This document shows, piece after piece, positions 1-64,000 of a stretch of DNA of 64,000 nucleotides (within the stretch, counting starts at the first letter, position 1; each line of letters opens with the position of its first letter). The DNA is from Byssovorax sp. (GTDB lineage Bacteria; Myxococcota_A; Polyangia; Polyangiales; Polyangiaceae), in contig JANYGI010000042.1 in assembly GCA_025362495.1 (NCBI GenBank), forward strand, positions 1 through 64,000. Direction: 5' to 3'. Below the pieces are notes generated by a model. The model did no database searches. It worked only from the letters and a program-made list of their open reading frames with translations, and was not told where the DNA came from. The position numbers and the translations under genes were made by a program.

Positions 1-2336
1 TCCCGCGTGAACGGCTTCGGCAGCAGCGCCCACACGTCTTCCATCAGGCCATCTTCGGCGAGATCGCGGTCGACGTAGCCCGACATGTACACCACGCGGA
101 CCGACGGGCGACGCGCGCACACCCGCTCTGCGAGCTGCTTGCCGGAGAGGCCGGGCATCACCAGATCGGTCACGAGCAAATCGATCGTGCCGGGGTGCTG
201 ATCGAGCAGCGCCAAGGCCTCGGTGCCGCTCCCGGCGGCGATGACGACATAGCCGGCGCCGACGAGCGTGCGGCGCGTCAGCTCGCGGACGGCGGGCTCG
301 TCCTCGGCGAGGAGCACTGTTTCGCGCCCCACCGGGTTCACGGATCGCCTTCGTTCGCCGGCGGCCGGCGCGCTCTCGTCCGTCGTCGGGAGCAGCATCC
401 GGAAGGTGGTGCCCTGGCCAGGATTGGACTCCACCGCGATGTGGCCACCCACCTGCTTGACGGTGCCATACGCCGTGGCGAGGCCGAGCCCCGTGCCCTT
501 GCCGCGCTCTTTCGTGGTGAAGAAGGGCTCGAAGACGCGTGAGGCGACCTCGGGCGACATGCCTCCTCCGGTATCGTGGACGGCGATGACACCGTAGCTC
601 CCGGCCGGCAGGCCGAGCGTCGAAGCGGCGGCAGCGTCGAGCTCGACGACCTCCGTCTCGATGCGCAGCGTGCCGCTGCCGGCCATGGCGTCGCGCGCGT
701 TGACGACGAGGTTGAGCAGCACCTGCTCGAGCCGCGCCCGGTCGGCCTTGACGCGGATCGCGCCCGGGGCGCTGGTCGTCTGGAGCACGATCGAGCCGCC
801 GATCGCGCGCTCGATCAGCCGGCGCATGTCGGCGACGAGCTCCCCGAGGTCGAACACCCGGAGCGTGATCAGCTCGCGGCGGCTGAACGCGAGGAGCTGC
901 TTGGTGAGCTCGGCGGCGCGGAGGGCGGCCTGCTTGACCTCGCCGACGTCGTCGAGCACATCGGGCTCGCTCACGCGCTCACCGATGAAATCCGCGTAGC
1001 TGAGGATCACGCCGAGGAGGTTGTTGAAGTCGTGGGCGACGCCGCCGGCGAGCTGCCCGATCAGGGCGAGGCGCTCTTGCTGGTTTTCGCGCGACTCGCG
1101 CTCGCGCTCCTCGGTGACCTCGTGGATCACGATCACGGTCTCGCTCTTCCGGGAGACCTCGCCGGTGGCGTGCGAGGCGCTGAGCGTGAAGATCCGCCGC
1201 GGCGCACCCGCGACGACGACGTCGCACGACGACGGCGCGCCGCGCGCGAGGAGGTTGTCGATCGGGACGCCGCCCAGCGACTCGATGACGTCGCCGCCGG
1301 AGGCCGTGCTCAGGTGCGGCAAGAGCTCGTTGGCGCGGCCGTTCGTCATGGCCAGGCGTCGCTCTTCGTCGAGCAGGATCACGCCGATGGGCAGCGCCTG
1401 GATCACCCGCTCGAGGCGCTGCCAGTCGTCGAGGGTGACGGCCTGGATCTGCTGCATCAGCGTGGCGTTCTTGATCGCCAGCGCGACCTGCCCCGTGACG
1501 GCCAGGAGAAGATCGAGGTCCTTCTCGGTGAACGACGCGTCGCCGATCTGGGAGTCGAGCTGCATCACGCCGAGGAGCTCGTCGCGGTGGAGGATCGGCA
1601 CGCACATCGCCGAGCGGAGCCGCAGCGCGTGGACGCTGGCAGAGCGGTTGAAGCGCGTGTCGCTGCCGGCGTCGGCGGTGACGACGCCGCTGCGCGTGGC
1701 CATGACCTCGCTCAGCATGCGCGTGGAGAGGGGGATCTTCACGTTCACGCCGGTGCGGAGGCGAGCGAGCTGCGCCGTCGGGCTGCCCGCGCCGTCGAGG
1801 AGGAGAATCGCCGCGCGCTCGGCCTGGAAGAGGCGGATCACGGTGTCGAGGATCCGCTCGAGGAAGAGCGCGGGATCGTGCTCGCCGCCGATGGCGCGCG
1901 TGACCTCGAGGGCGACGCGCAGCCGGTCGTACTCGCGCGCGAGATCGTCTTGCAGCGGGATGTCGGAGGCCGGCCGGAAGCTCGGCTCGCGCACCGAGAG
2001 GCGACGGAGCTGGAGCGAATCGGGCAGCGATCCCAGCGGATCGAGCACCTCGGACCCGGCCGAGAACCTGAGGCGCGCGCCGCCGATCAGGATCTCGTCG
2101 CCGTCGCGGAGCGCGACGTCCGTCACGCGCTTGCCGGCGACGATCGTCCCGTAGCGGCTGCCCAGATCGACGAGGCGGTACTCGACTTCACCGACGCGCC
2201 GCACCTCGGCGTGGCGCAGCGACACCATGGGATCGGCGACGTGGACGGCGCAGTCCGGGGCGCGGCCGATCGTCGTCGTCGGCCCGAGCTCGAACGTGCG
2301 GAACGAGTCGGCGCTGAGGTCCTGCAAGGTCGGCAT
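1..2336 (-). CDS. Hybrid sensor histidine kinase, FHA-GAF-PAS-HisKA-HATPase-REC (3' end cut by window)
   Basis: The 778 visible residues read, in order: an FHA domain (about 20-85, with GRAPDCAVH), a GAF domain (about 140-290), a PAS-like segment (about 305-410), HisKA with GGVAHDFNNLL and phospho-acceptor His435, a HATPase with DTGGGMSPE and GKGTGLGLAT, and a receiver domain with VTDLVMPG (Asp724) and the closing KPFT motif at the window edge. No transmembrane segment is visible, so it is probably a cytosolic kinase. By family knowledge it autophosphorylates on His435 and can pass phosphate to its own receiver. The FHA domain would bind phosphothreonine proteins, which suggests cross-talk with Ser/Thr kinases. 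The ATG at 2336 starts just before the FHA domain. The C-terminus lies outside the window, so further domains may follow. Confidence 0.93.
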   Translation of the reverse strand, partial: MPTLQDLSADSFRTFELGPTTTIGRAPDCAVHVADPMVSLRHAEVRRVGEVEYRLVDLGSRYGTIVAGKRVTDVALRDGDEILIGGARLRFSAGSEVLDPLGSLPDSLQLRRLSVREPSFRPASDIPLQDDLAREYDRLRVALEVTRAIGGEHDPALFLERILDTVIRLFQAERAAILLLDGAGSPTAQLARLRTGVNVKIPLSTRMLSEVMATRSGVVTADAGSDTRFNRSASVHALRLRSAMCVPILHRDELLGVMQLDSQIGDASFTEKDLDLLLAVTGQVALAIKNATLMQQIQAVTLDDWQRLERVIQALPIGVILLDEERRLAMTNGRANELLPHLSTASGGDVIESLGGVPIDNLLARGAPSSCDVVVAGAPRRIFTLSASHATGEVSRKSETVIVIHEVTEERERESRENQQERLALIGQLAGGVAHDFNNLLGVILSYADFIGERVSEPDVLDDVGEVKQAALRAAELTKQLLAFSRRELITLRVFDLGELVADMRRLIERAIGGSIVLQTTSAPGAIRVKADRARLEQVLLNLVVNARDAMAGSGTLRIETEVVELDAAAASTLGLPAGSYGVIAVHDTGGGMSPEVASRVFEPFFTTKERGKGTGLGLATAYGTVKQVGGHIAVESNPGQGTTFRMLLPTTDESAPAAGERRRSVNPVGRETVLLAEDEPAVRELTRRTLVGAGYVVIAAGSGTEALALLDQHPGTIDLLVTDLVMPGLSGKQLAERVCARRPSVRVVYMSGYVDRDLAEDGLMEDVWALLPKPFTR

Positions 2337-2459
2337 CAGGGCTGCCTTGCGGCGCTCACCGAGCTCGACAGTCGAAGTGTGTGACCGGACATTGGCACTG
2401 CGGGAGATAGTGCAACAGGTGAGCTGCCGCCACCACGTTGTTCGTCACAATCGGGCTGC

Positions 2460-3419
2460 TCAGTGCGCGAACTCGTCCATCAGCGTCGTCCCGTTGTGAA
2501 AGTGGCCAGGAGCCCCGCAGCTCGCCGACACCTTTGCAGCGAAGCACCCGGGAGGCGTGAGGCCGGAGACAGTGAGCCGGGTGAACCGGGCCTCGTTGGT
2601 GCAGCGCGCGCCGGTCGAGCTCCACTCGGCCTCGATGGTCCACGGCTCCGCGTCCGCCTGGATGCCTGCATTGTCATAGAGGTTGATCAGCGTCCCGTCG
2701 ACGGTGAACGAGCGCCCGTCGCCGCAGTAGTCGGCGCGGAGCAGGCGCGTGCACGCCACCAGACGCTCCGTGCTCGTCGCCGCCGAAGGCGCGCCGGACA
2801 CCGGCGGTCGGTAACCCATCTCGATGCACTTGGCGATCGCCTTGCCCCGGCAAGCGAACGTGATCTTCGACGCTTCGGCCGTGTATCCGCCGCCCCCGAC
2901 CACGCCCTGCGCGTAGCTCCAGACGCCGAGCATGGGAATCGCCGGGATCGGGTTCCCGCCCGCGTCGGCGCCGCAGAGCGGTGACCAGCCCGCGGTGGTC
3001 TGGTACGAGACGTAGTACGAGGTCAGATCGGCGTTCGGCGCCGGGACGGCGACGCTCCCGTCGATGCGCAGCGGGATCGTGCCGCCGTTCGTGAGCTGGC
3101 CGATCCAGGTCGTGCCCGTGAAGTCCCCGCCGGGCAGGCTCGCGCTCGTGAGCGTGGTGCCATTGACGCTGGTGCCGTTGACGCTGGTGCCATTGACGCT
3201 GGTGCCGTTGACGCTGGTGCCGTTGACGCTGGTGCCATTGACGCTGGTGCCATTGACGCTGGTGCCATTGACGCTGGTGCCATTGAGGCTGACCCCGTTG
3301 AAGCTGGTCATGGCCTCGGCCGACTCGTCCAGGTCGAGCTCTTCCTCATCCCCGGCGGCGCCCACGCAAGCGGCCTGAGAGAGCGCGAGAACGACGTAGC
3401 AAATTCCAAGCAGTCGCAT
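2460..3419 (-). CDS. ADYC-domain secreted protein/lipoprotein with NGTSV pentapeptide repeats
   Basis: This is a 319-residue protein. A hydrophobic signal peptide with a weak lipobox (Cys18 after QAA) is followed by an acidic stretch. Residues 41-90 are ten pentapeptides: NGVSL, eight identical NGTSV and NGTTL. The rest is a cysteine-containing globular region with the ADYCGDGRSFT motif near residue 233, the hallmark of the ADYC domain seen in myxobacterial exported proteins. It probably sits outside the inner membrane. The repeat resembles pentapeptide-repeat spacing but lacks the usual A(D/N)LXX pattern. Its molecular function is unknown. It stands alone, 123 bp upstream (in minus-strand terms) of the histidine kinase start and well separated from the kinase gene on its other side. 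Confidence 0.85.
   Translation of the reverse strand: MRLLGICYVVLALSQAACVGAAGDEEELDLDESAEAMTSFNGVSLNGTSVNGTSVNGTSVNGTSVNGTSVNGTSVNGTSVNGTSVNGTTLTSASLPGGDFTGTTWIGQLTNGGTIPLRIDGSVAVPAPNADLTSYYVSYQTTAGWSPLCGADAGGNPIPAIPMLGVWSYAQGVVGGGGYTAEASKITFACRGKAIAKCIEMGYRPPVSGAPSAATSTERLVACTRLLRADYCGDGRSFTVDGTLINLYDNAGIQADAEPWTIEAEWSSTGARCTNEARFTRLTVSGLTPPGCFAAKVSASCGAPGHFHNGTTLMDEFAH
3161..3280 (-). repeat. Eight 15-bp tandem repeats inside the ADYC gene
   Basis: Eight back-to-back 15-bp units (plus-strand unit TTGACGCTGGTGCC plus A or G) encode eight NGTSV pentapeptides. The units differ only at the third base of the Asn codon (AAT or AAC), and a diverged unit follows at 3281-3295. Near-identity at synonymous sites points to recent expansion or ongoing homogenisation by slippage. 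Confidence 0.95.
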
Positions 3420-3652
3420 GATGACGCTCCACTCTTCGAGTCCCCTCGACTCTCGGTGTGCCTAACGTCTCACGCTCGCGCCACTTTAGCGCTTCCGATC
3501 GTTCATGACGCAATTGCAGCCGCCAAGGGCCCAAAGCGAGCACGAGGCGATCGAGGATCATCGGCGCTCCGACCGCCGACTTGAGCCGCTGTCTGCGCCT
3601 CGCCAAAATGAGCGCGATCATGCCGCCAAAAACGGCGGAGCGCGGGCCGGGA

Positions 3653-6600
3653 TCAGCGGTGGAGGACCGTCGCGCAGAGCCGCAGGCCGACGCTCGTCTC
3701 GCGGTAGCTCTGCGGCGAGACGTTGCGGTTCGGGATCCGGTTCGACTTGCGATCGTAGAAGTAGCTGCCGCCGCGGACGAGGTACTCGTCGGGAGCGAGG
3801 GACGAGATCGTCCACTCGAAGATGTTGCCAGTCATGTCGTCGACGCCGAAGGGGCTGCGCGACGCGGGGTGAGAGCCGACCTCGTCCGGGCCCATGGCGT
3901 CTCGACCATAGGTCGAGTCGAAGCTCGCGTCGTCGAGGTCGAGGTGATTGCCGTGGGGGTACTCGCGCCCGTCGGCGCCCCTCGCGGCCTTGGACCACTC
4001 CTGCTCGGTGCAGAGCCGCGCCCCGACCACCCGCTTCGTCGCGTCGAGCCAGGCGGCGTAGGCGATCCCGTCGAGCGCCGAGACGCCGGAGACCGGCAAT
4101 CGACTCCAGTCCTGCGCCGCGCGGCGCGAGCGCCCCTCGAAGCGCAGCGGCTCCCCTTCCCGCGCCGTCGCGACGCGCATCGACGGCTGGATGGTGAGAC
4201 GCCAGGCGCCGTCGCGCTCCCGGGTCAGCGCCAGCACTCCCGCGCTCCCGACCTTGGCCGCCGCGCTCGGCGTGCGAATGGCTCGCTCCTCGGGCCCGAG
4301 GGCGCGGAGGTACTCGATCCATTGCGCATACGTGACCTCGTTGCGCTGGATGAGATACGGCCCGAGGCGGACCTCGTGGAGAGGCACGGTGTCGAAGAAG
4401 CCGGTGCGATTCTCCTCGTCCGCGCAGCCGAATTTGAAAGGCCCCTCCGGCACGTCCACGAACCCTGCGGGCACGTCGGAGCCCGGCGGGAGCGCCGCGC
4501 GAGCCTGGGCTGCCTCGCCGCGCTCGACGACCACCGGATACCGCACGTCCGCGCGCCCCGGGCTCGCGAGCACGACGAGGTACGATCCCTTCTCGAGCGC
4601 GAACTCCGCGACGGGCGTCGGCCCCAGCTCGCGCACCGGCACGAGCGCCAGGCGGCCCTCCGGCGCCGGATCGTAGCGCAGGAGCGAGGCCGCGGCGCCG
4701 GGCGGATCGGTCGTGATGGCGAGCCGCCCCGGCCGCGTCCAGCGCGCCGCCAGCGAGCCGTCGGGATCGTGGATCTTGAAGCGCTCGACCAGCTCGTCGC
4801 GCTCGTCGAGCTTCAGCGCCTGCTCGGCGCGGAGCGCGCGCTCGAACAGCACCTCGCCGAGGCGACCGCTGGCGTCGGCGCGCTCGGGATCCTTCGCGCA
4901 AGCGCTGTCGAGGAGCTGCGTGGCCCGGCGAAAGGCCCGATCGGCGGTCGCCTCGCTCTCCAGCGCGCGAGCCCACGCGACCTCGCCTCCGGGGCGGTCC
5001 TGGGCGTCGAACCGAAGGAAGGCCGCCGCGGAGTCGGACGCGGCGTCGGTGCGGGCGCGGCGAGCGACGTCGATGGCTATCTGGCTCTCGTCCATCAGCT
5101 GCGCGACGGCCTGGGCTCGCGCCCGCTCGTGCTTGATCTCGACGGCTCCGTAGCCGAGCGCGATCAGCAGCGGGACGGCCGCGATCCCCGTGCGGCGGAG
5201 CCATTTGCTGAGGGTCGTCGCCCGCCTCGACGCGGCGAGGAACGCGCTCTCGCCCTCGGTCAGATCGGCCGGCGCGACCCGCGTGATCTCGGCGAGCTGC
5301 CGCGCATTCCACAGGATCTCGGGCGCGCGGCGCAGCCGCTTCCACTCGGCCGCGGCGCTCGCGAGCCGCTCGCGTACCTCGCGGGACTCGGCGTCTTCCA
5401 CGAGCCAGCGACGCAGGGTCGTCCACCCGTGGAGCAAGACCTCGTGCGCCAGCTCGTACACGCTGCCGTCGTCGCCGTCCTGCGCGACGAGGAGGCGCCC
5501 GCGGACCAGCGCGGCGAGCGCCGAGCGCGCCGGCTCGACGTCGGCGCGGAGCTCGCCCTCGCCGCGGCGCGTCCGGGTGTTGTCGAGCGTCACGAGCCGC
5601 AGGAGCATGCGCCGCGCCTCGACGCGCAGGGGCGCGCGCATCGCGGCGAGGACCGCGTCGCCGTGCCGGGACAGCGCGCCCGCGACGCCGCCCATGGCCT
5701 CGAGCGTGGCCTCGCTGATCACGCCGGTGCCGGGGTTCCGCGCCTCCCACAGCTCGGCGAGCGCGAACTGCAGGAGCGGTAGGCCTCCCTCGGCGCGCGC
5801 GGTCGCGTCGACCAGCTTCTCGACCAGCGCCTCGGATTCGAAGCGCGCGTTCGTGGCCTGCGCGGGGCCGACGATGACCTCGCGCACGCGCTCCGGAGGG
5901 AGCGGCCGGAGAAAATAGAGCGCTGACTCGAGGCCTTCCCCGAGCGCAGGGAGCGTGGCGATGCGCGCGAGAAAATCGGCGCGCACCGTCGCGAGCACGC
6001 GCACCATCGCGACCTGCGCGATGAGGGCGCCGAGCGCGCCGTCGACGATCTCGGCCTCGTCGCGATCGCTGAGGGTGTGGAGCTCTTCGGCCTGATCGAT
6101 GAAGATCAGCAGCCCCGACGTCGCGGTCGCGTGGCGCCTGCCGATCTCGTGCGCGAGCGCGGAGCCGTCGCGATCGATCCACCCGGCGACGATCTCGGCC
6201 GCGACGCCGAGACTCTCGGAGAGGGCCGCCGCGAGCGCGGCGCGCGGCCGCTTGCCCGGCGTCAACGTGCACGTCGACCAGACGCGGCCGCCGCCGAGCC
6301 CGCCGTCGACGATCACCGGCAGCACGCCCGCGCGGCAAATCGAGGACTTTCCCACGCCCGAGTCGCCGGCGACCACCACGAAGGACTCGACGCGGAGGCG
6401 ATCGACGAGCAGAGAGACCTCGGCGCTGCGGCCAAAGAAGAGCGCGCGGTGCTGCACGTCGAAGGCGCGGAGCCCGCGGTACGGGTTGCCCTCGGGGAGC
6501 GCCGCGCCGCCCACGGTGCCCGAGAGGTGCTCCAGGGCCTGGCGCAGCTCGTCGCCGGAGGCGAACCGCTCGGCGGGCGCGCGGCGCAGGCATCGATCGA

Positions 6601-7468
6601 GGATCGCCGCGAATCGCGGATCGACGCCCGGCGCCAGCGAGAGCAACCCCGGCGCATCGCGACCGCGCACGACGCGCGCGAGCTCTTCCGGCGCCACGTC
6701 GTGGAACGGAGTCACCCCCGAGCACAGCTCGAACAGGACCGCTCCGAGCGAGTACACGTCGGAGCGACGCGTGGGCGCGCTGCCGCTCCAGATCTCGGGC
6801 GCCATGGTGTCGGGCGTGCCCACGATGCTGGCCTGGCGCTTCCCCCCGGTCTCCACCGGCGTGACCGTGGGATCCGCGGCAGGCGCGCCCGCCGAGCCGT
6901 CGCCGGCCTCCGGCGTCGGAACGACCTTGAGGAGCGTGGCGAGCCCGAAATCGAGGAGCTTCGCGCTGCCTTCGTCGGTGAGCACGACATTCGCAGACTT
7001 GATGTCGCAGTGGAGCACGCCCTTGCGGTGCGCGGCGGCGAGCCCGCGGGCGAGATCGATCCCGATCTCCAGCGCCTGCGCGAAGGGGACGGGCCGCGGC
7101 AGCCGATCGAGCGTGCGGCCGCGCGCGAACTCGGTGATGAGGTAGGGCCGCCCGTCGATCTCGCCGACACGGTAGATGGTGACGACGTTGGGATGCTGCA
7201 CCCGCGCCGCGGCGCGCGCCTCGATGAGAAAGCGCTGGCGGGCCTCGACGTTGGGCTCGAGCGCCGCGATGAATTTCACGGCGACGAGCCGCGCGAGCAC
7301 GCGATCCTCGGCGAGGTACACATGGCCCATCGAGCCATGCCCGAGCGGGCGGAGCACGAGATAGTCGTCGAACTCTTCGGGAGGAGCCCAGCTCTGCGAG
7401 AGGGCGCCGATCCGCGACTCCGACTCTCCCGGTCCCCCGGGAGAGGTCACGTCGTCGCGCTTGGCCAC
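3653..7468 (-). CDS. Ser/Thr protein kinase - nSTAND ATPase - FGE/SUMF1-like fusion protein
   Basis: This 1271-residue protein starts with a Hanks-type kinase domain (about 36-315): a glycine loop GHGSMGHV, Lys65 in AVKF, an HCDIKSAN catalytic loop (153-160), DFG at 173-175 and APE near 223. Asp155 is kept but Arg is replaced by Cys, so it is a non-RD kinase. A STAND-type ATPase follows, introduced by NPYRGLRAFD with Walker A GDSGVGKSS (about 369-377). A single hydrophobic segment lies near residue 770. The C-terminal 250 residues look like a formylglycine-generating-enzyme/SUMF1 fold (VPEGPFKFGC, VRGGSYFYD, VGLRLC). In such fusions the FGE-like domain is usually a sensory or binding module rather than a sulfatase activator; that is family-based inference. 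The ATG at 7468 precedes the kinase domain by about 35 residues. Confidence 0.9.
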   Translation of the reverse strand: MAKRDDVTSPGGPGESESRIGALSQSWAPPEEFDDYLVLRPLGHGSMGHVYLAEDRVLARLVAVKFIAALEPNVEARQRFLIEARAAARVQHPNVVTIYRVGEIDGRPYLITEFARGRTLDRLPRPVPFAQALEIGIDLARGLAAAHRKGVLHCDIKSANVVLTDEGSAKLLDFGLATLLKVVPTPEAGDGSAGAPAADPTVTPVETGGKRQASIVGTPDTMAPEIWSGSAPTRRSDVYSLGAVLFELCSGVTPFHDVAPEELARVVRGRDAPGLLSLAPGVDPRFAAILDRCLRRAPAERFASGDELRQALEHLSGTVGGAALPEGNPYRGLRAFDVQHRALFFGRSAEVSLLVDRLRVESFVVVAGDSGVGKSSICRAGVLPVIVDGGLGGGRVWSTCTLTPGKRPRAALAAALSESLGVAAEIVAGWIDRDGSALAHEIGRRHATATSGLLIFIDQAEELHTLSDRDEAEIVDGALGALIAQVAMVRVLATVRADFLARIATLPALGEGLESALYFLRPLPPERVREVIVGPAQATNARFESEALVEKLVDATARAEGGLPLLQFALAELWEARNPGTGVISEATLEAMGGVAGALSRHGDAVLAAMRAPLRVEARRMLLRLVTLDNTRTRRGEGELRADVEPARSALAALVRGRLLVAQDGDDGSVYELAHEVLLHGWTTLRRWLVEDAESREVRERLASAAAEWKRLRRAPEILWNARQLAEITRVAPADLTEGESAFLAASRRATTLSKWLRRTGIAAVPLLIALGYGAVEIKHERARAQAVAQLMDESQIAIDVARRARTDAASDSAAAFLRFDAQDRPGGEVAWARALESEATADRAFRRATQLLDSACAKDPERADASGRLGEVLFERALRAEQALKLDERDELVERFKIHDPDGSLAARWTRPGRLAITTDPPGAAASLLRYDPAPEGRLALVPVRELGPTPVAEFALEKGSYLVVLASPGRADVRYPVVVERGEAAQARAALPPGSDVPAGFVDVPEGPFKFGCADEENRTGFFDTVPLHEVRLGPYLIQRNEVTYAQWIEYLRALGPEERAIRTPSAAAKVGSAGVLALTRERDGAWRLTIQPSMRVATAREGEPLRFEGRSRRAAQDWSRLPVSGVSALDGIAYAAWLDATKRVVGARLCTEQEWSKAARGADGREYPHGNHLDLDDASFDSTYGRDAMGPDEVGSHPASRSPFGVDDMTGNIFEWTISSLAPDEYLVRGGSYFYDRKSNRIPNRNVSPQSYRETSVGLRLCATVLHR

Positions 7469-7510
7469 CGCGCGACCTTACTCGCTTTGCGGCGGGATCG
7501 AGCCTGAAAC

Positions 7511-8068
7511 TCAGCCTCCGCGCACGAGAGAGCGAACCTCGATATCGAGGTTCTCGGCCTCGGCGACGGCGTCCATCGCCTTGCGAAGAGTACCCACCGT
7601 CACGTTTCGGGGGAGGTCGACGCGGGCTTCCAGGCGGAACAGCGGAGATCCGGTGACCGGGGCCTCGTACGCCGACGTCTCGAGCGACACGATATTGACG
7701 CCCGCGCCGTGGAGCGCGCGTGACACAGCCCGCACGATGCCTTCGTGATCGAGCGCCTCCGCCGTCACCAGGCAGGGAATGCTGGCGGCTCGGCGGTGAT
7801 CCTCGGGGCTCTTGGTGCGCCGGAGGAGGAGCTCGAGGCCCGTCTTCGAGGAGAGGCCCGCGCGATCGTGCTCGATCTTCTCGATCTCGGCGGGCGTGCC
7901 GGAGACGAGGACGAGGACGCCGAACTCGCCGCCGAGGACGGCCATGCGGCTGTCCTCCACGTTGCCGCCGCGCTCGGTGAGGTACTCGGTGATCTCGGCG
8001 ACGAGGCCGGGACGATCGGGGCCGAGCGCTGAAAGGACGAGGAAGAGCTCCGGTTGCTGGGTCGTCAT
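7511..8068 (-). CDS. Tandem ACT-domain protein (GcvR-like)
   Basis: The 185-residue product consists of two ACT modules, about 8-80 (LFLVLSALGPDRPGLVAEI) and about 95-170 (CLVTAEALDHEGIVRAVS). This is the arrangement of the glycine cleavage system repressor GcvR and related amino-acid-sensing proteins. ACT domains bind small ligands such as amino acids. No DNA-binding domain is present, so any regulation would act through a partner. I chose the ATG at 8068 because the protein begins directly with the first ACT strand; upstream in-frame codons encode low-complexity sequence unlike the family. It lies 42 bp upstream of the kinase-STAND gene in the same direction and could be co-transcribed with it. 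No gcv genes are nearby. Confidence 0.85.
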   Translation of the reverse strand: MTTQQPELFLVLSALGPDRPGLVAEITEYLTERGGNVEDSRMAVLGGEFGVLVLVSGTPAEIEKIEHDRAGLSSKTGLELLLRRTKSPEDHRRAASIPCLVTAEALDHEGIVRAVSRALHGAGVNIVSLETSAYEAPVTGSPLFRLEARVDLPRNVTVGTLRKAMDAVAEAENLDIEVRSLVRGG

Positions 8069-8271
8069 GGCAGCGGAGCTTACCCGTGGTGCACGCCGAA
8101 TACACGCGCTCCGGACACGGCTTGGATCCTGGACGAGCCAGGTTGCCCGAGCCGGCAAAGGCACCTTCGCCGAGCAGGCTTGTGAGCTCGCCTGGACGAG
8201 CACTCCACAGTGAGCGCCGCGCCGAGCGTGGGACTGCCTCACGCTCGCGGCGTCGGTGCTAGGCTCGCCCG

Positions 8272-11200
8272 GTGCGATCCCACGTCCTCGCCGCTTGCCT
8301 CGCGCTCGCCGGCGCCGCGGTAGCCACGCTCCCTCAGCACGACGCGCGCGCGGATTTCGATCCGACCGGGCGTGGCAAGAAGAAGCCGCCGAAGCCCGGC
8401 CCGAGCGTCCCCGGGCCCGCGCGGCCCGGCCCGAGCAAGCCCGGCCCCGCGAAGCCCACGAAGCCGGGAGCCGACGACGGCGACGCCAAGGTCGGCCCGG
8501 GATCCGACGCGCTGATCGCCCGCTACACGGCGATCGTGCTCTCGCAGCCGAGCCAGCCGTTCCCGATCCAGCGCCTCGCGCAGCTCTACCGCGAGCGCGA
8601 CGGCAACCTGAAGAAGCTCGTCGACGACTTCGAGAAGCGCGCCGCCGCCGGCGGTCCTGAGGCCTGGGGCCTGCGCGTCGCGCTCGCGGGGATCTACAAG
8701 CAAGACGGGCGGCCGGACGAGGCGATCAAGACCTACCAGGCGGCGATCGCCGAGAAGCCCGGCGAGGCGTCGGCCATCCTCGCGCTGGCGCAGCTCGAGT
8801 CGGATCAGGGCGACAAGGTCGCCGCGCGCGGCCACTTCGAGGCGGCCCGCCCGCTCCTCAAGGTGCCCGCGGACCTCGAGCAGACGACGCGGACCCTGCT
8901 CGCCATTTGCCTCGATCTGAAGGACTTCGACGCCGCGAAGGGCTATCACGACGCGCTGGTCAAGGCGGCGGGCGGGTCGCTGTTCGTGAAGGCCGAGCTC
9001 GGTCGCGAGCTGCTCTCGCGCGGCCAGTTCGAGCGCGCCGAGGCCGAGTTCCGCGAGGTGGTGAAGGCGGCCTCGGGCGACAACCGCGCCCTCGCGCCCG
9101 CGCTGCGCGATCTCGGTCAGGCCCTCGCCAAGCAGAAGAAGATGACCGAGGCGATGGCGACGATGAAGCGCGCCCTCGCCGTCGCCGGCCCCGCCGCGGG
9201 CGTGCGCGCCGAGATCCTGTTGATCATGACCGAGGCCTTCCGCTCGGAGGGCAAGCTGCCCGAGCTGATCGCGCTGCTCGAAGCGGAGAAAGGCCAGGAT
9301 TTCCAGCGCCTTTCGATGATGGGCTCCCTCTACGAAGAGACGGGCGACGTCGACAAGGCCATCGCCACGTACAGGAAGGCGCTCGGCCTCGACGGCAAGC
9401 ACATCGACACGCGGCTCCGCCTCGTCCATCTGCTCCAGACCGCGGGCGACCTCGACACGGCGATCAAGGAGTACGAGGCGCTGATCAAGGCCGCGCCCGG
9501 CAACCCCGACTTCGTGTTCGAGCTCTGCGAGACCTTGATCCAGCGAGGCGATCGCCCGAAGGCGCTCAAGCTCCTCACCGAGCTGGAAGGCCGCGCCCAC
9601 GACGACGAGGTCCTCGCCGCCGTCGCCGATTTCTACGAGCGCGTGGAGGAGAAAGACAAAGCGATGCGCGTGCTGCAGAAGCTCGCGCAGAGCGGCGGCG
9701 GCGATCCGTCGCACCTCGTCGACCTCGGCGATCGCTACTTCCAGGCCGGCGACAAGAAGAAGGCGCTCGAGACCTGGGCGCGGATAAAGTCGATGGTGCC
9801 GAACCGCGCGCGCGCCGCGGCGACGGTGGGCGAGGTCTACCTCGATCACGACATGGCCGCCGAGGCGCTCGCCGCGCTGCGCGAGGCCGCGCAGCTCGAG
9901 CCCGCGAACGTGCGCTACAAGAAGTCGCTGGCGACGGCGCTCGAGCGCACGGCGACCTCGCTCGGGACGCCGCAGACGCGCTACGGCGAGGCGCGCGTGG
10001 TCTGGGAAGAGCTGCTCACGGGCCCCGGCGCGACCGACAAAGTCCTCGCGCGCGAGGCTCGCCAGCACATCGTCAGCCTGTGGTCGCTCACGCGCGAGCT
10101 CGCGGGGCAAGTGGCCGCGCTGACGACGCGCTTCGCCGCGACGCCGCCCGACATCGAGGCCGGACGGCTGCTCGCCGAGGTGCAGCGCAAGCTCCACCGC
10201 CTGCCCGACGCCGAGGCCACGCTCCGCCGCGTGACGGCGCTCGCGCCCGGCGACGAAGAGTCGTGGCTCGCGCTCGAGCGCGTGCTCGTGCAGCAGGGGC
10301 AAGAGCGGCTGCCCGACGCGATCCAGGCGCTGGCCAAGCTGGTCGAGGTCGATCCCAAGCGCGCGCGCGAGTTCTACCAGCGCATGGCGCAGTACTCGGC
10401 CGATCTCTCGCACGACGACGACGCGATCAAGTACGCAGCGCGCGCCGTCGAGCTCTCGCCCAACGACGCCAGCGCCCACCAGAAGCTCGGCGAGATGTAC
10501 CGCATCCGCCAGGACATCCCCCACGCCATCGCCGAGTATCGCCTGGCGATCGCCCAGAACGACCGCCTCTTCCCCGTGTACATCAAGCTCGCCGAGCTCC
10601 TGCTCTCGGCCGGGCAGCTCGACGAGGCCGATCGCCTCTTCCGTCGCGTCGTGCGCGCGTCCGCCGACGAAGAGCTGGTGGCCAGCGCCGCGCGGATGAG
10701 CCTCCAGCTCAACCTCGGGCGCGGCACGCTCACCGAGCTCGAGCGCGAGCTCTTGCCCGTCGCCGTCGGCAACCCGCAGAAGACGATCTACCGCCGCCTC
10801 TTGCTCGAGCTCTACGGCGCGATGACGTTCCCGCTCGTGCAGAAGGTCAAGCACGGCAGCGCCGCAGCCAGCGCCGTGGCGCGCGCCGAGCTCGCGAAGA
10901 TCGGCGCCCGCGCCGTGAAGCCGCTGCTCGACGCCCTCGCCGACGACAAAGAGGCCCAGCAGAAGATCGCCATCGAGGTCCTGGCCTACGTCGAGAACAA
11001 GAGCGCCGGGCCCGCGCTCTACAACTTCGCCACCGGGCCCGCCGACAAGAACCTCCGCGTCCGCGCCATGCTCGCCGTCGGCGCCCTCCGCGATCCGGCG
11101 ATGCTGCCGCGCTACGAGGCGATGCTGGCCCCGAAGGAGGGCGCCACGCAGATCCTCCCGAGCGATTCCATCGCCGTCGCCGCGGCCTGGGGCGTGGCCC

Positions 11201-12462
11201 GCATGGGCGAGGTCGGGCACGCGGGCGCCGATCCGCGCACGTCGAAGCTCGCCGAACCGTTGCTGCTCAAACTGATCGGCGCGGGCTCGCCCGACGTCCG
11301 CGCCCTCGGGGCGATCGGGCTCGGCCTCACGCATGATCGCCAGCACGGGCCCGCGCTCGCGGCCCTCGCCGCCTCGCCCGAGGCCGGTCCGCTCGCCCGC
11401 GCCGCGGCGACGAGCGCGCTCGCCGAGCTGGGCGCGGGCGATCCGAAATCCGCGGCCACGCTCGTCCCGCCGGGCCTGCTGCTGGCGCTCGCCGACGCCA
11501 CCGATCCGCTGCTCCGCCAGGCCGCTCTTCTCGCCATGGCGCGCCTCGGCGATCGCGCCGATCTGCGCGGGGGCGGGGCCGCCGAGGCCATCGCCGCGGG
11601 CGCGTTCTCGCGCGAGGAGAGCCTGCGAGCCGCCGCTGTGTCCGCCGCGGCCACGCTGTCAACGCACGGGTACAAGCGGAGCCGCGAGGCCCTCCCGGTC
11701 CCCGACGGCCCGCTCACGCTCCGCGACGTGCTGCTGGGCCTCGCGCCCGACGAGGCCGGCCCGAGCGAGCGCGCCGCGGCCCTGGTCGCGCTCGGCCCGG
11801 CCCTGCAGCGCGCCGCCGTCGCCGCCGTCGCGACCTCGCCCGACCGCGCGCGCCTCGTCGCCGACGCGCTGCTCGCGGGCGACGGCGCGACGCTGGCCCT
11901 CGCGCCGTTCACCGACGGCAAGGCCCGGCTCGATCCCGCCCTCGCCAAGCAGGTCGACGCCACGATCGAGAGCCTCGCCGCGGCCGTCGTCCCGGGCTTC
12001 GCGGCGCTCGAGCGCCACCCCGACGTCGACGTCCGCACCCGCGCCGTCGAGCTCCTCGCGCGCCGCCCCGATCCCATCGCGCAGGCCGCCGTGATCGACG
12101 CGCTCTCGGATCCCGACGAGGGCGTGCGCCGCACCGCGCTCTCGGCGATCGGCCCGGTGAAATACGCGCCCACCATCGCCGCGGTCGCGAAGCTCTTGCA
12201 AACCTCGACGAGCTGGCCGCTCCGCGTGCGCGCCTCCGAGGCGCTCGGGCGCCTGGGCAACGGAGGCGCCGATCGGGGCGTCGTCGACGCGCTCGCCGCC
12301 GCCGCGCGAACCGACGACTACGCCCTCGTCCGCGAGGCCGCCGCGCGCGCCCTCGCGCCGCTCGATCGCGCCCGCGCCAGGCCCGTCCTCGAAGAGCTCG
12401 CCGCGAAGGATCCCGAGCCCCGCGTGCGCCAGACCGCGACCGAGCTGCTCGCCGCTCCGTAG
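8272..12462 (+). CDS. Exported TPR-HEAT repeat protein
   Basis: This is a 1396-residue protein read from a GTG start. A signal peptide (about 1-27, ending near DARA) is followed by a Pro/Gly/Lys-rich linker at about 37-70. The middle, roughly 100-850, is a long run of tetratricopeptide repeats (for example GRPDEAIKTYQAAIAEKPGE and DVDKAIATYRKALGLDGKH). From about 870 to the end, Ala/Leu-rich HEAT-like repeats appear (VRAMLAVGALRD, VRRTALSAIGPV, LRVRASEALGRLG). Both repeat types form superhelical protein-binding scaffolds, so an envelope scaffold role is likely but the partner is unknown. The next gene ends only 5 bp away on the opposite strand, leaving no room for a terminator. No enzymatic motif was seen. 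Confidence 0.88.
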   Translation: MRSHVLAACLALAGAAVATLPQHDARADFDPTGRGKKKPPKPGPSVPGPARPGPSKPGPAKPTKPGADDGDAKVGPGSDALIARYTAIVLSQPSQPFPIQRLAQLYRERDGNLKKLVDDFEKRAAAGGPEAWGLRVALAGIYKQDGRPDEAIKTYQAAIAEKPGEASAILALAQLESDQGDKVAARGHFEAARPLLKVPADLEQTTRTLLAICLDLKDFDAAKGYHDALVKAAGGSLFVKAELGRELLSRGQFERAEAEFREVVKAASGDNRALAPALRDLGQALAKQKKMTEAMATMKRALAVAGPAAGVRAEILLIMTEAFRSEGKLPELIALLEAEKGQDFQRLSMMGSLYEETGDVDKAIATYRKALGLDGKHIDTRLRLVHLLQTAGDLDTAIKEYEALIKAAPGNPDFVFELCETLIQRGDRPKALKLLTELEGRAHDDEVLAAVADFYERVEEKDKAMRVLQKLAQSGGGDPSHLVDLGDRYFQAGDKKKALETWARIKSMVPNRARAAATVGEVYLDHDMAAEALAALREAAQLEPANVRYKKSLATALERTATSLGTPQTRYGEARVVWEELLTGPGATDKVLAREARQHIVSLWSLTRELAGQVAALTTRFAATPPDIEAGRLLAEVQRKLHRLPDAEATLRRVTALAPGDEESWLALERVLVQQGQERLPDAIQALAKLVEVDPKRAREFYQRMAQYSADLSHDDDAIKYAARAVELSPNDASAHQKLGEMYRIRQDIPHAIAEYRLAIAQNDRLFPVYIKLAELLLSAGQLDEADRLFRRVVRASADEELVASAARMSLQLNLGRGTLTELERELLPVAVGNPQKTIYRRLLLELYGAMTFPLVQKVKHGSAAASAVARAELAKIGARAVKPLLDALADDKEAQQKIAIEVLAYVENKSAGPALYNFATGPADKNLRVRAMLAVGALRDPAMLPRYEAMLAPKEGATQILPSDSIAVAAAWGVARMGEVGHAGADPRTSKLAEPLLLKLIGAGSPDVRALGAIGLGLTHDRQHGPALAALAASPEAGPLARAAATSALAELGAGDPKSAATLVPPGLLLALADATDPLLRQAALLAMARLGDRADLRGGGAAEAIAAGAFSREESLRAAAVSAAATLSTHGYKRSREALPVPDGPLTLRDVLLGLAPDEAGPSERAAALVALGPALQRAAVAAVATSPDRARLVADALLAGDGATLALAPFTDGKARLDPALAKQVDATIESLAAAVVPGFAALERHPDVDVRTRAVELLARRPDPIAQAAVIDALSDPDEGVRRTALSAIGPVKYAPTIAAVAKLLQTSTSWPLRVRASEALGRLGNGGADRGVVDALAAAARTDDYALVREAAARALAPLDRARARPVLEELAAKDPEPRVRQTATELLAAP

Positions 12463-12467
12463 CGCGA

Positions 12468-13262
12468 TCAGCGCCGCGTCAGCCCCTTCCACACCGCGTC
12501 GGCGATCTGGATCTGCCCCTTGCCGTCCGGGTGCACGCCGTCCTCGATGTTCTCCGGCGACACCGCGCGGTAGAGGTTGATGAAGCGCGTCCCCTTCTTC
12601 TTCGCGAGCGACTCGTAGGCCTTCGCGAGCGCGCGCATGAACTGGGCGGTGTCGGGGCCCATGCCCTCCGATTTGAAGAACGGCGAGAGCCTGTCCACGT
12701 TCACGTCGGTCGGCGCCAGGATCACGATCTCGGCCTTCGGCAGCTTCGCGCGCGTCAGATCGACCATCTTGCCGAGGTTCACCGTCGCCTTCTCGACCAC
12801 GGAGGCGGTCTCGTGCGCCATGTCGTTCACGCCGAGGAACAGGAGCACCATCGCCGCGTCGCCGTTGGCCGCGAGGGCCTTGTCCAGCTCGTCGATCGCG
12901 CTGGTTTTCCGGCCGTTCTTGCCCGCGTTCACCGCGACGATGTCGGGGCTCTTCTTCCCGAGCTGGGTCACCCAGCGCTCGTCGGGGGCGATCTTCCCGG
13001 GCCACTCGGCCTGGGTGATCGAGTCGCCGAAGCAGAGCAGCTTGCCATGGATCTCGCGCGGCTTGCGGGCCTCGGGGGCCTCGACGTCGGGGCCCGCGTC
13101 GACGATCGGCGCGGCCGACGCGCTGGTGATCGGCGCCGTAGCGGAGCCGGCTCCGGCGGTCGATCCCTCGCCCGCCGGCTTGCTGCACCCGGCGAACGCG
13201 AGCGCCGCCCCGAGCACGGCGAGCGGGATCCAGGCTATGTTTCTGCTGGTTTCCGGGATCAT
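12468..13262 (-). CDS. SGNH/GDSL-family hydrolase lipoprotein
   Basis: The 264-residue product has an N-terminal signal with lipobox LAFAGC, then a Gly/Ala/Ser-rich spacer and a full SGNH hydrolase core. Block I is LCFGDSITQ with the catalytic Ser, block II is NAGKNG, block III is FLGVNDM (GxND oxyanion residue), and block V is DGVHPDGKG with the Asp-x-x-His pair. This matches TesA-type lysophospholipase/esterases with the catalytic triad intact. It is expected to be anchored in the envelope and to cleave an ester or acetyl group; the substrate cannot be read from sequence. The ATG at 13262 directly precedes the signal peptide. The gene is divergent from the peroxiredoxin gene, with 84 bp between the two starts for both promoters. 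Confidence 0.9.
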   Translation of the reverse strand: MIPETSRNIAWIPLAVLGAALAFAGCSKPAGEGSTAGAGSATAPITSASAAPIVDAGPDVEAPEARKPREIHGKLLCFGDSITQAEWPGKIAPDERWVTQLGKKSPDIVAVNAGKNGRKTSAIDELDKALAANGDAAMVLLFLGVNDMAHETASVVEKATVNLGKMVDLTRAKLPKAEIVILAPTDVNVDRLSPFFKSEGMGPDTAQFMRALAKAYESLAKKKGTRFINLYRAVSPENIEDGVHPDGKGQIQIADAVWKGLTRR

Positions 13263-13346
13263 GGCCCGGGATGGTACGAGCAATCGCCAAGCGACGCGAC
13301 ACCGGGTATCGTCCCCTCTCCGGAGCTCATCGATGAGGCCAGCAGC

Positions 13347-13823
13347 ATGTTGAAGGTGGGCGATCGTGCCCCGGCGATCGACGCGATGACGAGCAGCGGC
13401 ACGCGCTTCGTCCTCGCCGCGCAAAGCGGGCTCTGCACTGTCGTCTACTTCTTCCCGAAGGCCTTCACCCCGGGCTGCACGGTGGAGACGAAGGCCTTCC
13501 GGGACAACCACGTCGAGCTGGAGATCGCCGGCGCCACCGTCGTCGGCGTCAGCACCGACGATCTGGCCACGCAGTGCGACTTCGCCCGCAGCATCAAGAC
13601 GCCGTTCCCGATGATCGGTGACAAGGACAGCGCCATCTCCCGCGCCTACCAGGTGCTCTGGCCGCTCATCGGCGTCGCCAAGCGCGTCACCTACGTCATC
13701 AGCCCCGAGCAGCAGATCGAGGCCGTGTTCCGCCACGAGCTCGACGCCATCAAGCACCGCGACGACGTGCTCCGCTTCGTCAACACCAAGTTCCTCGGGC
13801 AGCGCCCGCCTCCTCCTCGGTAG
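13347..13823 (+). CDS. bcp: Peroxiredoxin, BCP/PrxQ-like
   Basis: The 158-residue product is a thioredoxin-fold peroxiredoxin with the active-site motif KAFTPGCTVET; peroxidatic Cys44 and the preceding Thr and Pro are conserved. It reduces hydrogen peroxide and organic hydroperoxides. The resolving Cys found five residues later in E. coli Bcp is replaced by Lys49, so recycling must use another cysteine (one lies in ATQCDF, one in GLCTVV) or an external thiol. The ATG at 13347 gives the normal family N-terminus (MLKVGDRAPAI). The gene is divergent from the SGNH hydrolase and 214 bp upstream of the transporter, so it is probably its own unit. Confidence 0.9.
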   Translation: MLKVGDRAPAIDAMTSSGTRFVLAAQSGLCTVVYFFPKAFTPGCTVETKAFRDNHVELEIAGATVVGVSTDDLATQCDFARSIKTPFPMIGDKDSAISRAYQVLWPLIGVAKRVTYVISPEQQIEAVFRHELDAIKHRDDVLRFVNTKFLGQRPPPPR

Positions 13824-14037
13824 CGCGCGAGGCCGCGACCAGCCGCCCGAGGCTGACGATCGCGCGAGTGTTGGTCGCGGAGAGTGGGTTGCTGCGGTGC
13901 GCCGGACGCGAGATCCGCGCGGTACACGCTTGCCCTGCGCACCCTCGGAAGGGTACTCACGGAAGGCCGGGGACCGACCTCCGCCGGTATGGCGCCGCCC
14001 GGCGCCCCACGCCCAACCCAGGAAGAACGGGTACCTC

Positions 14038-15645
14038 GTGAGCGCGACCAATCGAGCAGGCAACGAAGAGAACCCCGAGCCGGAAGAGCTCCCGCACGTC
14101 ACGACGGGCGGCCTGCCGCAGGAGGCCGAAGAGAGCGCCAACTTCGCCGACGTGAAGCAGCTCGGCCTCGTCGCCGCGATAACGAGCCTCAGCTACGTAT
14201 TCTGGATCTGCGGTGGGATGGAGATGATCGAGCGCCTCGCCTATTACGGCGTCAAGGCGGTCGCCACGCTCTACGCCGTCGCTCCGGCGAAGGACGGCGG
14301 GCTCGGCGTCACGCTCGGGAGCTTCGGTAACATCCTGGCGACCTGGGCGCTGTTCCAGTCGATCGTCCCGGCGATCACCGGCGGCCTCAGCGACCGATAC
14401 GGCTACAAAGAGACCATCTTCGTCTCGACGCTGGTGAAGATCTCCGGCTACCTGGTCATGGCCTTCTTCCCGACGTACGGCGGGTTCTTCGCCGGAGCGC
14501 TGCTGCTCGCGACGGGCACTGCCATCTTCAAGCCCGGTATCCAGGCCACGCTGGTGCGCTCGACCTCGCGCGAGAACAGCTCGATGGCCTGGGGCATCTT
14601 CTACCAGACGGTGAACATCGGCGGCTTCCTCGGCCCGCTGGTGGCCGGGTACATGCGCAAGCTGGCCTGGCGCAACGTGTTCCTCGCCTGCGCCGTGATC
14701 ATCTGCATGAACTTCCTGATGCTCCTCACCTACAAGGAGCCTGGCAAGGAAGAGCGCCTCGAGCGCGCGCGCCAGGAGAAGGCCGGCACGCTCAAGCGCA
14801 AGAACCTCGTCGCCGAGTCGCTGCTCGAGCTGAAGAAGACGCATGTCTGGCTCTATCTGCTGATCTTCTCGGGCTTCTGGTTCATGTTCAACGCCCTCTT
14901 CGACGTGCTGCCCAATCACATCCAGGACTGGGTCGATACGCGGAGCATCGTCACGACCCTTTTCGGCACCGAGGGCACCACCAACCCCGTGGTGAAGTTC
15001 TTCATCGTGATGAACAAGTCGGGCACGGAGATCCAGCCCGAGGGCATGCTCAACATCAACGCCGGGTTGATCATGCTCACCTGCTTCCTCTTCGCCTCGC
15101 TCTCCGGGAAGATGCGCGCGACGACGAGCATGGTGATTGGCACTCTCTTCGCGTCGCTGGCGATCGTCCTCTCGGGCTTCTCGACCCTCGGGTGGATCTC
15201 GGTCGGCGCCATCGCCATCTTCAGCGTGGGAGAGATGCTGTCGAGCCCGAAGTTCAGCGAGTTCATCGGTAATTTCGCTCCGAACGACAAGAAGGCGATG
15301 TACCTCGGCTTCTCGCAGGTGCCCCTCGCCGTGGGCTGGACGCTGGAGGGCAAGGTCGGCCCGTCGCTCTACGAGCACTTCGCCTCCAAGGAGCGCTTCG
15401 CCCGCGAGATGCTCGAAGAGAAGGGGCTGCTCGTCGGCGACGCCCTCAAGGCGCTCAAGGAGGGCGAGGCCTTCGACAAGCTGGTCGAGCTCAGCCACCT
15501 CGACAAGTGGACCGTGACTCACCAGCTCTACGCGACCCACAACGTGGGGATGGTCTGGTACATCATGGCCGTCGTCGGCGTCGCCACGGCGTTCGGGATC
15601 TACCTCTACGGCCAGTGGATCAGCCGGCTGATGAAGACGAAATAG
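14038..15645 (+). CDS. POT/PTR-family proton-coupled peptide transporter
   Basis: This 535-residue polytopic membrane protein has about 40 polar N-terminal residues and then a major-facilitator fold. The signature MEMIERLAYYG carries the ExxER element (Glu62, Glu65, Arg66) that marks the POT/PTR2 family and couples proton and peptide movement. Further MFS signs are GGLSDRYGY after helix 2 and GTAIFKPGIQATL in helix 4. The family imports di- and tripeptides; here the substrate is inferred. The GTG at 14038 is used because it gives a short polar N-terminus; an AGGA lies about 14 bases upstream, which is far for a ribosome binding site. There is an unusual extra loop around residues 300-345 between helices. 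Confidence 0.85.
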   Translation: MSATNRAGNEENPEPEELPHVTTGGLPQEAEESANFADVKQLGLVAAITSLSYVFWICGGMEMIERLAYYGVKAVATLYAVAPAKDGGLGVTLGSFGNILATWALFQSIVPAITGGLSDRYGYKETIFVSTLVKISGYLVMAFFPTYGGFFAGALLLATGTAIFKPGIQATLVRSTSRENSSMAWGIFYQTVNIGGFLGPLVAGYMRKLAWRNVFLACAVIICMNFLMLLTYKEPGKEERLERARQEKAGTLKRKNLVAESLLELKKTHVWLYLLIFSGFWFMFNALFDVLPNHIQDWVDTRSIVTTLFGTEGTTNPVVKFFIVMNKSGTEIQPEGMLNINAGLIMLTCFLFASLSGKMRATTSMVIGTLFASLAIVLSGFSTLGWISVGAIAIFSVGEMLSSPKFSEFIGNFAPNDKKAMYLGFSQVPLAVGWTLEGKVGPSLYEHFASKERFAREMLEEKGLLVGDALKALKEGEAFDKLVELSHLDKWTVTHQLYATHNVGMVWYIMAVVGVATAFGIYLYGQWISRLMKTK

Positions 15646-15671
15646 CCTTCATTCACCCACTACTTCCGAAC

Positions 15672-15729
15672 CGCGACCGAGAGGGAGCGGACCCGCGCGA
15701 GAGCCGGAGTCCGCTCCCTCTCGGTCGCG
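15672..15729. repeat. 21-bp perfect inverted repeat between convergent genes
   Basis: Two perfect 21-bp arms, 15672-15692 and 15709-15729, flank a 16-base loop. The RNA hairpin would be very stable on either strand, but neither side has a clear T-run. It lies 26 bp after the transporter stop and 154 bp from the end of the convergent TamB gene. It may act as a bidirectional terminator, or be one copy of a dispersed REP-like palindrome; the window alone cannot tell. Confidence 0.8.
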
Positions 15730-15883
15730 ATACTGCTTGAATGGTGCGCTCGCGAGCAGCCACCGAGCCGTCCGTGATTTTCGTCGAGCCGGGCGCGCGG
15801 CCAAGGCGGAGGAGGAGCCGTACGAATGTACGGTGACGACGACAACGCCGGCGCCGCACCCGGATCGGCGAAAAGCACCAGGC

Positions 15884-18800
15884 TCAGTAGCGGAGGCGCC
15901 AGACGACATCGAGGGCGGTGCTGCCCTGATCGCCGACCACCGCCTCGATGCTCCAGTTCTTGACGAACCGCCAGTCGAGTGTCAGCTCGGTGCGATCGGG
16001 GTTGTCGCCGGGGGCCGGCACACCGAGCTTGTAGCCGAGGCGCGCCGACACCTTCTTCGAGATCTGCACGGCGAGCTCCGGTCGGGGATTGTCGGCCTCC
16101 GAGGTGTCGACGCGCGTGGTGATGTCGGCGCTGGTGAGGTCCGATATTGCCTTGTTGAGGCCCTGCGTCACCACGCCTCCGGCGAAGCCAGCGGCCTTGA
16201 CGCCGGCCGTGGTCCCCGTGCCCGACTTCGGGGCTGCGCCAAAGGACCCATCGGGCGAGCCGAAGAGGATCAGCGCCAGGATCTCGTCCTGGGTGAGGCC
16301 CGGCTCGGATCGCAAGGCGAGCTTGCCCGAGGACACATGGCCCGAGAAGTCCGCGTAGACCCGGATCGATCCAGGAGCGTCCCAGTACGCCGTCGCCACC
16401 ACCTGCGGATCCGCGGGATCCGGGCCGACGAAGCTCACCACGCCGCGATCGACGATGAACTGCTTGCCCTGGATCTCGAGCTTCCCGCGGGCGAGGCGGA
16501 TCTGCCCGGTGATGCGCGTCTCCTGGCCGACCTCGATCTGGGTCTCGCCCTGCACGTGGATATCCACCGTCGTGTCGCGCTTGATCTCGACGTCGCTCCC
16601 CAGCTTGACCGCAGCGCGGATCACGAGGTCCGAGGGGGCGCGCGGCTCCTCGGGCTTGACCAGCGGGATCGACACGAAATCAGGCTTCGCGTGGAGGCCA
16701 ATCCGCACCGTCTTCTCGGGATCGAGCGATTGTACCGAGTGCCCCGAGCTCTCGGGCAAGTCGAGGTGGAAGCTCGGCACATCGACCTTGACGGTGAGCG
16801 CCTTGCCACTGTCTGCCATCTTCGCCGTGGCGTTGATCTCGCCGTAGGCCCGCCCGAGCGAGACTCCCTCGACCACGAGAGGCAGGCTCTCCGACCGGGC
16901 GATCTGCACCTTGGCGGTGGCGCTCTCGAGCGAGAGGCCTTTGAGCACCGCCGCGGCCGACATCGTCATCCGGCCGGTCGTGCCCTCGGCCGAGAAGTCG
17001 TCGAGCCGGAGCGTGCCCCAGGGCTTCATCACGATCTGCGCCTTGACGTTGTGAAAGCGCTCGCCGATCTGGGGCAGGTCGAACACGCCGTCGCGGATCA
17101 CGATGGCTCCATCGAGCTTGCCGGCCTTACCGCCGGGCTCGACATGGAGCTTGGCGGTGGTGTCGATGCGCCCATCGAGCTCGGTGAACACACCCTGAAC
17201 GAAGGGCATCGCGGCGTCGGCGCGGAAGTTCTTGGCGAGGATCGTCGCGTCGATCGGCCGACCCAAGTCGAGTGAAGGGGCGACCTCGGCTCCCCACTTC
17301 ATCGCGGCTTTGCCGGTCGTCTCGGCATAACCATCCTTCTGATCGAGGCGCACCGAGGCCGTGAGCGCGCCGTCGCGCATCGTCACGACGACCTTGCCCG
17401 TCGGGAACAGAGCACGATCGAGCGTGAGCGCGCGGAGATCGAGGTCGGCGTCGAGGCTCGCCGCGCGGTGGAGATCTTTGATCTTGATCGTGCCGCTGAG
17501 ATCGCCGCCGATCGGCTGCTCGAGCACGGCGCTCGCGGTGTCGAGCGGGAAGCGGGTGAGCGCGACGGTCGCGGACGCCTCCCAGGCGAGCGGCGCCCCA
17601 CCGATGGCCTCGATCACGTTCACCTTCGCGACGGCGTCCGTCACCAGGACCTCGCGCTGCTCACGCGAGACAGCCACTCTCACCTTGGCGTCGTCGCCGT
17701 CGAGGGCCACCCGGGCGTCGACCGCGACGATAGGCACGCACGCCGCCGCCGTCCGCGAGCGCAGGTTGGTGCCTCGGGCCGTCAAGACCAGCTTCGGCGC
17801 GCGCATCGTGCCCTTGATCTCGCCGTCGAGCGCGATCTCGCCGCGCAGCGGGATCTTGCCGAGGGCCGGCGGCAGCGCGTCGATCGATCGCAGCGGCACC
17901 GAGATCCGGACGTCGAGCGGCGCGTCGCGCGTCAGAGTGGCAATCTCGCCCGGGTCCCGGGCGATGGCGGCGAGCGGCAGCGTGGCGCTGGCGTCGATCG
18001 CCGCGAGGGGACCGCGCGCGTCGCGAAATTTCGCCGAGAGCGCCGTGAGCCCCGTCGCTCCGGCGAGCTTCAACCCGAAGGTCACGTCGGTGCCCTCGCT
18101 CCGCCACGGCGTTGCGCCGAGCGTCACCGAGCCGTCGGGGTGCTTGATCCGCTCTTGATTGCCAATCAGCGTCAGCCCCGTCGTCGCAGCCTCGAGATCC
18201 ACCGCGGGGCCGGCGACGATCGAGGGGCGCGAGGCCGTCCCCTTGATCGCGACCATGCCACTCGCCGTGAACAGCGGCCGCGATCCCTCGGGGATCTGCG
18301 CGAGAAGCTTGCCGAGGTCGAGGTCGCCGGCCACAGCCACGCTGCCGGTGGCGTTCTTCCACGACGCGGGCGTCGTCAACGGGCCTCCGAGCTCGACATC
18401 CGCGGCCGTGAGCGTCAGCTTGCCGGCGTCGCCGAGCGCGAGATCGACGTCGCCTCGAAGGTGCATTCCCTTGCCGGAGAGGGCGATGTGCACATTGCCA
18501 CCCTTCACGTCGCCCGAGGCCAGATCGCGGGCGTCGAGGCTGACGCGGCCGTCGAGCCCGCGCGGCGTCGACACCGCGTCGACGTCGAGCGCGACATGAC
18601 CATGCACGTCTTCTTCGCGGCCGAGGAGCTTCGCCACGCGCTCGAGATCGATGTCCGCCGACCTGGCCTTCACGGCGAGGTTGCCGCCGGAGATCCGCGC
18701 CGACGCGAGGATCGGATCGCCTAGGCCCGCCACCGTCACGCCGCGGATGTCCACCGCACCTCCGGCGACACGCACCGAATCGGCCTTCACCGTGCTGGTG

Positions 18801-20593
18801 ATCCCGCCGCGCTCGATCGTGGCGTCGGCGCCCCGCACCGAGAGGCCGCCCCGGGTGGAGACGTGCGCGCTGGCCGTGATCGAAGGAGCCTTGTCGTCGC
18901 CGACGAGCCTTGTTTTCACGTCGATCTGCTCGGGCGTGCCCGTCACACCGACGCTGACGCCGGTGAACACGTAGCCGCCGGCGCGCAGCCCGGAGCCGCG
19001 CACGTCGGCCTTGAAGTGGGGAGTCGCCAGGGGCCCTTCGGCGGACGCGACGAGCGAAGCGCGCGAGAGATCGACCCCGCTCACCCCGAACCCGGAGACA
19101 TCGCCGGTGGCGCGGGCCGTCAGCCGCTTCGTGGTGAGATCGAGCCCTCCTTCGACGGACACGCTGGCTCGGCCGCGCGCGATCGGCCCGAGGCGCGGGA
19201 TTCCATTCAGATCGGGAATGGACGATTTTCCCTTGAAATCGAGCTGATCCGGCGAAGTCTGACCGGGGCGCGGAGCGAGGGTGAACTGGATGTTCGTCGG
19301 CGCTCCGACCTCGGCGATCTGCGCGCTCCCCGACACTGATCGTTCGGTGAGATCGCCGCGGACGCTGGCCGCGGGCACCACCTGGCCGCTCACCGCGCCG
19401 ACCTGGTTCTCGACATGGTAGGTGCCGGTGATCTTGCCACCCGGGCGTGACACGATGGATGCCTCGACCATGGCCGTCAGCCGCGAGGGAGGAGCGCTGG
19501 TGTCGATCTGGCTGACGTCGAGATCCTTGACGTTGACCTGCGCTGCCGCGCTGAGCTCGGGTCGCCCCTCGCCCGGCAGCGTCACGCTCCCGGACGCGGT
19601 GATGTCGCTCGATCCGAGCTTCACGCGCAGCTCGGGCCGCAGGGTGGGTAGATCGCCGTGGACCTCGGCGTGCGCGCTCAGCGACGCGCCGAGGTGGATC
19701 CGGCCGGGCGCGAGGGCCGCTATTGCCGCCGGCGTCGACTCCGCGACGTCGACCGTGGCGTTGACGAGCGTGCCAGTCAGCGAGCCCTGGGCGATCACCG
19801 GGATGGCACCGATCAGGCCCTCGTACTTGCCGTCGATCCGGTTGCCCTCCTTGGCGTCGGCCGGGAACGAGGCGTGGCCCACCACCTCTCCTGCCGGGTC
19901 CATGCCGGGCATCCCGCGGCTGCGGACGCCGAGGTGAAGGACGTCAATCCCGGTGGTCTTCGGCGTCGTCAGGAAGCTGCCCGCGAGATCGTCGATGTCG
20001 GCGTCGAGCACCGGCGCCGCGGCCAGGTGGCCATGCACCCACGCGTGACGGAGGGCGATGGAGTCGATCGTCACCACGGTACCACGCGAAGGGGCGGTGG
20101 AAGGCGGCGTGGCCGACTCGAACGCTCGCACCAGTCCGAGCTCGCCTGCGGCGTTGTCCTCGAGCAGCACCTCGGCGCCGTCGACTGCGATCTCGGGGAT
20201 GTGGATCGTCAGCGTCTCTCCGCTCACCAGCGATCGGAGCAGCGATACGGTGCCGAAGCGCGCTCGCAGCCCGCGGATGTCGAGCACGAGGTGCCCCTCG
20301 GGATCGCGCACTTGCGCGTCGACGTGATCGAGGTGGGTGAGGTGGAGCGAGCCGATGCTCAGGATGGTGAGCTTGCCCTTGAAGGTGTTCTCGAGGAGGC
20401 CATTCAGCCGGGCCGACAGGAACCGTCGCGGCGCCGGCATCCCGAGGTGGAGCGCCACGCCGCCGACCGTCGACAGCACGAGCACCGCGCCGACGCCCAG
20501 CGATTTCGCCACGGCGAAGATGGCCCGCCGCGCCCGACCCGGGCCGGGAGAGGCCACCTGATGGCCGGTTTCTCGGGGGATTGTCGCGCTCAT
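15884..20593 (-). CDS. tamB: TamB-like translocation/assembly protein (DUF490)
   Basis: The 1569-residue product has a single N-terminal membrane anchor (about 28-52) and then a very long, beta-rich, low-cysteine periplasmic region. It ends in the DUF490/TamB domain (LTQDEILALILFGSPDG is typical) and finishes with DVVWRLRY. TamB-like proteins (AsmA/bridge-like lipid-transfer clan) span the periplasm, work with the Omp85 protein TamA and are thought to move phospholipids or help outer-membrane protein assembly. The ATG at 20593 overlaps the stop of the upstream Omp85 gene in a TGATG arrangement, strong evidence for translational coupling and for this start. Its length is in the upper part of the family range. 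Confidence 0.93.
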   Translation of the reverse strand: MSATIPRETGHQVASPGPGRARRAIFAVAKSLGVGAVLVLSTVGGVALHLGMPAPRRFLSARLNGLLENTFKGKLTILSIGSLHLTHLDHVDAQVRDPEGHLVLDIRGLRARFGTVSLLRSLVSGETLTIHIPEIAVDGAEVLLEDNAAGELGLVRAFESATPPSTAPSRGTVVTIDSIALRHAWVHGHLAAAPVLDADIDDLAGSFLTTPKTTGIDVLHLGVRSRGMPGMDPAGEVVGHASFPADAKEGNRIDGKYEGLIGAIPVIAQGSLTGTLVNATVDVAESTPAAIAALAPGRIHLGASLSAHAEVHGDLPTLRPELRVKLGSSDITASGSVTLPGEGRPELSAAAQVNVKDLDVSQIDTSAPPSRLTAMVEASIVSRPGGKITGTYHVENQVGAVSGQVVPAASVRGDLTERSVSGSAQIAEVGAPTNIQFTLAPRPGQTSPDQLDFKGKSSIPDLNGIPRLGPIARGRASVSVEGGLDLTTKRLTARATGDVSGFGVSGVDLSRASLVASAEGPLATPHFKADVRGSGLRAGGYVFTGVSVGVTGTPEQIDVKTRLVGDDKAPSITASAHVSTRGGLSVRGADATIERGGITSTVKADSVRVAGGAVDIRGVTVAGLGDPILASARISGGNLAVKARSADIDLERVAKLLGREEDVHGHVALDVDAVSTPRGLDGRVSLDARDLASGDVKGGNVHIALSGKGMHLRGDVDLALGDAGKLTLTAADVELGGPLTTPASWKNATGSVAVAGDLDLGKLLAQIPEGSRPLFTASGMVAIKGTASRPSIVAGPAVDLEAATTGLTLIGNQERIKHPDGSVTLGATPWRSEGTDVTFGLKLAGATGLTALSAKFRDARGPLAAIDASATLPLAAIARDPGEIATLTRDAPLDVRISVPLRSIDALPPALGKIPLRGEIALDGEIKGTMRAPKLVLTARGTNLRSRTAAACVPIVAVDARVALDGDDAKVRVAVSREQREVLVTDAVAKVNVIEAIGGAPLAWEASATVALTRFPLDTASAVLEQPIGGDLSGTIKIKDLHRAASLDADLDLRALTLDRALFPTGKVVVTMRDGALTASVRLDQKDGYAETTGKAAMKWGAEVAPSLDLGRPIDATILAKNFRADAAMPFVQGVFTELDGRIDTTAKLHVEPGGKAGKLDGAIVIRDGVFDLPQIGERFHNVKAQIVMKPWGTLRLDDFSAEGTTGRMTMSAAAVLKGLSLESATAKVQIARSESLPLVVEGVSLGRAYGEINATAKMADSGKALTVKVDVPSFHLDLPESSGHSVQSLDPEKTVRIGLHAKPDFVSIPLVKPEEPRAPSDLVIRAAVKLGSDVEIKRDTTVDIHVQGETQIEVGQETRITGQIRLARGKLEIQGKQFIVDRGVVSFVGPDPADPQVVATAYWDAPGSIRVYADFSGHVSSGKLALRSEPGLTQDEILALILFGSPDGSFGAAPKSGTGTTAGVKAAGFAGGVVTQGLNKAISDLTSADITTRVDTSEADNPRPELAVQISKKVSARLGYKLGVPAPGDNPDRTELTLDWRFVKNWSIEAVVGDQGSTALDVVWRLRY

Positions 20594-22815
20594 CAGAATG
20601 CCTCTCCGATACCGAACGAGAACGCGAGGGGCACCCCGAAGAACGTCCCCGCGTCGACGTCGATGGCCGCCGCCTCGGCGACGGGCACCTGCGCCCCGGG
20701 GATCCGATAGCCCACGTCGAGCCGCACCGGGCCAATCGGCGTGTCGTAGCGCAGGCCCGGGCCGCACGAGAGGTGAGGATAGTTGAAGCGCACCGAGAGC
20801 TGGTCGGGCGAGACGTCGCCCGCGTCGCAGAACACCGAGCCGCTCACCGGCCCGAGGATGGGAAACCGCAGCTCGAGCGAGGCCTCCCAGATCGAGAGCC
20901 CGCCGAGAGGCACCTTGCAGCTCGCCTCGCTGAAGCCGGGCTTGGTGGGATCGCAGCTCACCGTCGCGGCGCCGACGCCCGACGCCAGGAAAGGCACCAC
21001 CCCGCGCGGCCCGACGGCGCGGAGCGGATACCCGCGGTTCGAGCTCGGCCCGCCCGAGAAGAAGCCGCGCAGATAGACCAGCTCGATGTCGCGAATGGCC
21101 TCGGCGCGCCCCGGATCGCCGGGCTGGCTGCTGATGGCCGCCTTCGGCGCCGTGCCGTAGTTGAACGGGAAAAGGAAGCCGACCGTGGCTCTCCCCGCCA
21201 GCGTGACCCTCTTGCTGATCGGCACGTAGCCGCGCGCCTCGGGCTGGATCCGCACGTCGCGCGCGCTGCCGCCGAGCCCCGCGAACTGGAGATCGTTCTG
21301 AAGATAAACACCCTTGTGCGGGCGGAGGCGATCGTCGCGAAAATCGAAATGCGTGACCGCGTCGAGGTACGAGATGATGAGGGGGCGGAGATCCGGATCG
21401 CGCGTCCCCATGTAAACGAAGGGGTTGTTGTACTGGAAGTTGTACGTCGGCGACGCGAACAGCTTCCACAGCGTCCGATCGACGCCGATCGATCCCTTGT
21501 ACTCGAGGTACCCGAGGACAGGAGCCTTGGGATCGACGGTCGTCGTCAGGAGCAAGGGATAGGTGTTGATCTCGCTGGCGATGACCCCGTTGGTCCGGGC
21601 CTCGATGAACCCGGGCTGGCGGAGCTCGGCGCGGAACCGCTCCTCGAGCAGCACGGTCGTCGGCGCCTGGAAGGTGGGCAGTCGCGTGGGGTAGAGATCG
21701 AGCCCGGGCCTGGCGTCGACGGTGAAATGGCGGAAACCGCCGAACAGGTTCTTGTGCTCCCACCCCAGGTGGAGGTGCGCCTGGGCGCGGATCGAGTCGA
21801 GCTCGACGCCGCCTCCGAGAATCACGCTCTTGAGCTTCTGCACCTGGACGTGGACCTTCAAGGGCACCACCGCGTCGGCCGGCGGCGGCTCGGGGAGCAC
21901 CGGCGTTATCTCGACCGAGCTGAAGGTGCCGAGATCGAGCACCGCTTGCTGAGCGGCGCTGATCTTCGCCGTGGAGTAACCCTCGCCCGGCGGCAGATCG
22001 ACGGCGCGCACCACCGGCGGCTCCGGGAGCTCTTTCAGGCCATCGACCGTGACCGCGCCGAAGGTCGCCCTGGGCCCGAGTCGCGTCGTGTACTGGAGTA
22101 TCGCGAAGTGGCCTGGCAGATCGACGTCGGCGCTCCGCTCGATCTTTGCCCAGGCATAGCCACGCTCGGTCAGGGCGCGAGTCATGGTGGCTTCGGCCTT
22201 CTGATAGGCATCCTCCTCGAACGGTTTACCGATCTTCACGAGCTGCGCCAGCGCGGCTCGAACGGCCTTGTCGTCCTTCGGATCGAGGCCTTCGAGCCCG
22301 CTCACCCTGGCCTCGCGGACGACGACCGGGTCGCCCTCCTGGACCTCGACGGTGACCTCGACGTGCTTGTCGCCCTTGAACTGGATCCTCCCCGCGCGGG
22401 CCTGCGCCTCGTAGTAGCCGCGGGCGCGGTAATACCGCTCCACGCGCTCGAGATCGCGCTGCACCACGCTCCGATCGAGCAGCTCGTAGTCGTAGATGAT
22501 GCCGCGAAAGAGGCCGAGAAACTTGGGGCTGGGCGCCGTGGCGAGCTTCTCCTCGATATCGGAGCTGGCGATAGCCTTGTTGCCTTCGACCGAGATGGAA
22601 TCGACGGACGCCGCGCCCTTGGGGAGCGACGCGCACCCGACCTCGGCGAGCGAGCCCAGGGCGAAGGCGAGCCCGAGCGCCGAGCGAACGAGCGTGGGGC
22701 TGCACGACGCGCTCGCGCGCCGGAGCCGAGGAAGACCCAGAAAAGACACCGGGGTGCGCTGCTGCAAGACCCATTCCTCGTCAGCCGCTCTCGGGGTCCG
22801 CGAGCGGCGCGGCAT
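20593..22815 (-). CDS. tamA: Omp85-family outer membrane protein, TamA/BamA-like
   Basis: The reading frame gives 740 residues: a signal region ending LGSLAEVGCAS (possible lipobox), POTRA-like repeats from about 70 to 350 (VDSISVEGNKAI, RYYRARGYYEAQARA, FGAVTVDGL) and a C-terminal 16-strand barrel ending in Phe (SFGIGEAF), the usual barrel-targeting residue. The PVRLDVGYRIP motif near the end matches the Omp85 barrel. Together with the coupled TamB-like gene it should form the TAM complex across the envelope. The start is uncertain: the ATG at 22815 leaves about 40 odd residues before the hydrophobic core, and in-frame GTG or TTG codons about 17-26 residues downstream would give a more normal signal peptide. 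It is divergent from the small lipoprotein gene. Confidence 0.9.
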   Translation of the reverse strand: MPRRSRTPRAADEEWVLQQRTPVSFLGLPRLRRASASCSPTLVRSALGLAFALGSLAEVGCASLPKGAASVDSISVEGNKAIASSDIEEKLATAPSPKFLGLFRGIIYDYELLDRSVVQRDLERVERYYRARGYYEAQARAGRIQFKGDKHVEVTVEVQEGDPVVVREARVSGLEGLDPKDDKAVRAALAQLVKIGKPFEEDAYQKAEATMTRALTERGYAWAKIERSADVDLPGHFAILQYTTRLGPRATFGAVTVDGLKELPEPPVVRAVDLPPGEGYSTAKISAAQQAVLDLGTFSSVEITPVLPEPPPADAVVPLKVHVQVQKLKSVILGGGVELDSIRAQAHLHLGWEHKNLFGGFRHFTVDARPGLDLYPTRLPTFQAPTTVLLEERFRAELRQPGFIEARTNGVIASEINTYPLLLTTTVDPKAPVLGYLEYKGSIGVDRTLWKLFASPTYNFQYNNPFVYMGTRDPDLRPLIISYLDAVTHFDFRDDRLRPHKGVYLQNDLQFAGLGGSARDVRIQPEARGYVPISKRVTLAGRATVGFLFPFNYGTAPKAAISSQPGDPGRAEAIRDIELVYLRGFFSGGPSSNRGYPLRAVGPRGVVPFLASGVGAATVSCDPTKPGFSEASCKVPLGGLSIWEASLELRFPILGPVSGSVFCDAGDVSPDQLSVRFNYPHLSCGPGLRYDTPIGPVRLDVGYRIPGAQVPVAEAAAIDVDAGTFFGVPLAFSFGIGEAF

Positions 22816-22859
22816 TGCGATTGCAAAGACGGGATTTCGCCCATGGAAATCCTTTCGCG

Positions 22860-23294
22860 ATGATGGCCCTGTCGCGCCCGCGCTCCCACTTTGTCGTGGC
22901 CGCTCTCGGCGTGGCGATGGCGCTGCTGCCCGCCTGCTCGTCGAGCCTGCCCAAACCCCCCGACGGTATGATTCCGACCAGCGAAATGATCGAGGTGCCC
23001 TATCCGCCCCCGCCGGCGCGCGTGGAGACGATACCCGAGAAAAAATTGGCCGGTCAGGTGTGGCTCGACGGTCAATGGGAGTGGGACGGCAAAGCCTGGA
23101 AATGGCGTGATGGAGCGTGGACGACGCCGCCGCCCAACGCCTATTTCACGCCCTGGACGACGAAGCGACGCGCTGACGGGCAGCTCCTTTTCGCCAGGGC
23201 CGAGTGGCGGGACAAGGCCGGTCGTCCTCTCAACGTCGGAGACGATGGTCAGATCTGCTCGGCGCCTGCACCGGCAGCGGCGGCCCGCCAGTGA
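22860..23294 (+). CDS. WXXGXW-type small lipoprotein
   Basis: The product is about 144 residues. A hydrophobic signal ends in a lipobox (LLPACSSS), followed by a Pro-rich stretch and a Trp-rich segment, WLDGQWEWDGKAWKWRDGAW, that resembles the WXXGXW repeat found in small envelope proteins. It should be anchored to a membrane on its lipid-modified Cys; its role is unknown. Two consecutive ATG codons at 22860 and 22863 both give a good signal peptide; an upstream ATG at 22815 would add 15 polar residues and overlap the divergent gene's start, so I prefer the later pair. The stop overlaps the next gene's GTG. Confidence 0.8.
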   Translation: MMALSRPRSHFVVAALGVAMALLPACSSSLPKPPDGMIPTSEMIEVPYPPPPARVETIPEKKLAGQVWLDGQWEWDGKAWKWRDGAWTTPPPNAYFTPWTTKRRADGQLLFARAEWRDKAGRPLNVGDDGQICSAPAPAAAARQ

Positions 23295-23539
23295 ACGCAG
23301 ACACTCACGACGCGACGCTCTCGATAGGGGTGGTTTGCACGTTCGCCGCGCTCGTCACCGCTCATGTGATCACGCTGTTCGGGCTCGTCCGTCGGCGGCA
23401 GCTCGCGGCGGCGCTCGGTTCGCTCGTCCTCCCGCCGCTCGCGCCCTACTGCGCGTTCACGCGTGGAATGCCGGTTCGCGCGGTGGCGTGGATAGCGTTC
23501 GCGGCGCTCTATGCGGTGGCTCTTCTGCTCAACCGGTGA
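23291..23539 (+). CDS. Small two-helix membrane protein, unknown function
   Basis: This gene for 82 residues starts with GTG in a GTGA overlap with the stop of the preceding lipoprotein gene, so the two are very likely translated together. The product has two hydrophobic segments, about 10-30 (IGVVCTFAALVTAHVITLFG) and about 60-80, separated by a basic loop with RRRQ. No catalytic motif is visible. Its neighbours suggest an envelope role, perhaps as a partner of the WXXGXW lipoprotein. An upstream ATG at 23204 would add about 29 charged residues that overlap the lipoprotein in another frame, and is less likely. Confidence 0.7.
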   Translation: MNADTHDATLSIGVVCTFAALVTAHVITLFGLVRRRQLAAALGSLVLPPLAPYCAFTRGMPVRAVAWIAFAALYAVALLLNR

Positions 23540-23620
23540 GTTGATGGCGAGCAGGTGAGTGTCGCGCGCTCGCGGCACTGTGGCGATCTGGTCACCACGA
23601 GCGCCGCGGCGGCGCCGCCG

Positions 23621-24202
23621 TCAATCGGCGCGGACGAACCCGAGCTTGAACGAGACGACGAGGCCGAGCGTATCCTCGCCAATCTTGGTCTTGCCCCACT
23701 GCACATCGATCTTCAGCGCTTCCACCGGATCGAAGAGCTTTCCCAGGCCGACGGTGCGCGTCAGCGTCTCGGTGAAGTTCCAGCCGGGCTTCTTGGTCGC
23801 GAGCGCCGCGTTCACGGCCTTGACGATGGTCTCGTCGATGAAGGCCGGTAGAGCGTGAAAATCCGCGACCTCGACTTCCATCCCGAACTCGAGGATGTAC
23901 CCCTTGTTCTTCTCGGCCACCTCGGGGCGGATCATCACCTGGAGCGCGTCGATGTTCATCGAGGGGCTCATGCCGACGATTGACCAGGTGATCACGGCGG
24001 GGCAAATCACGCGGACCCCTTCCCCGGGGACCAGGATCACCTGGGTCGGAGCCAGGAGGTGAAGCGAGCGCTCGGGCTCGTCCTTCTTCGGCGCTCCGGC
24101 AGCGTCATTGTCCTTGTCCTGATCCAGGTGAATCTTCACCGGGAGAAACTCACCCAGGACCTGGACCAGATCTTCCTGAGAGATGATTGCTTCGAGCCAC
24201 AT
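23621..24202 (-). CDS. Hypothetical protein, unknown family
   Basis: This is a 193-residue soluble protein without signal peptide or membrane segment. It starts MWLEAIISQEDLVQVLGEFL at an ATG at 24202. An acidic/Lys-rich patch (about 27-45) is followed by alternating hydrophobic strands (LAPTQVILVPGEGVRVI and YILEFGMEVEVADF) and a closing beta-rich segment ending VVSFKLGFVRAD. The first 20 residues could be an amphipathic helix. The pattern suggests a beta-sandwich or lipid-binding-like fold, but I do not recognise the family. It stands alone: convergent with the small membrane protein (81 bp gap) and divergent from the YihY-like gene across a 295-bp intergenic region where I see no gene. Confidence 0.65.
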   Translation of the reverse strand: MWLEAIISQEDLVQVLGEFLPVKIHLDQDKDNDAAGAPKKDEPERSLHLLAPTQVILVPGEGVRVICPAVITWSIVGMSPSMNIDALQVMIRPEVAEKNKGYILEFGMEVEVADFHALPAFIDETIVKAVNAALATKKPGWNFTETLTRTVGLGKLFDPVEALKIDVQWGKTKIGEDTLGLVVSFKLGFVRAD

Positions 24203-24497
24203 GAGCTTCCTCGAGGGGGCGATACCAACAAGCGCGCGGGGAACCTCCCTCCGCGGGGGTCGTTGCGCCTGTGCAGGGTTCGAGCCAGATGGACCAACCC
24301 GCCTGGAGCGAGGCGCCGCCGTGCAGCGCGCTCGCGTGGGCCTGCAAAAGTGACCCTCTGTCGCGACTTGCCCCAGTCGCCTCTTCTTGAGCGCCCTCGT
24401 CAAGTAGAAGATCGAAATGTTCCCGGGCCTCGGGCTTGGCACTTGCAGAGCGAGAACCGCGGTACCATCGCCGACGCGTTCGCGCCCTCGAGGGGAA

Positions 24498-25526
24498 ATG
24501 GGACAGAGCAACGAATCGCCCGAGCACACCAAGATCGTCGACGCACGCCCCGGGGCCTTTTCGTGGGCCGGTTTGCGCGCTCGCCTCCGCGCCCGTCGTG
24601 GACGCTTTGCCGGCCTGCACCCGGCGCGCAGCCGGGGGCATACGCCGTCCACCAAGAGCCCCGCGGAAGAAGGGTTTTTCAAGGATCCGTACGCCTGGCT
24701 CAAGTGCCTCGTGATCCGCCTCGACGCCAACCGCGCCCTCGGGCTCGGGGCCGAGATGGCCTTCTGGCTTTTCCTGTCGTTGCTTCCGCTCGCCGCGGTC
24801 GCCGGCGTGGTCGCGGCCAAGCTCGCCGTGGGGAACTGGTCAATCGCCGCTCCCCTGCTCGACTCGCTCCCCGGCGCGACGCGCGAGCTGCTGAAGAGCG
24901 AGCTCGGCAAGATGGCTGCCTGGAACGGCGGGAAGGTGGGAATCGGCGCCGGGGTGACGTTCCTCTGGCTCGCTTCGAGCGGCGTTCATTCGATGTTCGA
25001 TGGCATCGAGATCGAGGCGAACGCCACCCCGCGACCGTGGTGGAAGAAGCGGTCGGCCGCCCTCCTCACATGCGTCGCGCTCTCGGCGGGGACAGCGCTG
25101 CTGACGATGCTCGTCACCGGGCTCGGCTGGACATGGCACCTCGTCGGCGGGAGCACCCTGTTTCAAGCGCTCCGGTTCGAGTCGAGCGAATTCGGCGAAA
25201 TCTTGCGCTTCGGCGTGGGCGCGGTGGTCTCGTTCGGGCTCGTCTGCGGGCTGTACTGGATCGCGCTGCCCCCGGCGACGCGGCGGTCGATGCCCCTCGT
25301 CCCCGGCGCGCTGCTCGCCACGCTGCTGCAGATCGCCATCGGGTTCGGGTATGGATTCTATATCAAGAAGGTGGGTGACAGCGGCGCCTACCAGGCCGGG
25401 CTCGCGTCGATCGGTGTCACGCTGATGGCCCTTTTCCTGTTCTGTCTCGTGCTCCTCGTGGGCGTGGAGGTCAATCAGATGCTCGCGGAGCGCCGGAGCG
25501 CCCAGCGCCTCGTGGACGCGAAGTGA
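24498..25526 (+). CDS. YihY/BrkB-family inner membrane protein
   Basis: The 342-residue product has a basic N-terminal tail of about 75 residues and then about six transmembrane helices. The segment GLGAEMAFWLFLSLLPLAAV matches the first helix of the YihY/virulence factor BrkB family, which keeps an A-x-x-x-F-x-x-x-S-L-x-P-L signature. The family was once annotated as ribonuclease BN; the true activity is not settled. The ATG at 24498 follows GAGGGGAA, a Shine-Dalgarno-like run but with short spacing. The long Arg-rich N-terminal tail is more basic than typical members. The last residues form a short charged C-terminal tail. It is followed 67 bp later by a parvulin gene in the same direction. 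Confidence 0.85.
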   Translation: MGQSNESPEHTKIVDARPGAFSWAGLRARLRARRGRFAGLHPARSRGHTPSTKSPAEEGFFKDPYAWLKCLVIRLDANRALGLGAEMAFWLFLSLLPLAAVAGVVAAKLAVGNWSIAAPLLDSLPGATRELLKSELGKMAAWNGGKVGIGAGVTFLWLASSGVHSMFDGIEIEANATPRPWWKKRSAALLTCVALSAGTALLTMLVTGLGWTWHLVGGSTLFQALRFESSEFGEILRFGVGAVVSFGLVCGLYWIALPPATRRSMPLVPGALLATLLQIAIGFGYGFYIKKVGDSGAYQAGLASIGVTLMALFLFCLVLLVGVEVNQMLAERRSAQRLVDAK

Positions 25527-25593
25527 CGAGGCCTCGCGTGGCTCGACAATCCCCGTCCCCGCTCTCGATCCGGTTCGCGCTACGCTGCGCGAG

Positions 25594-26085
25594 ATGACTC
25601 GTGTACTCGCGCTCTCCGCCGCCGTGCTCTCGCTCTCGCTCGCCGCGTGCGGCGCGGCCCCGGTGGCGCCGCCGGCCGCCGCTCCCGCCGCGGAGGAGAC
25701 GCCCGCCGCGGCCTGCCTGCGCTCCGCCGGGGCCAAGCGCGAAAAACGAGCCGGCGAGCCTGCGCGCATCAGCGCCAAGCACGTGCTCGTGAAGTACTAC
25801 GGCGCTAAAGGCGCGAAGCCGGCGATCGCCCGCTCGCGCGAGGAGGCGTGTCTGCGGGCCGTCGAGGTGCGCGACAAGCTCCGCGGCGGCGCCGATTTCA
25901 GCAAGATCGTCCTCGAGTACAGCGAGGAGCCCGGGGCCGCGTCGCGCGAGGGATCGCTGGGATCGATCGAGCGCGCCGACATGGTCGCGCCCTTCGCCGA
26001 CGCCGCCTTCGAGCTCGACATCGGGCAGCTGTCCGACGTCGTGGAGACTGACTTCGGCTTCCACGTCATCGTGCGCACCGAGTGA
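25594..26085 (+). CDS. Parvulin-type peptidyl-prolyl isomerase lipoprotein
   Basis: The 163-residue product has a signal peptide with lipobox SLAACGAAP, an Ala/Pro linker and a rotamase (PpiC/parvulin) domain from about 60 to 163. Typical parvulin elements are visible: ISAKHVLVKY, the GADFSKIVLEYSEEPGA segment, GSLGSIERADMVAPFADAAF and the closing VVETDFGFHVIVRTE. It should catalyse cis-trans isomerisation of prolyl bonds in proteins outside the inner membrane, anchored by its lipid-modified Cys. It ends 13 bp before the convergent VWA gene; the gap contains a 14-base palindrome but no T-run. Confidence 0.92.
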   Translation: MTRVLALSAAVLSLSLAACGAAPVAPPAAAPAAEETPAAACLRSAGAKREKRAGEPARISAKHVLVKYYGAKGAKPAIARSREEACLRAVEVRDKLRGGADFSKIVLEYSEEPGAASREGSLGSIERADMVAPFADAAFELDIGQLSDVVETDFGFHVIVRTE

Positions 26086-26098
26086 CGATCGCCGGCGA

Positions 26099-27655
26099 TC
26101 AGTAGCTCGATGACGACGGCGGCGGGCGCGTCGACGGCGTCCCCGCGCGCCGCGACTTCGCCCCGCCGAGCTGGCTCTGCGGCGCGAGGCGGCTCGCCGG
26201 GCCCTCGTCGCCGGCGCGGAGGTGGGCGGTGTCCGTCTCGCCGAGGATCGATTTGGCCGCGTCGGCGCGGGCGGCGCCGTGCGCGAGCGTCGCGTGATCG
26301 ACGACCCAGTGCGCGTTGAGCAGATCGAGGTAGTCGAGATCGAGCTTGCCGCCCGAGGGCAGGATGAACACCGCCGCGAGGTGGGCGAGCGCCGTCACGG
26401 CCTGCACCATTTCTCTCGGAATATAGAGCGCCGCGTGCGTGAAGAGGTGCACCACGGGCGAGCGCGGATCGTGGTGGCGGCTCATCTCGAGATCGTTGGC
26501 CAGCTCGGCGAAGACCCGGGCGGGATTGCGGCCGTGCTCGCCCTTGAACGAGAGCAGGTGCGCCGTCGGGAGCTGCCCGTTGCGCGCGCGCTGGAGCTCG
26601 TACATGCGCGAGTCGAAGAAGCGAAAGGCCACGTCCTCGCCCTCGAGGAGCAGCTTTTTCCCCGTCGCGATCGCCATGCCGCGGGCGAACGTCTGGCGGT
26701 CGCCGCGCATCGAGGCCGAGGCGTCGATGAGCAGGTAATGGATGCGCTTCTGCTCGTCGCGGCTCTGCTCGCGCGCGAAGTACAGCACCTCGTTCTCGGC
26801 CATGCGGCGGACCATTTCGAGGTCGTCCCAGGCCAGCTCGGTGAGGACCATGCTGTCGATCGAGCCGCGCGTTCCCAGGCCTGAATAGCCGAACGAAGCG
26901 CTGGTGCCCGAGGCGGCGCGGGTCTTCGTTTCGAGCACGCTCGGGAGGATCTCGAGCGAGAAGTTGACGATGTCGTTGGCCTCGGGCGAGTCGAGCGCGG
27001 CGAGGAGATCGACCTGGGCGAGGGCGCCCGCCGAGGCCTCGGAGCCGAGCATCCCGAAGAGGCGGAGCGTGTCGAGATCGAGCGCGTCGGCCATGGTCAG
27101 CACGAAGAGGCGACCGGCCTCCAGCGTGGCCAGCGTCGCGCCCTCGAAGTCGCGGCGGGTGACGCCGAAGAGCTGCGGGAGCTGCGGATCCAGCCCATCG
27201 AAGAGCGACGCGTCGATGGGGATCGCGGCGCGGTACGCGGGCGCCACGCTGGTGCGCGCGGCGATGGTGCCGAGGACGCGCGAGAGGACGACGATGATCA
27301 GATCGTCGGACATCTTGAGCTGCGGAGCGCGGCGCGCGGCCTCGCTCTCGCCGAGCTCGTCGAGCATCGCGCGGTACGAGTCCGAGAGGCGCACGCCGTC
27401 GCGGAGGCGCGCGCTTATCACCTGCGCGCTCGCGCGAGGCCCGATTTCGAGCTGATCGCGAGGCGACGAGAAGAGCAGGCCGACGTCGTGCACGAGCATG
27501 AACGGGAGCACGACGCCGAGCCGGGCGAGCCCCTCGTGCCAGCGCACGGCGCGGAGCGCGAGCGACGAGCTGCCCGCGCGCACGTGCGAGAGGGCGAGCG
27601 AGCCGAGCGCGCCCGCGATGGCCGGATCGTTCACGAGAGAGTCGGGGACGGGCAC
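26099..27655 (-). CDS. VWA-domain protein, MIDAS-containing
   Basis: The 518-residue product is read from a GTG at 27655 (MPVPDSLVNDPAIAGAL). The first 290 residues are mostly helical with no signal peptide. A von Willebrand A domain follows from about 305 with a full MIDAS start, LLIDASASMRG (DxSxS), and LHLFTHAALY-like strands later. The C-terminal 40 residues are Arg/Ser/Pro-rich and end in a serine run. Cytosolic VWA proteins of this kind often work with MoxR-type ATPases, but none is in the window. The gene is divergent from the PAP2 phosphatase with 90 bp between starts. Function beyond metal-dependent protein binding is not readable. Confidence 0.82.
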   Translation of the reverse strand: MPVPDSLVNDPAIAGALGSLALSHVRAGSSSLALRAVRWHEGLARLGVVLPFMLVHDVGLLFSSPRDQLEIGPRASAQVISARLRDGVRLSDSYRAMLDELGESEAARRAPQLKMSDDLIIVVLSRVLGTIAARTSVAPAYRAAIPIDASLFDGLDPQLPQLFGVTRRDFEGATLATLEAGRLFVLTMADALDLDTLRLFGMLGSEASAGALAQVDLLAALDSPEANDIVNFSLEILPSVLETKTRAASGTSASFGYSGLGTRGSIDSMVLTELAWDDLEMVRRMAENEVLYFAREQSRDEQKRIHYLLIDASASMRGDRQTFARGMAIATGKKLLLEGEDVAFRFFDSRMYELQRARNGQLPTAHLLSFKGEHGRNPARVFAELANDLEMSRHHDPRSPVVHLFTHAALYIPREMVQAVTALAHLAAVFILPSGGKLDLDYLDLLNAHWVVDHATLAHGAARADAAKSILGETDTAHLRAGDEGPASRLAPQSQLGGAKSRRAGTPSTRPPPSSSSY

Positions 27656-27745
27656 GGCGCGAAGGTAGCAGACCCCGCGCCGCGCGACACCGCGCCGCAT
27701 CGCCGCGGGCCTGCGCCGGGAGAGTGTGATAGGCGCTCGGACACC

Positions 27746-28294
27746 GTGCTTGCCTGGCCCTCTTTCGTGCAGGATTTCGACGTATCGGTGCTGCACTACG
27801 CGCGCGGCGAGCCCGCGTGGGCGATACCGATCTTCCACTTCTTCACGGTGATCGGCGGCGGCTGGCCGCTCCTGTGGCTCGTGCCGTTCGCGGCCCAGCG
27901 CCGCACGCGGGCCACCTCGCTGTGGCTCGCGGGCGCGGTGCTGCTCACGACGAGCCTGGTCAACGTCATCAAGGAGATCGTGAGGCGCGCGCGGCCGTGC
28001 GACGCGCTCGGGTGGTGCTCGGCCATCGCGATCGCGTCGCCCGGCGGGTACTCGTTCCCGAGCGGCCACGCGGCGGGATCGTTCGCGTTCGCGGGGTTCG
28101 TCGCGGTGCGCGTCCCGCGCTGGGCGCTCTGCGCGGGCCTCTACGCGGCGATCGTCGCCTGGTCGCGCTGCGCGCTCGGCGTCCACTACCCGAGCGACGT
28201 GCTCGCGGGCGCGGTGCTCGGCACGATCATCGGCGTCGTCGTGGGCCGCGTGTCGCGCCCCGCGAGCCCCACGTTCACGTCTGATCCGGCTTGA
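27746..28294 (+). CDS. PAP2-family lipid phosphatase
   Basis: The 182-residue membrane protein carries all three phosphatidic acid phosphatase type 2 motifs: KEIVRRARP, PSGHAAGSF and SRCALGVHYPSD, with the catalytic His residues present. About five transmembrane helices surround them. It should dephosphorylate a lipid phosphate such as undecaprenyl pyrophosphate or phosphatidate at the membrane face; which one cannot be told. The start is the GTG at 27746. The extreme C-terminus (PASPTFTSDPA) overlaps the 3' end of the convergent LOG-family gene by 20 bp. Confidence 0.9.
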   Translation: MLAWPSFVQDFDVSVLHYARGEPAWAIPIFHFFTVIGGGWPLLWLVPFAAQRRTRATSLWLAGAVLLTTSLVNVIKEIVRRARPCDALGWCSAIAIASPGGYSFPSGHAAGSFAFAGFVAVRVPRWALCAGLYAAIVAWSRCALGVHYPSDVLAGAVLGTIIGVVVGRVSRPASPTFTSDPA

Positions 28295-28856
28295 GCCACG
28301 CTTCGACGACCGGCGGGCTCTGGACGCGCAGGAGGGCGACGAGGCGCGCGGGATCGGTCTCGACGAGGAGCATGGCGCGGTACTCGGACCGGAGGAGCTG
28401 CTCGTCGCGCGCGCGGTCGAGGAACGCGAGCAGCCCGTCGAAGTAGCCCGCGATGTTGAGCACGGCGATCGGCTTCCGGTGCAGCCCGAGCTGGGCCCAC
28501 GTGAGGATCTCGAAGAGCTCGTCGAGGGTGCCGAAGCCGCCCGGGAGCGCGATGAACGCGTCGGCGAGCGCGGCCATCCTCGCCTTGCGCTCGTGCATCG
28601 TGGAGACGATCTCGAGCCTCGTAACGCCGAGGTGCGCGATCTCCCGGCCGGCGATGAAGTCGGGGATGACACCGACGACCTCGCCGCCGTGAGCGATCGC
28701 CGCGTCGGCGACGGCGCCCATGAGCCCCACCGTCGCGCCGCCGTAGACCAGCGCGAGCCCGCTCGTGGCGAGCTCGGCGCCGAGCCGGGCCGCCGCGGCG
28801 AGGTAGGCGGGATCCCGGCCGGGGTTACCGCCGCAAAAGACGCAGACGCTCTTCAT
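28275..28856 (-). CDS. LOG-family (TIGR00730) nucleotide 5'-monophosphate phosphoribohydrolase
   Basis: The 193-residue Rossmann-fold protein starts MKSVCVFCGGNPGRDP and contains GGATVGLMGAVADA, the ligand motif STMHERKARM and the signature PGGFGTLDELFE. This is the LONELY GUY family, which hydrolyses the N-glycosidic bond of cytokinin riboside monophosphates or AMP/other nucleoside monophosphates; the bacterial role is often nucleotide turnover. The ATG at 28856 gives the usual family start. Its 3' end overlaps that of the PAP2 gene by 20 bp in convergent orientation. It begins 53 bp downstream of the kinase-FGE gene stop in the same direction, so it may share that transcript. Confidence 0.93.
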   Translation of the reverse strand: MKSVCVFCGGNPGRDPAYLAAAARLGAELATSGLALVYGGATVGLMGAVADAAIAHGGEVVGVIPDFIAGREIAHLGVTRLEIVSTMHERKARMAALADAFIALPGGFGTLDELFEILTWAQLGLHRKPIAVLNIAGYFDGLLAFLDRARDEQLLRSEYRAMLLVETDPARLVALLRVQSPPVVEAWLKPDQT

Positions 28857-28909
28857 CGAGGATGCTTTGGAGGAGGCCAGTCGAGCTGGCCAGTGCTGGC
28901 TGGAGTGGA

Positions 28910-31108
<2,199 letters not shown>

Positions 31109-31244
31109 GAAAGCTCTCGAGTTCCTGGACGAAGCGGCGCCGGCCCCTCCCCGGCGGGCGCGGCCTCGGCGCGGTATCGTCGCCGATTTTTTCGAGGCGC
31201 GCTAATAACTACGCCACCCGACGCAAAGCGATCGCGGTCGCGCC

Positions 31245-31928
31245 TCACAGGCGGCCCTGGCGGGCGCCCAGCGCGGCGCCGACGAGGGCCGAGACGACGA
31301 TCACGAGCCCATGGGCCACGAGGACGTGCGAGGCCGTCTCGACGACGCAGTGAGCGTGGATGCCAATCGCCCCGCCGAGGCCGCAGGCCGCGCCCACGAC
31401 GGCGCCGCGCCAGGCCGGAAACGAGAGGAACGAGCGGCGGAAGATCAGCGCGGCGACGGCGAGCGGCCCGAGCGCGAGGATGTGGGCCCACGTCAGGCAG
31501 CCGATGACGTTGCTCCAGTGGATCGGCACGTTCGGCGCAGTGACGTCGCGCACGAGGACGCCGGCGACGTACACCGAAGCGAGCGCGAGCAGGACGATCT
31601 GCACGACGCGCAGGCTCTGCGGGAGGCCGCGCGGGTTCGTCCGCAGCGCGAGCGCGAGGCCGCCGACCGTGAGCGCCGTCCACACGACGAGCGAGGCGAG
31701 CAGCCCCGCGTCGCCGATGTTGCCGCGCACGCCGAGGCGCCACACGAGGAAGACCACCCACGTCACGCCGAAGCCGCCGGCGATGAGGTTGCGTCGGCGC
31801 CGCTGATCGCGCGTGGGCGAGGCTCCATCCGGCGGGACCGGCGCAGGCGTGGGGCGGGTCGAGGCGCCGCCGATCGGATCGGGGATCGAGGCGAAATCGT
31901 CGAGCGAAAAGGGATCAGGAGCGGCCAT
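31245..31928 (-). CDS. nrsF: NrsF-like (DUF1109) six-helix anti-sigma factor
   Basis: The 227-residue product has a cytosolic N-terminal tail of about 45 residues (Pro/Asp-rich, then a basic cluster) and six hydrophobic helices between about 47 and 222. This layout and the HAHCVVETASHVLVAH segment match the DUF1109/NrsF family, membrane anti-sigma factors that hold ECF sigma factors and release them on stress. Cys144, Cys182 and Cys194 are present; Cys144 and Cys194 are 50 residues apart, the same spacing I recall for the two cysteines needed for signal sensing in Caulobacter NrsF. The ATG at 31928 overlaps the sigma gene by 14 bp, which supports co-translation. It is the last gene of the bufferin-like cluster. 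Confidence 0.82.
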   Translation of the reverse strand: MAAPDPFSLDDFASIPDPIGGASTRPTPAPVPPDGASPTRDQRRRRNLIAGGFGVTWVVFLVWRLGVRGNIGDAGLLASLVVWTALTVGGLALALRTNPRGLPQSLRVVQIVLLALASVYVAGVLVRDVTAPNVPIHWSNVIGCLTWAHILALGPLAVAALIFRRSFLSFPAWRGAVVGAACGLGGAIGIHAHCVVETASHVLVAHGLVIVVSALVGAALGARQGRL

Positions 31929-32526
31929 CGGCGCCTCCTTCGACCCGGCCACGGGCCCGGGCCGGCGCCTCGCGCTTGAGCTCTTCCAGCTCGGCGCGGA
32001 GGGCCTCGTAGGCGCGAAACGCGCGGAGCTTCACCGCCGTCGGCGTCGTACCGAGGATCGCCGCGGCGTCGATCACGCTGAGCCCCTCGTAGCGGATCAA
32101 CACGAAGGCGTCGCGCTGCGAGGCGGGGATCCGCGCGAGCACGCGCTCGACGGCGCGCGCCGCTTCGGCCGCGATCGCCGCGGATTCGGCGTCGACACCG
32201 CCGCGATCGACGGTCTCGGATCCGGGATCGCTCGGCAGCCGCTCGGTCGCGCGGAGCCTGGCCGCGCGCGCGTGATCGATGTGCACGTTGCGGGCGATGG
32301 CGTACGCCCAGGGGATCACCGCGCCGCCGGTCGCGAAGGTGGAGCGCGCGCGATGCATCCGCAGGAACGTCTCCTGGAGCAGATCGTCGGCGAGCACGGG
32401 GGAGCCGCTCATGCGCGTGAGGTAGGCGAGCAGCCGCGGGTGGAGCGCCTGGTGCAGCGCCGCGAAGGCCCGGGGATCGCCGCAGGCGTAGCGATCCATG
32501 GCAGCGTTGAGGAGCGACTCATCCAT
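31915..32526 (-). CDS. ECF-type RNA polymerase sigma factor (SigF-like)
   Basis: The 203-residue product has sigma region 2 at about 25-95 (LADDLLQETFLRMHRAR and PWAYAIARNVHIDHARA) and region 4 at about 135-185 with the helix-turn-helix LSVIDAAAILGTTPTAVKLR. No region 1 or 3 is present, so it is an ECF sigma factor. It directs RNA polymerase to a small regulon, and its neighbour NrsF should keep it silent. It overlaps nrsF by 14 bp and follows the DUF2063 gene after 76 bp. A related sigma factor in Caulobacter controls its own DUF692/DUF2063 operon; by analogy this one may switch on the modified-peptide genes upstream. The ATG at 32526 is the first good start. Confidence 0.9.
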   Translation of the reverse strand: MDESLLNAAMDRYACGDPRAFAALHQALHPRLLAYLTRMSGSPVLADDLLQETFLRMHRARSTFATGGAVIPWAYAIARNVHIDHARAARLRATERLPSDPGSETVDRGGVDAESAAIAAEAARAVERVLARIPASQRDAFVLIRYEGLSVIDAAAILGTTPTAVKLRAFRAYEALRAELEELKREAPARARGRVEGGADGRS

Positions 32527-32602
32527 GGTGGGGTGCGCGAGCGCGGCGACGTTAGCACCTCCGCGCGTCCCGGGTGGAGCTTCGCGGTAGCCGGCCTCGG
32601 GC

Positions 32603-33421
32603 TCATGACGCGCCCCCGAGGAGAGCGCCGCGCTGCGCGAGATCGTCGAGGAGCCGCGCCGTGCCCGCGAGCACCTCGGGGCCGAGCGCCTCGCCGCGCG
32701 CAGACGCGGCGCCGACGACGGCGGAGCGCAGCGTCTCGCCGAGCAGCAAACGATCGAGGATCGCCGCCGCGAGCGGGGTGAGCTCGAGGTAGCGCACCTC
32801 GTGATCGGCGTCGCGGTACGCGAGGAGCGCCGTCGGCTCGCGCGCGGGCACGTCGCGCGCGGCCTCGTCGGCGAGGAGCCGGTGCACGGCGTGGTCGTGG
32901 CGCGCGAGCCGCACCGACGCGTGAAAGCGCGCGGTGGTGTCGAGCTCGAGTTCGATCCCCGTCGGCCCGCGATCGTCGTCGGCGCTCCCGACGTCGAACG
33001 CGGTGAGCTCGTGACGCGCGAGATCGCCGAGATAATCCGGCACTTCCGGATCGGTCGCCCACCGCGGCGCCGCCCACGCCACGAGCTCGAAGGCCACGTC
33101 GCGGAGGTAGTGCGAGCGCGGGGCCTCCTCGTCGACGAAGCGCTCGACCCACGCTTCGAAGGCAGGTCCGAGGCGCGCTGCCGTGCGCGGGATCTCGAGG
33201 CGGATCGCCGCCGTGAGCCCGCGACGCACCAGCTTGCGGTACACGAGCAGGCGCCTCTCGCCCTGCGTCGCGAGGCTCGCCGCGTCGCCCGCACCGAGGC
33301 CGCCTTCGATGAAAAAAGCCTTTGAATCGGCCGCGATCCGCGCCTCGACGTCGGGCGCGCGCACCAGGCTGGCGACCGCGCCGAGCAGCGCAGGGAAGCG
33401 GGTCGCGTCGTCGGCGTTCAC
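32603..33421 (-). CDS. bufC: DUF2063 / HvfC-BufC-family partner of MNIO enzyme
   Basis: The 272-residue product starts with GTG in a GTGA overlap with the DUF692 stop, so the two subunits are translationally coupled. The N-terminal third ([52 protein letters not shown]) matches the HvfC/BufC N-terminal domain (DUF2063); the middle ([20 protein letters not shown]) and the C-terminal [13 protein letters not shown] segment match the winged-helix-like peptide-recognition part. In characterised systems this protein forms a complex with the MNIO enzyme and presents the precursor peptide to it. No catalytic residues are expected. It occurs here directly after the enzyme and before the sigma factor. 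Confidence 0.88.
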
Positions 33422-34290
33422 GCGTCGCCTCGCGCGAAGCGAGCGTGCGCCGCGAGCCCGCGCGCGTACGCGGCCTCGACGCGGCCGAGCTCGATCAGCA
33501 GCTCGGGCAGCGGCGGGATCCGGTGATCGCGCTCGAGCACCACCGGCAGCGGACCCGTCCGCTCGATCACCCACGCGCAGAGATCGAGCACCGGATCGAT
33601 CATGTCCGCGCCGTGCGTGTCGATGACGAGGCCGTGCTCCTCGCTCCGATCGTGCCCCGCGACGTGGAGCTGGACGACGCGATCGAGCGGCAATCGTCGG
33701 AGAAATTCGAGCGCGTCGAAGCCATCGTTGACGGCGTTGACCCAGACGTTGTTGACGTCGAGCAAGAGCTTCGCCGAGCTTCGATCGAGCACCTCCGCGA
33801 CGTAGTCCGCCTCGTCCATCGACCGCTCCCCGGGCACGAAATAGCGCGTGATGTTCTCGATCGCCACGGGCACGCCCAGGAGATCCTGAGCCTCGCGAAT
33901 GCGCGCCGCGACGTGGATGGCCGACGCCTGCGTCAGCGGCAGCGGCAACAGATCGTGGAGCATGCGCCCGCCCGCGCCCGAGAAGCACAGGTGATCCGAG
34001 TGAAACGGGCTCTTCGATCGCTCGACGAAGCGACGGAGCTCGGCCATGTAGGCGCGGTCGAAGGGATCGAGCCCGCCGATCGAGAGCGTGAGCCCGTGCG
34101 TAAGGAACCGATAGTGCTCGGCCACCCGCTCCACCGCGGCGGGGACGTGCCCGCCGCGGCGCATGTGGTTCTCCGGAGAGACCTCGAAGAAGGCGACGCC
34201 GGGGAGCCGCGTCCCCGCGGCGATCGCGTCCACCACATCATCGAGGAAGGCGAAGCGCAGCCCCAGCCCGACACCGTCGATGCTCGACAT
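33418..34290 (-). CDS. bufB: DUF692 multinuclear non-heme iron oxidative enzyme (MNIO; HvfB/BufB-like)
   Basis: The 290-residue TIM-barrel protein starts GVGLGLRF and has the metal-ligand motifs of DUF692: SPEN (38-41), HSDH (97-100), IEN (144-146), DVNN (178-181), LHVAGH (208-213), DTH (224-226) and ERDH (253-256). These bind two or three iron ions; the family oxidises cysteine residues of ribosomal peptides, for example to oxazolone/thioamide groups that bind copper. The natural substrate is almost certainly the small protein encoded 75 bp upstream. The ATG at 34290 has a GGAGGA site four bases away; a longer start at 34338 is possible but lacks one. It overlaps the DUF2063 gene by 4 bp. 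Confidence 0.92.
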
Positions 34291-34365
34291 AGCGTCCTCC
34301 ACGGGGCTCGCCGGGGAGCGGGGCCAATCGCGGCCCATCACGCTCCCCTTCTGCTGGGCCGCCTG

Positions 34366-34725
34366 TCAGCCGCAGGTGCCTTCGCCGCAGCTGCCGTTCG
34401 CGCCGGTCTTCTTCGCGTCGGTCTTCTTGCCGGTCTTCTTCGCCGGCGCGGCGCCCGCGGCGGGCTTCGCCGAGGTCGCGCCGGCGGGCATCGCCGCAGC
34501 AGCCTTGGCGTCGGCCGGGGCCTTCGCGGCGTCCATCGTCGCGGCGGCGGCGGCGTCGCCCGTCTTGCCCTCGGTCGGAGCGGCGGCCGCCTTCGCATCG
34601 GCCGGCTTGGCCTCGGCGGCGGCCGGGATCTCGGCGGCGTTTACGGGAGCGGGGGACGCGCCGCAGCCCGTGAGCAGAACAGCGCCGGCGCCGAGGACGG
34701 CAAGGGTTTCGTAGAGGCTCTTCAT
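34366..34725 (-). CDS. bufA: Bufferin-like MNIO precursor peptide with lipobox and C-terminal CGEGTCG
   Basis: The 119-residue product has a signal peptide of about 20 residues ending in a lipobox (LLTGC, Cys21). Then come about 90 residues rich in Ala, Lys, Pro, Thr and Asp with no Cys, and a C-terminal core GSCGEGTCG with Cys113 and Cys118. The core resembles the repeated EGKCG motifs of HvfA/bufferin precursors, whose cysteines are modified by DUF692 enzymes, and the DUF692/DUF2063 genes follow immediately. It would be an exported, possibly lipid-anchored, modified peptide that binds copper or a similar metal. The ATG at 34725 has an ideal AGGAGA site (34734-34739, eight-base spacer). Unlike known precursors it has one core motif and a true-looking lipobox. 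Confidence 0.85.
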   Translation of the reverse strand: MKSLYETLAVLGAGAVLLTGCGASPAPVNAAEIPAAAEAKPADAKAAAAPTEGKTGDAAAAATMDAAKAPADAKAAAAMPAGATSAKPAAGAAPAKKTGKKTDAKKTGANGSCGEGTCG

Positions 34726-34763
34726 CGCAAAATTCTCCTGGGGTTCCCCTGGTTGGGTTCGTC

Positions 34764-34788
34764 TACGCGCGAGATCGAGTCTGGTTTC
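34764..34788 (-). promoter_or_regulatory. Candidate ECF-sigma promoter before bufA
   Basis: On the minus strand GAAACC (34788-34783) is followed after 15 bases by CGTA (34767-34764), a layout close to ECF-type promoters, whose -35 element is usually GGAAC- or GTAACC-like. Transcription would begin near 34757, giving a leader of about 30 bases with the AGGAGA ribosome site. It sits downstream of two hairpins, which fits a separate start for the buf genes. This is a visual match only. Confidence 0.3.
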
Positions 34789-34802
34789 TTCGAGCCCGCG
34801 TG

Positions 34803-34843
34803 GCGTCTCGAAAGAGACGTACGAGCCGCTCGGAGCGGCTCGT
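34803..34843 (-). terminator. Two tandem hairpins between yceI-like gene and bufA
   Basis: A 10-bp perfect stem with a 3-base loop (34821-34830 / 34834-34843) is followed on the minus strand by a 6-bp stem closed by a four-base loop (34804-34809 / 34814-34819), extended by a G-U pair. They begin six bases after the YceI-like stop codon. There is no T-run, so they may be a factor-dependent or leaky terminator, or an mRNA-stabilising element. Confidence 0.55.
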
Positions 34844-34848
34844 GGCAA

Positions 34849-35682
34849 TCACGGCGCGGCCTTGGCGGTAAAATCGACCGAGACCAGCGCCTCCTTGTTG
34901 ACCTTCGGCGAGAGCACGTCGAGGCCCTTCGCGGCGAAGCGACCGAAGGCGTCGCGCGGCTTCACGTCGAACTCCGCGAGATCGATCGGGATCGGCTTCG
35001 TCGTCTTCACGGCGACGCTGCTGATCTTGTCGCCGTCGACCTTGAACGTGGCCTCGAGCTCCACCGTCTTGTCGGCCTTGTGGCCGTGCAGGAGGAACTC
35101 GCCCTTGGCCGTGAGCATCACCTTGCGCTCGGCCCCGGGGATCTTCATCAGGTTCTTCTCGCCCGCGACGTCGATCGACTTGATCGAGAACTGGACCTTG
35201 GCGTTCTCGACGCGCTTGTCCGCGGGCGCGTCGTCCGAGATCTCGAGCCAGGTGCGGGCGTGCTTGTTCTGAAGCTCCGACTTGGTTTCCTCGGGGAACT
35301 TCCCGTCGGCGCCGGCGGCCACCGCCTGGAAGACCTCGAGGCCGCTGATGTCGATCGTGATGAGGCCGGTCGACTTCGACAGGTCCATCGGATCGACGTT
35401 GAGATCACCCGTGGTCGAGTCGGAGGCCTTGCCGTGGATCTTCTCCTTCGGCGCTTCCATCATGAAGTCGATCTTGCTCGGCGCCTTCTGGATCGCGAGC
35501 TTGACGGCCCCCATCGCGGCGGGCTTCGCCGGCGCGAGCGCCGAGGCCGTCGGCGCGATCACCACCGCGGGCGGCGCGGGCTTGTCGTCGCAGCCGACGG
35601 CCCCGAAGAGCCCCACCCCGAGCGTGGCCAGCGCGAACAACCGCGCCACGTCACTCAACGGATCCCTGTTCTTACGATTCAT
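34849..35682 (-). CDS. YceI-like domain lipoprotein
   Basis: The 277-residue product has a basic N-terminus, a signal peptide with lipobox GAVGCDDKP (Cys31) and an Ala/Pro linker. From about 60 it shows a YceI-type lipocalin-like domain: SKIDFMMEAP, HGKASDSTTGDLNVDP, the LITIDISGLEVF strand and FLLHGHKADKTVELEAT near residue 200. YceI proteins bind isoprenoid-like or other amphipathic molecules in the periplasm. A strong AGGAGA site lies ten bases before the ATG. It is co-oriented with, and 123 bp upstream of, the bufferin-like precursor, with two hairpins between, so membership in the same regulon is possible but not shown. Confidence 0.82.
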   Translation of the reverse strand: MNRKNRDPLSDVARLFALATLGVGLFGAVGCDDKPAPPAVVIAPTASALAPAKPAAMGAVKLAIQKAPSKIDFMMEAPKEKIHGKASDSTTGDLNVDPMDLSKSTGLITIDISGLEVFQAVAAGADGKFPEETKSELQNKHARTWLEISDDAPADKRVENAKVQFSIKSIDVAGEKNLMKIPGAERKVMLTAKGEFLLHGHKADKTVELEATFKVDGDKISSVAVKTTKPIPIDLAEFDVKPRDAFGRFAAKGLDVLSPKVNKEALVSVDFTAKAAP

Positions 35683-35928
35683 GTTCCAGGTGTCTCCTGT
35701 GCACCGGGGCTCTGACCCCGGATCGCCGTGCGCGGCAGAACGATACGCCGAGCCGGCTCGCCGGATCCACTACTGCCCAGCCCGCCGCCGGTTTCGCCGC
35801 TTCGCACCGGACCGGCAGATCCGCCCGGATCGTGCCCTCCCTGCACACCCGGGCTGGCCCACGGGATGCACCGCCGCCGCTCGCGTCGAACGAAATACCG
35901 GCATGGCGCCCGGCCGACGGAGGACTCG

Positions 35929-36576
35929 ATGACAATGCGAAGAATGGTCGCGGCCGGCCTGGCCGCAGCAGGGATGACCGTCGTGGCTCCTGCGCTGGCG
36001 CAGACCACGGCGCCGCAGAACCCCAACTCGCCGCCGGCGATCCCCACGCCGCCGCCGGCCGATCGCCCGCTGATCCCGCCGCACGTGCAGCCCAGGATCA
36101 GCGTGGAAGGCGGCGCGGGCGTGCTCGGCTACATTTCTGGCACGGCCGCCATTGGCCCGGCCTGGAATGCCCGTGTCAGCGGCGCTCTCAACGAGCGCTT
36201 CACCGTGGAGGGCAACTACACGGGCAGCGTCAACCGGCGCTCCGACCAGACTGGCTCTCTCGTTTACACCGCGGTCGACGCCGATCTCCGCTACAACATC
36301 CTGCGCGCCGACCAGTTCGTGGTGCAACCGTACCTCGTCGGCGGCCTCGGCTACGTGGGGTATTTTGGGCCCGGCGGGGACGGCGCCGCGCTCACCACGC
36401 CTGTTGCCGTCGGCGCCGAGCGCCTGATCACTCAGCAAATCAAGGCTGGCGCCCGCTTCAGCGTGCGACCCGCGTTCTTCGATAACCTGGCTCACCCGGG
36501 GTCGACGGTGGAGCAGGCGGCGGCCACCGGCGGGAGCGTCTGGAACCTGCTCGCCAACGTCGGTGGAGCCTTTTGA
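35929..36576 (+). CDS. Outer-membrane beta-barrel protein, OmpA/opacity-like
   Basis: The 215-residue product has a signal peptide (about 1-24, ending APALA), a Pro-rich linker (about 30-52) and then alternating amphipathic strands typical of an eight-stranded barrel, for example RISVEGGAGVLGYISG, RFTVEGNYTGSVNRR, LVYTAVDADLRYNIL and FVVQPYLVGGLGYVGYFG. It ends in Phe, the usual barrel-assembly signal. A GGAGGA ribosome site lies four bases before the ATG at 35929, which fixes the start. No ligand or enzymatic motif is visible. It is divergent from the YceI-like gene with 246 bp between them, enough for both promoters. Confidence 0.82.
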   Translation: MTMRRMVAAGLAAAGMTVVAPALAQTTAPQNPNSPPAIPTPPPADRPLIPPHVQPRISVEGGAGVLGYISGTAAIGPAWNARVSGALNERFTVEGNYTGSVNRRSDQTGSLVYTAVDADLRYNILRADQFVVQPYLVGGLGYVGYFGPGGDGAALTTPVAVGAERLITQQIKAGARFSVRPAFFDNLAHPGSTVEQAAATGGSVWNLLANVGGAF

Positions 36577-36601
36577 GCTGCACCGACCGAGCCGCTGACG
36601 G

Positions 36602-38161
36602 CTAGCGCAGCTCGCCCACCTGCGCCTCGACCGCAGCGATGAGAGAGCGCCGCTCGATCAGCCGCCCTGCAGCGGCGATGTCGAGATAGAGCGGACGATC
36701 CTCCAGCATCTCGCCCACCACCTCGCGCACCGCGCCGAGCGCGGCCATGACGCCCTTGCTCGCCCGGAGCGGGCGGCGCTGATCGACGCCTGCCGCCGCG
36801 GTGCAAAGCTCGATCGCCAGCGAGGCGCGCACGTTGGCGATCACCTGCCCGAGCTTGCGCGCCCCGATGCTACCCATGCTCACATGGTCTTCGCGACCTG
36901 CGCTCGAAGGGATGGAGTCCACGCTGGACGGGTGGCAAAGCACCTTGTTCTCGCTCACCAGCGAGGCGCTCGCGACCTGGGCGATCATGAAGCCGGAGTG
37001 AAGGCCGCTGTCCGGCGCCAGGAAGGGAGTGAGCCCGCTCGACAGCATGGGATTGACGAGCTGCTCCACCCGGCGTTCGCTGATGTTGGCGAGCTCGGCC
37101 ACGGCGATCGCCGCGAGATCCATGGCCAGCGCCACCGGCTGACCGTGGAAGTTGCCGCCCGAGATCAGATCGGCGCCGCCGTCGTCGCGCAGGAACACCG
37201 TGGGGTTGTCGGTGACGCTGTTGATCTCCCGGGCCACGACCTCGGTCGCCCACGCGAGCGCGTCGCGGGTCGCGCCGTGCACCTGCGGCATGCAGCGGAG
37301 CGAGTACGGATCCTGCACTTTGCTGCAGTTGACGTGGCTCTCCATGATCTCGCTCTCGCGGAGGAGCAACCGCAGGTTGCCGGCACAGGCCGCCTGGCCC
37401 GGGTGGGGGCGCACCGCCATCAGGCGATCGTCGAAGGGCTTCTTCGACCCTTTCAGGGCCTCCAGGCTCATCGCTCCTGCGATGTCTGCCACGGTCGCCA
37501 GATTGGCCGCGTCGACGAGGGCCAGGGCGCCGAGGGCCGTCATGTACTGAGTGCCATTGATCAGCGCCAGGCCCTCTTTCGCGGCGAGCTCGATCGGGGC
37601 GAGGCCCGCCTTGGACAGGGCAGCTCCACCGGACAGCTTCTCGCCCGCGAGCGTGGCCTCGCCCTCGCCGATCAGCACCAGCGCGAGGTGCGCCAGCGGC
37701 GCCAGATCGCCCGAGGCGCCGACCGAGCCCTGCGCGGGGATCCGCGGGTGAACGCCGGCGTTGATCATGCCCATGAGCGCGTCGATCACCTCGGCGCGGA
37801 CGCCCGAGAAGCCGAGGGCGATCACCTGCGCGCGCAGCACCATCATCGCGCGCACCTCGGCCTCGCCGAGATCGGGGCCGACGCCGCACGCGTGGCTGCG
37901 CACCAGGTTGCGCTGCAGCGCGCGCACGTCGCGCTCGTGGATCCGGGTCTCGGCGAGCGCGCCGAAGCCGGTGTTGATGCCGTAGACCGCGGGCGCCTGG
38001 TCGCCGGCCGCGGCGATGGCGTCGATGGCGCGGCGCGAGGCGTCGACCCGCCCGCGCGCCTCGGGGCAGAGCGCGACGGGGCGGTGATCGCGCGCCACCG
38101 CCTCGAGATCCGCGAGAGAAAGAGGCCGACCGAGGAGCAGAGGAGCGTCGCTTTTGCGCAT
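36602..38161 (-). CDS. hutH: Histidine ammonia-lyase
   Basis: The 519-residue product is a full-length member of the aromatic amino acid lyase family. [18 protein letters not shown] contains the Ala-Ser-Gly triad that cyclises into the MIO prosthetic group, and [15 protein letters not shown] carries the catalytic Tyr. Other conserved blocks are [14 protein letters not shown] and SVTDNPTVF. It deaminates L-histidine to trans-urocanate, the first step of histidine breakdown. No other hut gene (hutU, hutI, hutG) is in the window, so the pathway is either dispersed or the enzyme feeds another route. The convergent barrel gene ends 25 bp away. Confidence 0.95.
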
Positions 38162-38344
38162 GGCGCGTGGACGCTAGCGCGGCCACGAGCGGAGCGACAG
38201 CGCCAGCGGACGAGCGCCCACGCCAGGCTTCGCCGCGAGGCCCCGACGGCGCCCTGCCACGCGATTTCAGGACCGCGGACGCGACCTTTCGCTTATTCTC
38301 CCGCCGCCCGCCCCCTGCGGGCGTCGAAGGAGCCCCTGCCCGAA

Positions 38345-40168
38345 ATGCGCCCGATCGCCGCCGCCTCGCTCACGGCCGCATTCGCCCTGCCCCTCGCCTT
38401 CGCGGCCCCCGCGCGCGCCATCCCGGCGCCGCTGGATCCCGCGGCGAGCGCGGCTCCGGCGTCGCCCGTGACGCCGAAGCCCGCGGCCCCGAAGCCGATC
38501 GACGCGCCCGCGAAGATCGCCGCGCCGGTGTCGGCCTCGACCACGACCGCCGTCGCTGGCACCACCGACGAGGGCAACCTCGCCGACGACGTCGAGGCGC
38601 GCCCCGTCCGCGAAGATCCCCTCGAATTCTCGGACAGCTTCGTCCTCGACACCGGCCGCAAAGAGCTCCGCGCGCCGAGCGCCGACGGCATCTCGTTCAG
38701 CCTCCGCGGCGAGTACCAGCTCCGCTACCGCGCGATGAGCGATCTGCGCCTGCAAGCGCCGGTGCGCCACCCCGAGGCCCAGACGCTCGGGCAGAATCAG
38801 TATCTCTATCACTGGCTCCGTCTGCACGCCCGGTTCTCGTTCAAGGACAAGGTCTCTCTCGTCGCCCAGATCGACGTGCCCCGCGGCCTCATCGTCGGCG
38901 ACACCACCCGCTACGTCGACGCCGCGCGCGACTCGCTCTCCGAGGCCAAGTGGTCCGAGGTGCACCCGCGCTATCTCTACCTCGAGTACGACTCGCCGAT
39001 AGGCATCTTCCGCGTCGGCCAGCAGGGCTCGCACTGGGGAATGGGGCTCCTCGCCAATGACGGCGATCACCCGACGCTCTTCGGCGACTACCAGCGTGGC
39101 TCGCTCTCGGAGCGCCTGCTCTTCGCCACCACGCCCTTCGGCAAGGGCTCGCCGCTCAGCGTCGCCGTCGCCGGCGACGTCGTCTTTCAAGACCAGACAG
39201 CCGATCTCGTGCAGGACCACGATCGCGCTTTCCAGGGTGTCCTGGCGCTGCTCTACAGGACCAGGCCCGCCGAGATCGGCTTCTACGGGGTTCTTCGTCA
39301 CCAGGAGCGCGATCACCAGGCCGTCGACGAGCTCACGCCCTACACCGACAAGCTCACCGTCGGCGTGCTCGATCTCACCGGCAAGTTCAACGTGCCAGTC
39401 CCCGGGACGCCGGCCTTCGCCTACGGCCAGTTCGAGGCCGCGATGATCCTCGGCTCGACGAGCTTCGTCCGCGGCGCGTACACCCGGCCCATCGATCCCA
39501 CGCAGAAGCGCGACGACGAGATCGTTCGCTCGTTCGGGGCCGCGGCGCTGCTCGGCGCAGCGCACGTGAACGGCAGCGGCAAGGACGCCTGGGGCGACGT
39601 CGTCGGCGAGATCGAGGCGGGCTATGCCTCGGGCGACGCCGACGGCAACGATGGAATCACCAGGCGCTTCACGTTCGACGCCAATCACCGCGTCGGGCTC
39701 GTGCTCTTCAATCAGGTCCTCGCCTGGAAGACGGCGCGCGCGGCCACCATCGCCCAGGATCCCGACGTCGTCGCCCGCGCGGCGCCCGGGCTCTCGCTCC
39801 TGCCCTCGAAGGCTGGAGTTTTTGGCGCCGAGTACTTGAACCCACGGATGATCTTCCGGCCGCGGCGCTGGCTCGATCTCAAGACCGGGGTCGTCATCGC
39901 CCAGACCAGCTCCGATCTCGTCGATCCCTATCATCAGGGTGCGCTCGGCAACATTGCCAATTACGACGGCGGCGACGTCCGGCGCCACGATCTCGGGCTC
40001 GAGCTCGACCTCGGCGCAAACGTGCGCATCCCTGTCGATACGACAGCCACGGTGCAAGCTGGGCTCGAGGGAGGAGTTCTCTTCCCCGGCCACGCCTTCG
40101 ACGATTCGGCCGGAGGCCGCCTCGCCAATCAATATCTGGTCAACCTCGCGCTGGGCTTGCAGTTTTGA
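38345..40168 (+). CDS. Porin-like outer-membrane beta-barrel protein (alginate-export-like)
   Basis: The 607-residue product has a signal peptide (about 1-24), an Ala/Pro/Thr-rich spacer to about residue 75 and a long barrel region with repeated amphipathic strands (FSLRGEYQLRYRAMSDL, LRLHARFSFKDKVSLVAQIDV, GQFEAAMILGSTSF). It ends NLALGLQF with a C-terminal Phe. The strand pattern and length resemble large porins of the alginate-export type, but the substrate is unknown. The ATG at 38345 gives a clean signal peptide; a longer frame upstream overlaps the hutH gene on the other strand and is not used. A Cys-rich lipoprotein gene follows 23 bp later. Confidence 0.8.
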   Translation: MRPIAAASLTAAFALPLAFAAPARAIPAPLDPAASAAPASPVTPKPAAPKPIDAPAKIAAPVSASTTTAVAGTTDEGNLADDVEARPVREDPLEFSDSFVLDTGRKELRAPSADGISFSLRGEYQLRYRAMSDLRLQAPVRHPEAQTLGQNQYLYHWLRLHARFSFKDKVSLVAQIDVPRGLIVGDTTRYVDAARDSLSEAKWSEVHPRYLYLEYDSPIGIFRVGQQGSHWGMGLLANDGDHPTLFGDYQRGSLSERLLFATTPFGKGSPLSVAVAGDVVFQDQTADLVQDHDRAFQGVLALLYRTRPAEIGFYGVLRHQERDHQAVDELTPYTDKLTVGVLDLTGKFNVPVPGTPAFAYGQFEAAMILGSTSFVRGAYTRPIDPTQKRDDEIVRSFGAAALLGAAHVNGSGKDAWGDVVGEIEAGYASGDADGNDGITRRFTFDANHRVGLVLFNQVLAWKTARAATIAQDPDVVARAAPGLSLLPSKAGVFGAEYLNPRMIFRPRRWLDLKTGVVIAQTSSDLVDPYHQGALGNIANYDGGDVRRHDLGLELDLGANVRIPVDTTATVQAGLEGGVLFPGHAFDDSAGGRLANQYLVNLALGLQF

Positions 40169-40191
40169 CCACGCAACCGGGGAAATCCGTC

Positions 40192-40626
40192 ATGAAGACC
40201 ACCGCCTCCATCCTCGCGCTCGCCGCCTGGGCCGCTGGCCTCGGCGCATGCATCACCGCGGCTCCGCCGCCTCAGCCGCTCCCCGAGCCGGCGCCGAGCG
40301 CGGCGACGAGCGGTGAAGCGCGGCCGCCGACTGCCGATCTCCCGTCGCCGGGAAAGCCCGGAGAAACACCTCCCGAAGCTCCACACCGCACCTGCCACCT
40401 CGCCGCCCCGAAGAAGAGCGACGACGCCTGCAAGCTCGACGCGGACTGCGCTCCTTCGGACCCGTGCCACGCCATGGCCTGCGTCGCGAAGTCGAAGAGC
40501 AAGCCGAGAGCGCCCGGCGCGATGTGTACGATGATGATGGCCTGTGAGTCCGCCGACGCCAACCGCTGCGGCTGCCTCGAAGGCCGATGCTCTCTGATTC
40601 CGCCCGACGACGCTGCCAAGGAGTGA
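40192..40626 (+). CDS. Cysteine-rich small lipoprotein
   Basis: The 144-residue product has a signal peptide with lipobox GLGACIT, a Pro/Ala-rich linker and a C-terminal cysteine-rich region with about ten Cys (RTCHLAAPKKSDDACKLDADC and following). The DxDC spacing is common in exported myxobacterial proteins with disulfide-bonded EGF- or keratin-like folds. Its role is unknown. The ATG at 40192 gives a normal signal peptide; a TTG at 40165 overlapping the porin stop would add nine residues. It follows the porin closely and is probably co-transcribed with it, and 14 bp before the next gene. Confidence 0.75.
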   Translation: MKTTASILALAAWAAGLGACITAAPPPQPLPEPAPSAATSGEARPPTADLPSPGKPGETPPEAPHRTCHLAAPKKSDDACKLDADCAPSDPCHAMACVAKSKSKPRAPGAMCTMMMACESADANRCGCLEGRCSLIPPDDAAKE

Positions 40627-40640
40627 TCCGAAAAACCGCG

Positions 40641-41147
40641 ATGCGCTACTTCGTAACCTTCCCCTCCGGCGACGAGATCGCCGTCGACCTCGACCACCTC
40701 CCCACCGGGGAGCTCACCGTCACCGCCCAGGGCAAGCGGATCGACGCCGACGCCGGCGCGCAGAGCCGCTTCTCCGCGATGCGCGTCGATAACCGCGTCG
40801 TCGATCTCTGCATCGAAGGCGCCCCGCCCGGCGTCGGCGTCATCGCTCATGGCCATCGCTTCTACGCGAAGGTCGAGAGCGAGCGAATGCGCACCCTGAC
40901 CGCCGCCCTCGGCGCCAAGAGCGGCGGGCCCGGCGAGGGCACGATCGTCTCGCCGATGCCCGGCCGCGTCCTCAAGATCCTCGTCAAAGAGGGTGACGAG
41001 GTCGCCAAGGGGAACCCGCTCATCGTCGTCGAGGCCATGAAGATGGAGAACGAGCTCTCCTGTGCTCGCGACGGCAAGGTGCTGAAGATCCACGTCACTC
41101 CGGGGCAAACCGTGGAGAGCGGCGCCCGCCTGATCGAGGTCGGCTGA
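40641..41147 (+). CDS. Biotin/lipoyl-attachment (biotin carboxyl carrier) protein
   Basis: The 168-residue product has a poorly characterised N-terminal half and a C-terminal biotinyl domain (about 100-168) with the canonical EAMKMEN motif; Lys134 would be biotinylated. VSPMPGRVLKILVKEGDEV is typical of carriers of acyl-CoA carboxylases (for example propionyl- or acetyl-CoA carboxylase). Biotin carboxylase and carboxyltransferase genes are not in the window, so its partner enzymes are encoded elsewhere. The gene starts at an ATG 14 bp after the Cys-rich lipoprotein stop and ends 2 bp before the next start, so it is likely in an operon with the desulfhydrase-like gene. Confidence 0.9.
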   Translation: MRYFVTFPSGDEIAVDLDHLPTGELTVTAQGKRIDADAGAQSRFSAMRVDNRVVDLCIEGAPPGVGVIAHGHRFYAKVESERMRTLTAALGAKSGGPGEGTIVSPMPGRVLKILVKEGDEVAKGNPLIVVEAMKMENELSCARDGKVLKIHVTPGQTVESGARLIEVG

Positions 41148-41149
41148 CG

Positions 41150-42145
41150 ATGAACCGCCTCGCGCTCGCCCACCTCCCGACGCCGCTGCAGAAGCCCGAG
41201 CGCCTCGCCCGCGCCCTCGGGATCGATCTCTGGATCAAGCGCGACGACATGACCGGCGGGCCCGAGGCCGGGAACAAGATCCGCAAGCTGGAGTTTCTCC
41301 TCGCCGCCGCCGTCGCCGAGGGGGCCGATACGGTGATCACCTGCGGCGGGCTCCAGTCGAACCACGCCCGCGCCACCGCCCTCGCCGCGGCCTCTCTCGG
41401 CCTCGGAGCGGTGCTGTTCCTCCGCACCAGCGATCCCGACCTCGATCCGGCAAAGGCCCCTCTCGAGGGCAACGTGCTGCTCGATCGGCTGGTCGGCGCG
41501 GAGATCAGGCTGATCACGCCGGCCACCTACCGCGAGCGCAACGCTGTCATGGCCGCCGCGGCGGCCGAGCTGCGCGCCGCGGGGAAGCGGCCATATGTGA
41601 TCCCCGAAGGCGGCTCGAACGGCCTGGGCTCACTCGGCTACGTGGAGTGCATGGCCGAGGTCCGCCGGCAGCTCGATCAGGGCCTCGCGGGCGGTGAACG
41701 CTTCGACGCCATCGTGCATGCCTGTGGCTCGGGCGGCACGGCGGCCGGCGTGGTCCTGGGCGCCGCCGCGCACGACGTCGCTCCGCAGGTGTGGGCCATG
41801 GCCGTCTGCGACGACGCCGCCACGTTCGAGCAGATCATCGCGCGGATCGTCGGCGAATCGCGAGCTATCGACGCGAGCCTCACCGGCGCGGCGACGCTGC
41901 ACGTCAACGACCGCTCGAAGGGGCCCGCCTACGCGGTGAGCACGGCGGAGCAGCGCAAAGGCATCATCGACGCGGCACGCCTCTCGGGGCTCATCTTCGA
42001 TCCGGTGTACACGGGAAAGGCCTTTGATGGTCTGACCCGGCTCGCGAAGAGCGAGCTCTCGGGCGCGCGAGTGCTCTTTCTACACACCGGCGGACTGCCC
42101 GGCTTGCTCGCGCAAGGCAGCGCGTTCAGCGGCGAAATCGGCTGA
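41150..42145 (+). CDS. PLP-dependent D-cysteine desulfhydrase / ACC deaminase-like enzyme
   Basis: The 331-residue product belongs to the fold-II PLP family. PLP Lys43 lies in the GNKIRKLEF motif; TCGGLQSNHARATA carries the Ser/Asn phosphate and substrate contacts, and the SGGTAAG-like loop (CGSGGTAAGVVLGAA) binds the PLP phosphate. D-cysteine desulfhydrase and 1-aminocyclopropane-1-carboxylate deaminase are hard to separate by motifs; a Tyr pair needed for ACC deamination cannot be assigned here. The ATG lies 2 bp after the biotinyl-protein stop, so both genes are probably translated from one mRNA. The pairing has no obvious biochemical logic. Confidence 0.88.
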   Translation: MNRLALAHLPTPLQKPERLARALGIDLWIKRDDMTGGPEAGNKIRKLEFLLAAAVAEGADTVITCGGLQSNHARATALAAASLGLGAVLFLRTSDPDLDPAKAPLEGNVLLDRLVGAEIRLITPATYRERNAVMAAAAAELRAAGKRPYVIPEGGSNGLGSLGYVECMAEVRRQLDQGLAGGERFDAIVHACGSGGTAAGVVLGAAAHDVAPQVWAMAVCDDAATFEQIIARIVGESRAIDASLTGAATLHVNDRSKGPAYAVSTAEQRKGIIDAARLSGLIFDPVYTGKAFDGLTRLAKSELSGARVLFLHTGGLPGLLAQGSAFSGEIG

Positions 42146-42231
42146 CAAAACGCGGACGCCCTCCCGCTGCCCCCTTCCCCGAACGGCGGGTAGAGAGCGG
42201 CGTGAGGGCCTCTGCGATGGTCGTCCTGCGA

Positions 42232-42771
42232 TCAGGACGCCTTCGTGGCGGGGACGCTCTGCTCACCCGCCGTGACGATGTCCGTCGCGCCGTGGCGCTC
42301 CAGGATCTTCTTGGCGCGCGACTGCATGTCACCGTCGTCGACGTGGACCGAGAGCAGGATGTTACCGCCCTTGATCTTCCCCTCGTACTGCTTGGCTTCC
42401 AGCTCCGGGATACCCATGCCGATGAGGGCGCCGGTGACGCCGCCGAGGGCCGCGCCGGCCGCCGCGCCGCTCAGGGCCGCGAGGATCGGGCCAGCCGCGA
42501 TGAAGGGCCCGAGGCCCGGGATGGCGAGCGCGCCGATGCCCGCCAGGAGGCCGAGCGTACCGCCGATGGCGCCGCCCGCGCCGGCCCCGGCCACCGCGCC
42601 TTCCGGCGCCTTGGTGTTGTGCTCGTGGGCGAAGTCGCGCGTGCCGCTCTTGTCCGGGAAGAGGGCCGAGATATCGTTGTTGGAGAACCCGTTGGAACGG
42701 AGATCATCCACGATGGTCTCCGCCTGCGTGTGGTTCGCGACGAGGCCCAGGACTGCATTTTTCGATGACAT
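42232..42771 (-). CDS. YflT-like general stress protein with glycine-zipper core
   Basis: The 179-residue product has an N-terminal alpha/beta domain (about 1-45, NAVLGLVANHTQAETIVDDL and GFSNNDISALFPD) resembling the general stress protein 17M/YflT fold. A Gly/Ala-rich hydrophobic hairpin follows (about 57-120) with repeated GxxxG zipper spacing that may insert in membranes. The C-terminal strand-helix part (ILLSVHVDDGDMQSRAKKIL) may close a ferredoxin-like fold. Proteins of this type are usually induced by osmotic or general stress. The gene precedes no partner in the same direction except the BON lipoprotein 20 bp upstream, with which it probably forms an operon. Confidence 0.75.
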   Translation of the reverse strand: MSSKNAVLGLVANHTQAETIVDDLRSNGFSNNDISALFPDKSGTRDFAHEHNTKAPEGAVAGAGAGGAIGGTLGLLAGIGALAIPGLGPFIAAGPILAALSGAAAGAALGGVTGALIGMGIPELEAKQYEGKIKGGNILLSVHVDDGDMQSRAKKILERHGATDIVTAGEQSVPATKAS

Positions 42772-42791
42772 GTTCGTTCTCCTGAAGCGGC

Positions 42792-43163
42792 TCAGTTCGC
42801 CGCGATTTCGAGCTGGTTGTCCACGCGCTTGACCCCGTCCGTCCCCTGAGCGATGGCCACGATGTCGGCCTTCTCTTTGTCGCTCTTCACGGGTCCGCGG
42901 AGCGTCACCACCGAGTTGGCGGTGATGATCTTGACGTTCTTGGCCGTCATCGAGAGCGCGTCGTCCTTCATCACGCCCTGACGGATCTTCTGGGTGATGG
43001 TGCGATCGATGTCGTTCTCGCCCTGATCGCCGGGCGTCAGAGCGGCGGTGTTGCGGTCCCGCTCATTGGTCTTCGTGTTGTCCGCAGGCGCGGTGGCGGA
43101 GCTGCCCTTGTCACAGCCGGTGGCCGCGAGGAGCAGGCCGAAGAACAGGATTGTGGTTTTCAT
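42792..43163 (-). CDS. BON-domain lipoprotein
   Basis: The 123-residue product has a signal peptide with lipobox LAATGCDKG (Cys17) and a polar linker, then a BON domain (about 55-120: IDRTITQKIRQGVMKDDALS, VTLRGPVKSDKEKADIVAIA, GVKRVDNQLEI). BON modules bind phospholipid or envelope surfaces and occur in osmotic-shock proteins such as OsmY. The ATG at 43163 gives a good signal peptide; the longer frame upstream starts in non-coding-like sequence. The gene is followed after 20 bp by the YflT-like stress gene, so the two likely form a stress operon driven from the 646-bp gap upstream. Confidence 0.85.
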   Translation of the reverse strand: MKTTILFFGLLLAATGCDKGSSATAPADNTKTNERDRNTAALTPGDQGENDIDRTITQKIRQGVMKDDALSMTAKNVKIITANSVVTLRGPVKSDKEKADIVAIAQGTDGVKRVDNQLEIAAN

Positions 43164-43809
43164 CGTCGTATCGTCTTTCTGTTGGGCGAAACGTGTTCTC
43201 GTGGCTGGCCCACCGGGCCAGAGAGGGCTCGCCGAGCCCCGCGGCACGGCGAGCTAGCCTCGGTGATCCGAGGCAACACGGACGTGGACTGACATGCTCG
43301 GCTCGACCCTCACGAGGTGTACAGCCGATGCGCTCGCCCGGTCTCCGAGAGGTGCCCCCGGCGGCGTGTGACGACCCCCTCAGCAAGGTGCGGGCCACAG
43401 GCCTCCTGCTGCCCTCATCGCCGCTTCGCCCCTGGATACTCGGTGTCTTCGGCGCGGGGGTCACCGCCGGTGGTGCAAAAGCGCTACGGCCGAGCACTCG
43501 CGCCCCGTGGCTCCTCGACATAGGGAGCTTCCCGACGGGAATGATCCACTGTACGCGGCCCGGAGCCCTTAGTACCACGCGTGCTCCGGGCGAACGAAGC
43601 CATCCCCGCAAGGAGGCCTCGAGGCCCAGCGTGAACCGACCTACAGGGAGGGATGGCTGTCGCGGGTGTGCGCAGGCGTGGCTGCGCGGCAGGGGTCGCA
43701 CGGCGCTACGCCATGGAAACGAGTCGAGGATCGAGGAGATGGCGCGATTGCCACTCTTCGATCCTCGCTGTCGTCGGGCCGGCTCGCGGGGAGCCGGCGC
43801 TGTCAGGTC
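43164..43809. other. 646-bp gene-poor region upstream of the BON-YflT pair
   Basis: No open reading frame here shows codon bias, a family motif or a good ribosome site. No tRNA- or rRNA-like pattern was seen. It must hold the promoter of the BON/YflT transcript and part of the 3' region of the OmpA-like gene. Short inverted repeats occur (for example GCCGGCTC...GAGCCGGC near 43778-43800, after the OmpA-like stop), which may serve as a terminator. Nothing else can be supported. Confidence 0.6.
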
Positions 43810-44379
43810 TCAGCGGGGCGCGTGCACCACGCCGACCTCGACCGCATCCACCCGGCGATCGTAGCCGAACGAGACGGCCATGTCGTCGCCGATCGCGCCG
43901 CGATCACCGCGCGAAGAGGTCTTGATCCGGCTCTCCTGCATTCCAGCGCTGACGAGGAGCGCCTTGACGCGATCGGCGCGGCGGAGGCCGAGCGCGCTGT
44001 TGTAGGTCGTGGTGCCGCGGCCGTCGGCGCGCCCCACGAGCGAGAGGCTCACGTCCTCGAATTTCGGCTGCCCGAGGCAGGCGGCGAGGGCCTTGAGGAC
44101 GACCTGGTCCTGCGGGACGGGCTCGGCCGAGTCGAACTCGAAGTGCGTTTGCACGAGCCCGCACTGCTTGGCGATATCGTCGCCGATGTTGATCCCGATG
44201 TACCGCGCGACGCCGTGGCCCTCGTCGGGGAAGGCGACCTTGTACTGGTGATCGGGGCCGGGATCAGGCATCTTCGGATCGTGAACCGACTGCGTGGGCG
44301 CCATCGGCGCGGCGCACGCGGCGAGGAGCGTACCCATCATGAACCCACCGACGACCAGGAAAGACTTCTTTGCGTTCAT
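43810..44379 (-). CDS. OmpA-family lipoprotein
   Basis: The 189-residue product has a signal peptide with lipobox LAACAAP (Cys22) and an OmpA/Pal-like C-terminal domain (about 80-185): THFEFDSAEPVPQDQVVLKA, the VSLSLVGRADGRGTTTYN strand (the GxAD/GxxxYN peptidoglycan-binding pattern) and LGLRRADRVKALLVSAG. It should be an outer-membrane lipoprotein contacting the cell wall through the meso-diaminopimelate site. A GGAGGA ribosome site lies seven bases before the ATG at 44379, which fixes this start. Its N-terminal half has two Cys (AKQCGL and AACLGQ). It is separate from the BON gene by a 646-bp gap. Confidence 0.85.
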   Translation of the reverse strand: MNAKKSFLVVGGFMMGTLLAACAAPMAPTQSVHDPKMPDPGPDHQYKVAFPDEGHGVARYIGINIGDDIAKQCGLVQTHFEFDSAEPVPQDQVVLKALAACLGQPKFEDVSLSLVGRADGRGTTTYNSALGLRRADRVKALLVSAGMQESRIKTSSRGDRGAIGDDMAVSFGYDRRVDAVEVGVVHAPR

Positions 44380-45044
44380 TGGATGTTCCTCCACTGCGTG
44401 GGACCTGGTCGGCAGCGCGGAGCACCGAGATCGCGGGTACACACAGGGTTTCAAGTAGCTCTATCGGAGAGCGCAGGGACCGGAGATGCCCGCGTCGTGT
44501 CTCCGCGCAGGGCCAATGCACCCGGCATGCCGTGAGCTCCAGGACTTACAAAATCCGCGCTCTACCCGCGTTTCACCGGGGATCTTCGTCGGACGGCGCC
44601 GACTGCGCCGCATCGACGGGCGCGTCAGGCAGCCACCGCGCGGGGCGGCGCTGCGGTGTGGGGCGTCCTTGCCGACGACGAGCAAAAAAAGGCGCCCCCC
44701 GGGGAAAGGGGGCGCCTTGATAGAGAAGGGAATAGAAGAGAGAAGAGAAGCGAACAGGCGATACGGAAGGCAAGCAAGCAGGGAAGCGAAGCCAAGCGTC
44801 GGACGGGATGAAGCTAATGTCGGACGCTCCGAACCTCTTCGCAAGGCGGGTGCCAGGGCACCGATTGCCGCGAATCGTGAGCATTTTGCGGGTATTTGCC
44901 GTGTCGCGCGCCCGCCGGCATGACATCTCGATCATGCGTGTGGCCCACCGGCCCGCCTGCTCGTTCGACCGGGAGATCCGCGCGGGAGGGCAGGAAGGCG
45001 AGATCGAGGATCTCCGCACTTCCGGCCCTCTCGCTCCGCCGGTA
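44380..45044. other. 665-bp region without a protein gene
   Basis: No reading frame here looks like a real gene: codon bias, family motifs and ribosome sites are all missing. It holds the promoter side of the OmpA-like gene, a strong minus-strand terminator (44684-44718), and next to it an unusual purine-rich (plus strand) tract at about 44719-44800 with repeated GAAG/GAAGCGAA units. The minus-strand transcript of this tract would be pyrimidine-rich and unstructured. Confidence 0.6.
44684..44718 (-). terminator. Rho-independent terminator (minus strand)
   Basis: An 11-bp perfect stem (44689-44699 / 44708-44718) with an 8-base loop is followed on the minus strand by a run of seven T (44690-44684). 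It is 327 bp past the prfC stop. It may end the prfC transcript or a separate small RNA starting in the gap. It is the only textbook intrinsic terminator I saw in the window. Confidence 0.85.
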
Positions 45045-46658
45045 TCAGGCCTCGATCTTCGGCGCCGCGTTCCCGAGCTCGACGAACTGGCTCCTCGGAA
45101 AGGCCTTGGCGCACGTCTCCATCTGCCAGTCACCTTTGAAGAGCACCACCGGGTTACCGTGGATGTCGAGCGCGCCGTAGCCGTAGAGCTGCGACTCCAG
45201 CTCGGCGATGGGCACCGACTCGCCCTCGACCCAGCGGGCCATGGTGAAGCTCAACCGCTCCAGCCGCACATCGACGCTGTACTCGGCGATCAAGCGCGCG
45301 CGCACCACGTCGAACTGGAGCTCGCCCACGGCGCCGACGATCGACTCGCCCTCACGGCCCTCCGGCGGCCGGAAGAGCTGGATGCTGCCCTCCTGCGCGA
45401 GCTGCTCCAGGCCCTTCTTGAGCTGCTTGCGCTTGAGCGGATCGATCATCGCCACGCGGGCGAAATACTCCGGGGGGAACTGCGGGAGGGCCGCATACTG
45501 CACCGGAGGGCCGCCGGCAGATATCGTGTCTCCGATCAGGAAGATGCCGGGGTCGAAGACGCCGATGATATCCCCCGCGAAGCCGTCTTCCACCAGGGTG
45601 CGCTCTTGCGCCAGGAACTGCACCGGGTTGGTGAGCCGAATGTCGCGGTCGAGGCGCTTGTGGAACACCTTCATCCCGCGCTCGTAGCGGCCCGAGCAGA
45701 CGCGGAAGAACGCGATGCGATCGCGGTGCGCCCGGTCCATGTTCGCCTGGATCTTGAAGACGAAGGCGGTGAAGCGGTCGTCGTCGGGTTCGATCGGGCC
45801 CTTGTCGCTCATGCGCGGCGCGGGCAGTGGCATCATGTCGATGAACGAGTCGAGGAGCTGCGGGAGGCCGAAGTTGGTGATGGCGCTGCCGAAGAACATC
45901 GGCGTCACCTCGCCCCGCGCGAGCTTGCCGAGGTCGAGCGTGTCGCCGGCGGCCTCGATCAGCGCGATGTCCTCGCGGAGCTGCCGGGCGCCCTCTTCCT
46001 CGATGGCCTCGACGAGCTCGGGGCCGTCGAGCGAGTGGATCTCCATCGGGGCCATCTCGGCGCCGTGGGCGACGAGATCGAAGAGGAAGACCTGCTTCTT
46101 GATCAGGTGATACACGCCGCGAAACTTGCCGGCCGTGTGGATCGGCCAGGTCATCGGGTACACGCCGATGCCGAGCACCTCCTCGACCTCGCCGATGAGA
46201 TCGAAGGGATCGCGGCCCGGCCGGTCCATCTTGTTGACGAAGGTGAAGATCGGCATTTGCCGCATCTTGCAGACGCGGAAGAGCTTCTTCGTCTGCGGCT
46301 CGACGCCTTTGGCGCAGTCGAGGAGCATGATCGCCGCGTCGGTCGCCATCAGCGCGCGGTAGGTGTCCTCGCTGAAGTCGGCGTGGCCGGGCGTATCGAC
46401 GAGGCTGAGGAGCCTGTTTTTGTAGGGAAACTGGAGCACGCTCGACGCGATCGAGATGCCGCGCTCCTTCTCCATTTCCATCCAGTCGCTGACGGCGTGG
46501 CGCCGCGCGCCCTTGGCCTTCACGGCGCCGGCGAGCTGGATCGCTCCACCGTAAAGCAGAAGCTTTTCGGTCAGCGTCGTCTTGCCAGCGTCGGGATGCG
46601 AGATGATCGCAAACGTCTTCCGGCGCGTGATTTCTCGGAGCAGGAGGGGGTCGGACAC
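45045..46658 (-). CDS. prfC: Peptide chain release factor 3
   Basis: The 537-residue product is a translational GTPase: G1 SHPDAGKTT (20-28), the switch motif DTPGHADFSEDTYRAL, and NKMDRPG for guanine recognition. The domain set and length match RF3, which uses GTP to release RF1/RF2 from the ribosome after termination. The RF3 switch region EKERGISIASSVLQF (rather than the EF-G form) supports RF3 over EF-G. The ATG at 46658 is the first start and precedes the G1 motif by 20 residues. It is followed by a long 3' gap with a strong terminator. Confidence 0.96.
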   Translation of the reverse strand: MSDPLLLREITRRKTFAIISHPDAGKTTLTEKLLLYGGAIQLAGAVKAKGARRHAVSDWMEMEKERGISIASSVLQFPYKNRLLSLVDTPGHADFSEDTYRALMATDAAIMLLDCAKGVEPQTKKLFRVCKMRQMPIFTFVNKMDRPGRDPFDLIGEVEEVLGIGVYPMTWPIHTAGKFRGVYHLIKKQVFLFDLVAHGAEMAPMEIHSLDGPELVEAIEEEGARQLREDIALIEAAGDTLDLGKLARGEVTPMFFGSAITNFGLPQLLDSFIDMMPLPAPRMSDKGPIEPDDDRFTAFVFKIQANMDRAHRDRIAFFRVCSGRYERGMKVFHKRLDRDIRLTNPVQFLAQERTLVEDGFAGDIIGVFDPGIFLIGDTISAGGPPVQYAALPQFPPEYFARVAMIDPLKRKQLKKGLEQLAQEGSIQLFRPPEGREGESIVGAVGELQFDVVRARLIAEYSVDVRLERLSFTMARWVEGESVPIAELESQLYGYGALDIHGNPVVLFKGDWQMETCAKAFPRSQFVELGNAAPKIEA

Positions 46659-46736
46659 GGGGGCGGCCGACGGTATAGCAAAAAGCGCCGCCGCCGCGAA
46701 CTGCCACGTTGCGCGGCGGCCCGGCGAACCACTCTT

Positions 46737-48614
46737 TCAGTGCGCGAGGTGCGGGGCCAGGGCGGCCGTGATCGCCGCCATCGCGGGGCGGTAGCCGTAG
46801 TCGGGCTGGAGCGGCGACGTGACCTGCGCGGCGCACACCGAGGCCACGACCGCCTGGCTGCCGATGCCCTTCAGCACCGCGAGCTCGCGCAGGCCCGGGT
46901 AGCCCTTGGCGCGGACCTGGATGTTGCCGTTCATCGGATCGCAGAGCGGGTTATTGTTGCCAGGCGAGCAGTCACACCCGTTGACGAGCGGCTTGCTGCA
47001 ATCGCGCGGCTTCGTCAGCGGGAAGACGCACGCGTACTGGAGATCGTTGCCGGGGTTGCTGTACTCGTGGCCGTTGATCGGATCGGCGGTCGGCGCCGAC
47101 GCGGGCCCCGGGAGGCCGGGGCGCGGCAGGCTCGACTCGATCATGTGCGGATCCTTCGGAGGGACATAGTTGCCAGGATCGCCGAGGACGGTGTCCCAGC
47201 CGGTGTTGCCATTGGCATCCTTCACCGTCATCTCGCCGGCGTTGCGGAACCCCTTGGTCACGTCGGCCGGATCGCGGGCGATCGACTGCCACGGTACACC
47301 GACGATGCCCGCCAGCACGACGAGGCTTGAATCGCGGATGCTCGCGTCGGAGTCGGAGGGGTTCAGATCGGAGAAGATGGGGTTGTTCACCATCTCGCCG
47401 GAGCGGTTGGGCACGAGCTGGCTCGACAGGGCGCCGGTGTAGCGGTCGATGCCATAGAGGAAATCGATGCCGAAGCGGCGCTTCTGATCGAAGCAGCGGA
47501 GGTTGATGTCGTCCTCGGCGTCGGTCAGCGTCGGGTTCGACGTGCAGGTGGGGTCGGCCGGGCAATCCGGCGCCGCCTGTCCGCACGATTTGCAGCACGG
47601 ATCGTTGGGGCTCGTCGCGCACTCTTGCCGCGCCCGCGGGAGGCGGAACTTCTTCTTGGTGTCGGTCGGGTTCTGCTGCTGGGCCGCGTAATAAAACTGC
47701 CCGGACTCCCGGATCGAGCAGTCGTTCTCGTCGGTCAGCATGACGATCGCGAGGAGCGAGCTCGGCCGGAGGAAATTGGCGCGCTGCTGGAGGAGGAGAG
47801 TGTCCGTCCCGCTCGGCGTCGCCTTGCCGCCCTGGATCGAGATGTCCTTGTAGGGCTCGGGATCGACCAGGAAGCGATACCAGCTCTCGAGCTGCGACTC
47901 GTAGCCACACCCCACCTGGCCAAGGCCGAGAACGAGGTCCCTGAAGTCGGGGATCAGGCCAGGGTTACCGCCGAGATCACCGGCCTTGGCCTCGCCCGGC
48001 GGCATGAGCTTCTGGGCGGGATCCCAGGCGAGAAAGCCCTGGTTCTGGTAGGTCGGCAGGGTGACTCCGCTGCAGGCGTCGGCGCGGGCGACGAGGTGTC
48101 CAGCGTCGTTGTTGCTGGCGTTGGGGTTGCCGGGGCACGACTGCGTGTCGTTGGTGACGGAGCAGGCGTCGGAGCCGTGGCCACCGAGGCTCGAGCTGAC
48201 GACGCCGATGTGGATATCGAGCACCGGAGCGGTGACGCGCTTCGAGCCGCTCGGGCAGGCCTCGAGAGGGCTCGTCGGCTGCATCGGCGCGGGAGCACCG
48301 TTGGTGTCGACGCAGGGAGGGTTGGCGAGCCGCTCGACGAGATCGGGTACCGCGGCGCCGAGGATCTCCTGCTTGTCGGCCATCGAACGCGAGTTGTCGA
48401 TCATCAAGAGTAGATCGATCTTGCTCGCGCTGGCGGCCGGAGGCGTGATCCCGGTCCCGGTGCTCCCCGAGCCCGACGATCCTGCTTCCGAGCCGCTCGC
48501 GCCGGCCGTGGCGCTCGTCTCGACCGAACCACACGCCGCCATGCCCGCGCAGAGCGCGAGCACGCCCGCGGCGGCAGCGCGGACCCCGACGTTCAGTCCC
48601 CGTTCGACCTTCAT
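46737..48614 (-). CDS. Exported VWA-like cell-surface lipoprotein
   Basis: The 625-residue product has a signal peptide with lipobox GMAACGSV (Cys28) and a Gly/Ser/Thr-rich linker. A VWA-like domain starts around residue 62 with [14 protein letters not shown] (DxSxS MIDAS), and the following region carries many paired cysteines ([28 protein letters not shown]) likely to form disulfides. Proteins of this architecture are common and expanded in myxobacteria, usually annotated as hypothetical, and may act at the cell surface. The ATG at 48614 follows an AAGGGA site and gives the signal peptide directly. It stands 78 bp upstream of prfC in the same direction. Confidence 0.8.
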
Positions 48615-48752
48615 GAATCGTTCCCTTTCGACGTGGCGCCGTCGCGCGTTCACTGTCGCTGGAAAGATATCATGAAAGCGGGCGAGCAAGCGTACCGTCT
48701 TCCGCGCGCTCGCTCTCGCCAAAGGCGCGCCGCCCGACTACCCTCCCGCCGC

Positions 48753-49268
48753 ATGGCGAACCCTACCGCTCTCCTCGAGACCTCGCTCGGCAACTTCAAG
48801 GTCGAGCTCTTCGTCGACAAGATGCCCATCACGGCCGGTAACTTCGTGAAGCTCGCGAAGAGCGGCTTCTACGACGGCCTGCACTTTCACCGGGTGATCA
48901 ACAACTTCATGCTCCAGTTCGGCTGCCCCCACAGCCGCGATCCCAAGAGCTCGCGCGCCGGCACCGGCGACGGGCCCGACGGCCCGATCAAGGACGAGCA
49001 CCTCCCCGACGCGAAGATCAGCAACGATCCGGGCACGCTGTCGATGGCCAACGCCGGCCCCAACAGCGGCAGCAGCCAGTTCTTCATCAACACGGTGGCC
49101 AACCCGTACCTCGACTGGTTCTCGCCCGGCGGCTCCAAGCACCCGGTCTTCGGCCGCGTGATCGAGGGCATGGATGTGGTGAAGAAGCTCGAGAAGACGC
49201 CGACGGACGGGAACGATCGCCCCCTCACGCCGGCGCGGATGAACAAGATCACGATTCTCGAAGGCTGA
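48753..49268 (+). CDS. Cyclophilin-type peptidyl-prolyl isomerase
   Basis: The 171-residue product is a compact cyclophilin: [15 protein letters not shown] (the Arg-containing active-site segment), [19 protein letters not shown] and [14 protein letters not shown]. No signal peptide is present, so it is cytosolic. It speeds up prolyl isomerisation in protein folding. Two Cys are absent apart from GCPHSR, where the usual GGD has become GCP; this is common in this subfamily. The ATG at 48753 gives the normal short N-terminus ([17 protein letters not shown]). It is divergent from the exported VWA gene and convergent with the truncated VWA gene (33 bp). Confidence 0.94.
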
Positions 49269-49300
49269 TCCCTGGGCGGCGAGGCGGAGGAGAGTGCCTC

Positions 49301-50029
49301 TCACTTCGCCGTCTTCGCGGAGCCGCCGCCGCCGCCGGTGATGGCGTCAGCGCGGCGGATCAGATCGAGCAGCTCTTGCTGATCGGCGCGCGGGCCCGCG
49401 GCGGCCTGCGCGACGCGCTGCACGTCGGCGAAGCTCAGGGAAGCGGCGTGCGGGCTCTTGCGGAGGACCTCGCCGAACTCGGCGATCGACGCCGCCAGGC
49501 GCAGGCTCTGCGGGGCGGCCTCGAACGTCGCGGCGATCGACGCGGGCGCCATCGCAAACTTCGTCTCGACGGCGGGCGTGTCTCCCTCGGGGGCCTTGGC
49601 GCGTAGACGAACGGTGACGGGCGAGCCCGTCGTGTTCGTCAGGACCACATCGTAGACGGCGGTGACGCTGTGACCCGAGCCGACCTCGCCGGCGTCGACC
49701 TTGTCATTGCGAAAGTCCTTGTCGGCGATGTCGCGGTTCTCGTAGCCGAGGAGCCGATACGATTTGACGACATCGGGGTTGAGCTCGACCTGGATCTGCA
49801 CGTCCCTGGCTACGACCTCGAGGAGGCTGCTGGCCTGCTCGGAGAAGACCTTGCGCGCCTGGCTCTCGCTGTCGATGTACGAGTAGTTTCCGTGGCCCTT
49901 GTCGGCGAGCTGCTCCATCATCGTGTCCTTGTAGTTGCCCGCGCCGAAGCCCACCGTCGAGAGGGTGATGCCCGCGTCCTTGTGGCTCTTGATCAGCTTG
50001 AGGATGTCCTCGTGCGACGACGATCCCAC
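49301..50029 (-). pseudogene. 5'-truncated YfbK-like VWA/DUF3520 protein
   Basis: The open part (up to 242 codons) matches the C-terminal two thirds of YfbK-type proteins: it opens at NVGSSSHEDIL, which in full-length members lies deep in the VWA domain, then TLSTVGFGAGNYKDTMM, LADKGHGNYSYID and the DUF3520-like tail (RLLGYENRDIADKDFRND). The MIDAS strand and everything before it are missing. A TAA in frame (50039-50041) lies four codons before the GTG at 50029, and the sequence further upstream has no YfbK similarity. The frame is otherwise intact, so the gene is most likely a remnant of a deletion or rearrangement; a GTG at 50029 could still be translated. Confidence 0.7.
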
Positions 50030-50198
50030 GTTGGCGCCTTACACGGCGGCCGTCTGTCTCAGAATGGCACGGAGGCGCCGCCCGGATCAGAGCGACGCCG
50101 CGGGCCACCGCGAGGCCTCGAGCAGGGCACAGAGCGCTGTTTTCGCTGGAACTGATGGTACTTTCCGCCGTGGCATCGGTCGTGCTCTACTGCGGGCC

Positions 50199-50855
50199 AT
50201 GCGCTTGCTTGCCCCCGCCACGCTGTTGACTGCCTGCCTCCTGGTCGCCGTCTCCGCATCTGCCGACGACGGGACGGTGGCGCCGGCCGCCGCGGCCCCG
50301 CCGGCGATGGCCGCACCCGCGATGGCCGCGCCGGTCGCGCCAGTCGCTCCGGGCTACTCCCCTGCTCCTCCGGGCTACGCGCCCGCGCCGCCGTACGTGA
50401 TGTATCCCGCCTACGGGGCCGGCGCGCCGCCGCCGTACTGGATGCCAATCGCGCCTCCCACCGAGCGGAGGAGTAACGGCATGCGGACCACCGGTATCGT
50501 GCTCTTCGGCGCGGGCGGCCTCGTCACCGCGATCGGCGTGGCGATCTTCTCGGCGACGATCACCACGCCATGCGTCTTCTTCGACGCTGGCAGCAGAGAG
50601 GGCGGGCTGCCGCCCTCGCCGTCACCCGCGGCGTCGAGCGAGCACGTCCGCTCCGCGCGCCAGGCCCTGAACGGCTGCGACACGTCTCCCACGGTCGGCC
50701 TCGGGATCATGGGCGCCGGCCTCCTCACGGCGGTCGCCGGGATACCCCTCTTCGTCCTCGGCTCGAAGCAGGTGCCCGCCCGCCAACCGACTGGCAAGCT
50801 CGTCCCCGAGGTGAGCCTCGGCGCCGCGAACGCCTCGTTTCGCTGGACGTTTTGA
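50199..50855 (+). CDS. Exported Pro-rich two-segment membrane protein, unknown function
   Basis: The 218-residue product has a signal peptide (about 1-23) and a Pro/Ala/Tyr-rich extracytoplasmic stretch to about 95 (many PGY and PPY turns). Two hydrophobic segments follow, about 99-123 (TGIVLFGAGGLVTAIGVAIFSA) and about 165-190 (VGLGIMGAGLLTAVAGIPLFVL), separated by a soluble loop with two Cys that may be disulfide-bonded. The tail ends FRWTF. This hairpin layout with a Pro-rich lead is common in myxobacterial envelope proteins of unknown role. The ATG at 50199 gives the signal peptide; upstream codons overlap the truncated gene on the other strand. Confidence 0.72.
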   Translation: MRLLAPATLLTACLLVAVSASADDGTVAPAAAAPPAMAAPAMAAPVAPVAPGYSPAPPGYAPAPPYVMYPAYGAGAPPPYWMPIAPPTERRSNGMRTTGIVLFGAGGLVTAIGVAIFSATITTPCVFFDAGSREGGLPPSPSPAASSEHVRSARQALNGCDTSPTVGLGIMGAGLLTAVAGIPLFVLGSKQVPARQPTGKLVPEVSLGAANASFRWTF

Positions 50856-51015
50856 CCTCGGCCCGATTGCCACTCTCCACCACCGGCCAACTCGAACGCT
50901 CCGCGGGCCACCCCGCCCTCTCCGACAGCGCACCTCGGGCGGCGTGGGCGAAGGCCCGAGCACGATTGACCGCTCTGGTTGCGCTCCGGGCTGCGCTCCG
51001 CCACCCTACGCGCCC

Positions 51016-52413
51016 ATGACGACCCGAATGGACGCCGAGATCCAGTCCCTCACCGCCCTGGCCGCCGAGGTCGTCGAGCGCGCCCGCAAGGGCGGCGCCG
51101 ACGTCGCCGAGGCGATCGCCCGCTCCGGCTCGCACCTCTCGACCAAGGTGCGGCTGGGCGAGCCCGAGCTCGTGGAGGAGGCCGCGCACCGCAGCCTGGG
51201 CATGCGCGTGATCAAGCAAGGGCGCGTCGCGCTGACGTCGACGTCGGACCTCACGCCGCGCGGCCTCGATCGCTTCATCAAGGACGCGCTCGAGCTCGTC
51301 GATATCTCGCAGGAAGATCCGTTCGCGGGCCCCGCCGATCCCGACCTGCTCTCGAAGGGCGCGCTGCCCGATCTCGATCTCTACGATCCCGAGGGCGGCG
51401 AGGTCACCGCGGCGCAGGCGATCGCCCTCGCGCAACGCGGCGAAAAGGCCGCGCGCGACGCCGACGCGCGGATCACCAACAGCGACGGCGCGACGTTCTC
51501 GCGCACGGCGGGCGCCTTCTCGATGGTGCTGTCGAGCGGCTTCCAGGGCGGGTACGCGGGCTCGTACTCGTCGCTCTCCGTCGTGCCCGTCGCCGACGAC
51601 GTGGGCGGGAAGAAGCGCCGCGGCTTCCACTACACGGCGAAGCGCTACCTGAAGGATCTCGAGACGCCCGAGTCGGTGGGGATCGAGGCGACGCGCCGCA
51701 CGCTGCGCAAGCTCGGCGCGAAGAAGGTACCCACGTGCGAGGCGCCGGTCGTCTTCGATCCCGACGCGGCGCGCGCGATCCTCGGGCTGATGGCCGGCTG
51801 CATCATGGGCAGCTCCATCTGGCGTAAATCGAGCTACCTCGTCGGCCGCGAAGGCACGAAGGTCGCGAGCGATCTGATCACCATCGTCGACGATCCGTTC
51901 CTGCTCCGTGCGCCGGGATCGCGGCCGTTCGACGGCGAAGGGCTGGCCTCGCGCAAGAATTCGATCGTCGAGCAGGGCGTCTTGAAGACTTACCTCTGCG
52001 ACAGCTACAGCGCGCGCAAGCTCGGTCGCGCGTCGACGGCGAGCGCCTCGCGCGGATCGGGCGGCGGCGTCGGCCCGTCGACATCCAACTTCATCCTCCA
52101 GCCCACCTCGACGCCCGCCGCAGAGATCGTGAAGTCGACCAAGCGCGGCCTCTACGTGACCGACATGATGGGCTTCGGCTTCAACGCGATCACCGGCGAT
52201 TTCTCGCGCGGCGCCTCGGGTTTCTGGATCGAGGACGGCGTGCTCGCGTTCCCGGTCAGCGAGGTGACCATCTCGCTCAACGTCGACGATCTGTGGCAGC
52301 GGATCGACGCCGTCGGCGACGATCTCGATCTGCGCGCGTCGACCGCGTCGCCGACGCTGCGCGTCTCGGCGATGACGATCGCCGGGAGCTCCGACGAGGA
52401 GCCCGCGGCATAG
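51016..52413 (+). CDS. pmbA: TldE/PmbA-family protease accessory subunit
   Basis: The 465-residue product belongs to the TldD/TldE (PmbA) family; KRRGFHYTAKRYLKDL, STSNFILQPTSTPAAEIV and DMMGFGFNAITGDFSRGASGFWIEDG are characteristic. It lacks the HExxxH metal site of the TldD subunit, so it is the TldE-type partner, which with TldD forms a protease that degrades or matures small peptides (for example microcin B17, CcdA). No tldD is in the window. Because TldD/E also process modified peptides, a link with the bufferin-like precursor about 17 kb away is conceivable but unsupported. The ATG at 51016 gives the usual N-terminus. Confidence 0.92.
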   Translation: MTTRMDAEIQSLTALAAEVVERARKGGADVAEAIARSGSHLSTKVRLGEPELVEEAAHRSLGMRVIKQGRVALTSTSDLTPRGLDRFIKDALELVDISQEDPFAGPADPDLLSKGALPDLDLYDPEGGEVTAAQAIALAQRGEKAARDADARITNSDGATFSRTAGAFSMVLSSGFQGGYAGSYSSLSVVPVADDVGGKKRRGFHYTAKRYLKDLETPESVGIEATRRTLRKLGAKKVPTCEAPVVFDPDAARAILGLMAGCIMGSSIWRKSSYLVGREGTKVASDLITIVDDPFLLRAPGSRPFDGEGLASRKNSIVEQGVLKTYLCDSYSARKLGRASTASASRGSGGGVGPSTSNFILQPTSTPAAEIVKSTKRGLYVTDMMGFGFNAITGDFSRGASGFWIEDGVLAFPVSEVTISLNVDDLWQRIDAVGDDLDLRASTASPTLRVSAMTIAGSSDEEPAA

Positions 52414-52431
52414 TCTGCCGCGGGCTCGGGC

Positions 52432-53148
52432 TCAGCGACCACCTCCGCCCGCCGCGCGGGGCGGGAGCTCTTCCTGGGTGGCCTCGGGGAGCTTGCTCAC
52501 GGGTGAGGCGCCCGCGCTCGGAGGCCCTGCCGCAGCGCCCGGCGCCGCCTTGTTCGGCGTCGAAGGAGCCGCGACAGGGTCCGGCGAGATCATCTTCTTC
52601 AGGCCCACGGTGTCGGCTCGCGCGAGCCGCGTGACGAACGTCGGCAACGACGCCGGCTCGTCCGACAGCGCGACGAGCGTGGCCTGTGGCGACGCCCGTC
52701 GCAGCGCCTCGAACATCGCGCCGGGCTCGATCTCGGAGGCGATGATCTTGAGATCGACGACGTACACGTCGCCGGGATCGGAGCCCGCGTAGATCAGCGC
52801 GTCGTACGGGTGGCTCGCGAGCCGCACCGGTTGACCCGTCGACGCAGGTGGTCCTGCGGTCGGGACCACGCCCTCGCTCAGCGCTCGCTGGACCAGGGCG
52901 AGCGTGTCGTTCGTCCCGACCACGAGGATGGTGCGCGCGCTGGCACGGGCCAGCTCGCGCGGGACCGAGTACCCCCAGGCTCGGAGGAACTCGGCGACAT
53001 CTGCCGCTCGAAAGCGCAAGTGTCGCCCGGGCGTACGGAAATGCGGGATGCGCCCGCGGTCCACCCAGTTGTGGATGGTCTTCAGATCCACCTCGCACAG
53101 CGCGGCAAGATCGGAAGCAGTCAAGAGCTTCTCTCGGACAGCGGCCAT
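52432..53148 (-). CDS. Excisionase/MerR-type HTH fused to a degenerate receiver domain
   Basis: The 238-residue product has an N-terminal helix-turn-helix at about 8-58 (LLTASDLAALCEVDLKTIH, then NWVDRGRIPHF) of the excisionase/BldC class, followed at about 73-187 by a receiver-like fold: ILVVGTNDTLALVQRAL, YVVDLKIIASEI with Asp132 in the phospho-acceptor place, LVALSD and Lys184/185. The two acidic residues that normally bind Mg before the first helix are replaced by Thr79-Asn80, so phosphorylation is doubtful. The C-terminal 50 residues are Pro/Ala-rich linker. It is probably a DNA-binding regulator controlled by a ligand or protein partner. A GGAG site supports the ATG at 53148; an upstream ATG at 53178 adds ten residues. 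Confidence 0.8.
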   Translation of the reverse strand: MAAVREKLLTASDLAALCEVDLKTIHNWVDRGRIPHFRTPGRHLRFRAADVAEFLRAWGYSVPRELARASARTILVVGTNDTLALVQRALSEGVVPTAGPPASTGQPVRLASHPYDALIYAGSDPGDVYVVDLKIIASEIEPGAMFEALRRASPQATLVALSDEPASLPTFVTRLARADTVGLKKMISPDPVAAPSTPNKAAPGAAAGPPSAGASPVSKLPEATQEELPPRAAGGGGR

Positions 53149-53315
53149 CGCGGTAGCTCCACGAAAGTGGGCCGGCACAGGCCCAGGTGTGAATGAAACC
53201 TAGCCTTCACATAGTGGCTCGTCACCCGCTTTGCGCGTTATTTCTTCCGGGCCTCGTGATATTGATTCCATTCTCGGGACGGAACGGAAGATGGGGACCG
53301 GGGAAACCCGGTAAT

Positions 53316-54884
53316 TCACGGTGGATTCGCGCGCCCGGGGCTGGGCTTTCCCAGTACGAAAGAGCCCTCCTGCGCGTCAGGAGCGGCCGGGGTGATCCGG
53401 GCCAGGCTCATTCCTGCTTTGGTCTTCGGGCCCACCGGAGATCGGGATATCACCACCCCATTGGGGTCTCTCAGCGCCAGCGGCTCGCCGTCGTTCGACA
53501 GCCCACCATGACCCAGCTTGGGGACCCGCACTACGAGGGAGCCCGGTTCCGGCGCCGGATCGACGCCGTCTTCCTCGACGAACCCTTGATTCACGATCAG
53601 CGCAAAAGCGCCCGCCGGGAGCGCGCCCGAGGGCAGAGCCGTCTCTCCCCCGACGTCGATCAGCACGTGTCCACCGAGCTCCGCGGGCTGGGCTCCATCG
53701 TTGAAGATCTCCACCCACTCCTGCCGCGGCTCTGGCCCCAGGGGATTGGCGAGCACCTCGTTCAGGATCAGGTGAGGCATCGATGCCAGTGTGGCGAACG
53801 TGACAGTGGCGCGCAGGATTTCGCCGCGATCATCGACAACATGGATGTCGAGCGTGGTGATCGTGGCGGGCGCGAGGCCCTTGAGAGTGAATGATTCGCC
53901 GACGCCGGTGACCAGGACACGGTCGATCCCGGCGCCCGGAGCGCCGGTGATCGTCCAGAGCGCGGGAGCGGCGGGGGCGCGGACGGTGATCCGATCGTCC
54001 GCGACCACGGCGCAGCCGGGGCCAAAAGGCACTTCCCCGGCGTCGCAGTCGAGCGACGGGATCGGGTGTCCGGGCGCACCACCCTCGATTGGCCGGGGAT
54101 CGAGGCGAAAGAGCCGGTCTCCATCGGTGACGCTCGGCGGGGGTTGCCCGCGCGGATCCGTGCTCGCCGGCGGGCCCGGCGCCTCGAATCGCAGACATCG
54201 CTCGCCGCCGTCACCCTCGAAGACGCCGCGACGGATCCGCCCCGCTTGCCCGGCGGGCGCGAGCTGGACAGCCTGATCGATTGGCGGCAACGCTTCATCT
54301 CCGCACCAGACGGCGTAGCGGGCCGTCGCCGACGCGCCCGGGGGCGGCCACACGCGCGCGAGGATCGGCGCCGGATCATCCATCGCGATGCGCAGCGTCG
54401 TCGCGAGCGCGGGCTCGCCGCTCACGAGCGTGTACTCGTCGCCGGGCTGCAGGGCCTCGCTCGGCGCGATCACCACGCTCCCGATCGCCGCGCCGCCGTC
54501 GCCGCCCGAGGGCGGATCCTCGCTCCAGATCACCACGGGGACGAGCTCGGCCTGCAGCACCTTCGAGATCTCGCCGCGCCGTACCTGGCTCACCTGCGCG
54601 CTGCCGGCGTGCCCGTGCACGAGCACGATCCGCGCGGGATCCACCGGGTTTTCCACGCGGATCCGCAGCACGGACGGCGCCGCGTCGAGGGGCGCCGCGG
54701 GCTCGACGTGCACGGGATCGACGAGCGGCGTCGAGGCGTCGACATGGTCGTGCGCCGCTGGATCGGGAGCCGCACCGGGGCCGCGCCCGAGGCACGCGGA
54801 GAACACCGCGGCGACGAGGCCGAGGCTGACGAGGGCGGGCAGCACGCGCTGGCGACCCGCGGCGAAGCGAGAGATCTGGCTCAT
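53316..54884 (-). CDS. Lamin-tail-domain (LTD) cell-surface lipoprotein
   Basis: The 522-residue product has a signal peptide with lipobox FSACLGR (Cys31), an Ala/Pro/His spacer, Ig-like beta-sandwich stretches in the middle (about 70-370) and a lamin-tail domain near 375-470 (HLILNEVLANPLGPEPRQEW, then VEIFNDG). LTDs are beta-sandwich modules found in exported bacterial proteins, probably involved in surface binding. Its Cys residues are few, suggesting it is not heavily disulfide-bonded. It is divergent from the small XRE regulator (83 bp). Function beyond a surface-exposed adhesive or binding role cannot be assigned. Confidence 0.85.
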   Translation of the reverse strand: MSQISRFAAGRQRVLPALVSLGLVAAVFSACLGRGPGAAPDPAAHDHVDASTPLVDPVHVEPAAPLDAAPSVLRIRVENPVDPARIVLVHGHAGSAQVSQVRRGEISKVLQAELVPVVIWSEDPPSGGDGGAAIGSVVIAPSEALQPGDEYTLVSGEPALATTLRIAMDDPAPILARVWPPPGASATARYAVWCGDEALPPIDQAVQLAPAGQAGRIRRGVFEGDGGERCLRFEAPGPPASTDPRGQPPPSVTDGDRLFRLDPRPIEGGAPGHPIPSLDCDAGEVPFGPGCAVVADDRITVRAPAAPALWTITGAPGAGIDRVLVTGVGESFTLKGLAPATITTLDIHVVDDRGEILRATVTFATLASMPHLILNEVLANPLGPEPRQEWVEIFNDGAQPAELGGHVLIDVGGETALPSGALPAGAFALIVNQGFVEEDGVDPAPEPGSLVVRVPKLGHGGLSNDGEPLALRDPNGVVISRSPVGPKTKAGMSLARITPAAPDAQEGSFVLGKPSPGRANPP

Positions 54885-54967
54885 GACTGCTCATCGACGC
54901 GAGCCGCGCGGCAGTTGCGTGGTCAGCGTCGATTTTCGCGTCGAGGTGGCGCTACGCTCGCGCGGTC

Positions 54968-55324
54968 ATGGCCCCCGACGACATCAAGGCGCTCCGTCAG
55001 GAGCTCGGCTGCACCGCGCGCGAGCTCGCGGCGGCGCTCGGTCTCGAGCAAGACGCGGTGCTGGCGTGGGAGCGCGGCGAGCTGTTCCCGACCAAGCGCC
55101 TCGTCGGCAAGATGGAAGAGCTGCGCAAGCAAGGCCCCGCGGCGATCCCTCGAAAAAAGAAGGGTGCTGCGGCGTCGCCTCACGCCGTGCTGGCGGATCC
55201 GACGCTGTGGAAGCTGCTGCGCAAGCTCATCGCCCACCCCGAGCTGCGCGCCGCGGTGGGGAAGCTCGCGGAGGCCTACGTCGATCCTGCGGATCCCGTC
55301 GATCCGACGAAGCCCGCCGGCTGA
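54968..55324 (+). CDS. XRE-family helix-turn-helix regulator
   Basis: The 118-residue product starts with a Cro/XRE-type HTH (about 5-50): ALRQELGCTARELAAALGLE, then VLAWERGELFPTKRLV. A basic linker with a KKKK-like run (RKKKGA) leads to a short helical C-terminal part (LWKLLRKLIAHPELRAAVGK) that may mediate dimer formation. It should bind DNA near or within this region. It is divergent from the lamin-tail lipoprotein and convergent with scpB, whose stop codon lies 3 bp after its own, so the two genes nearly abut. Confidence 0.85.
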   Translation: MAPDDIKALRQELGCTARELAAALGLEQDAVLAWERGELFPTKRLVGKMEELRKQGPAAIPRKKKGAAASPHAVLADPTLWKLLRKLIAHPELRAAVGKLAEAYVDPADPVDPTKPAG

Positions 55325-55327
55325 CTA

Positions 55328-57103
55328 TCACTCGTCGTCATCGTCATCGTCATCGTCATCGTCGTCGTCGTCGTCATCGTCATCGTCGTCGTCGTCTTCA
55401 TCCTCCTCATCGTCGCTTTCCTCCTCGACGGGGCTGCTTTCCTCCTCGACGGGGGTATCTCCCCCCTTGAAGGGCGTATCTCCCCCCTCAGCGGGCGTAT
55501 TTTCCTCCGTCGTCGGCTGCTCGTCGCCCTCGATGGCGTCCTCGTAGTCCGTGATCGGGCGCGGCGGGACGACCTCCGGTGTGGCTTTGCGGATATCGCC
55601 CTCGCCGCCCATCAAGCCACCTTCGAGCGGGCCCTCGTCGGGCGGCTCCTCGCCCATCTCGCGCTCGTAGGTGCGCTTGGACTCGTCGTTGAGCTCGGTG
55701 AACTCGCGCAACGTCGGGAGATCGCCGAGCGATCTCAGCCCGAAGAACTGCAAGAAATCGCCGGTGGTGCCGTAGAGGATCGGCCGGCCCGGCTCGTCCT
55801 TCTTGCCGAGGATCCGCACGAAGTCGCGCTCGAGGAGCGATTTGAGCACCGCGCCGGAGTCGACCCCTCGGACGTCGTCGACCTCGGGCCTCGTGATCGG
55901 CTGTCGATAGGCCACGATGGCCAGAGTCTCGATCTGCGCGCGCGACATGCGGACTGGCTTCTTCGCCACCTGCTCGCGCACGAAGGGGGCAAAGGCCGGG
56001 CTGGTGCGGAACAGGTAGCCTCCGGCGACCTCTTCGAGGCGGAAGCCGCGAGCGTGGTACTCGAGCACCAGCTCGGCCAGGAGCGCCTTGACGAGCCGCA
56101 GCTCGGCCCTGGCGAGGCGGGCCAGCTCCTTGGCGGGCAGCGGGTTCTCGGACGCGAACACCAGCGCTTCGAGCACGCCGCGGAGGTGGGCGCGCGCGAC
56201 GTCGCCGCCGGGGTGTTGAACGCCGGTGAGCGGCGTCGTCGCCCCGCCCTCGTCGAACCAGTGAAAGGCGCGACGACGGAAGAGGGTGACGGGATCGGGC
56301 GGCGCGGGAGGCGGCGGCGCCGGCGCCTTGGGGCCGCGTTTACGCTTCGGCGGCGCGGGCGGGGCAGCCGCGGCGACGGGCGCTTCGGGCGCGATGATCT
56401 CGGGCTCGGGAGGCAGCTCGCGCGGGCGGAGGAGCCAGGTGAACGCGCGCTTGCGGAAGGCGCGGAGCACGGCAATCGGGATGCGCTTTCGCTTCGGCTC
56501 CGGCGTGATCGAGGTTGCCTGTCGCGCCTCGACGACCGGCCGCGGCGCGAGCCACGCGAAGGCGCGCGCGCGGAAGCCGAGCGCGGGCGAAGGTGCCTTT
56601 GCGACCCGACGACGCTTCGGCTCGACCGCGGCCGCCGTGATCGAGCGGCCGAGCCACGCCAGCGCGCGCGCGCGAAATTCGAGCGGCGTCGAAGGGGGTT
56701 TGGCAGGGCGACGACGCTTTGGCTCGGCCACGGCCGCGGAGATCGATCGCCCGAGCCACGCCGAGGCGCGCGCGCGGAAACCGAGCGACGGGGAAGGAGC
56801 CCTGGCGACGCGACGACGCTTCGACTCCAGCGCAGCCGGCGCCGATCGGCCGAGCCACGCGAACGCGCGTCGTCTCCAGGCGTTGCGATCCGGCACGGGC
56901 TCGCGCTTGATCACGCGGCGCTTGCGCGGCGGAGCGGCCTCGGAGGCCGGCGGATCCAGCGGCAGCTCGTCGTCCTCCACCGGGCGATCGCCGCGCGTGA
57001 GCCACAGCCAGGCGAAGCGCCACAGGCCGACGCTCGGCTCGAGCTCGTCGAGATCTCCCGCCGGCAGCGCGCTCGCGCGGCGCCTCGAGGGCGGAGGCGT
57101 CAC
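55328..57103 (-). CDS. scpB: ScpB (condensin accessory) with basic repeat extension and poly-Asp tail
   Basis: The 591-residue product has a normal ScpB core at about 308-490: EALVFASENPLPAKELARLA, LETIAIVAYRQPITRPEV-like ETLAIVAYRQPIT, and GRPILYGTTGDFLQFFGL. ScpB with ScpA and SMC forms the bacterial condensin that organises and helps segregate chromosomes. Two additions are unusual: about 300 N-terminal residues with six copies of an RxRAxxWL motif (78-84, 110-117, 144-151, 178-185, 217-224, 276-283), most followed by a KRRR-type basic cluster, and an acidic C-terminus ending in 21 consecutive Asp plus Glu. Typical ScpB is about 200 residues. The GTG start overlaps the scpA stop (GTGA), so the two are translationally coupled. 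Confidence 0.93.
   Translation of the reverse strand: MTPPPSRRRASALPAGDLDELEPSVGLWRFAWLWLTRGDRPVEDDELPLDPPASEAAPPRKRRVIKREPVPDRNAWRRRAFAWLGRSAPAALESKRRRVARAPSPSLGFRARASAWLGRSISAAVAEPKRRRPAKPPSTPLEFRARALAWLGRSITAAAVEPKRRRVAKAPSPALGFRARAFAWLAPRPVVEARQATSITPEPKRKRIPIAVLRAFRKRAFTWLLRPRELPPEPEIIAPEAPVAAAAPPAPPKRKRGPKAPAPPPPAPPDPVTLFRRRAFHWFDEGGATTPLTGVQHPGGDVARAHLRGVLEALVFASENPLPAKELARLARAELRLVKALLAELVLEYHARGFRLEEVAGGYLFRTSPAFAPFVREQVAKKPVRMSRAQIETLAIVAYRQPITRPEVDDVRGVDSGAVLKSLLERDFVRILGKKDEPGRPILYGTTGDFLQFFGLRSLGDLPTLREFTELNDESKRTYEREMGEEPPDEGPLEGGLMGGEGDIRKATPEVVPPRPITDYEDAIEGDEQPTTEENTPAEGGDTPFKGGDTPVEEESSPVEEESDDEEDEDDDDDDDDDDDDDDDDDDDDDE
55334..55396 (-). repeat. 63-bp GAC/GAT trinucleotide run encoding 21 Asp
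   Basis: Twenty-one consecutive Asp codons (mixed GAC and GAT) end scpB just before the last Glu codon. The mixture of synonymous codons argues for selection on the acidic tail rather than pure slippage, although simple-sequence expansion remains possible. Confidence 0.9.
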
Positions 57104-58002
57104 GAGTAGTCCTCCTCCCGCACTCCTCCGCGGATCACCGTGCCGTCTTCACCCACCGTGTCTTCTTGCACGGAGAGCTCGACGTGGATCGGCGCGAGCG
57201 GATCGGTCTGGAAGACGCGGATCATCCGCAGGCGCGCCATCTCGAGGATGGCGAGGAAGGTGATGATGATGTCGAAGCGCGTGAGGGTGCGCGACCCGTC
57301 GCCGCCGTCGAGGACCAGATCCTCGAAGCTCATCGCGTTGCGGACCGCGAGCTTCTCGACCAGCTCGCCGATGCGATCGGTGATGCTGATCCGATCGAAC
57401 ATGACCTCGTGATCGATCTTGATGTTGCTCTTCTTGAGGATCTTCTCGAAGGCGTCGAGCAGCGAGAAGACGCCCGTCGGCGCGAAGGGCGCGGGGCCGT
57501 CGGGCGTGGGCTCGGCCGTGCCGCGCCCGAACACGTCGCGCCCGAGGGTGCCGCGCTCGCCGAGGTCCGAGGCCGCGGCCTTGTACTTCTGGTACTCGAG
57601 CAGGCGCCTCACGAGCTCGGCGCGCGGATCTTCTTCCTCTTCACCGGGGAGGCCGTCGTCCTGATCGCTCGGGACGACGGGCAGCAGCATCTTCGATTTG
57701 ATGTGCGCGAGCGTCGCCGCCATCACGAGGTACTCGCTGGCGACGTCGATCGTCAGCGTGACCATGAGCTTGATGTAGGCGAGGAAGCGCTCGGTCACGA
57801 AGCTGACGGGGATATCGAGGATGTCGAGCTCGTGCTGCTGGATCAGGTGAAGCAGCAGATCGAGCGGCCCCTCGAACCCCGCGGCCGGTATTTCCAGGCG
57901 GTACTGCCCCTCGAACGCGGGCGCGACCTCGCGCTCCACGACCGGCGGTGCAACCGGTTTTGGCTCGGCGCGCTTCCTGGCGCTGGCCTTGGGGGAGCTC
58001 AT
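57100..58002 (-). CDS. scpA: ScpA (condensin kleisin subunit)
   Basis: The 300-residue product is a kleisin of the SMC-ScpAB complex. The family core runs from about 35 (FEGPLDLLLHLIQQHELDI, then DIPVSFVTERFLAYIK) to a C-terminal winged-helix part (RFDIIITFLAILEMARLRMI). It bridges SMC heads and binds ScpB. The N-terminal 30 residues are basic and Pro-rich. Its stop overlaps the scpB GTG by four bases, so the two subunits should be made together. The upstream region (127 bp) precedes the divergent kinase gene. The C-terminal tail is acidic, as is ScpB's, which is unusual and may be related. Confidence 0.95.
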   Translation of the reverse strand: MSSPKASARKRAEPKPVAPPVVEREVAPAFEGQYRLEIPAAGFEGPLDLLLHLIQQHELDILDIPVSFVTERFLAYIKLMVTLTIDVASEYLVMAATLAHIKSKMLLPVVPSDQDDGLPGEEEEDPRAELVRRLLEYQKYKAAASDLGERGTLGRDVFGRGTAEPTPDGPAPFAPTGVFSLLDAFEKILKKSNIKIDHEVMFDRISITDRIGELVEKLAVRNAMSFEDLVLDGGDGSRTLTRFDIIITFLAILEMARLRMIRVFQTDPLAPIHVELSVQEDTVGEDGTVIRGGVREEDYS

Positions 58003-58128
58003 GAGCGACGCGACGCTAGTCGGCCTTGGTCGGGGGGTCCAATCCTCGGCTGCCCGCCGCGGGCGGCCAGGGCCGCAACCTGATCAACCCGCGCCGCGAG
58101 CTAGTGCTACACTCGGCGACCCTACCCG

Positions 58129-60219
58129 ATGAAATCGGCCGCCTCGAAGAGCTGTCCTTCCTGCGGCGAGCGGTACGACGCGGATGTCCTGTTCTGCCCC
58201 CGCGACGGCACCCCGCTCGCGAGCACGCGCTCGCCCTCGTTCACGAGCGCCGATCGCGATCCGTACGCCGGCCTCGAGCTGAGCGGGCAGATCCGGATCA
58301 AGCACCTGATCGGGATCGGCTCCATGGGCCGCGTCTACAGGGCATTTCAGGGCGGGATCGAGCGCGACGTCGCCGTGAAGATCCTCCACCGCGAGCTGAG
58401 CGGGAACGCCGAGCTGGTGCAGCGCTTCCACCGCGAGGCCAAGGTCGCGAGCCGGCTCGTGCACCCCAACGTCGTCCAGGTCCTGATGACGGGCGCGCTC
58501 GCGGAGTCGACGACCCCGGGCGTCGGCGGCGAGCTCTACCTGGTGATGGAGCACCTCGACGGCATATCGCTGCTGTCGGCGCTCGCGGCCGCGGGGACCG
58601 ACGAGGCCGCGGCGGCGCTGCCGCTCCCGCGCGCGCTCCACATCATTTTGCAGATCTGCGACGCCGTCGGCGAGGCGCACCTGCAGAGCATCGTTCACCG
58701 CGATTTGAAGCCCGAGAACGTCATGCTCGTCCGCCGTGGCGACGACACCGACTACGTGAAGGTGCTCGACTTCGGCATCGCGCGGCTCGACTGGGCCGAT
58801 CGATCGATGGCGACGCAGGCCGGCCTCATCTTCGGGACGGCGAAGTACATCTCGCCCGAGGGCGCCGAGGGGCAGCAGGTCGGGCCCGCCGCCGACGTGT
58901 ACTCGATCGCGACGATGCTCTACCAGATGCTCGCCGGGCGCACGCCGTTCGAGGGCGAGTCGCCGGTCGCGCTCCTCGTGCAGCACACGCACACGCCGCC
59001 GACCGAGCTCCGCACCATCGCCCGCGCGAGCTACGTGCCGCCCCAGATCGCCGCGGTGATCATGGCGAACCTGGCGAAGAAGCCGGCCGCGCGCGCCGCG
59101 AACGCGCGGCAGCTCGGGCGCGATCTCGTCGCCGCGGCGCGCGCCGGTGGCCTCTACCCGGAGGAGATCGCCTCGCAATCCACGCTGTTTTCGCCGGGGA
59201 ACCTCGGCTCGGTCAAGCTCGCGTCGCGCGAGCGGACGCGGTCGCACGAGCTGTCGGCGGATCTCGCCGCGAAGATCGGCGGCGTCGCCGCCTCCCCGCG
59301 CGAGGCGCCGCCGCCCGCGCAGACGCCGACCCCGCCGCCGATCGGCGGATCCGAGACGACGGTGCCAGGCGGTCCGCCTCCCGATACGCACACCTCGGTG
59401 AGCCCCACGCTCTCGCCGATCCCGGCGGCGGGCGAGACCAGCAGCGCGGTCTCGACGCCGCTCCCGTCGTCGCCCCCGGTGAGCTCGAATCACGAGCAAA
59501 ACGCCGAGAACCTCGACTTCGCGAGCGAGGCGGAGGGGGAGCCCGGCGTCTATCCCGGCTCCACGATCCAGGGCACCGAGACGTCGTTCGACGGATCGTC
59601 CGCGCGACCGCGCCGCGCCCGCATGGCCCGCTTCGCGGCCATCCTCGCGTGCGCGCTCGCGGTGGTACCGATCGCGGTCGTCGGCGGCCGCAAGCTCGGC
59701 ACGTCGGGCGCGACCGACTCGCTCGACGCCACGCTCGACGAGGCCCGCGACGCGATGAAGCATCACGCCTGGGACGCGCCCGCCGGCCGTAATTTCAAGG
59801 AGATCACCGAGGGCGGCCTCGCGCGGTTCCCCGACAACACGCGGCTGCTCGATCTGCGCCGCGACGCGGCCGAGCTCCTCGTGTCCGACGCGCTCGGCCG
59901 CAAATACCAGGGCGACAAGGCCGAGGCGCTGCGCTTCGTCCACCTCGCGCTGGAGTGGAACCCGGGGCAGACCACGGCGCAGCACCTCGCCGAGGAGCTC
60001 GAGGGGCCGCGCGCGCCCGACGTCGCGCCGACGCAGAGCGCCGCGCCCAGCGCCGGCGACAGGGCTGGTAAAGGCAGCAAGAAGGGCGGCCCACGTGGGC
60101 CCGATCCGCGCGGCCCCACCCCGCCGCTCTCGGCCACGCCGAGCGGCGCGCAGCTCCCTCCTTCGCCTGTTCCACCGGCGCCCACCCCCCCACCCTCCGC
60201 GACTGGACCCTGGCTTTGA
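58129..60219 (+). CDS. Zinc-ribbon Ser/Thr protein kinase with transmembrane segment
   Basis: This 696-residue protein begins with a zinc-ribbon motif (CPSCGERYDADVLFCPRDG, residues 9-27) and a Hanks-type kinase domain at about 55-330: glycine loop GIGSMGRVY, Lys84 in AVKILH, HRDLKPEN, VLDFGIAR and a GTAKYISPE activation segment. A long Pro/Thr/Ser linker follows, then a transmembrane helix near 505 (FAAILACALAVVPIAVVGG) and a shorter helical TPR-like outer part (about 525-650). It is an RD kinase of the PknB type. Its GTGA-free 3' end: the stop overlaps the next gene's TTG start (TTGA), so the kinase and the outer-membrane protein are coupled. It is divergent from scpA. Confidence 0.9.
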   Translation: MKSAASKSCPSCGERYDADVLFCPRDGTPLASTRSPSFTSADRDPYAGLELSGQIRIKHLIGIGSMGRVYRAFQGGIERDVAVKILHRELSGNAELVQRFHREAKVASRLVHPNVVQVLMTGALAESTTPGVGGELYLVMEHLDGISLLSALAAAGTDEAAAALPLPRALHIILQICDAVGEAHLQSIVHRDLKPENVMLVRRGDDTDYVKVLDFGIARLDWADRSMATQAGLIFGTAKYISPEGAEGQQVGPAADVYSIATMLYQMLAGRTPFEGESPVALLVQHTHTPPTELRTIARASYVPPQIAAVIMANLAKKPAARAANARQLGRDLVAAARAGGLYPEEIASQSTLFSPGNLGSVKLASRERTRSHELSADLAAKIGGVAASPREAPPPAQTPTPPPIGGSETTVPGGPPPDTHTSVSPTLSPIPAAGETSSAVSTPLPSSPPVSSNHEQNAENLDFASEAEGEPGVYPGSTIQGTETSFDGSSARPRRARMARFAAILACALAVVPIAVVGGRKLGTSGATDSLDATLDEARDAMKHHAWDAPAGRNFKEITEGGLARFPDNTRLLDLRRDAAELLVSDALGRKYQGDKAEALRFVHLALEWNPGQTTAQHLAEELEGPRAPDVAPTQSAAPSAGDRAGKGSKKGGPRGPDPRGPTPPLSATPSGAQLPPSPVPPAPTPPPSATGPWL

Positions 60220-60941
60220 AGCTCGCACTCGCCGCCATCACGCTCGCGGTCGGCCTCGCCGCCGCGGGCCGGGCCGAGGCCGACGAGACGGCCCAGGCCC
60301 GCAGAGCCGCCGCCGCCCGCGAGCGCGGTCGCCCCTACACCATGGCCGAGCTCAGCGCCGGCTTCCTGGCCTTGCCGGCCGCGCAGGTGTGCCTCACCTC
60401 GCTCACCAACTGCTCACGTGGCGAGTTCAGCCTCGCTCTCGGCATTCACAACCTCTATCGCTATCGGGCCTTCGGCTTCGGCGCAGGCATCGAGTGGGCA
60501 ACCACCCTTCGCAACGACTCTGCCCGCGGCGCCGACGAGCTCGAGCGGGCCCACACCCGGCGTTACTTCCTGGTCGAGTCGCAGGTGCGGTATTACTTCG
60601 TCCAGCGGGCCGCGACGGAGTGGTGGGCCGGCGCCACGCTGGGCGGCGTCGTCGTCAACGACTCCTGGTCGGTCAAGGCCGATCGAGCGCCGTACTCCGA
60701 CATCGAGCTCGTCGGCCCGCGCGCCGCGACGCTGGGGACCGAGGGCCTCACCGCCGGCGTCGCCGCAGGCTTCGAGTGGACGTTCGCGAAGAACTGGTCG
60801 TGGGGAATGAAGCTCCGTTATTCGAGCTGGTTTCTCCCCGACGTGCGCAAGGTCTCACCCACCCTCGACGTGGCTTCTCTCTCCGGCCGAGTCGACATGT
60901 TCGATTTCGGAGTGGCAATCGCCTACCGGATCGCGCTTTAG
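60216..60941 (+). CDS. Outer-membrane beta-barrel protein
   Basis: The 241-residue product starts with TTG inside a TTGA overlap with the kinase stop and has a signal peptide (about 1-22). The rest is a run of amphipathic, aromatic-rich strands (FSLALGIHNLYRYRAFGFG, YFLVESQVRYYFVQRAATE, SWGMKLRYSSWFL) ending in a C-terminal hydrophobic residue, as expected for a small barrel. Two Cys near the N-terminus may be bonded. The coupling to a transmembrane kinase suggests the kinase senses the envelope while this protein sits in the outer membrane, but no direct evidence is visible. Confidence 0.78.
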   Translation: MKLALAAITLAVGLAAAGRAEADETAQARRAAAARERGRPYTMAELSAGFLALPAAQVCLTSLTNCSRGEFSLALGIHNLYRYRAFGFGAGIEWATTLRNDSARGADELERAHTRRYFLVESQVRYYFVQRAATEWWAGATLGGVVVNDSWSVKADRAPYSDIELVGPRAATLGTEGLTAGVAAGFEWTFAKNWSWGMKLRYSSWFLPDVRKVSPTLDVASLSGRVDMFDFGVAIAYRIAL

Positions 60942-61021
60942 CTGCGCCACCGATCCGGGTGGTTGACGCGACGACGGCGGGTCGGTACGCCTCGCCCGGC
61001 CGTTTTCTCCCAGGAGCCTGC

Positions 61022-61870
61022 ATGTCGTTCGATCTCTCCACCGTCGGTTTCACTACCCAGCCGCATGCGCTCACGTTCGACTGGAAGGTCCTCGCGGCGT
61101 ACGCCCTCGGGATCGGCGCCAAGCGCGACGAGCTCCAGTACCTCTACGAGAACGCCAAGGGCGGCATGAAGGCCTACCCGACGTTCGCCGTCGTCCCGTC
61201 GTACGCGCCGGTGATGGAGCTGCTCGGGAAGTGCAACGCCAACATGGCGATGGTGGTCCACGGCGCGCAGCTCGTCCGCATTCACAAGGCGATCCCCGAC
61301 AGCGGCACCTTGCAGACCACGGGCACGCTCAAGGGCATCTACGACATGAAGAAGCTCGGCCAGGTGATCCTGGAGACGAACACGTCGCTCGACGGCGAGC
61401 CGGTGTTCGACACGGTGTGGTCGATCCTCGTGCGCGACGGCGGCGGGTTCGAAGGCCCGCGCCCGCCCGCCGCGCCGCCGGAGCCGACGGTCCCGAAGGA
61501 TCGCCCCGCCGACTGGACGTTCGAGGAAGCGACGAGCCCCGAGCAAGCGCTGCTCTATCGCCTCTCCGGCGACGAAAACCCGCTCCACGCCGATCCCGAG
61601 TTCGCGACGGCCGTGGGCTTCCCGCAAGGGCCGATCCTGCATGGGCTGGCGACGTACGGCTTCGCGGCGCGCGCGGTGATCAAGCAGGCGGCCGGCGGCG
61701 ACGGCAACCGCGTGCGCGCCTTCAATGGCCAGTTCCGCAAGCCGGTCTGGCCGGGCGACACGCTGATCACGCAGGGGTGGAGCGTGGACGCTGGCAAGGT
61801 CGCCTTCAACACCACCGTGAAGGGCCGGCCCGAGGTCGTCCTCGGCGGCGGCTGGGCCGAGATCGGCTGA
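61022..61870 (+). CDS. MaoC/hydratase-2 family enoyl-CoA hydratase
   Basis: The 282-residue product is a two-hotdog enoyl-CoA hydratase like those of peroxisomal multifunctional enzymes: the N-terminal half lacks the catalytic motif and the C-terminal half has LYRLSGDENPLHADPEFA with the catalytic Asp and His, then GPILHGLATYG. It should hydrate trans-2-enoyl-CoA with R stereochemistry in fatty acid or polyketide metabolism. It is cytosolic. The ATG at 61022 removes the spurious upstream frame and gives the normal start MSFDLSTVGF. No other beta-oxidation genes are nearby. Confidence 0.9.
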   Translation: MSFDLSTVGFTTQPHALTFDWKVLAAYALGIGAKRDELQYLYENAKGGMKAYPTFAVVPSYAPVMELLGKCNANMAMVVHGAQLVRIHKAIPDSGTLQTTGTLKGIYDMKKLGQVILETNTSLDGEPVFDTVWSILVRDGGGFEGPRPPAAPPEPTVPKDRPADWTFEEATSPEQALLYRLSGDENPLHADPEFATAVGFPQGPILHGLATYGFAARAVIKQAAGGDGNRVRAFNGQFRKPVWPGDTLITQGWSVDAGKVAFNTTVKGRPEVVLGGGWAEIG

Positions 61871-61919
61871 CGCGGCCTCCGGCCGATGCTAACAGGGTGC
61901 CCCGACCCGCGAGAGAGCC

Positions 61920-62759
61920 ATGAAGAAGAAGAGCGACAAGGTTGAGAAGGAAGTAGACCGCGACGAGGAGGAGGAGGACGAGGACGACGCCGTTGCCGGC
62001 GACGACTCGAACGAGGGCGAGGCCGAAGAAGCCGAGGAGCGCCCCGCAGTCTCCGCCCGCGCCGTCGCCGACGAGCGCCGCGCCCGTCGCGTCGCCGCCG
62101 CCGCCAAGGCCCCGAAGAAGACCGACGCGCACGACGATCACGGCCACGCGCACGACGACGAAGACGAAGAGTCGGCCGATGGCGAGGATCCCTCGTGGTG
62201 GGTCCCCCACGCCGTGATGAGCGCCCTCGTGCTCATCGGCGTGCTCGGGTTCTTCGGCACGTTCAACAAGCTCCTCGCGCCCCTCGCCGCGCACCCGGCC
62301 GGCTCGACCGAGACGACGACGAAGGAAGAGACGAAGGCCGTCGAGCCCGCGAAGGCGCCCACGCCGACGCCGCCGATGCCCCAGGCTCCGCAGGCGCCGC
62401 GCGAGATGTTCGCCGCCAAGCACCTGCTCGTCATGTACAAGGGCGGTCGCCGCGCCCCCGAGGGCGTGACCCGCACGAAGGACGAGGCGAAGGCCCGCGC
62501 GACCGAGGCCTGGAAGAAGGCCAAGGCGGGCAAGACCAAGTTCGAGGATCTCGTGAAGGAGTACTCGGACGAGCCCAAGGCCGGCGAGCGCGGCGGCGAC
62601 CTCGGTACCTTCCCCAAGGGCTCGATGGTCCCGGAGTTCCAGGCCGGCCTCGAGAAGATCAAGATCGGCGAGATCAGCGACGTGGTGGAGACGCCCTTCG
62701 GCTTCCACGTGATCCTGCGCACGGCCCCCGCCGCGCCGGGCATGCCCCCCGGTCACTAG
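61920..62759 (+). CDS. Membrane-anchored parvulin with acidic cytoplasmic tail
   Basis: The 279-residue product has a strongly charged N-terminal cytoplasmic part (about 1-95) with Glu/Asp runs and a His-rich patch (HDDHGHAHDD), one transmembrane helix (about 98-120) and a periplasmic parvulin-type rotamase domain (about 165-275) with AAKHLLVMYKGG, KFEDLVKEYSDEPKAG, GGDLGTFPKGSMVPEFQAG and VVETPFGFHVILRT. Such an acidic inner tail on a parvulin is unusual. It should help fold exported proteins near the inner membrane. It is followed by two tandem hairpins. Confidence 0.9.
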   Translation: MKKKSDKVEKEVDRDEEEEDEDDAVAGDDSNEGEAEEAEERPAVSARAVADERRARRVAAAAKAPKKTDAHDDHGHAHDDEDEESADGEDPSWWVPHAVMSALVLIGVLGFFGTFNKLLAPLAAHPAGSTETTTKEETKAVEPAKAPTPTPPMPQAPQAPREMFAAKHLLVMYKGGRRAPEGVTRTKDEAKARATEAWKKAKAGKTKFEDLVKEYSDEPKAGERGGDLGTFPKGSMVPEFQAGLEKIKIGEISDVVETPFGFHVILRTAPAAPGMPPGH

Positions 62760-62764
62760 TCTCA

Positions 62765-62812
62765 GGAAAGGGCTCGAAGCCCTTTCCCCCCGCGGAGCAA
62801 AGCTCCGCGGGG
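62765..62812. terminator. Two tandem perfect hairpins
   Basis: A 10-bp stem with a 3-base loop (62765-62774 / 62778-62787) is followed directly by an 11-bp stem with a 3-base loop (62788-62798 / 62802-62812). They begin six bases after the parvulin stop, in a convergent intergenic gap. No T-run follows, so termination may be factor-dependent or bidirectional. Confidence 0.65.
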
Positions 62813-62912
62813 CCACCCATACCCCGTACCGCCAGCGCCCTTCTGGTCGTTCTGCCGCCCTGGCAAGGACGGGGTAGCCACCTGCGACCAATCCCTCTGG
62901 CAACGCTCGAGT

Positions 62913-62949
62913 GATCGTTGGAGCTCCAACTGTTGGACCTCCAACGATC
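62913..62949. repeat. Quasi-palindrome built from GTTGGAG/CTCCAAC units
   Basis: Two 11-bp arms (62913-62923 and 62939-62949) enclose two further inverted GTTGGA/TCCAAC units, so the element is four alternating copies of the same heptamer. It lies 28 bp after the 3' end of the right-edge gene. It could be a protein-binding site or a REP-like repeat. Confidence 0.5.
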
Positions 62950-62976
62950 GCTGCGCCCTGCCGCGGACCGGGGACG

Positions 62977-64000
62977 CTAGAGCGACTTCTTCAGGCGCTC
63001 GATCTTCTCTGTGGTCGTCAGCGTCACCTTGGCGTGCTCGTCGGCGCTCATCGTCGCCTTGAGAGAGCGCAGCTCGTCGCCGACGCCGACGACGAGCTTG
63101 CCGGAGCGGGCGAACACCCACTCGGTCGGCGGGGTCTCGCCGTCCTTGTGCATGAAGCGCACGGCGCCGTCACCGATGTTCTTCTCCTTCGCGGAGCCGC
63201 GGATCTTCGCGAGCGTGGAGAGCACGTCCTTGGCCTGGTCGACGTCGCCGCGCGCGATCACGCCGACGCGCCAGCGCTTGTCGCCGGCGCGGTAGTAGCC
63301 GAACGCGCCGGCGCCGCTGCCCGTCTTGCTCAGCAGATCGGCCGTGATGTAGCGAATTCCCAGGGGGATCAGGCCGTCTTTCGGGAGCGCGGCGGCCGCG
63401 GGCGGGAGCGCCGTCTCGCCGGGGAGCTCGTCGCCCATCTCGCGGACGAGTGGCGGCAAGAGCTTCTCGCTCACCGATTTCACCGCGGCCTCGGCGGCGT
63501 CCTGGTTGTTGTACGTGAGCTCGACGAGGTAGAGCCCGCGCCACACGTAGGCGTTGCCGAGGCCTAACGCGGCAGCGCCGCCGCCGGGCGTGGGCTTCGG
63601 GGTCGAGTCGTCGGCCGGATCGCCGTCGCCGACGACGCGACGAGTGAACATGGCGTACGCGCCCTCGTTCGTGGCGAAGCGCGAGATGTTGACGTCGATG
63701 TTGGCCGCCGAGCCGGCGCCGTCGACGTAGCGCGCCTGCACGACGCGGCGCACGCCGTAGCCCTTGTAGATCTCGCATTCGCCGTCGAACAGGCTGCAGA
63801 TCTCGTCGAGCGGCAGCGCGGCGGAGTCGCCAAAGGCCTTGTCGCCGCCGTTCGGATCGAGGCAGTAGCCTCCCGAGGCGCGCGGGAAGTAGGGCGCGCT
63901 GGTCGCGTCGGCGATCTTGCCGCCGCCCGCCGCGCAAGCGCCCGCTTTTGCGGCCGGCGCAGGCGGCGGAGGCGGCGCGCCGCGGGGCTCGTCGCCCTTG
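62977..64000 (-). CDS. Unknown lipoprotein-like protein (5' end outside window)
   Basis: This partial gene runs off the right edge; about 340 residues are visible and the frame is open to the boundary. The visible part begins in a Pro-rich linker (PPPPPAPAAKAGACAAGG), then shows DEICSLFDGECEIYKGYGV and a beta-rich region with ANIDVNISRFATNEGAYAMF, resembling the DUF6599 fold found in exported proteins, but I cannot confirm this. The N-terminus, and thus any signal peptide, lies outside the window. Several Cys may form disulfides. It ends 28 bp before the quasi-palindromic repeat and is convergent with the parvulin gene. Confidence 0.65.
   Translation of the reverse strand, partial: KGDEPRGAPPPPPAPAAKAGACAAGGGKIADATSAPYFPRASGGYCLDPNGGDKAFGDSAALPLDEICSLFDGECEIYKGYGVRRVVQARYVDGAGSAANIDVNISRFATNEGAYAMFTRRVVGDGDPADDSTPKPTPGGGAAALGLGNAYVWRGLYLVELTYNNQDAAEAAVKSVSEKLLPPLVREMGDELPGETALPPAAAALPKDGLIPLGIRYITADLLSKTGSGAGAFGYYRAGDKRWRVGVIARGDVDQAKDVLSTLAKIRGSAKEKNIGDGAVRFMHKDGETPPTEWVFARSGKLVVGVGDELRSLKATMSADEHAKVTLTTTEKIERLKKSL

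Follow-up and report, generated by a model that had tools for sequence, protein, structure and literature searches.

Which peptide does the MNIO gene cluster in this 64,000-nucleotide stretch of DNA (the window) make, and what controls it? A preliminary description had read the cluster as a complete bufferin/HvfABC-like locus with its own ECF sigma factor and NrsF anti-sigma factor. Open reading frame calls returned the five genes it had listed (precursor, MNIO, DUF2063, ECF and NrsF) in the same positions and all on the minus strand, with a 4 bp overlap between the DUF2063 and MNIO genes and a 14 bp overlap between the NrsF and ECF genes, and Pfam profile matches were obtained for each of the DUF692/MNIO, DUF2063, ECF and DUF1109 assignments. 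However, no bufferin or HvfA model matched the precursor in Pfam searches to E 1 or NCBIfam searches to E 10, and the list had omitted the precursor lipobox, a YceI gene, a kinase-FGE gene and a promoter box. The earlier reading is thus partly supported: its families and its parallel with SigF-NrsF stand, its bufferin label and its claim of completeness do not. The features of the region are:

28910-31108, minus strand: Ser/Thr kinase carrying an outer FGE-like domain, behind the operon (Pfam; motifs)
31245-31928, minus strand: NrsF anti-sigma factor (PF06532 1.3e-10, 41.9 bits, cut-off 26.8)
31915-32526, minus strand: ECF sigma factor (Sigma70_r2 2.1e-15; r4_2 4.7e-11)
32603-33421, minus strand: DUF2063/HvfC-type partner (NGO1945_C 9.9e-13; DUF2063 8.1e-8)
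33418-34290, minus strand: MNIO enzyme, HvfB/BufB-like (PF05114 1.8e-87)
34366-34725, minus strand: precursor, 119 aa (ORF; lipobox pattern; ends SCGEGTCG)
34764-34788, minus strand: sigma-F-like box GAAACC-N15-CGTA, 38 bp before the precursor start
34821-34843, minus strand: terminator-like hairpin in the yceI/precursor gap (region scan)
34849-35682, minus strand: lipobox-containing YceI-domain protein, upstream companion (PF04264 7e-6)
35771-35795, minus strand: one-mismatch copy of the box (CGTA to AGTA), 113 bp before yceI

The precursor and the MNIO enzyme

The MNIO enzyme matches 3bww at 1e-46, and its top-scoring NCBIfam MNIO model is HvfB (276.6 bits, cut-off 360), with BufB at 261.8 bits (cut-off 310), both below cut-off. 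An enzyme lacking its metal ligands would have refuted the preliminary description; in an alignment of 61 sequences, H65, D99/H100, E145, D178, N180/N181, H209, D224, H226 and E253 are conserved at at least 95%, and these residues would be the iron-ligand positions, a role taken from the family. Similarly, the partner protein scores below cut-off against the HvfC model (86.6 bits, cut-off 142), and among the 57 relatives with enough sequence such a partner is encoded on the same strand in 50 and on the opposite strand in seven.

Directly before the MNIO gene lies a cysteine-containing precursor with a predicted lipoprotein signal, MKSLYETLAVLGAGAVLLTG^C, whose lipobox LLTG^C was assigned by pattern. 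A long Ala/Pro/Lys-rich spacer follows, and the protein ends in the core SCGEGTCG, one C-terminal pair of xGxCG pentads. We compared this design with 60 relatives from the same order as the window (ranks 2-63 of the match listing minus G108:C723 and G082:C97), two of which come from one genome, G121, while L052 and L057 have identical precursors and are not independent. A precursor without homologues beside DUF692 genes in related genomes would likewise have refuted the preliminary description; a pattern search for a lipobox and a C-terminal CxxxxC instead recovered precursors adjoining MNIO genes in 55 of the 61 loci, the window included. Of the six remaining loci, contig ends truncate L034 and L041, a precursor is visible by eye in L060 and L092, and none is visible in L067 and L078. 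An ORF with a lipobox and a C-terminal Cys motif was present upstream of the MNIO gene in 54/58 loci tested, compared to 1/58 on the antisense strand and 0/53 downstream.

CxxxxC lies close to the C-terminal end of all 55 extracted precursors, in part because the filter required it, and 50 contain the strict core CG[EAQ]G[TS]C[GAS]. Pairwise identity of the core is 0.71 over eight positions and 0.62 without the two defining cysteines, while that of the spacer, 0.19, equals its shuffle value. The leader is conserved at 0.20 versus 0.127 for YceI signal peptides, a weak comparison of only six paired loci that we do not take as evidence. One relative, L056, combines canonical EGKCG repeats with the same C-terminus as the window type. 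The window precursor matched neither DUF2282 nor BufA2 (Pfam, NCBIfam), ruling out the bufferin (Buf1/Buf2) label, and the KCGExKCG repeat model NF050137, which would mark HvfA/oxazolin, was absent among its matches up to E 10. Signal peptide and conserved CxxxxC, the latter partly by filter design, are those of the CxxxxC precursor class, and on these patterns and profiles the precursor is a predicted lipoprotein of CxxxxC type and no member of the bufferin or HvfA families. Separately, BufA2 scored 28.2 bits (cut-off 60) at the second MNIO locus of the same genome.

The strict core occurs in 29 of the 51 named loci, a YceI gene in 16/47 and the kinase gene in 16/45. Nannocystis, Plesiocystis and Enhygromyxa possess related MNIO genes, and the window precursor design was not found there: the Nannocystis loci have other, repeat-type precursors or none, and no precursor was found for Plesiocystis and Enhygromyxa among the named loci.

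A candidate sigma-F box and the ECF-NrsF pair

Across loci, the box takes the form GAAACC-N15/16-CGTA and precedes the precursor or yceI. An exact copy was present within 200 bp of the precursor at 21/55 loci (shuffles: mean 0.017, maximum 1, 300 rounds), and 36 of the 38 exact boxes in the loci are either these 21 or one of 15 that precede the start of the aligned YceI sequence by 28-295 bp. A region scan found 0 sigma-70 promoters, ruling these out, and the hairpin upstream of the precursor is weak evidence for a terminator, because the region holds five such sites when 2.9 are expected.

The anti-sigma gene is the only match found in its genome to PF06532 (NrsF), formerly named DUF1109. Its product has six hydrophobic segments and two cysteines, C144 and C194, 50 residues apart; across 26 aligned NrsF rows, the first is C in 22, with gaps in the other four, and the second is C in 23 and R in one, with gaps in two. 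The parallel with Caulobacter drawn in the preliminary description therefore holds, with C131/C181 of Caulobacter NrsF at the same spacing (PMC3511200) and the promoter box adding support. Judged by its partner and box, not by a classification model, the sigma factor appears to be SigF/ECF16-like: NrsF has the six membrane-spanning segments (predicted here from hydrophobicity) and the pair of conserved cysteines typical of ECF16 SigF-NrsF systems, and there is a sigma-F-type box before MNIO genes and, at loci of other genomes, before the ECF gene itself. This last arrangement was seen at 10 of 28 ECF-NrsF loci (those over 3000 bases among 30), at least two of which, L156 and L162 by coordinates, adjoin another MNIO gene. 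The window ECF gene has no box within 300 bp upstream and would share that of the precursor.

The claim that the locus has its own sigma factor applies to the window, where the pair is present, but only 4/61 loci contain it (some are cut by contig ends), and we therefore reject it as a core component; the YceI and kinase-FGE genes are commoner companions. The low in-locus count, together with the boxes before ECF genes elsewhere, suggests that where the pair sits elsewhere in the genome, control probably acts in trans.

Across genomes, presence of the box is associated with presence of NrsF (31/1/10/11, Fisher 4e-5) in 53 loci, eight of the 61 being left out for having no start found or less than 1300 bp upstream. 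The association falls to a median p of 0.054 with one locus per genus, and in 10/53 loci NrsF is present in the genome with no exact box within 1300 bp. As a marker of a genome-wide regulon the box gives mixed results. Exact boxes outnumber the reversed control in the window's own genome (10 vs 2) and in G163 (17 vs 1), with a slight excess in G148 (12 vs 8), while the control is equal or commoner in two of the four other genomes (G129, 10 vs 21; G145, 41 vs 43).

Proposed function, companion genes and alternatives

On balance, we favour a locus that would be a stress-induced, sigma-F/NrsF-controlled operon for a membrane-tethered, MNIO-modified, metal-binding lipoprotein. A thiol-reactive metal, for example Cu(I), or another thiol-oxidising stress would perturb the two conserved NrsF cysteines, and NrsF would free the ECF sigma factor, which would then start transcription of the operon at GAAACC-N15-CGTA boxes, located upstream of the precursor and often, in relatives, upstream of yceI as well; as the ECF gene lies behind the precursor in the window, a positive feedback loop is proposed. 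In the cytoplasm, the MNIO and the DUF2063 protein would oxidise one or both SCGEGTCG cysteines (expected -4 Da each) to a thiooxazole or oxazolone-thioamide. The lipoprotein pathway would export, lipidate and anchor the peptide, with the long spacer keeping the two-cysteine site off the membrane, where it could buffer a copper-like metal extracellularly. We infer these five events, the metal and the copper role, the modification, the part played by the kinase and the use of the box by the window ECF from features observed directly, and favour the reading because of the domains, the MNIO ligand positions, the recurrent precursor design, the box statistics and the box-NrsF co-occurrence, along with the Caulobacter copper response (PMC8224329) and the lipidation and modification of NedA (PMC12636315). 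Counted against it are the per-genus box-NrsF test, the NrsF-bearing genomes without a box, the mixed genome-wide counts, the companions that are often missing, the named-loci counts, the three differing genera and the lack of DoxX among scanned neighbours.

An operon that answers reactive chlorine or oxidative damage to envelope thiols and methionines instead of copper, with the Cys pair, modified or not, as a sacrificial or redox-active tether, is unlikely. In its favour, a Brucella ECF16/NrsF-type system is described as HOCl-responsive, with Msr genes as recurrent members of ECF16 regulons (PMC8315932); also, exact boxes in the window's own genome precede genes for a PMSR-domain (MsrA) lipobox protein, a redoxin-NHL protein and a YtkA protein, and in G148 (same genus as the Polyangium records) a gene for an Oxidored_molyb protein. 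However, copper binding is described for bufferins and oxazolins, which are made with such a partner (PMC12452194; PMC12636315), and the Caulobacter SigF regulon, comprising two MNIO clusters and an MsrPQ-like pair, is induced by copper, with copper sensitivity in a sigF mutant (PMC8224329). Copper and oxidative inputs may both be real.

The companion genes raise a further possibility. The YceI gene before the precursor is present in 32/57 testable relatives and missing in 25/57, and the kinase-FGE gene is beside the locus in 27/54 and missing in 27/54. The kinase has VAIK, HRDIKPAN and DFG motifs and one strong hydrophobic segment at residues 399-417. Active-site cysteines, which in FGE bind copper, are absent from the active-site segment in the window kinase and in 26/26 readable relatives (2/28 cut), ruling out a catalytic FGE. 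The modified lipoprotein could then be mainly a signal, an extracellular sensor element of a eukaryote-like kinase whose FGE-like domain, probably catalytically dead, would read the Cys-pair peptide, free or with metal bound in the periplasm, and report envelope metal to the cytoplasm. Its linkage to the MNIO operon in half of the relatives, although the own genome has 55 FGE matches, and an exact box before a second kinase-FGE gene of that genome speak for this, but the link is one of gene linkage and the other half have no kinase beside the locus, and we consider it improbable. If true, it would mean a two-branch envelope-metal response, ECF/NrsF transcription and kinase phosphorylation, in Polyangium, Minicystis and relatives.

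That the small protein is an ordinary metal-binding or structural lipoprotein, before an MNIO gene by chance and not its substrate, would accord with the failure of all known precursor models to match it, but is very improbable given its recurrence before MNIO genes, its conserved Cys pair beside an unconserved spacer, and the combined repeats and terminus of L056.

The favoured reading, an operon for a tethered metal-binding lipoprotein, would extend MNIO metallopeptides to a lipid-anchored, minimal two-pentad precursor present in many Polyangium and Sorangium relatives. With the candidate box, a sigma-F regulon may be readable from sequence where the ECF-NrsF pair sits elsewhere in the genome, and two companions, the kinase and YceI, can be added to MNIO clusters as specific parts open to experiment, neither word occurring in three MNIO papers. 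One operon would thereby give access to two questions: why some MNIO peptides are anchored, and which signal SigF-NrsF senses.

Comparison with known systems

MNIO precursors that are lipidated, a CxxxxC class among them, were already reported in 2025 (preprint, PMC12636315). In that report, the MNIO-associated precursors of Cluster X share a lipobox and conserved CxxxxC with the window, and NedA of NedABC, an EGKCG precursor, is both lipidated and modified, as we predict for the window precursor, being tri-acylated with 12 Da lost over three motifs. Cluster X is left uncharacterised in the available text, in which the words kinase and YceI have 0 occurrences. The CxxxxC family of Antoine et al. 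2025 (PMC12452194) is, by description, similar in its signal peptide, CxxxxC, MNIO and DUF2063. DoxX is there one of the core genes, and 54% of clusters encode Lactamase_B_2. In the window, a scan of eight neighbouring genes or frames, three of them without a family match, gave no DoxX, and the tested window genes included no Lactamase_B_2. The words kinase and YceI again have 0 occurrences in the available text.

The Buf_EGKCG/oxazolin (HvfABC) systems resemble the window in the top MNIO model, in the below-cut-off HvfC match and in the core, which is like one xCGExxCG unit, whereas the window precursor is without repeats, has Ser/Thr in place of Lys and leaves the HvfA model unmatched. Caulobacter precursors are DUF2282 proteins, one in an operon with DoxX, in contrast to the lipoprotein precursor, YceI and kinase-FGE of the window, and the Caulobacter box GTAACC-N16-CGAA differs by one base per half from that found here. 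In regulation the two are alike: an ECF factor is paired with an NrsF whose two cysteines are 50 residues apart (PMC3511200, PMC8224329), and, as in the described Caulobacter SigF regulon (PMC8224329), MNIO operons lie behind the box and, in one relative, so does an Oxidored_molyb-family molybdoenzyme.

Architecture, enzyme and companion genes

Re-reading of the window returned the five-gene order put forward in the preliminary description, including the overlaps of 4 bp (MNIO and DUF2063) and 14 bp (ECF and NrsF), and Pfam supported each of the families named there for the enzyme, its partner, the sigma factor and the anti-sigma factor.

Features of the window locus
34764-34788: GAAACC-N15-CGTA box, upstream of the precursor
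34366-34725, minus: precursor
33418-34290, minus: MNIO enzyme (Pfam match)
32603-33421, minus: DUF2063 protein (Pfam match)
31915-32526, minus: ECF sigma factor (Pfam match)
31245-31928, minus: NrsF anti-sigma factor (Pfam match)

The closest NCBIfam models were HvfB and BufB for the MNIO enzyme and HvfC for the partner, all below curated cut-offs; for the precursor, Pfam and NCBIfam gave only chance-level matches and no relevant family. An order-wide MNIO search found a match in 158 of 183 genomes (own genome counted), from which 60 relatives were taken for comparison. The window locus is real and well conserved among these same-order relatives.

The solved structure nearest to the window MNIO is 3bww (1e-46), described as an HvfB homologue containing diiron (PMC13419390). 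Residues H65, D99, H100, E145, D178, N180, N181, H209, D224, H226, E253 and D255 are at least 95% conserved in the MNIO alignment (n=61); the ligand positions are therefore kept, and the enzyme without metal ligands that the preliminary description had named as grounds for rejection was not encountered. Mapping through the 3bww alignment would place D224, H226 and the DVNN asparagine at the HvfB site-3 residues N175, D242 and H244 (PMC13419390).

Using tblastn with the window proteins against the 60 relatives, we found YceI upstream on the same strand in 32 of the 57 whose sequence reached far enough, and the kinase (>45% identity) downstream on the same strand in 27 of 54, 26 of them including the FGE part, counts that are inflated by kinship among the genomes. 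Since the own genome holds four other YceI and 55 FGE matches, chance adjacency of either gene would be rare. The window kinase retains VAIK, HRDIKPAN and DFG, with one strong hydrophobic segment at 399-417. Its FGE-like domain can be aligned to human FGE, and the active-site segment lacks cysteines, as it does in 26/26 readable relatives (2/28 cut). A further FGE-sulfatase domain lies in the window at 3677-4465 (minus), within a long open frame. Seven loci (L063, L068, L081, L087, L088, L089 and L091) carry DUF2063 on the other strand, converging on the MNIO gene, with yceI, precursor and MNIO still together, and in L084 the kinase-FGE gene is located upstream. Sorangium-type loci L041, L042, L043 and L044 carry a putative lactonase/beta-propeller lipoprotein, recognised by eye, after DUF2063 or NrsF; in L043 such a lipoprotein lies immediately 5' of the kinase.

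Precursor design across relatives

The window precursor carries the lipobox LLTG^C and terminates in SCGEGTCG; the mature part is Ala/Pro/Lys-rich and 99 residues long. In 55 of 61 loci, window counted, the MNIO gene is preceded by an ORF that combines a lipobox with a Cys motif at the C-terminus; because the filter itself required the Cys motif, we ran controls, in which passing ORFs occurred upstream in sense at 54/58 loci, versus 1/58 in antisense and 0/53 downstream (49, 0 and 0 with the strict motif). Mean pairwise identity is 0.71 over the eight core positions and 0.62 without the two motif-defining cysteines, and that of the spacer, 0.19, equals the value of its shuffle. Mature lengths range from 93 to 198 residues. 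Outside the lipobox, 28 of the 55 precursors contain just two cysteines, the others having added repeats. We infer that the core consists of two adjoining xGxCG pentads, hence the CxxxxC spacing. The L056 precursor combines three EGKCG repeats with the CGEGTCG end seen in the window, a likeness that links the window class to oxazolins. Several EGKCG or EGSCG repeats together with a terminal CGxGTC pair occur in L056, L050 and L047, bridging oxazolin repeats and the two-pentad form. Identical precursors in two different genomes, L052 (G093:C3) and L057 (G121:C19), may reflect recent transfer or a mis-binned contig.

Among close MNIO relatives in 52 named loci, one short, chance-like Hymenobacter match was set aside; the other 51, many of them the same records as loci of the order-wide set, yielded a precursor in 41 by the loose and 29 by the strict filter, YceI in 16/47, the kinase in 16/45 and an in-locus ECF in two. 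The strict core is present in Polyangium, Sorangium, Minicystis and Labilithrix records and in Polyangiaceae/Myxococcales bins. Nannocystis loci have repeat-type candidates or none, and the filters found no precursor in the Plesiocystis and Enhygromyxa named loci. Six Nannocystis or related loci (L104, L107, L112, L114, L118 and L143) pair a close MNIO with a repeat-type Cys precursor candidate that has no terminal CGxGTC pair.

Regulators and the sigma-F-like box

Within our reading of the locus, the regulatory logic has the strongest support. Scanning both strands of the 61 loci, with the window represented by 12 kb, we found 38 exact boxes: 21 within 200 bp of a precursor (21 of 55 loci), 15 near YceI and two elsewhere. 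Over 300 rounds of dinucleotide-preserving shuffling, the mean was 0.017 and the maximum one locus with a box near the precursor. The YceI-side boxes are 873-1246 bp upstream of the precursor, with 28-295 bp separating them from the first aligned YceI base downstream; in the window, yceI is preceded by a one-mismatch copy. An exact box also lies directly 5' of the ECF gene in 10 of 28 ECF-NrsF loci of other genomes, which supports the box assignment independently.

Among the relatives, in-locus ECF and NrsF genes occur only in L039, L040 and L044 (4/61 loci with the window). The ECFs of these in-locus pairs are 74-80% identical to that of the window, versus 34-50% for the 28 ECFs of other NrsF loci, which suggests that the in-locus pairs form a single lineage. 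Both NrsF cysteines are conserved: in the alignment (26 rows), C144 is Cys in 22 and a gap in four, and C194 is Cys in 23, Arg in one and a gap in two. Across genomes, box and NrsF were both present in 31, box only in one, NrsF only in 10 and neither in 11 (Fisher 4e-5); keeping a single locus for each genus gives a median p of 0.054, so the co-occurrence is suggestive. Six of the 10 NrsF-only exceptions hold one-mismatch boxes (L042, L052, L058, L062, L072 and L076), near-matches being commoner by chance.

The own genome contains 10 exact boxes versus two reversed-control boxes. Behind them lie the precursor, a second kinase-FGE, proteins of the YtkA, PMSR (MsrA), redoxin-NHL and DUF1223 types, a secretin, and a cytochrome P460 match whose score equals the cut-off; the remaining two boxes precede a protein with no family assignment and a short frame of doubtful status. 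Five of these (L178, L179, L182, L183 and L184: YtkA, PMSR/MsrA, redoxin-NHL, DUF1223 and cytochrome P460-like) look like an envelope thiol/methionine repair set. The second Ser/Thr kinase-FGE (L176, G000:C15:3906 onwards) lies behind an exact GAAACC-N16-CGTA, at a contig position that fits the genome's best FGE match. The own genome also has a second MNIO operon (L001, G000:C139; precursor ~1032-1325, MNIO 1459-2322, DUF2063 2282-3139), with a one-mismatch sigma-F box upstream and a lipoprotein-like precursor with CKGK repeats that scores 28.2 bits against the BufA2 cut-off of 60. Elsewhere, a box lies 5' of the precursor of a second MNIO locus in Minicystis and 5' of an Oxidored_molyb protein in genome G148. 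The reversed control is not favourable in every genome (exact versus reversed: G129, 10 vs 21; G145, 41 vs 43; G148, 12 vs 8; G163, 17 vs 1), and many of the 22 box loci inspected, from three genomes and out of 80 boxes in four, had no convincing gene.

Comparison with described MNIO systems

Among the open-access matches listed, no title covered this gene combination. YceI, kinase, Myxococc and Polyangi are absent from the main text of PMC12452194, YceI and kinase from PMC12636315, lipoprotein, YceI and kinase from PMC13097082, and RiPP from PMC12766979, on conserved myxobacterial clusters. Since the comparison covered material outside the supplements, some of these precursors may already be in Cluster X or the published CxxxxC list. 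Metal binding, MNIO modification and a role for the kinase at this locus are putative.

Precursor types described in PMC12452194 comprise Buf1, Buf2, Buf_EGKCG and CxxxxC, with sigma/NrsF genes found in Buf1 clusters and absent from Buf2 clusters. The lipidated MNIO precursors described in PMC12636315 include an uncharacterised CxxxxC lipoprotein cluster, and NedA, for which lipidation and modification were both demonstrated. In Caulobacter, replacing NrsF C131 and C181 raises regulon expression (PMC3511200), and their 50-residue spacing is shared by C144 and C194 of the window NrsF. The box of Caulobacter sigma-F reads GTAACC-N16-CGAA (PMC3511200), compared with GAAACC-N15-CGTA at the window precursor, and the box-linked gene set resembles the Caulobacter SigF regulon, with its two MNIO clusters and MsrPQ-like pair (PMC8224329).
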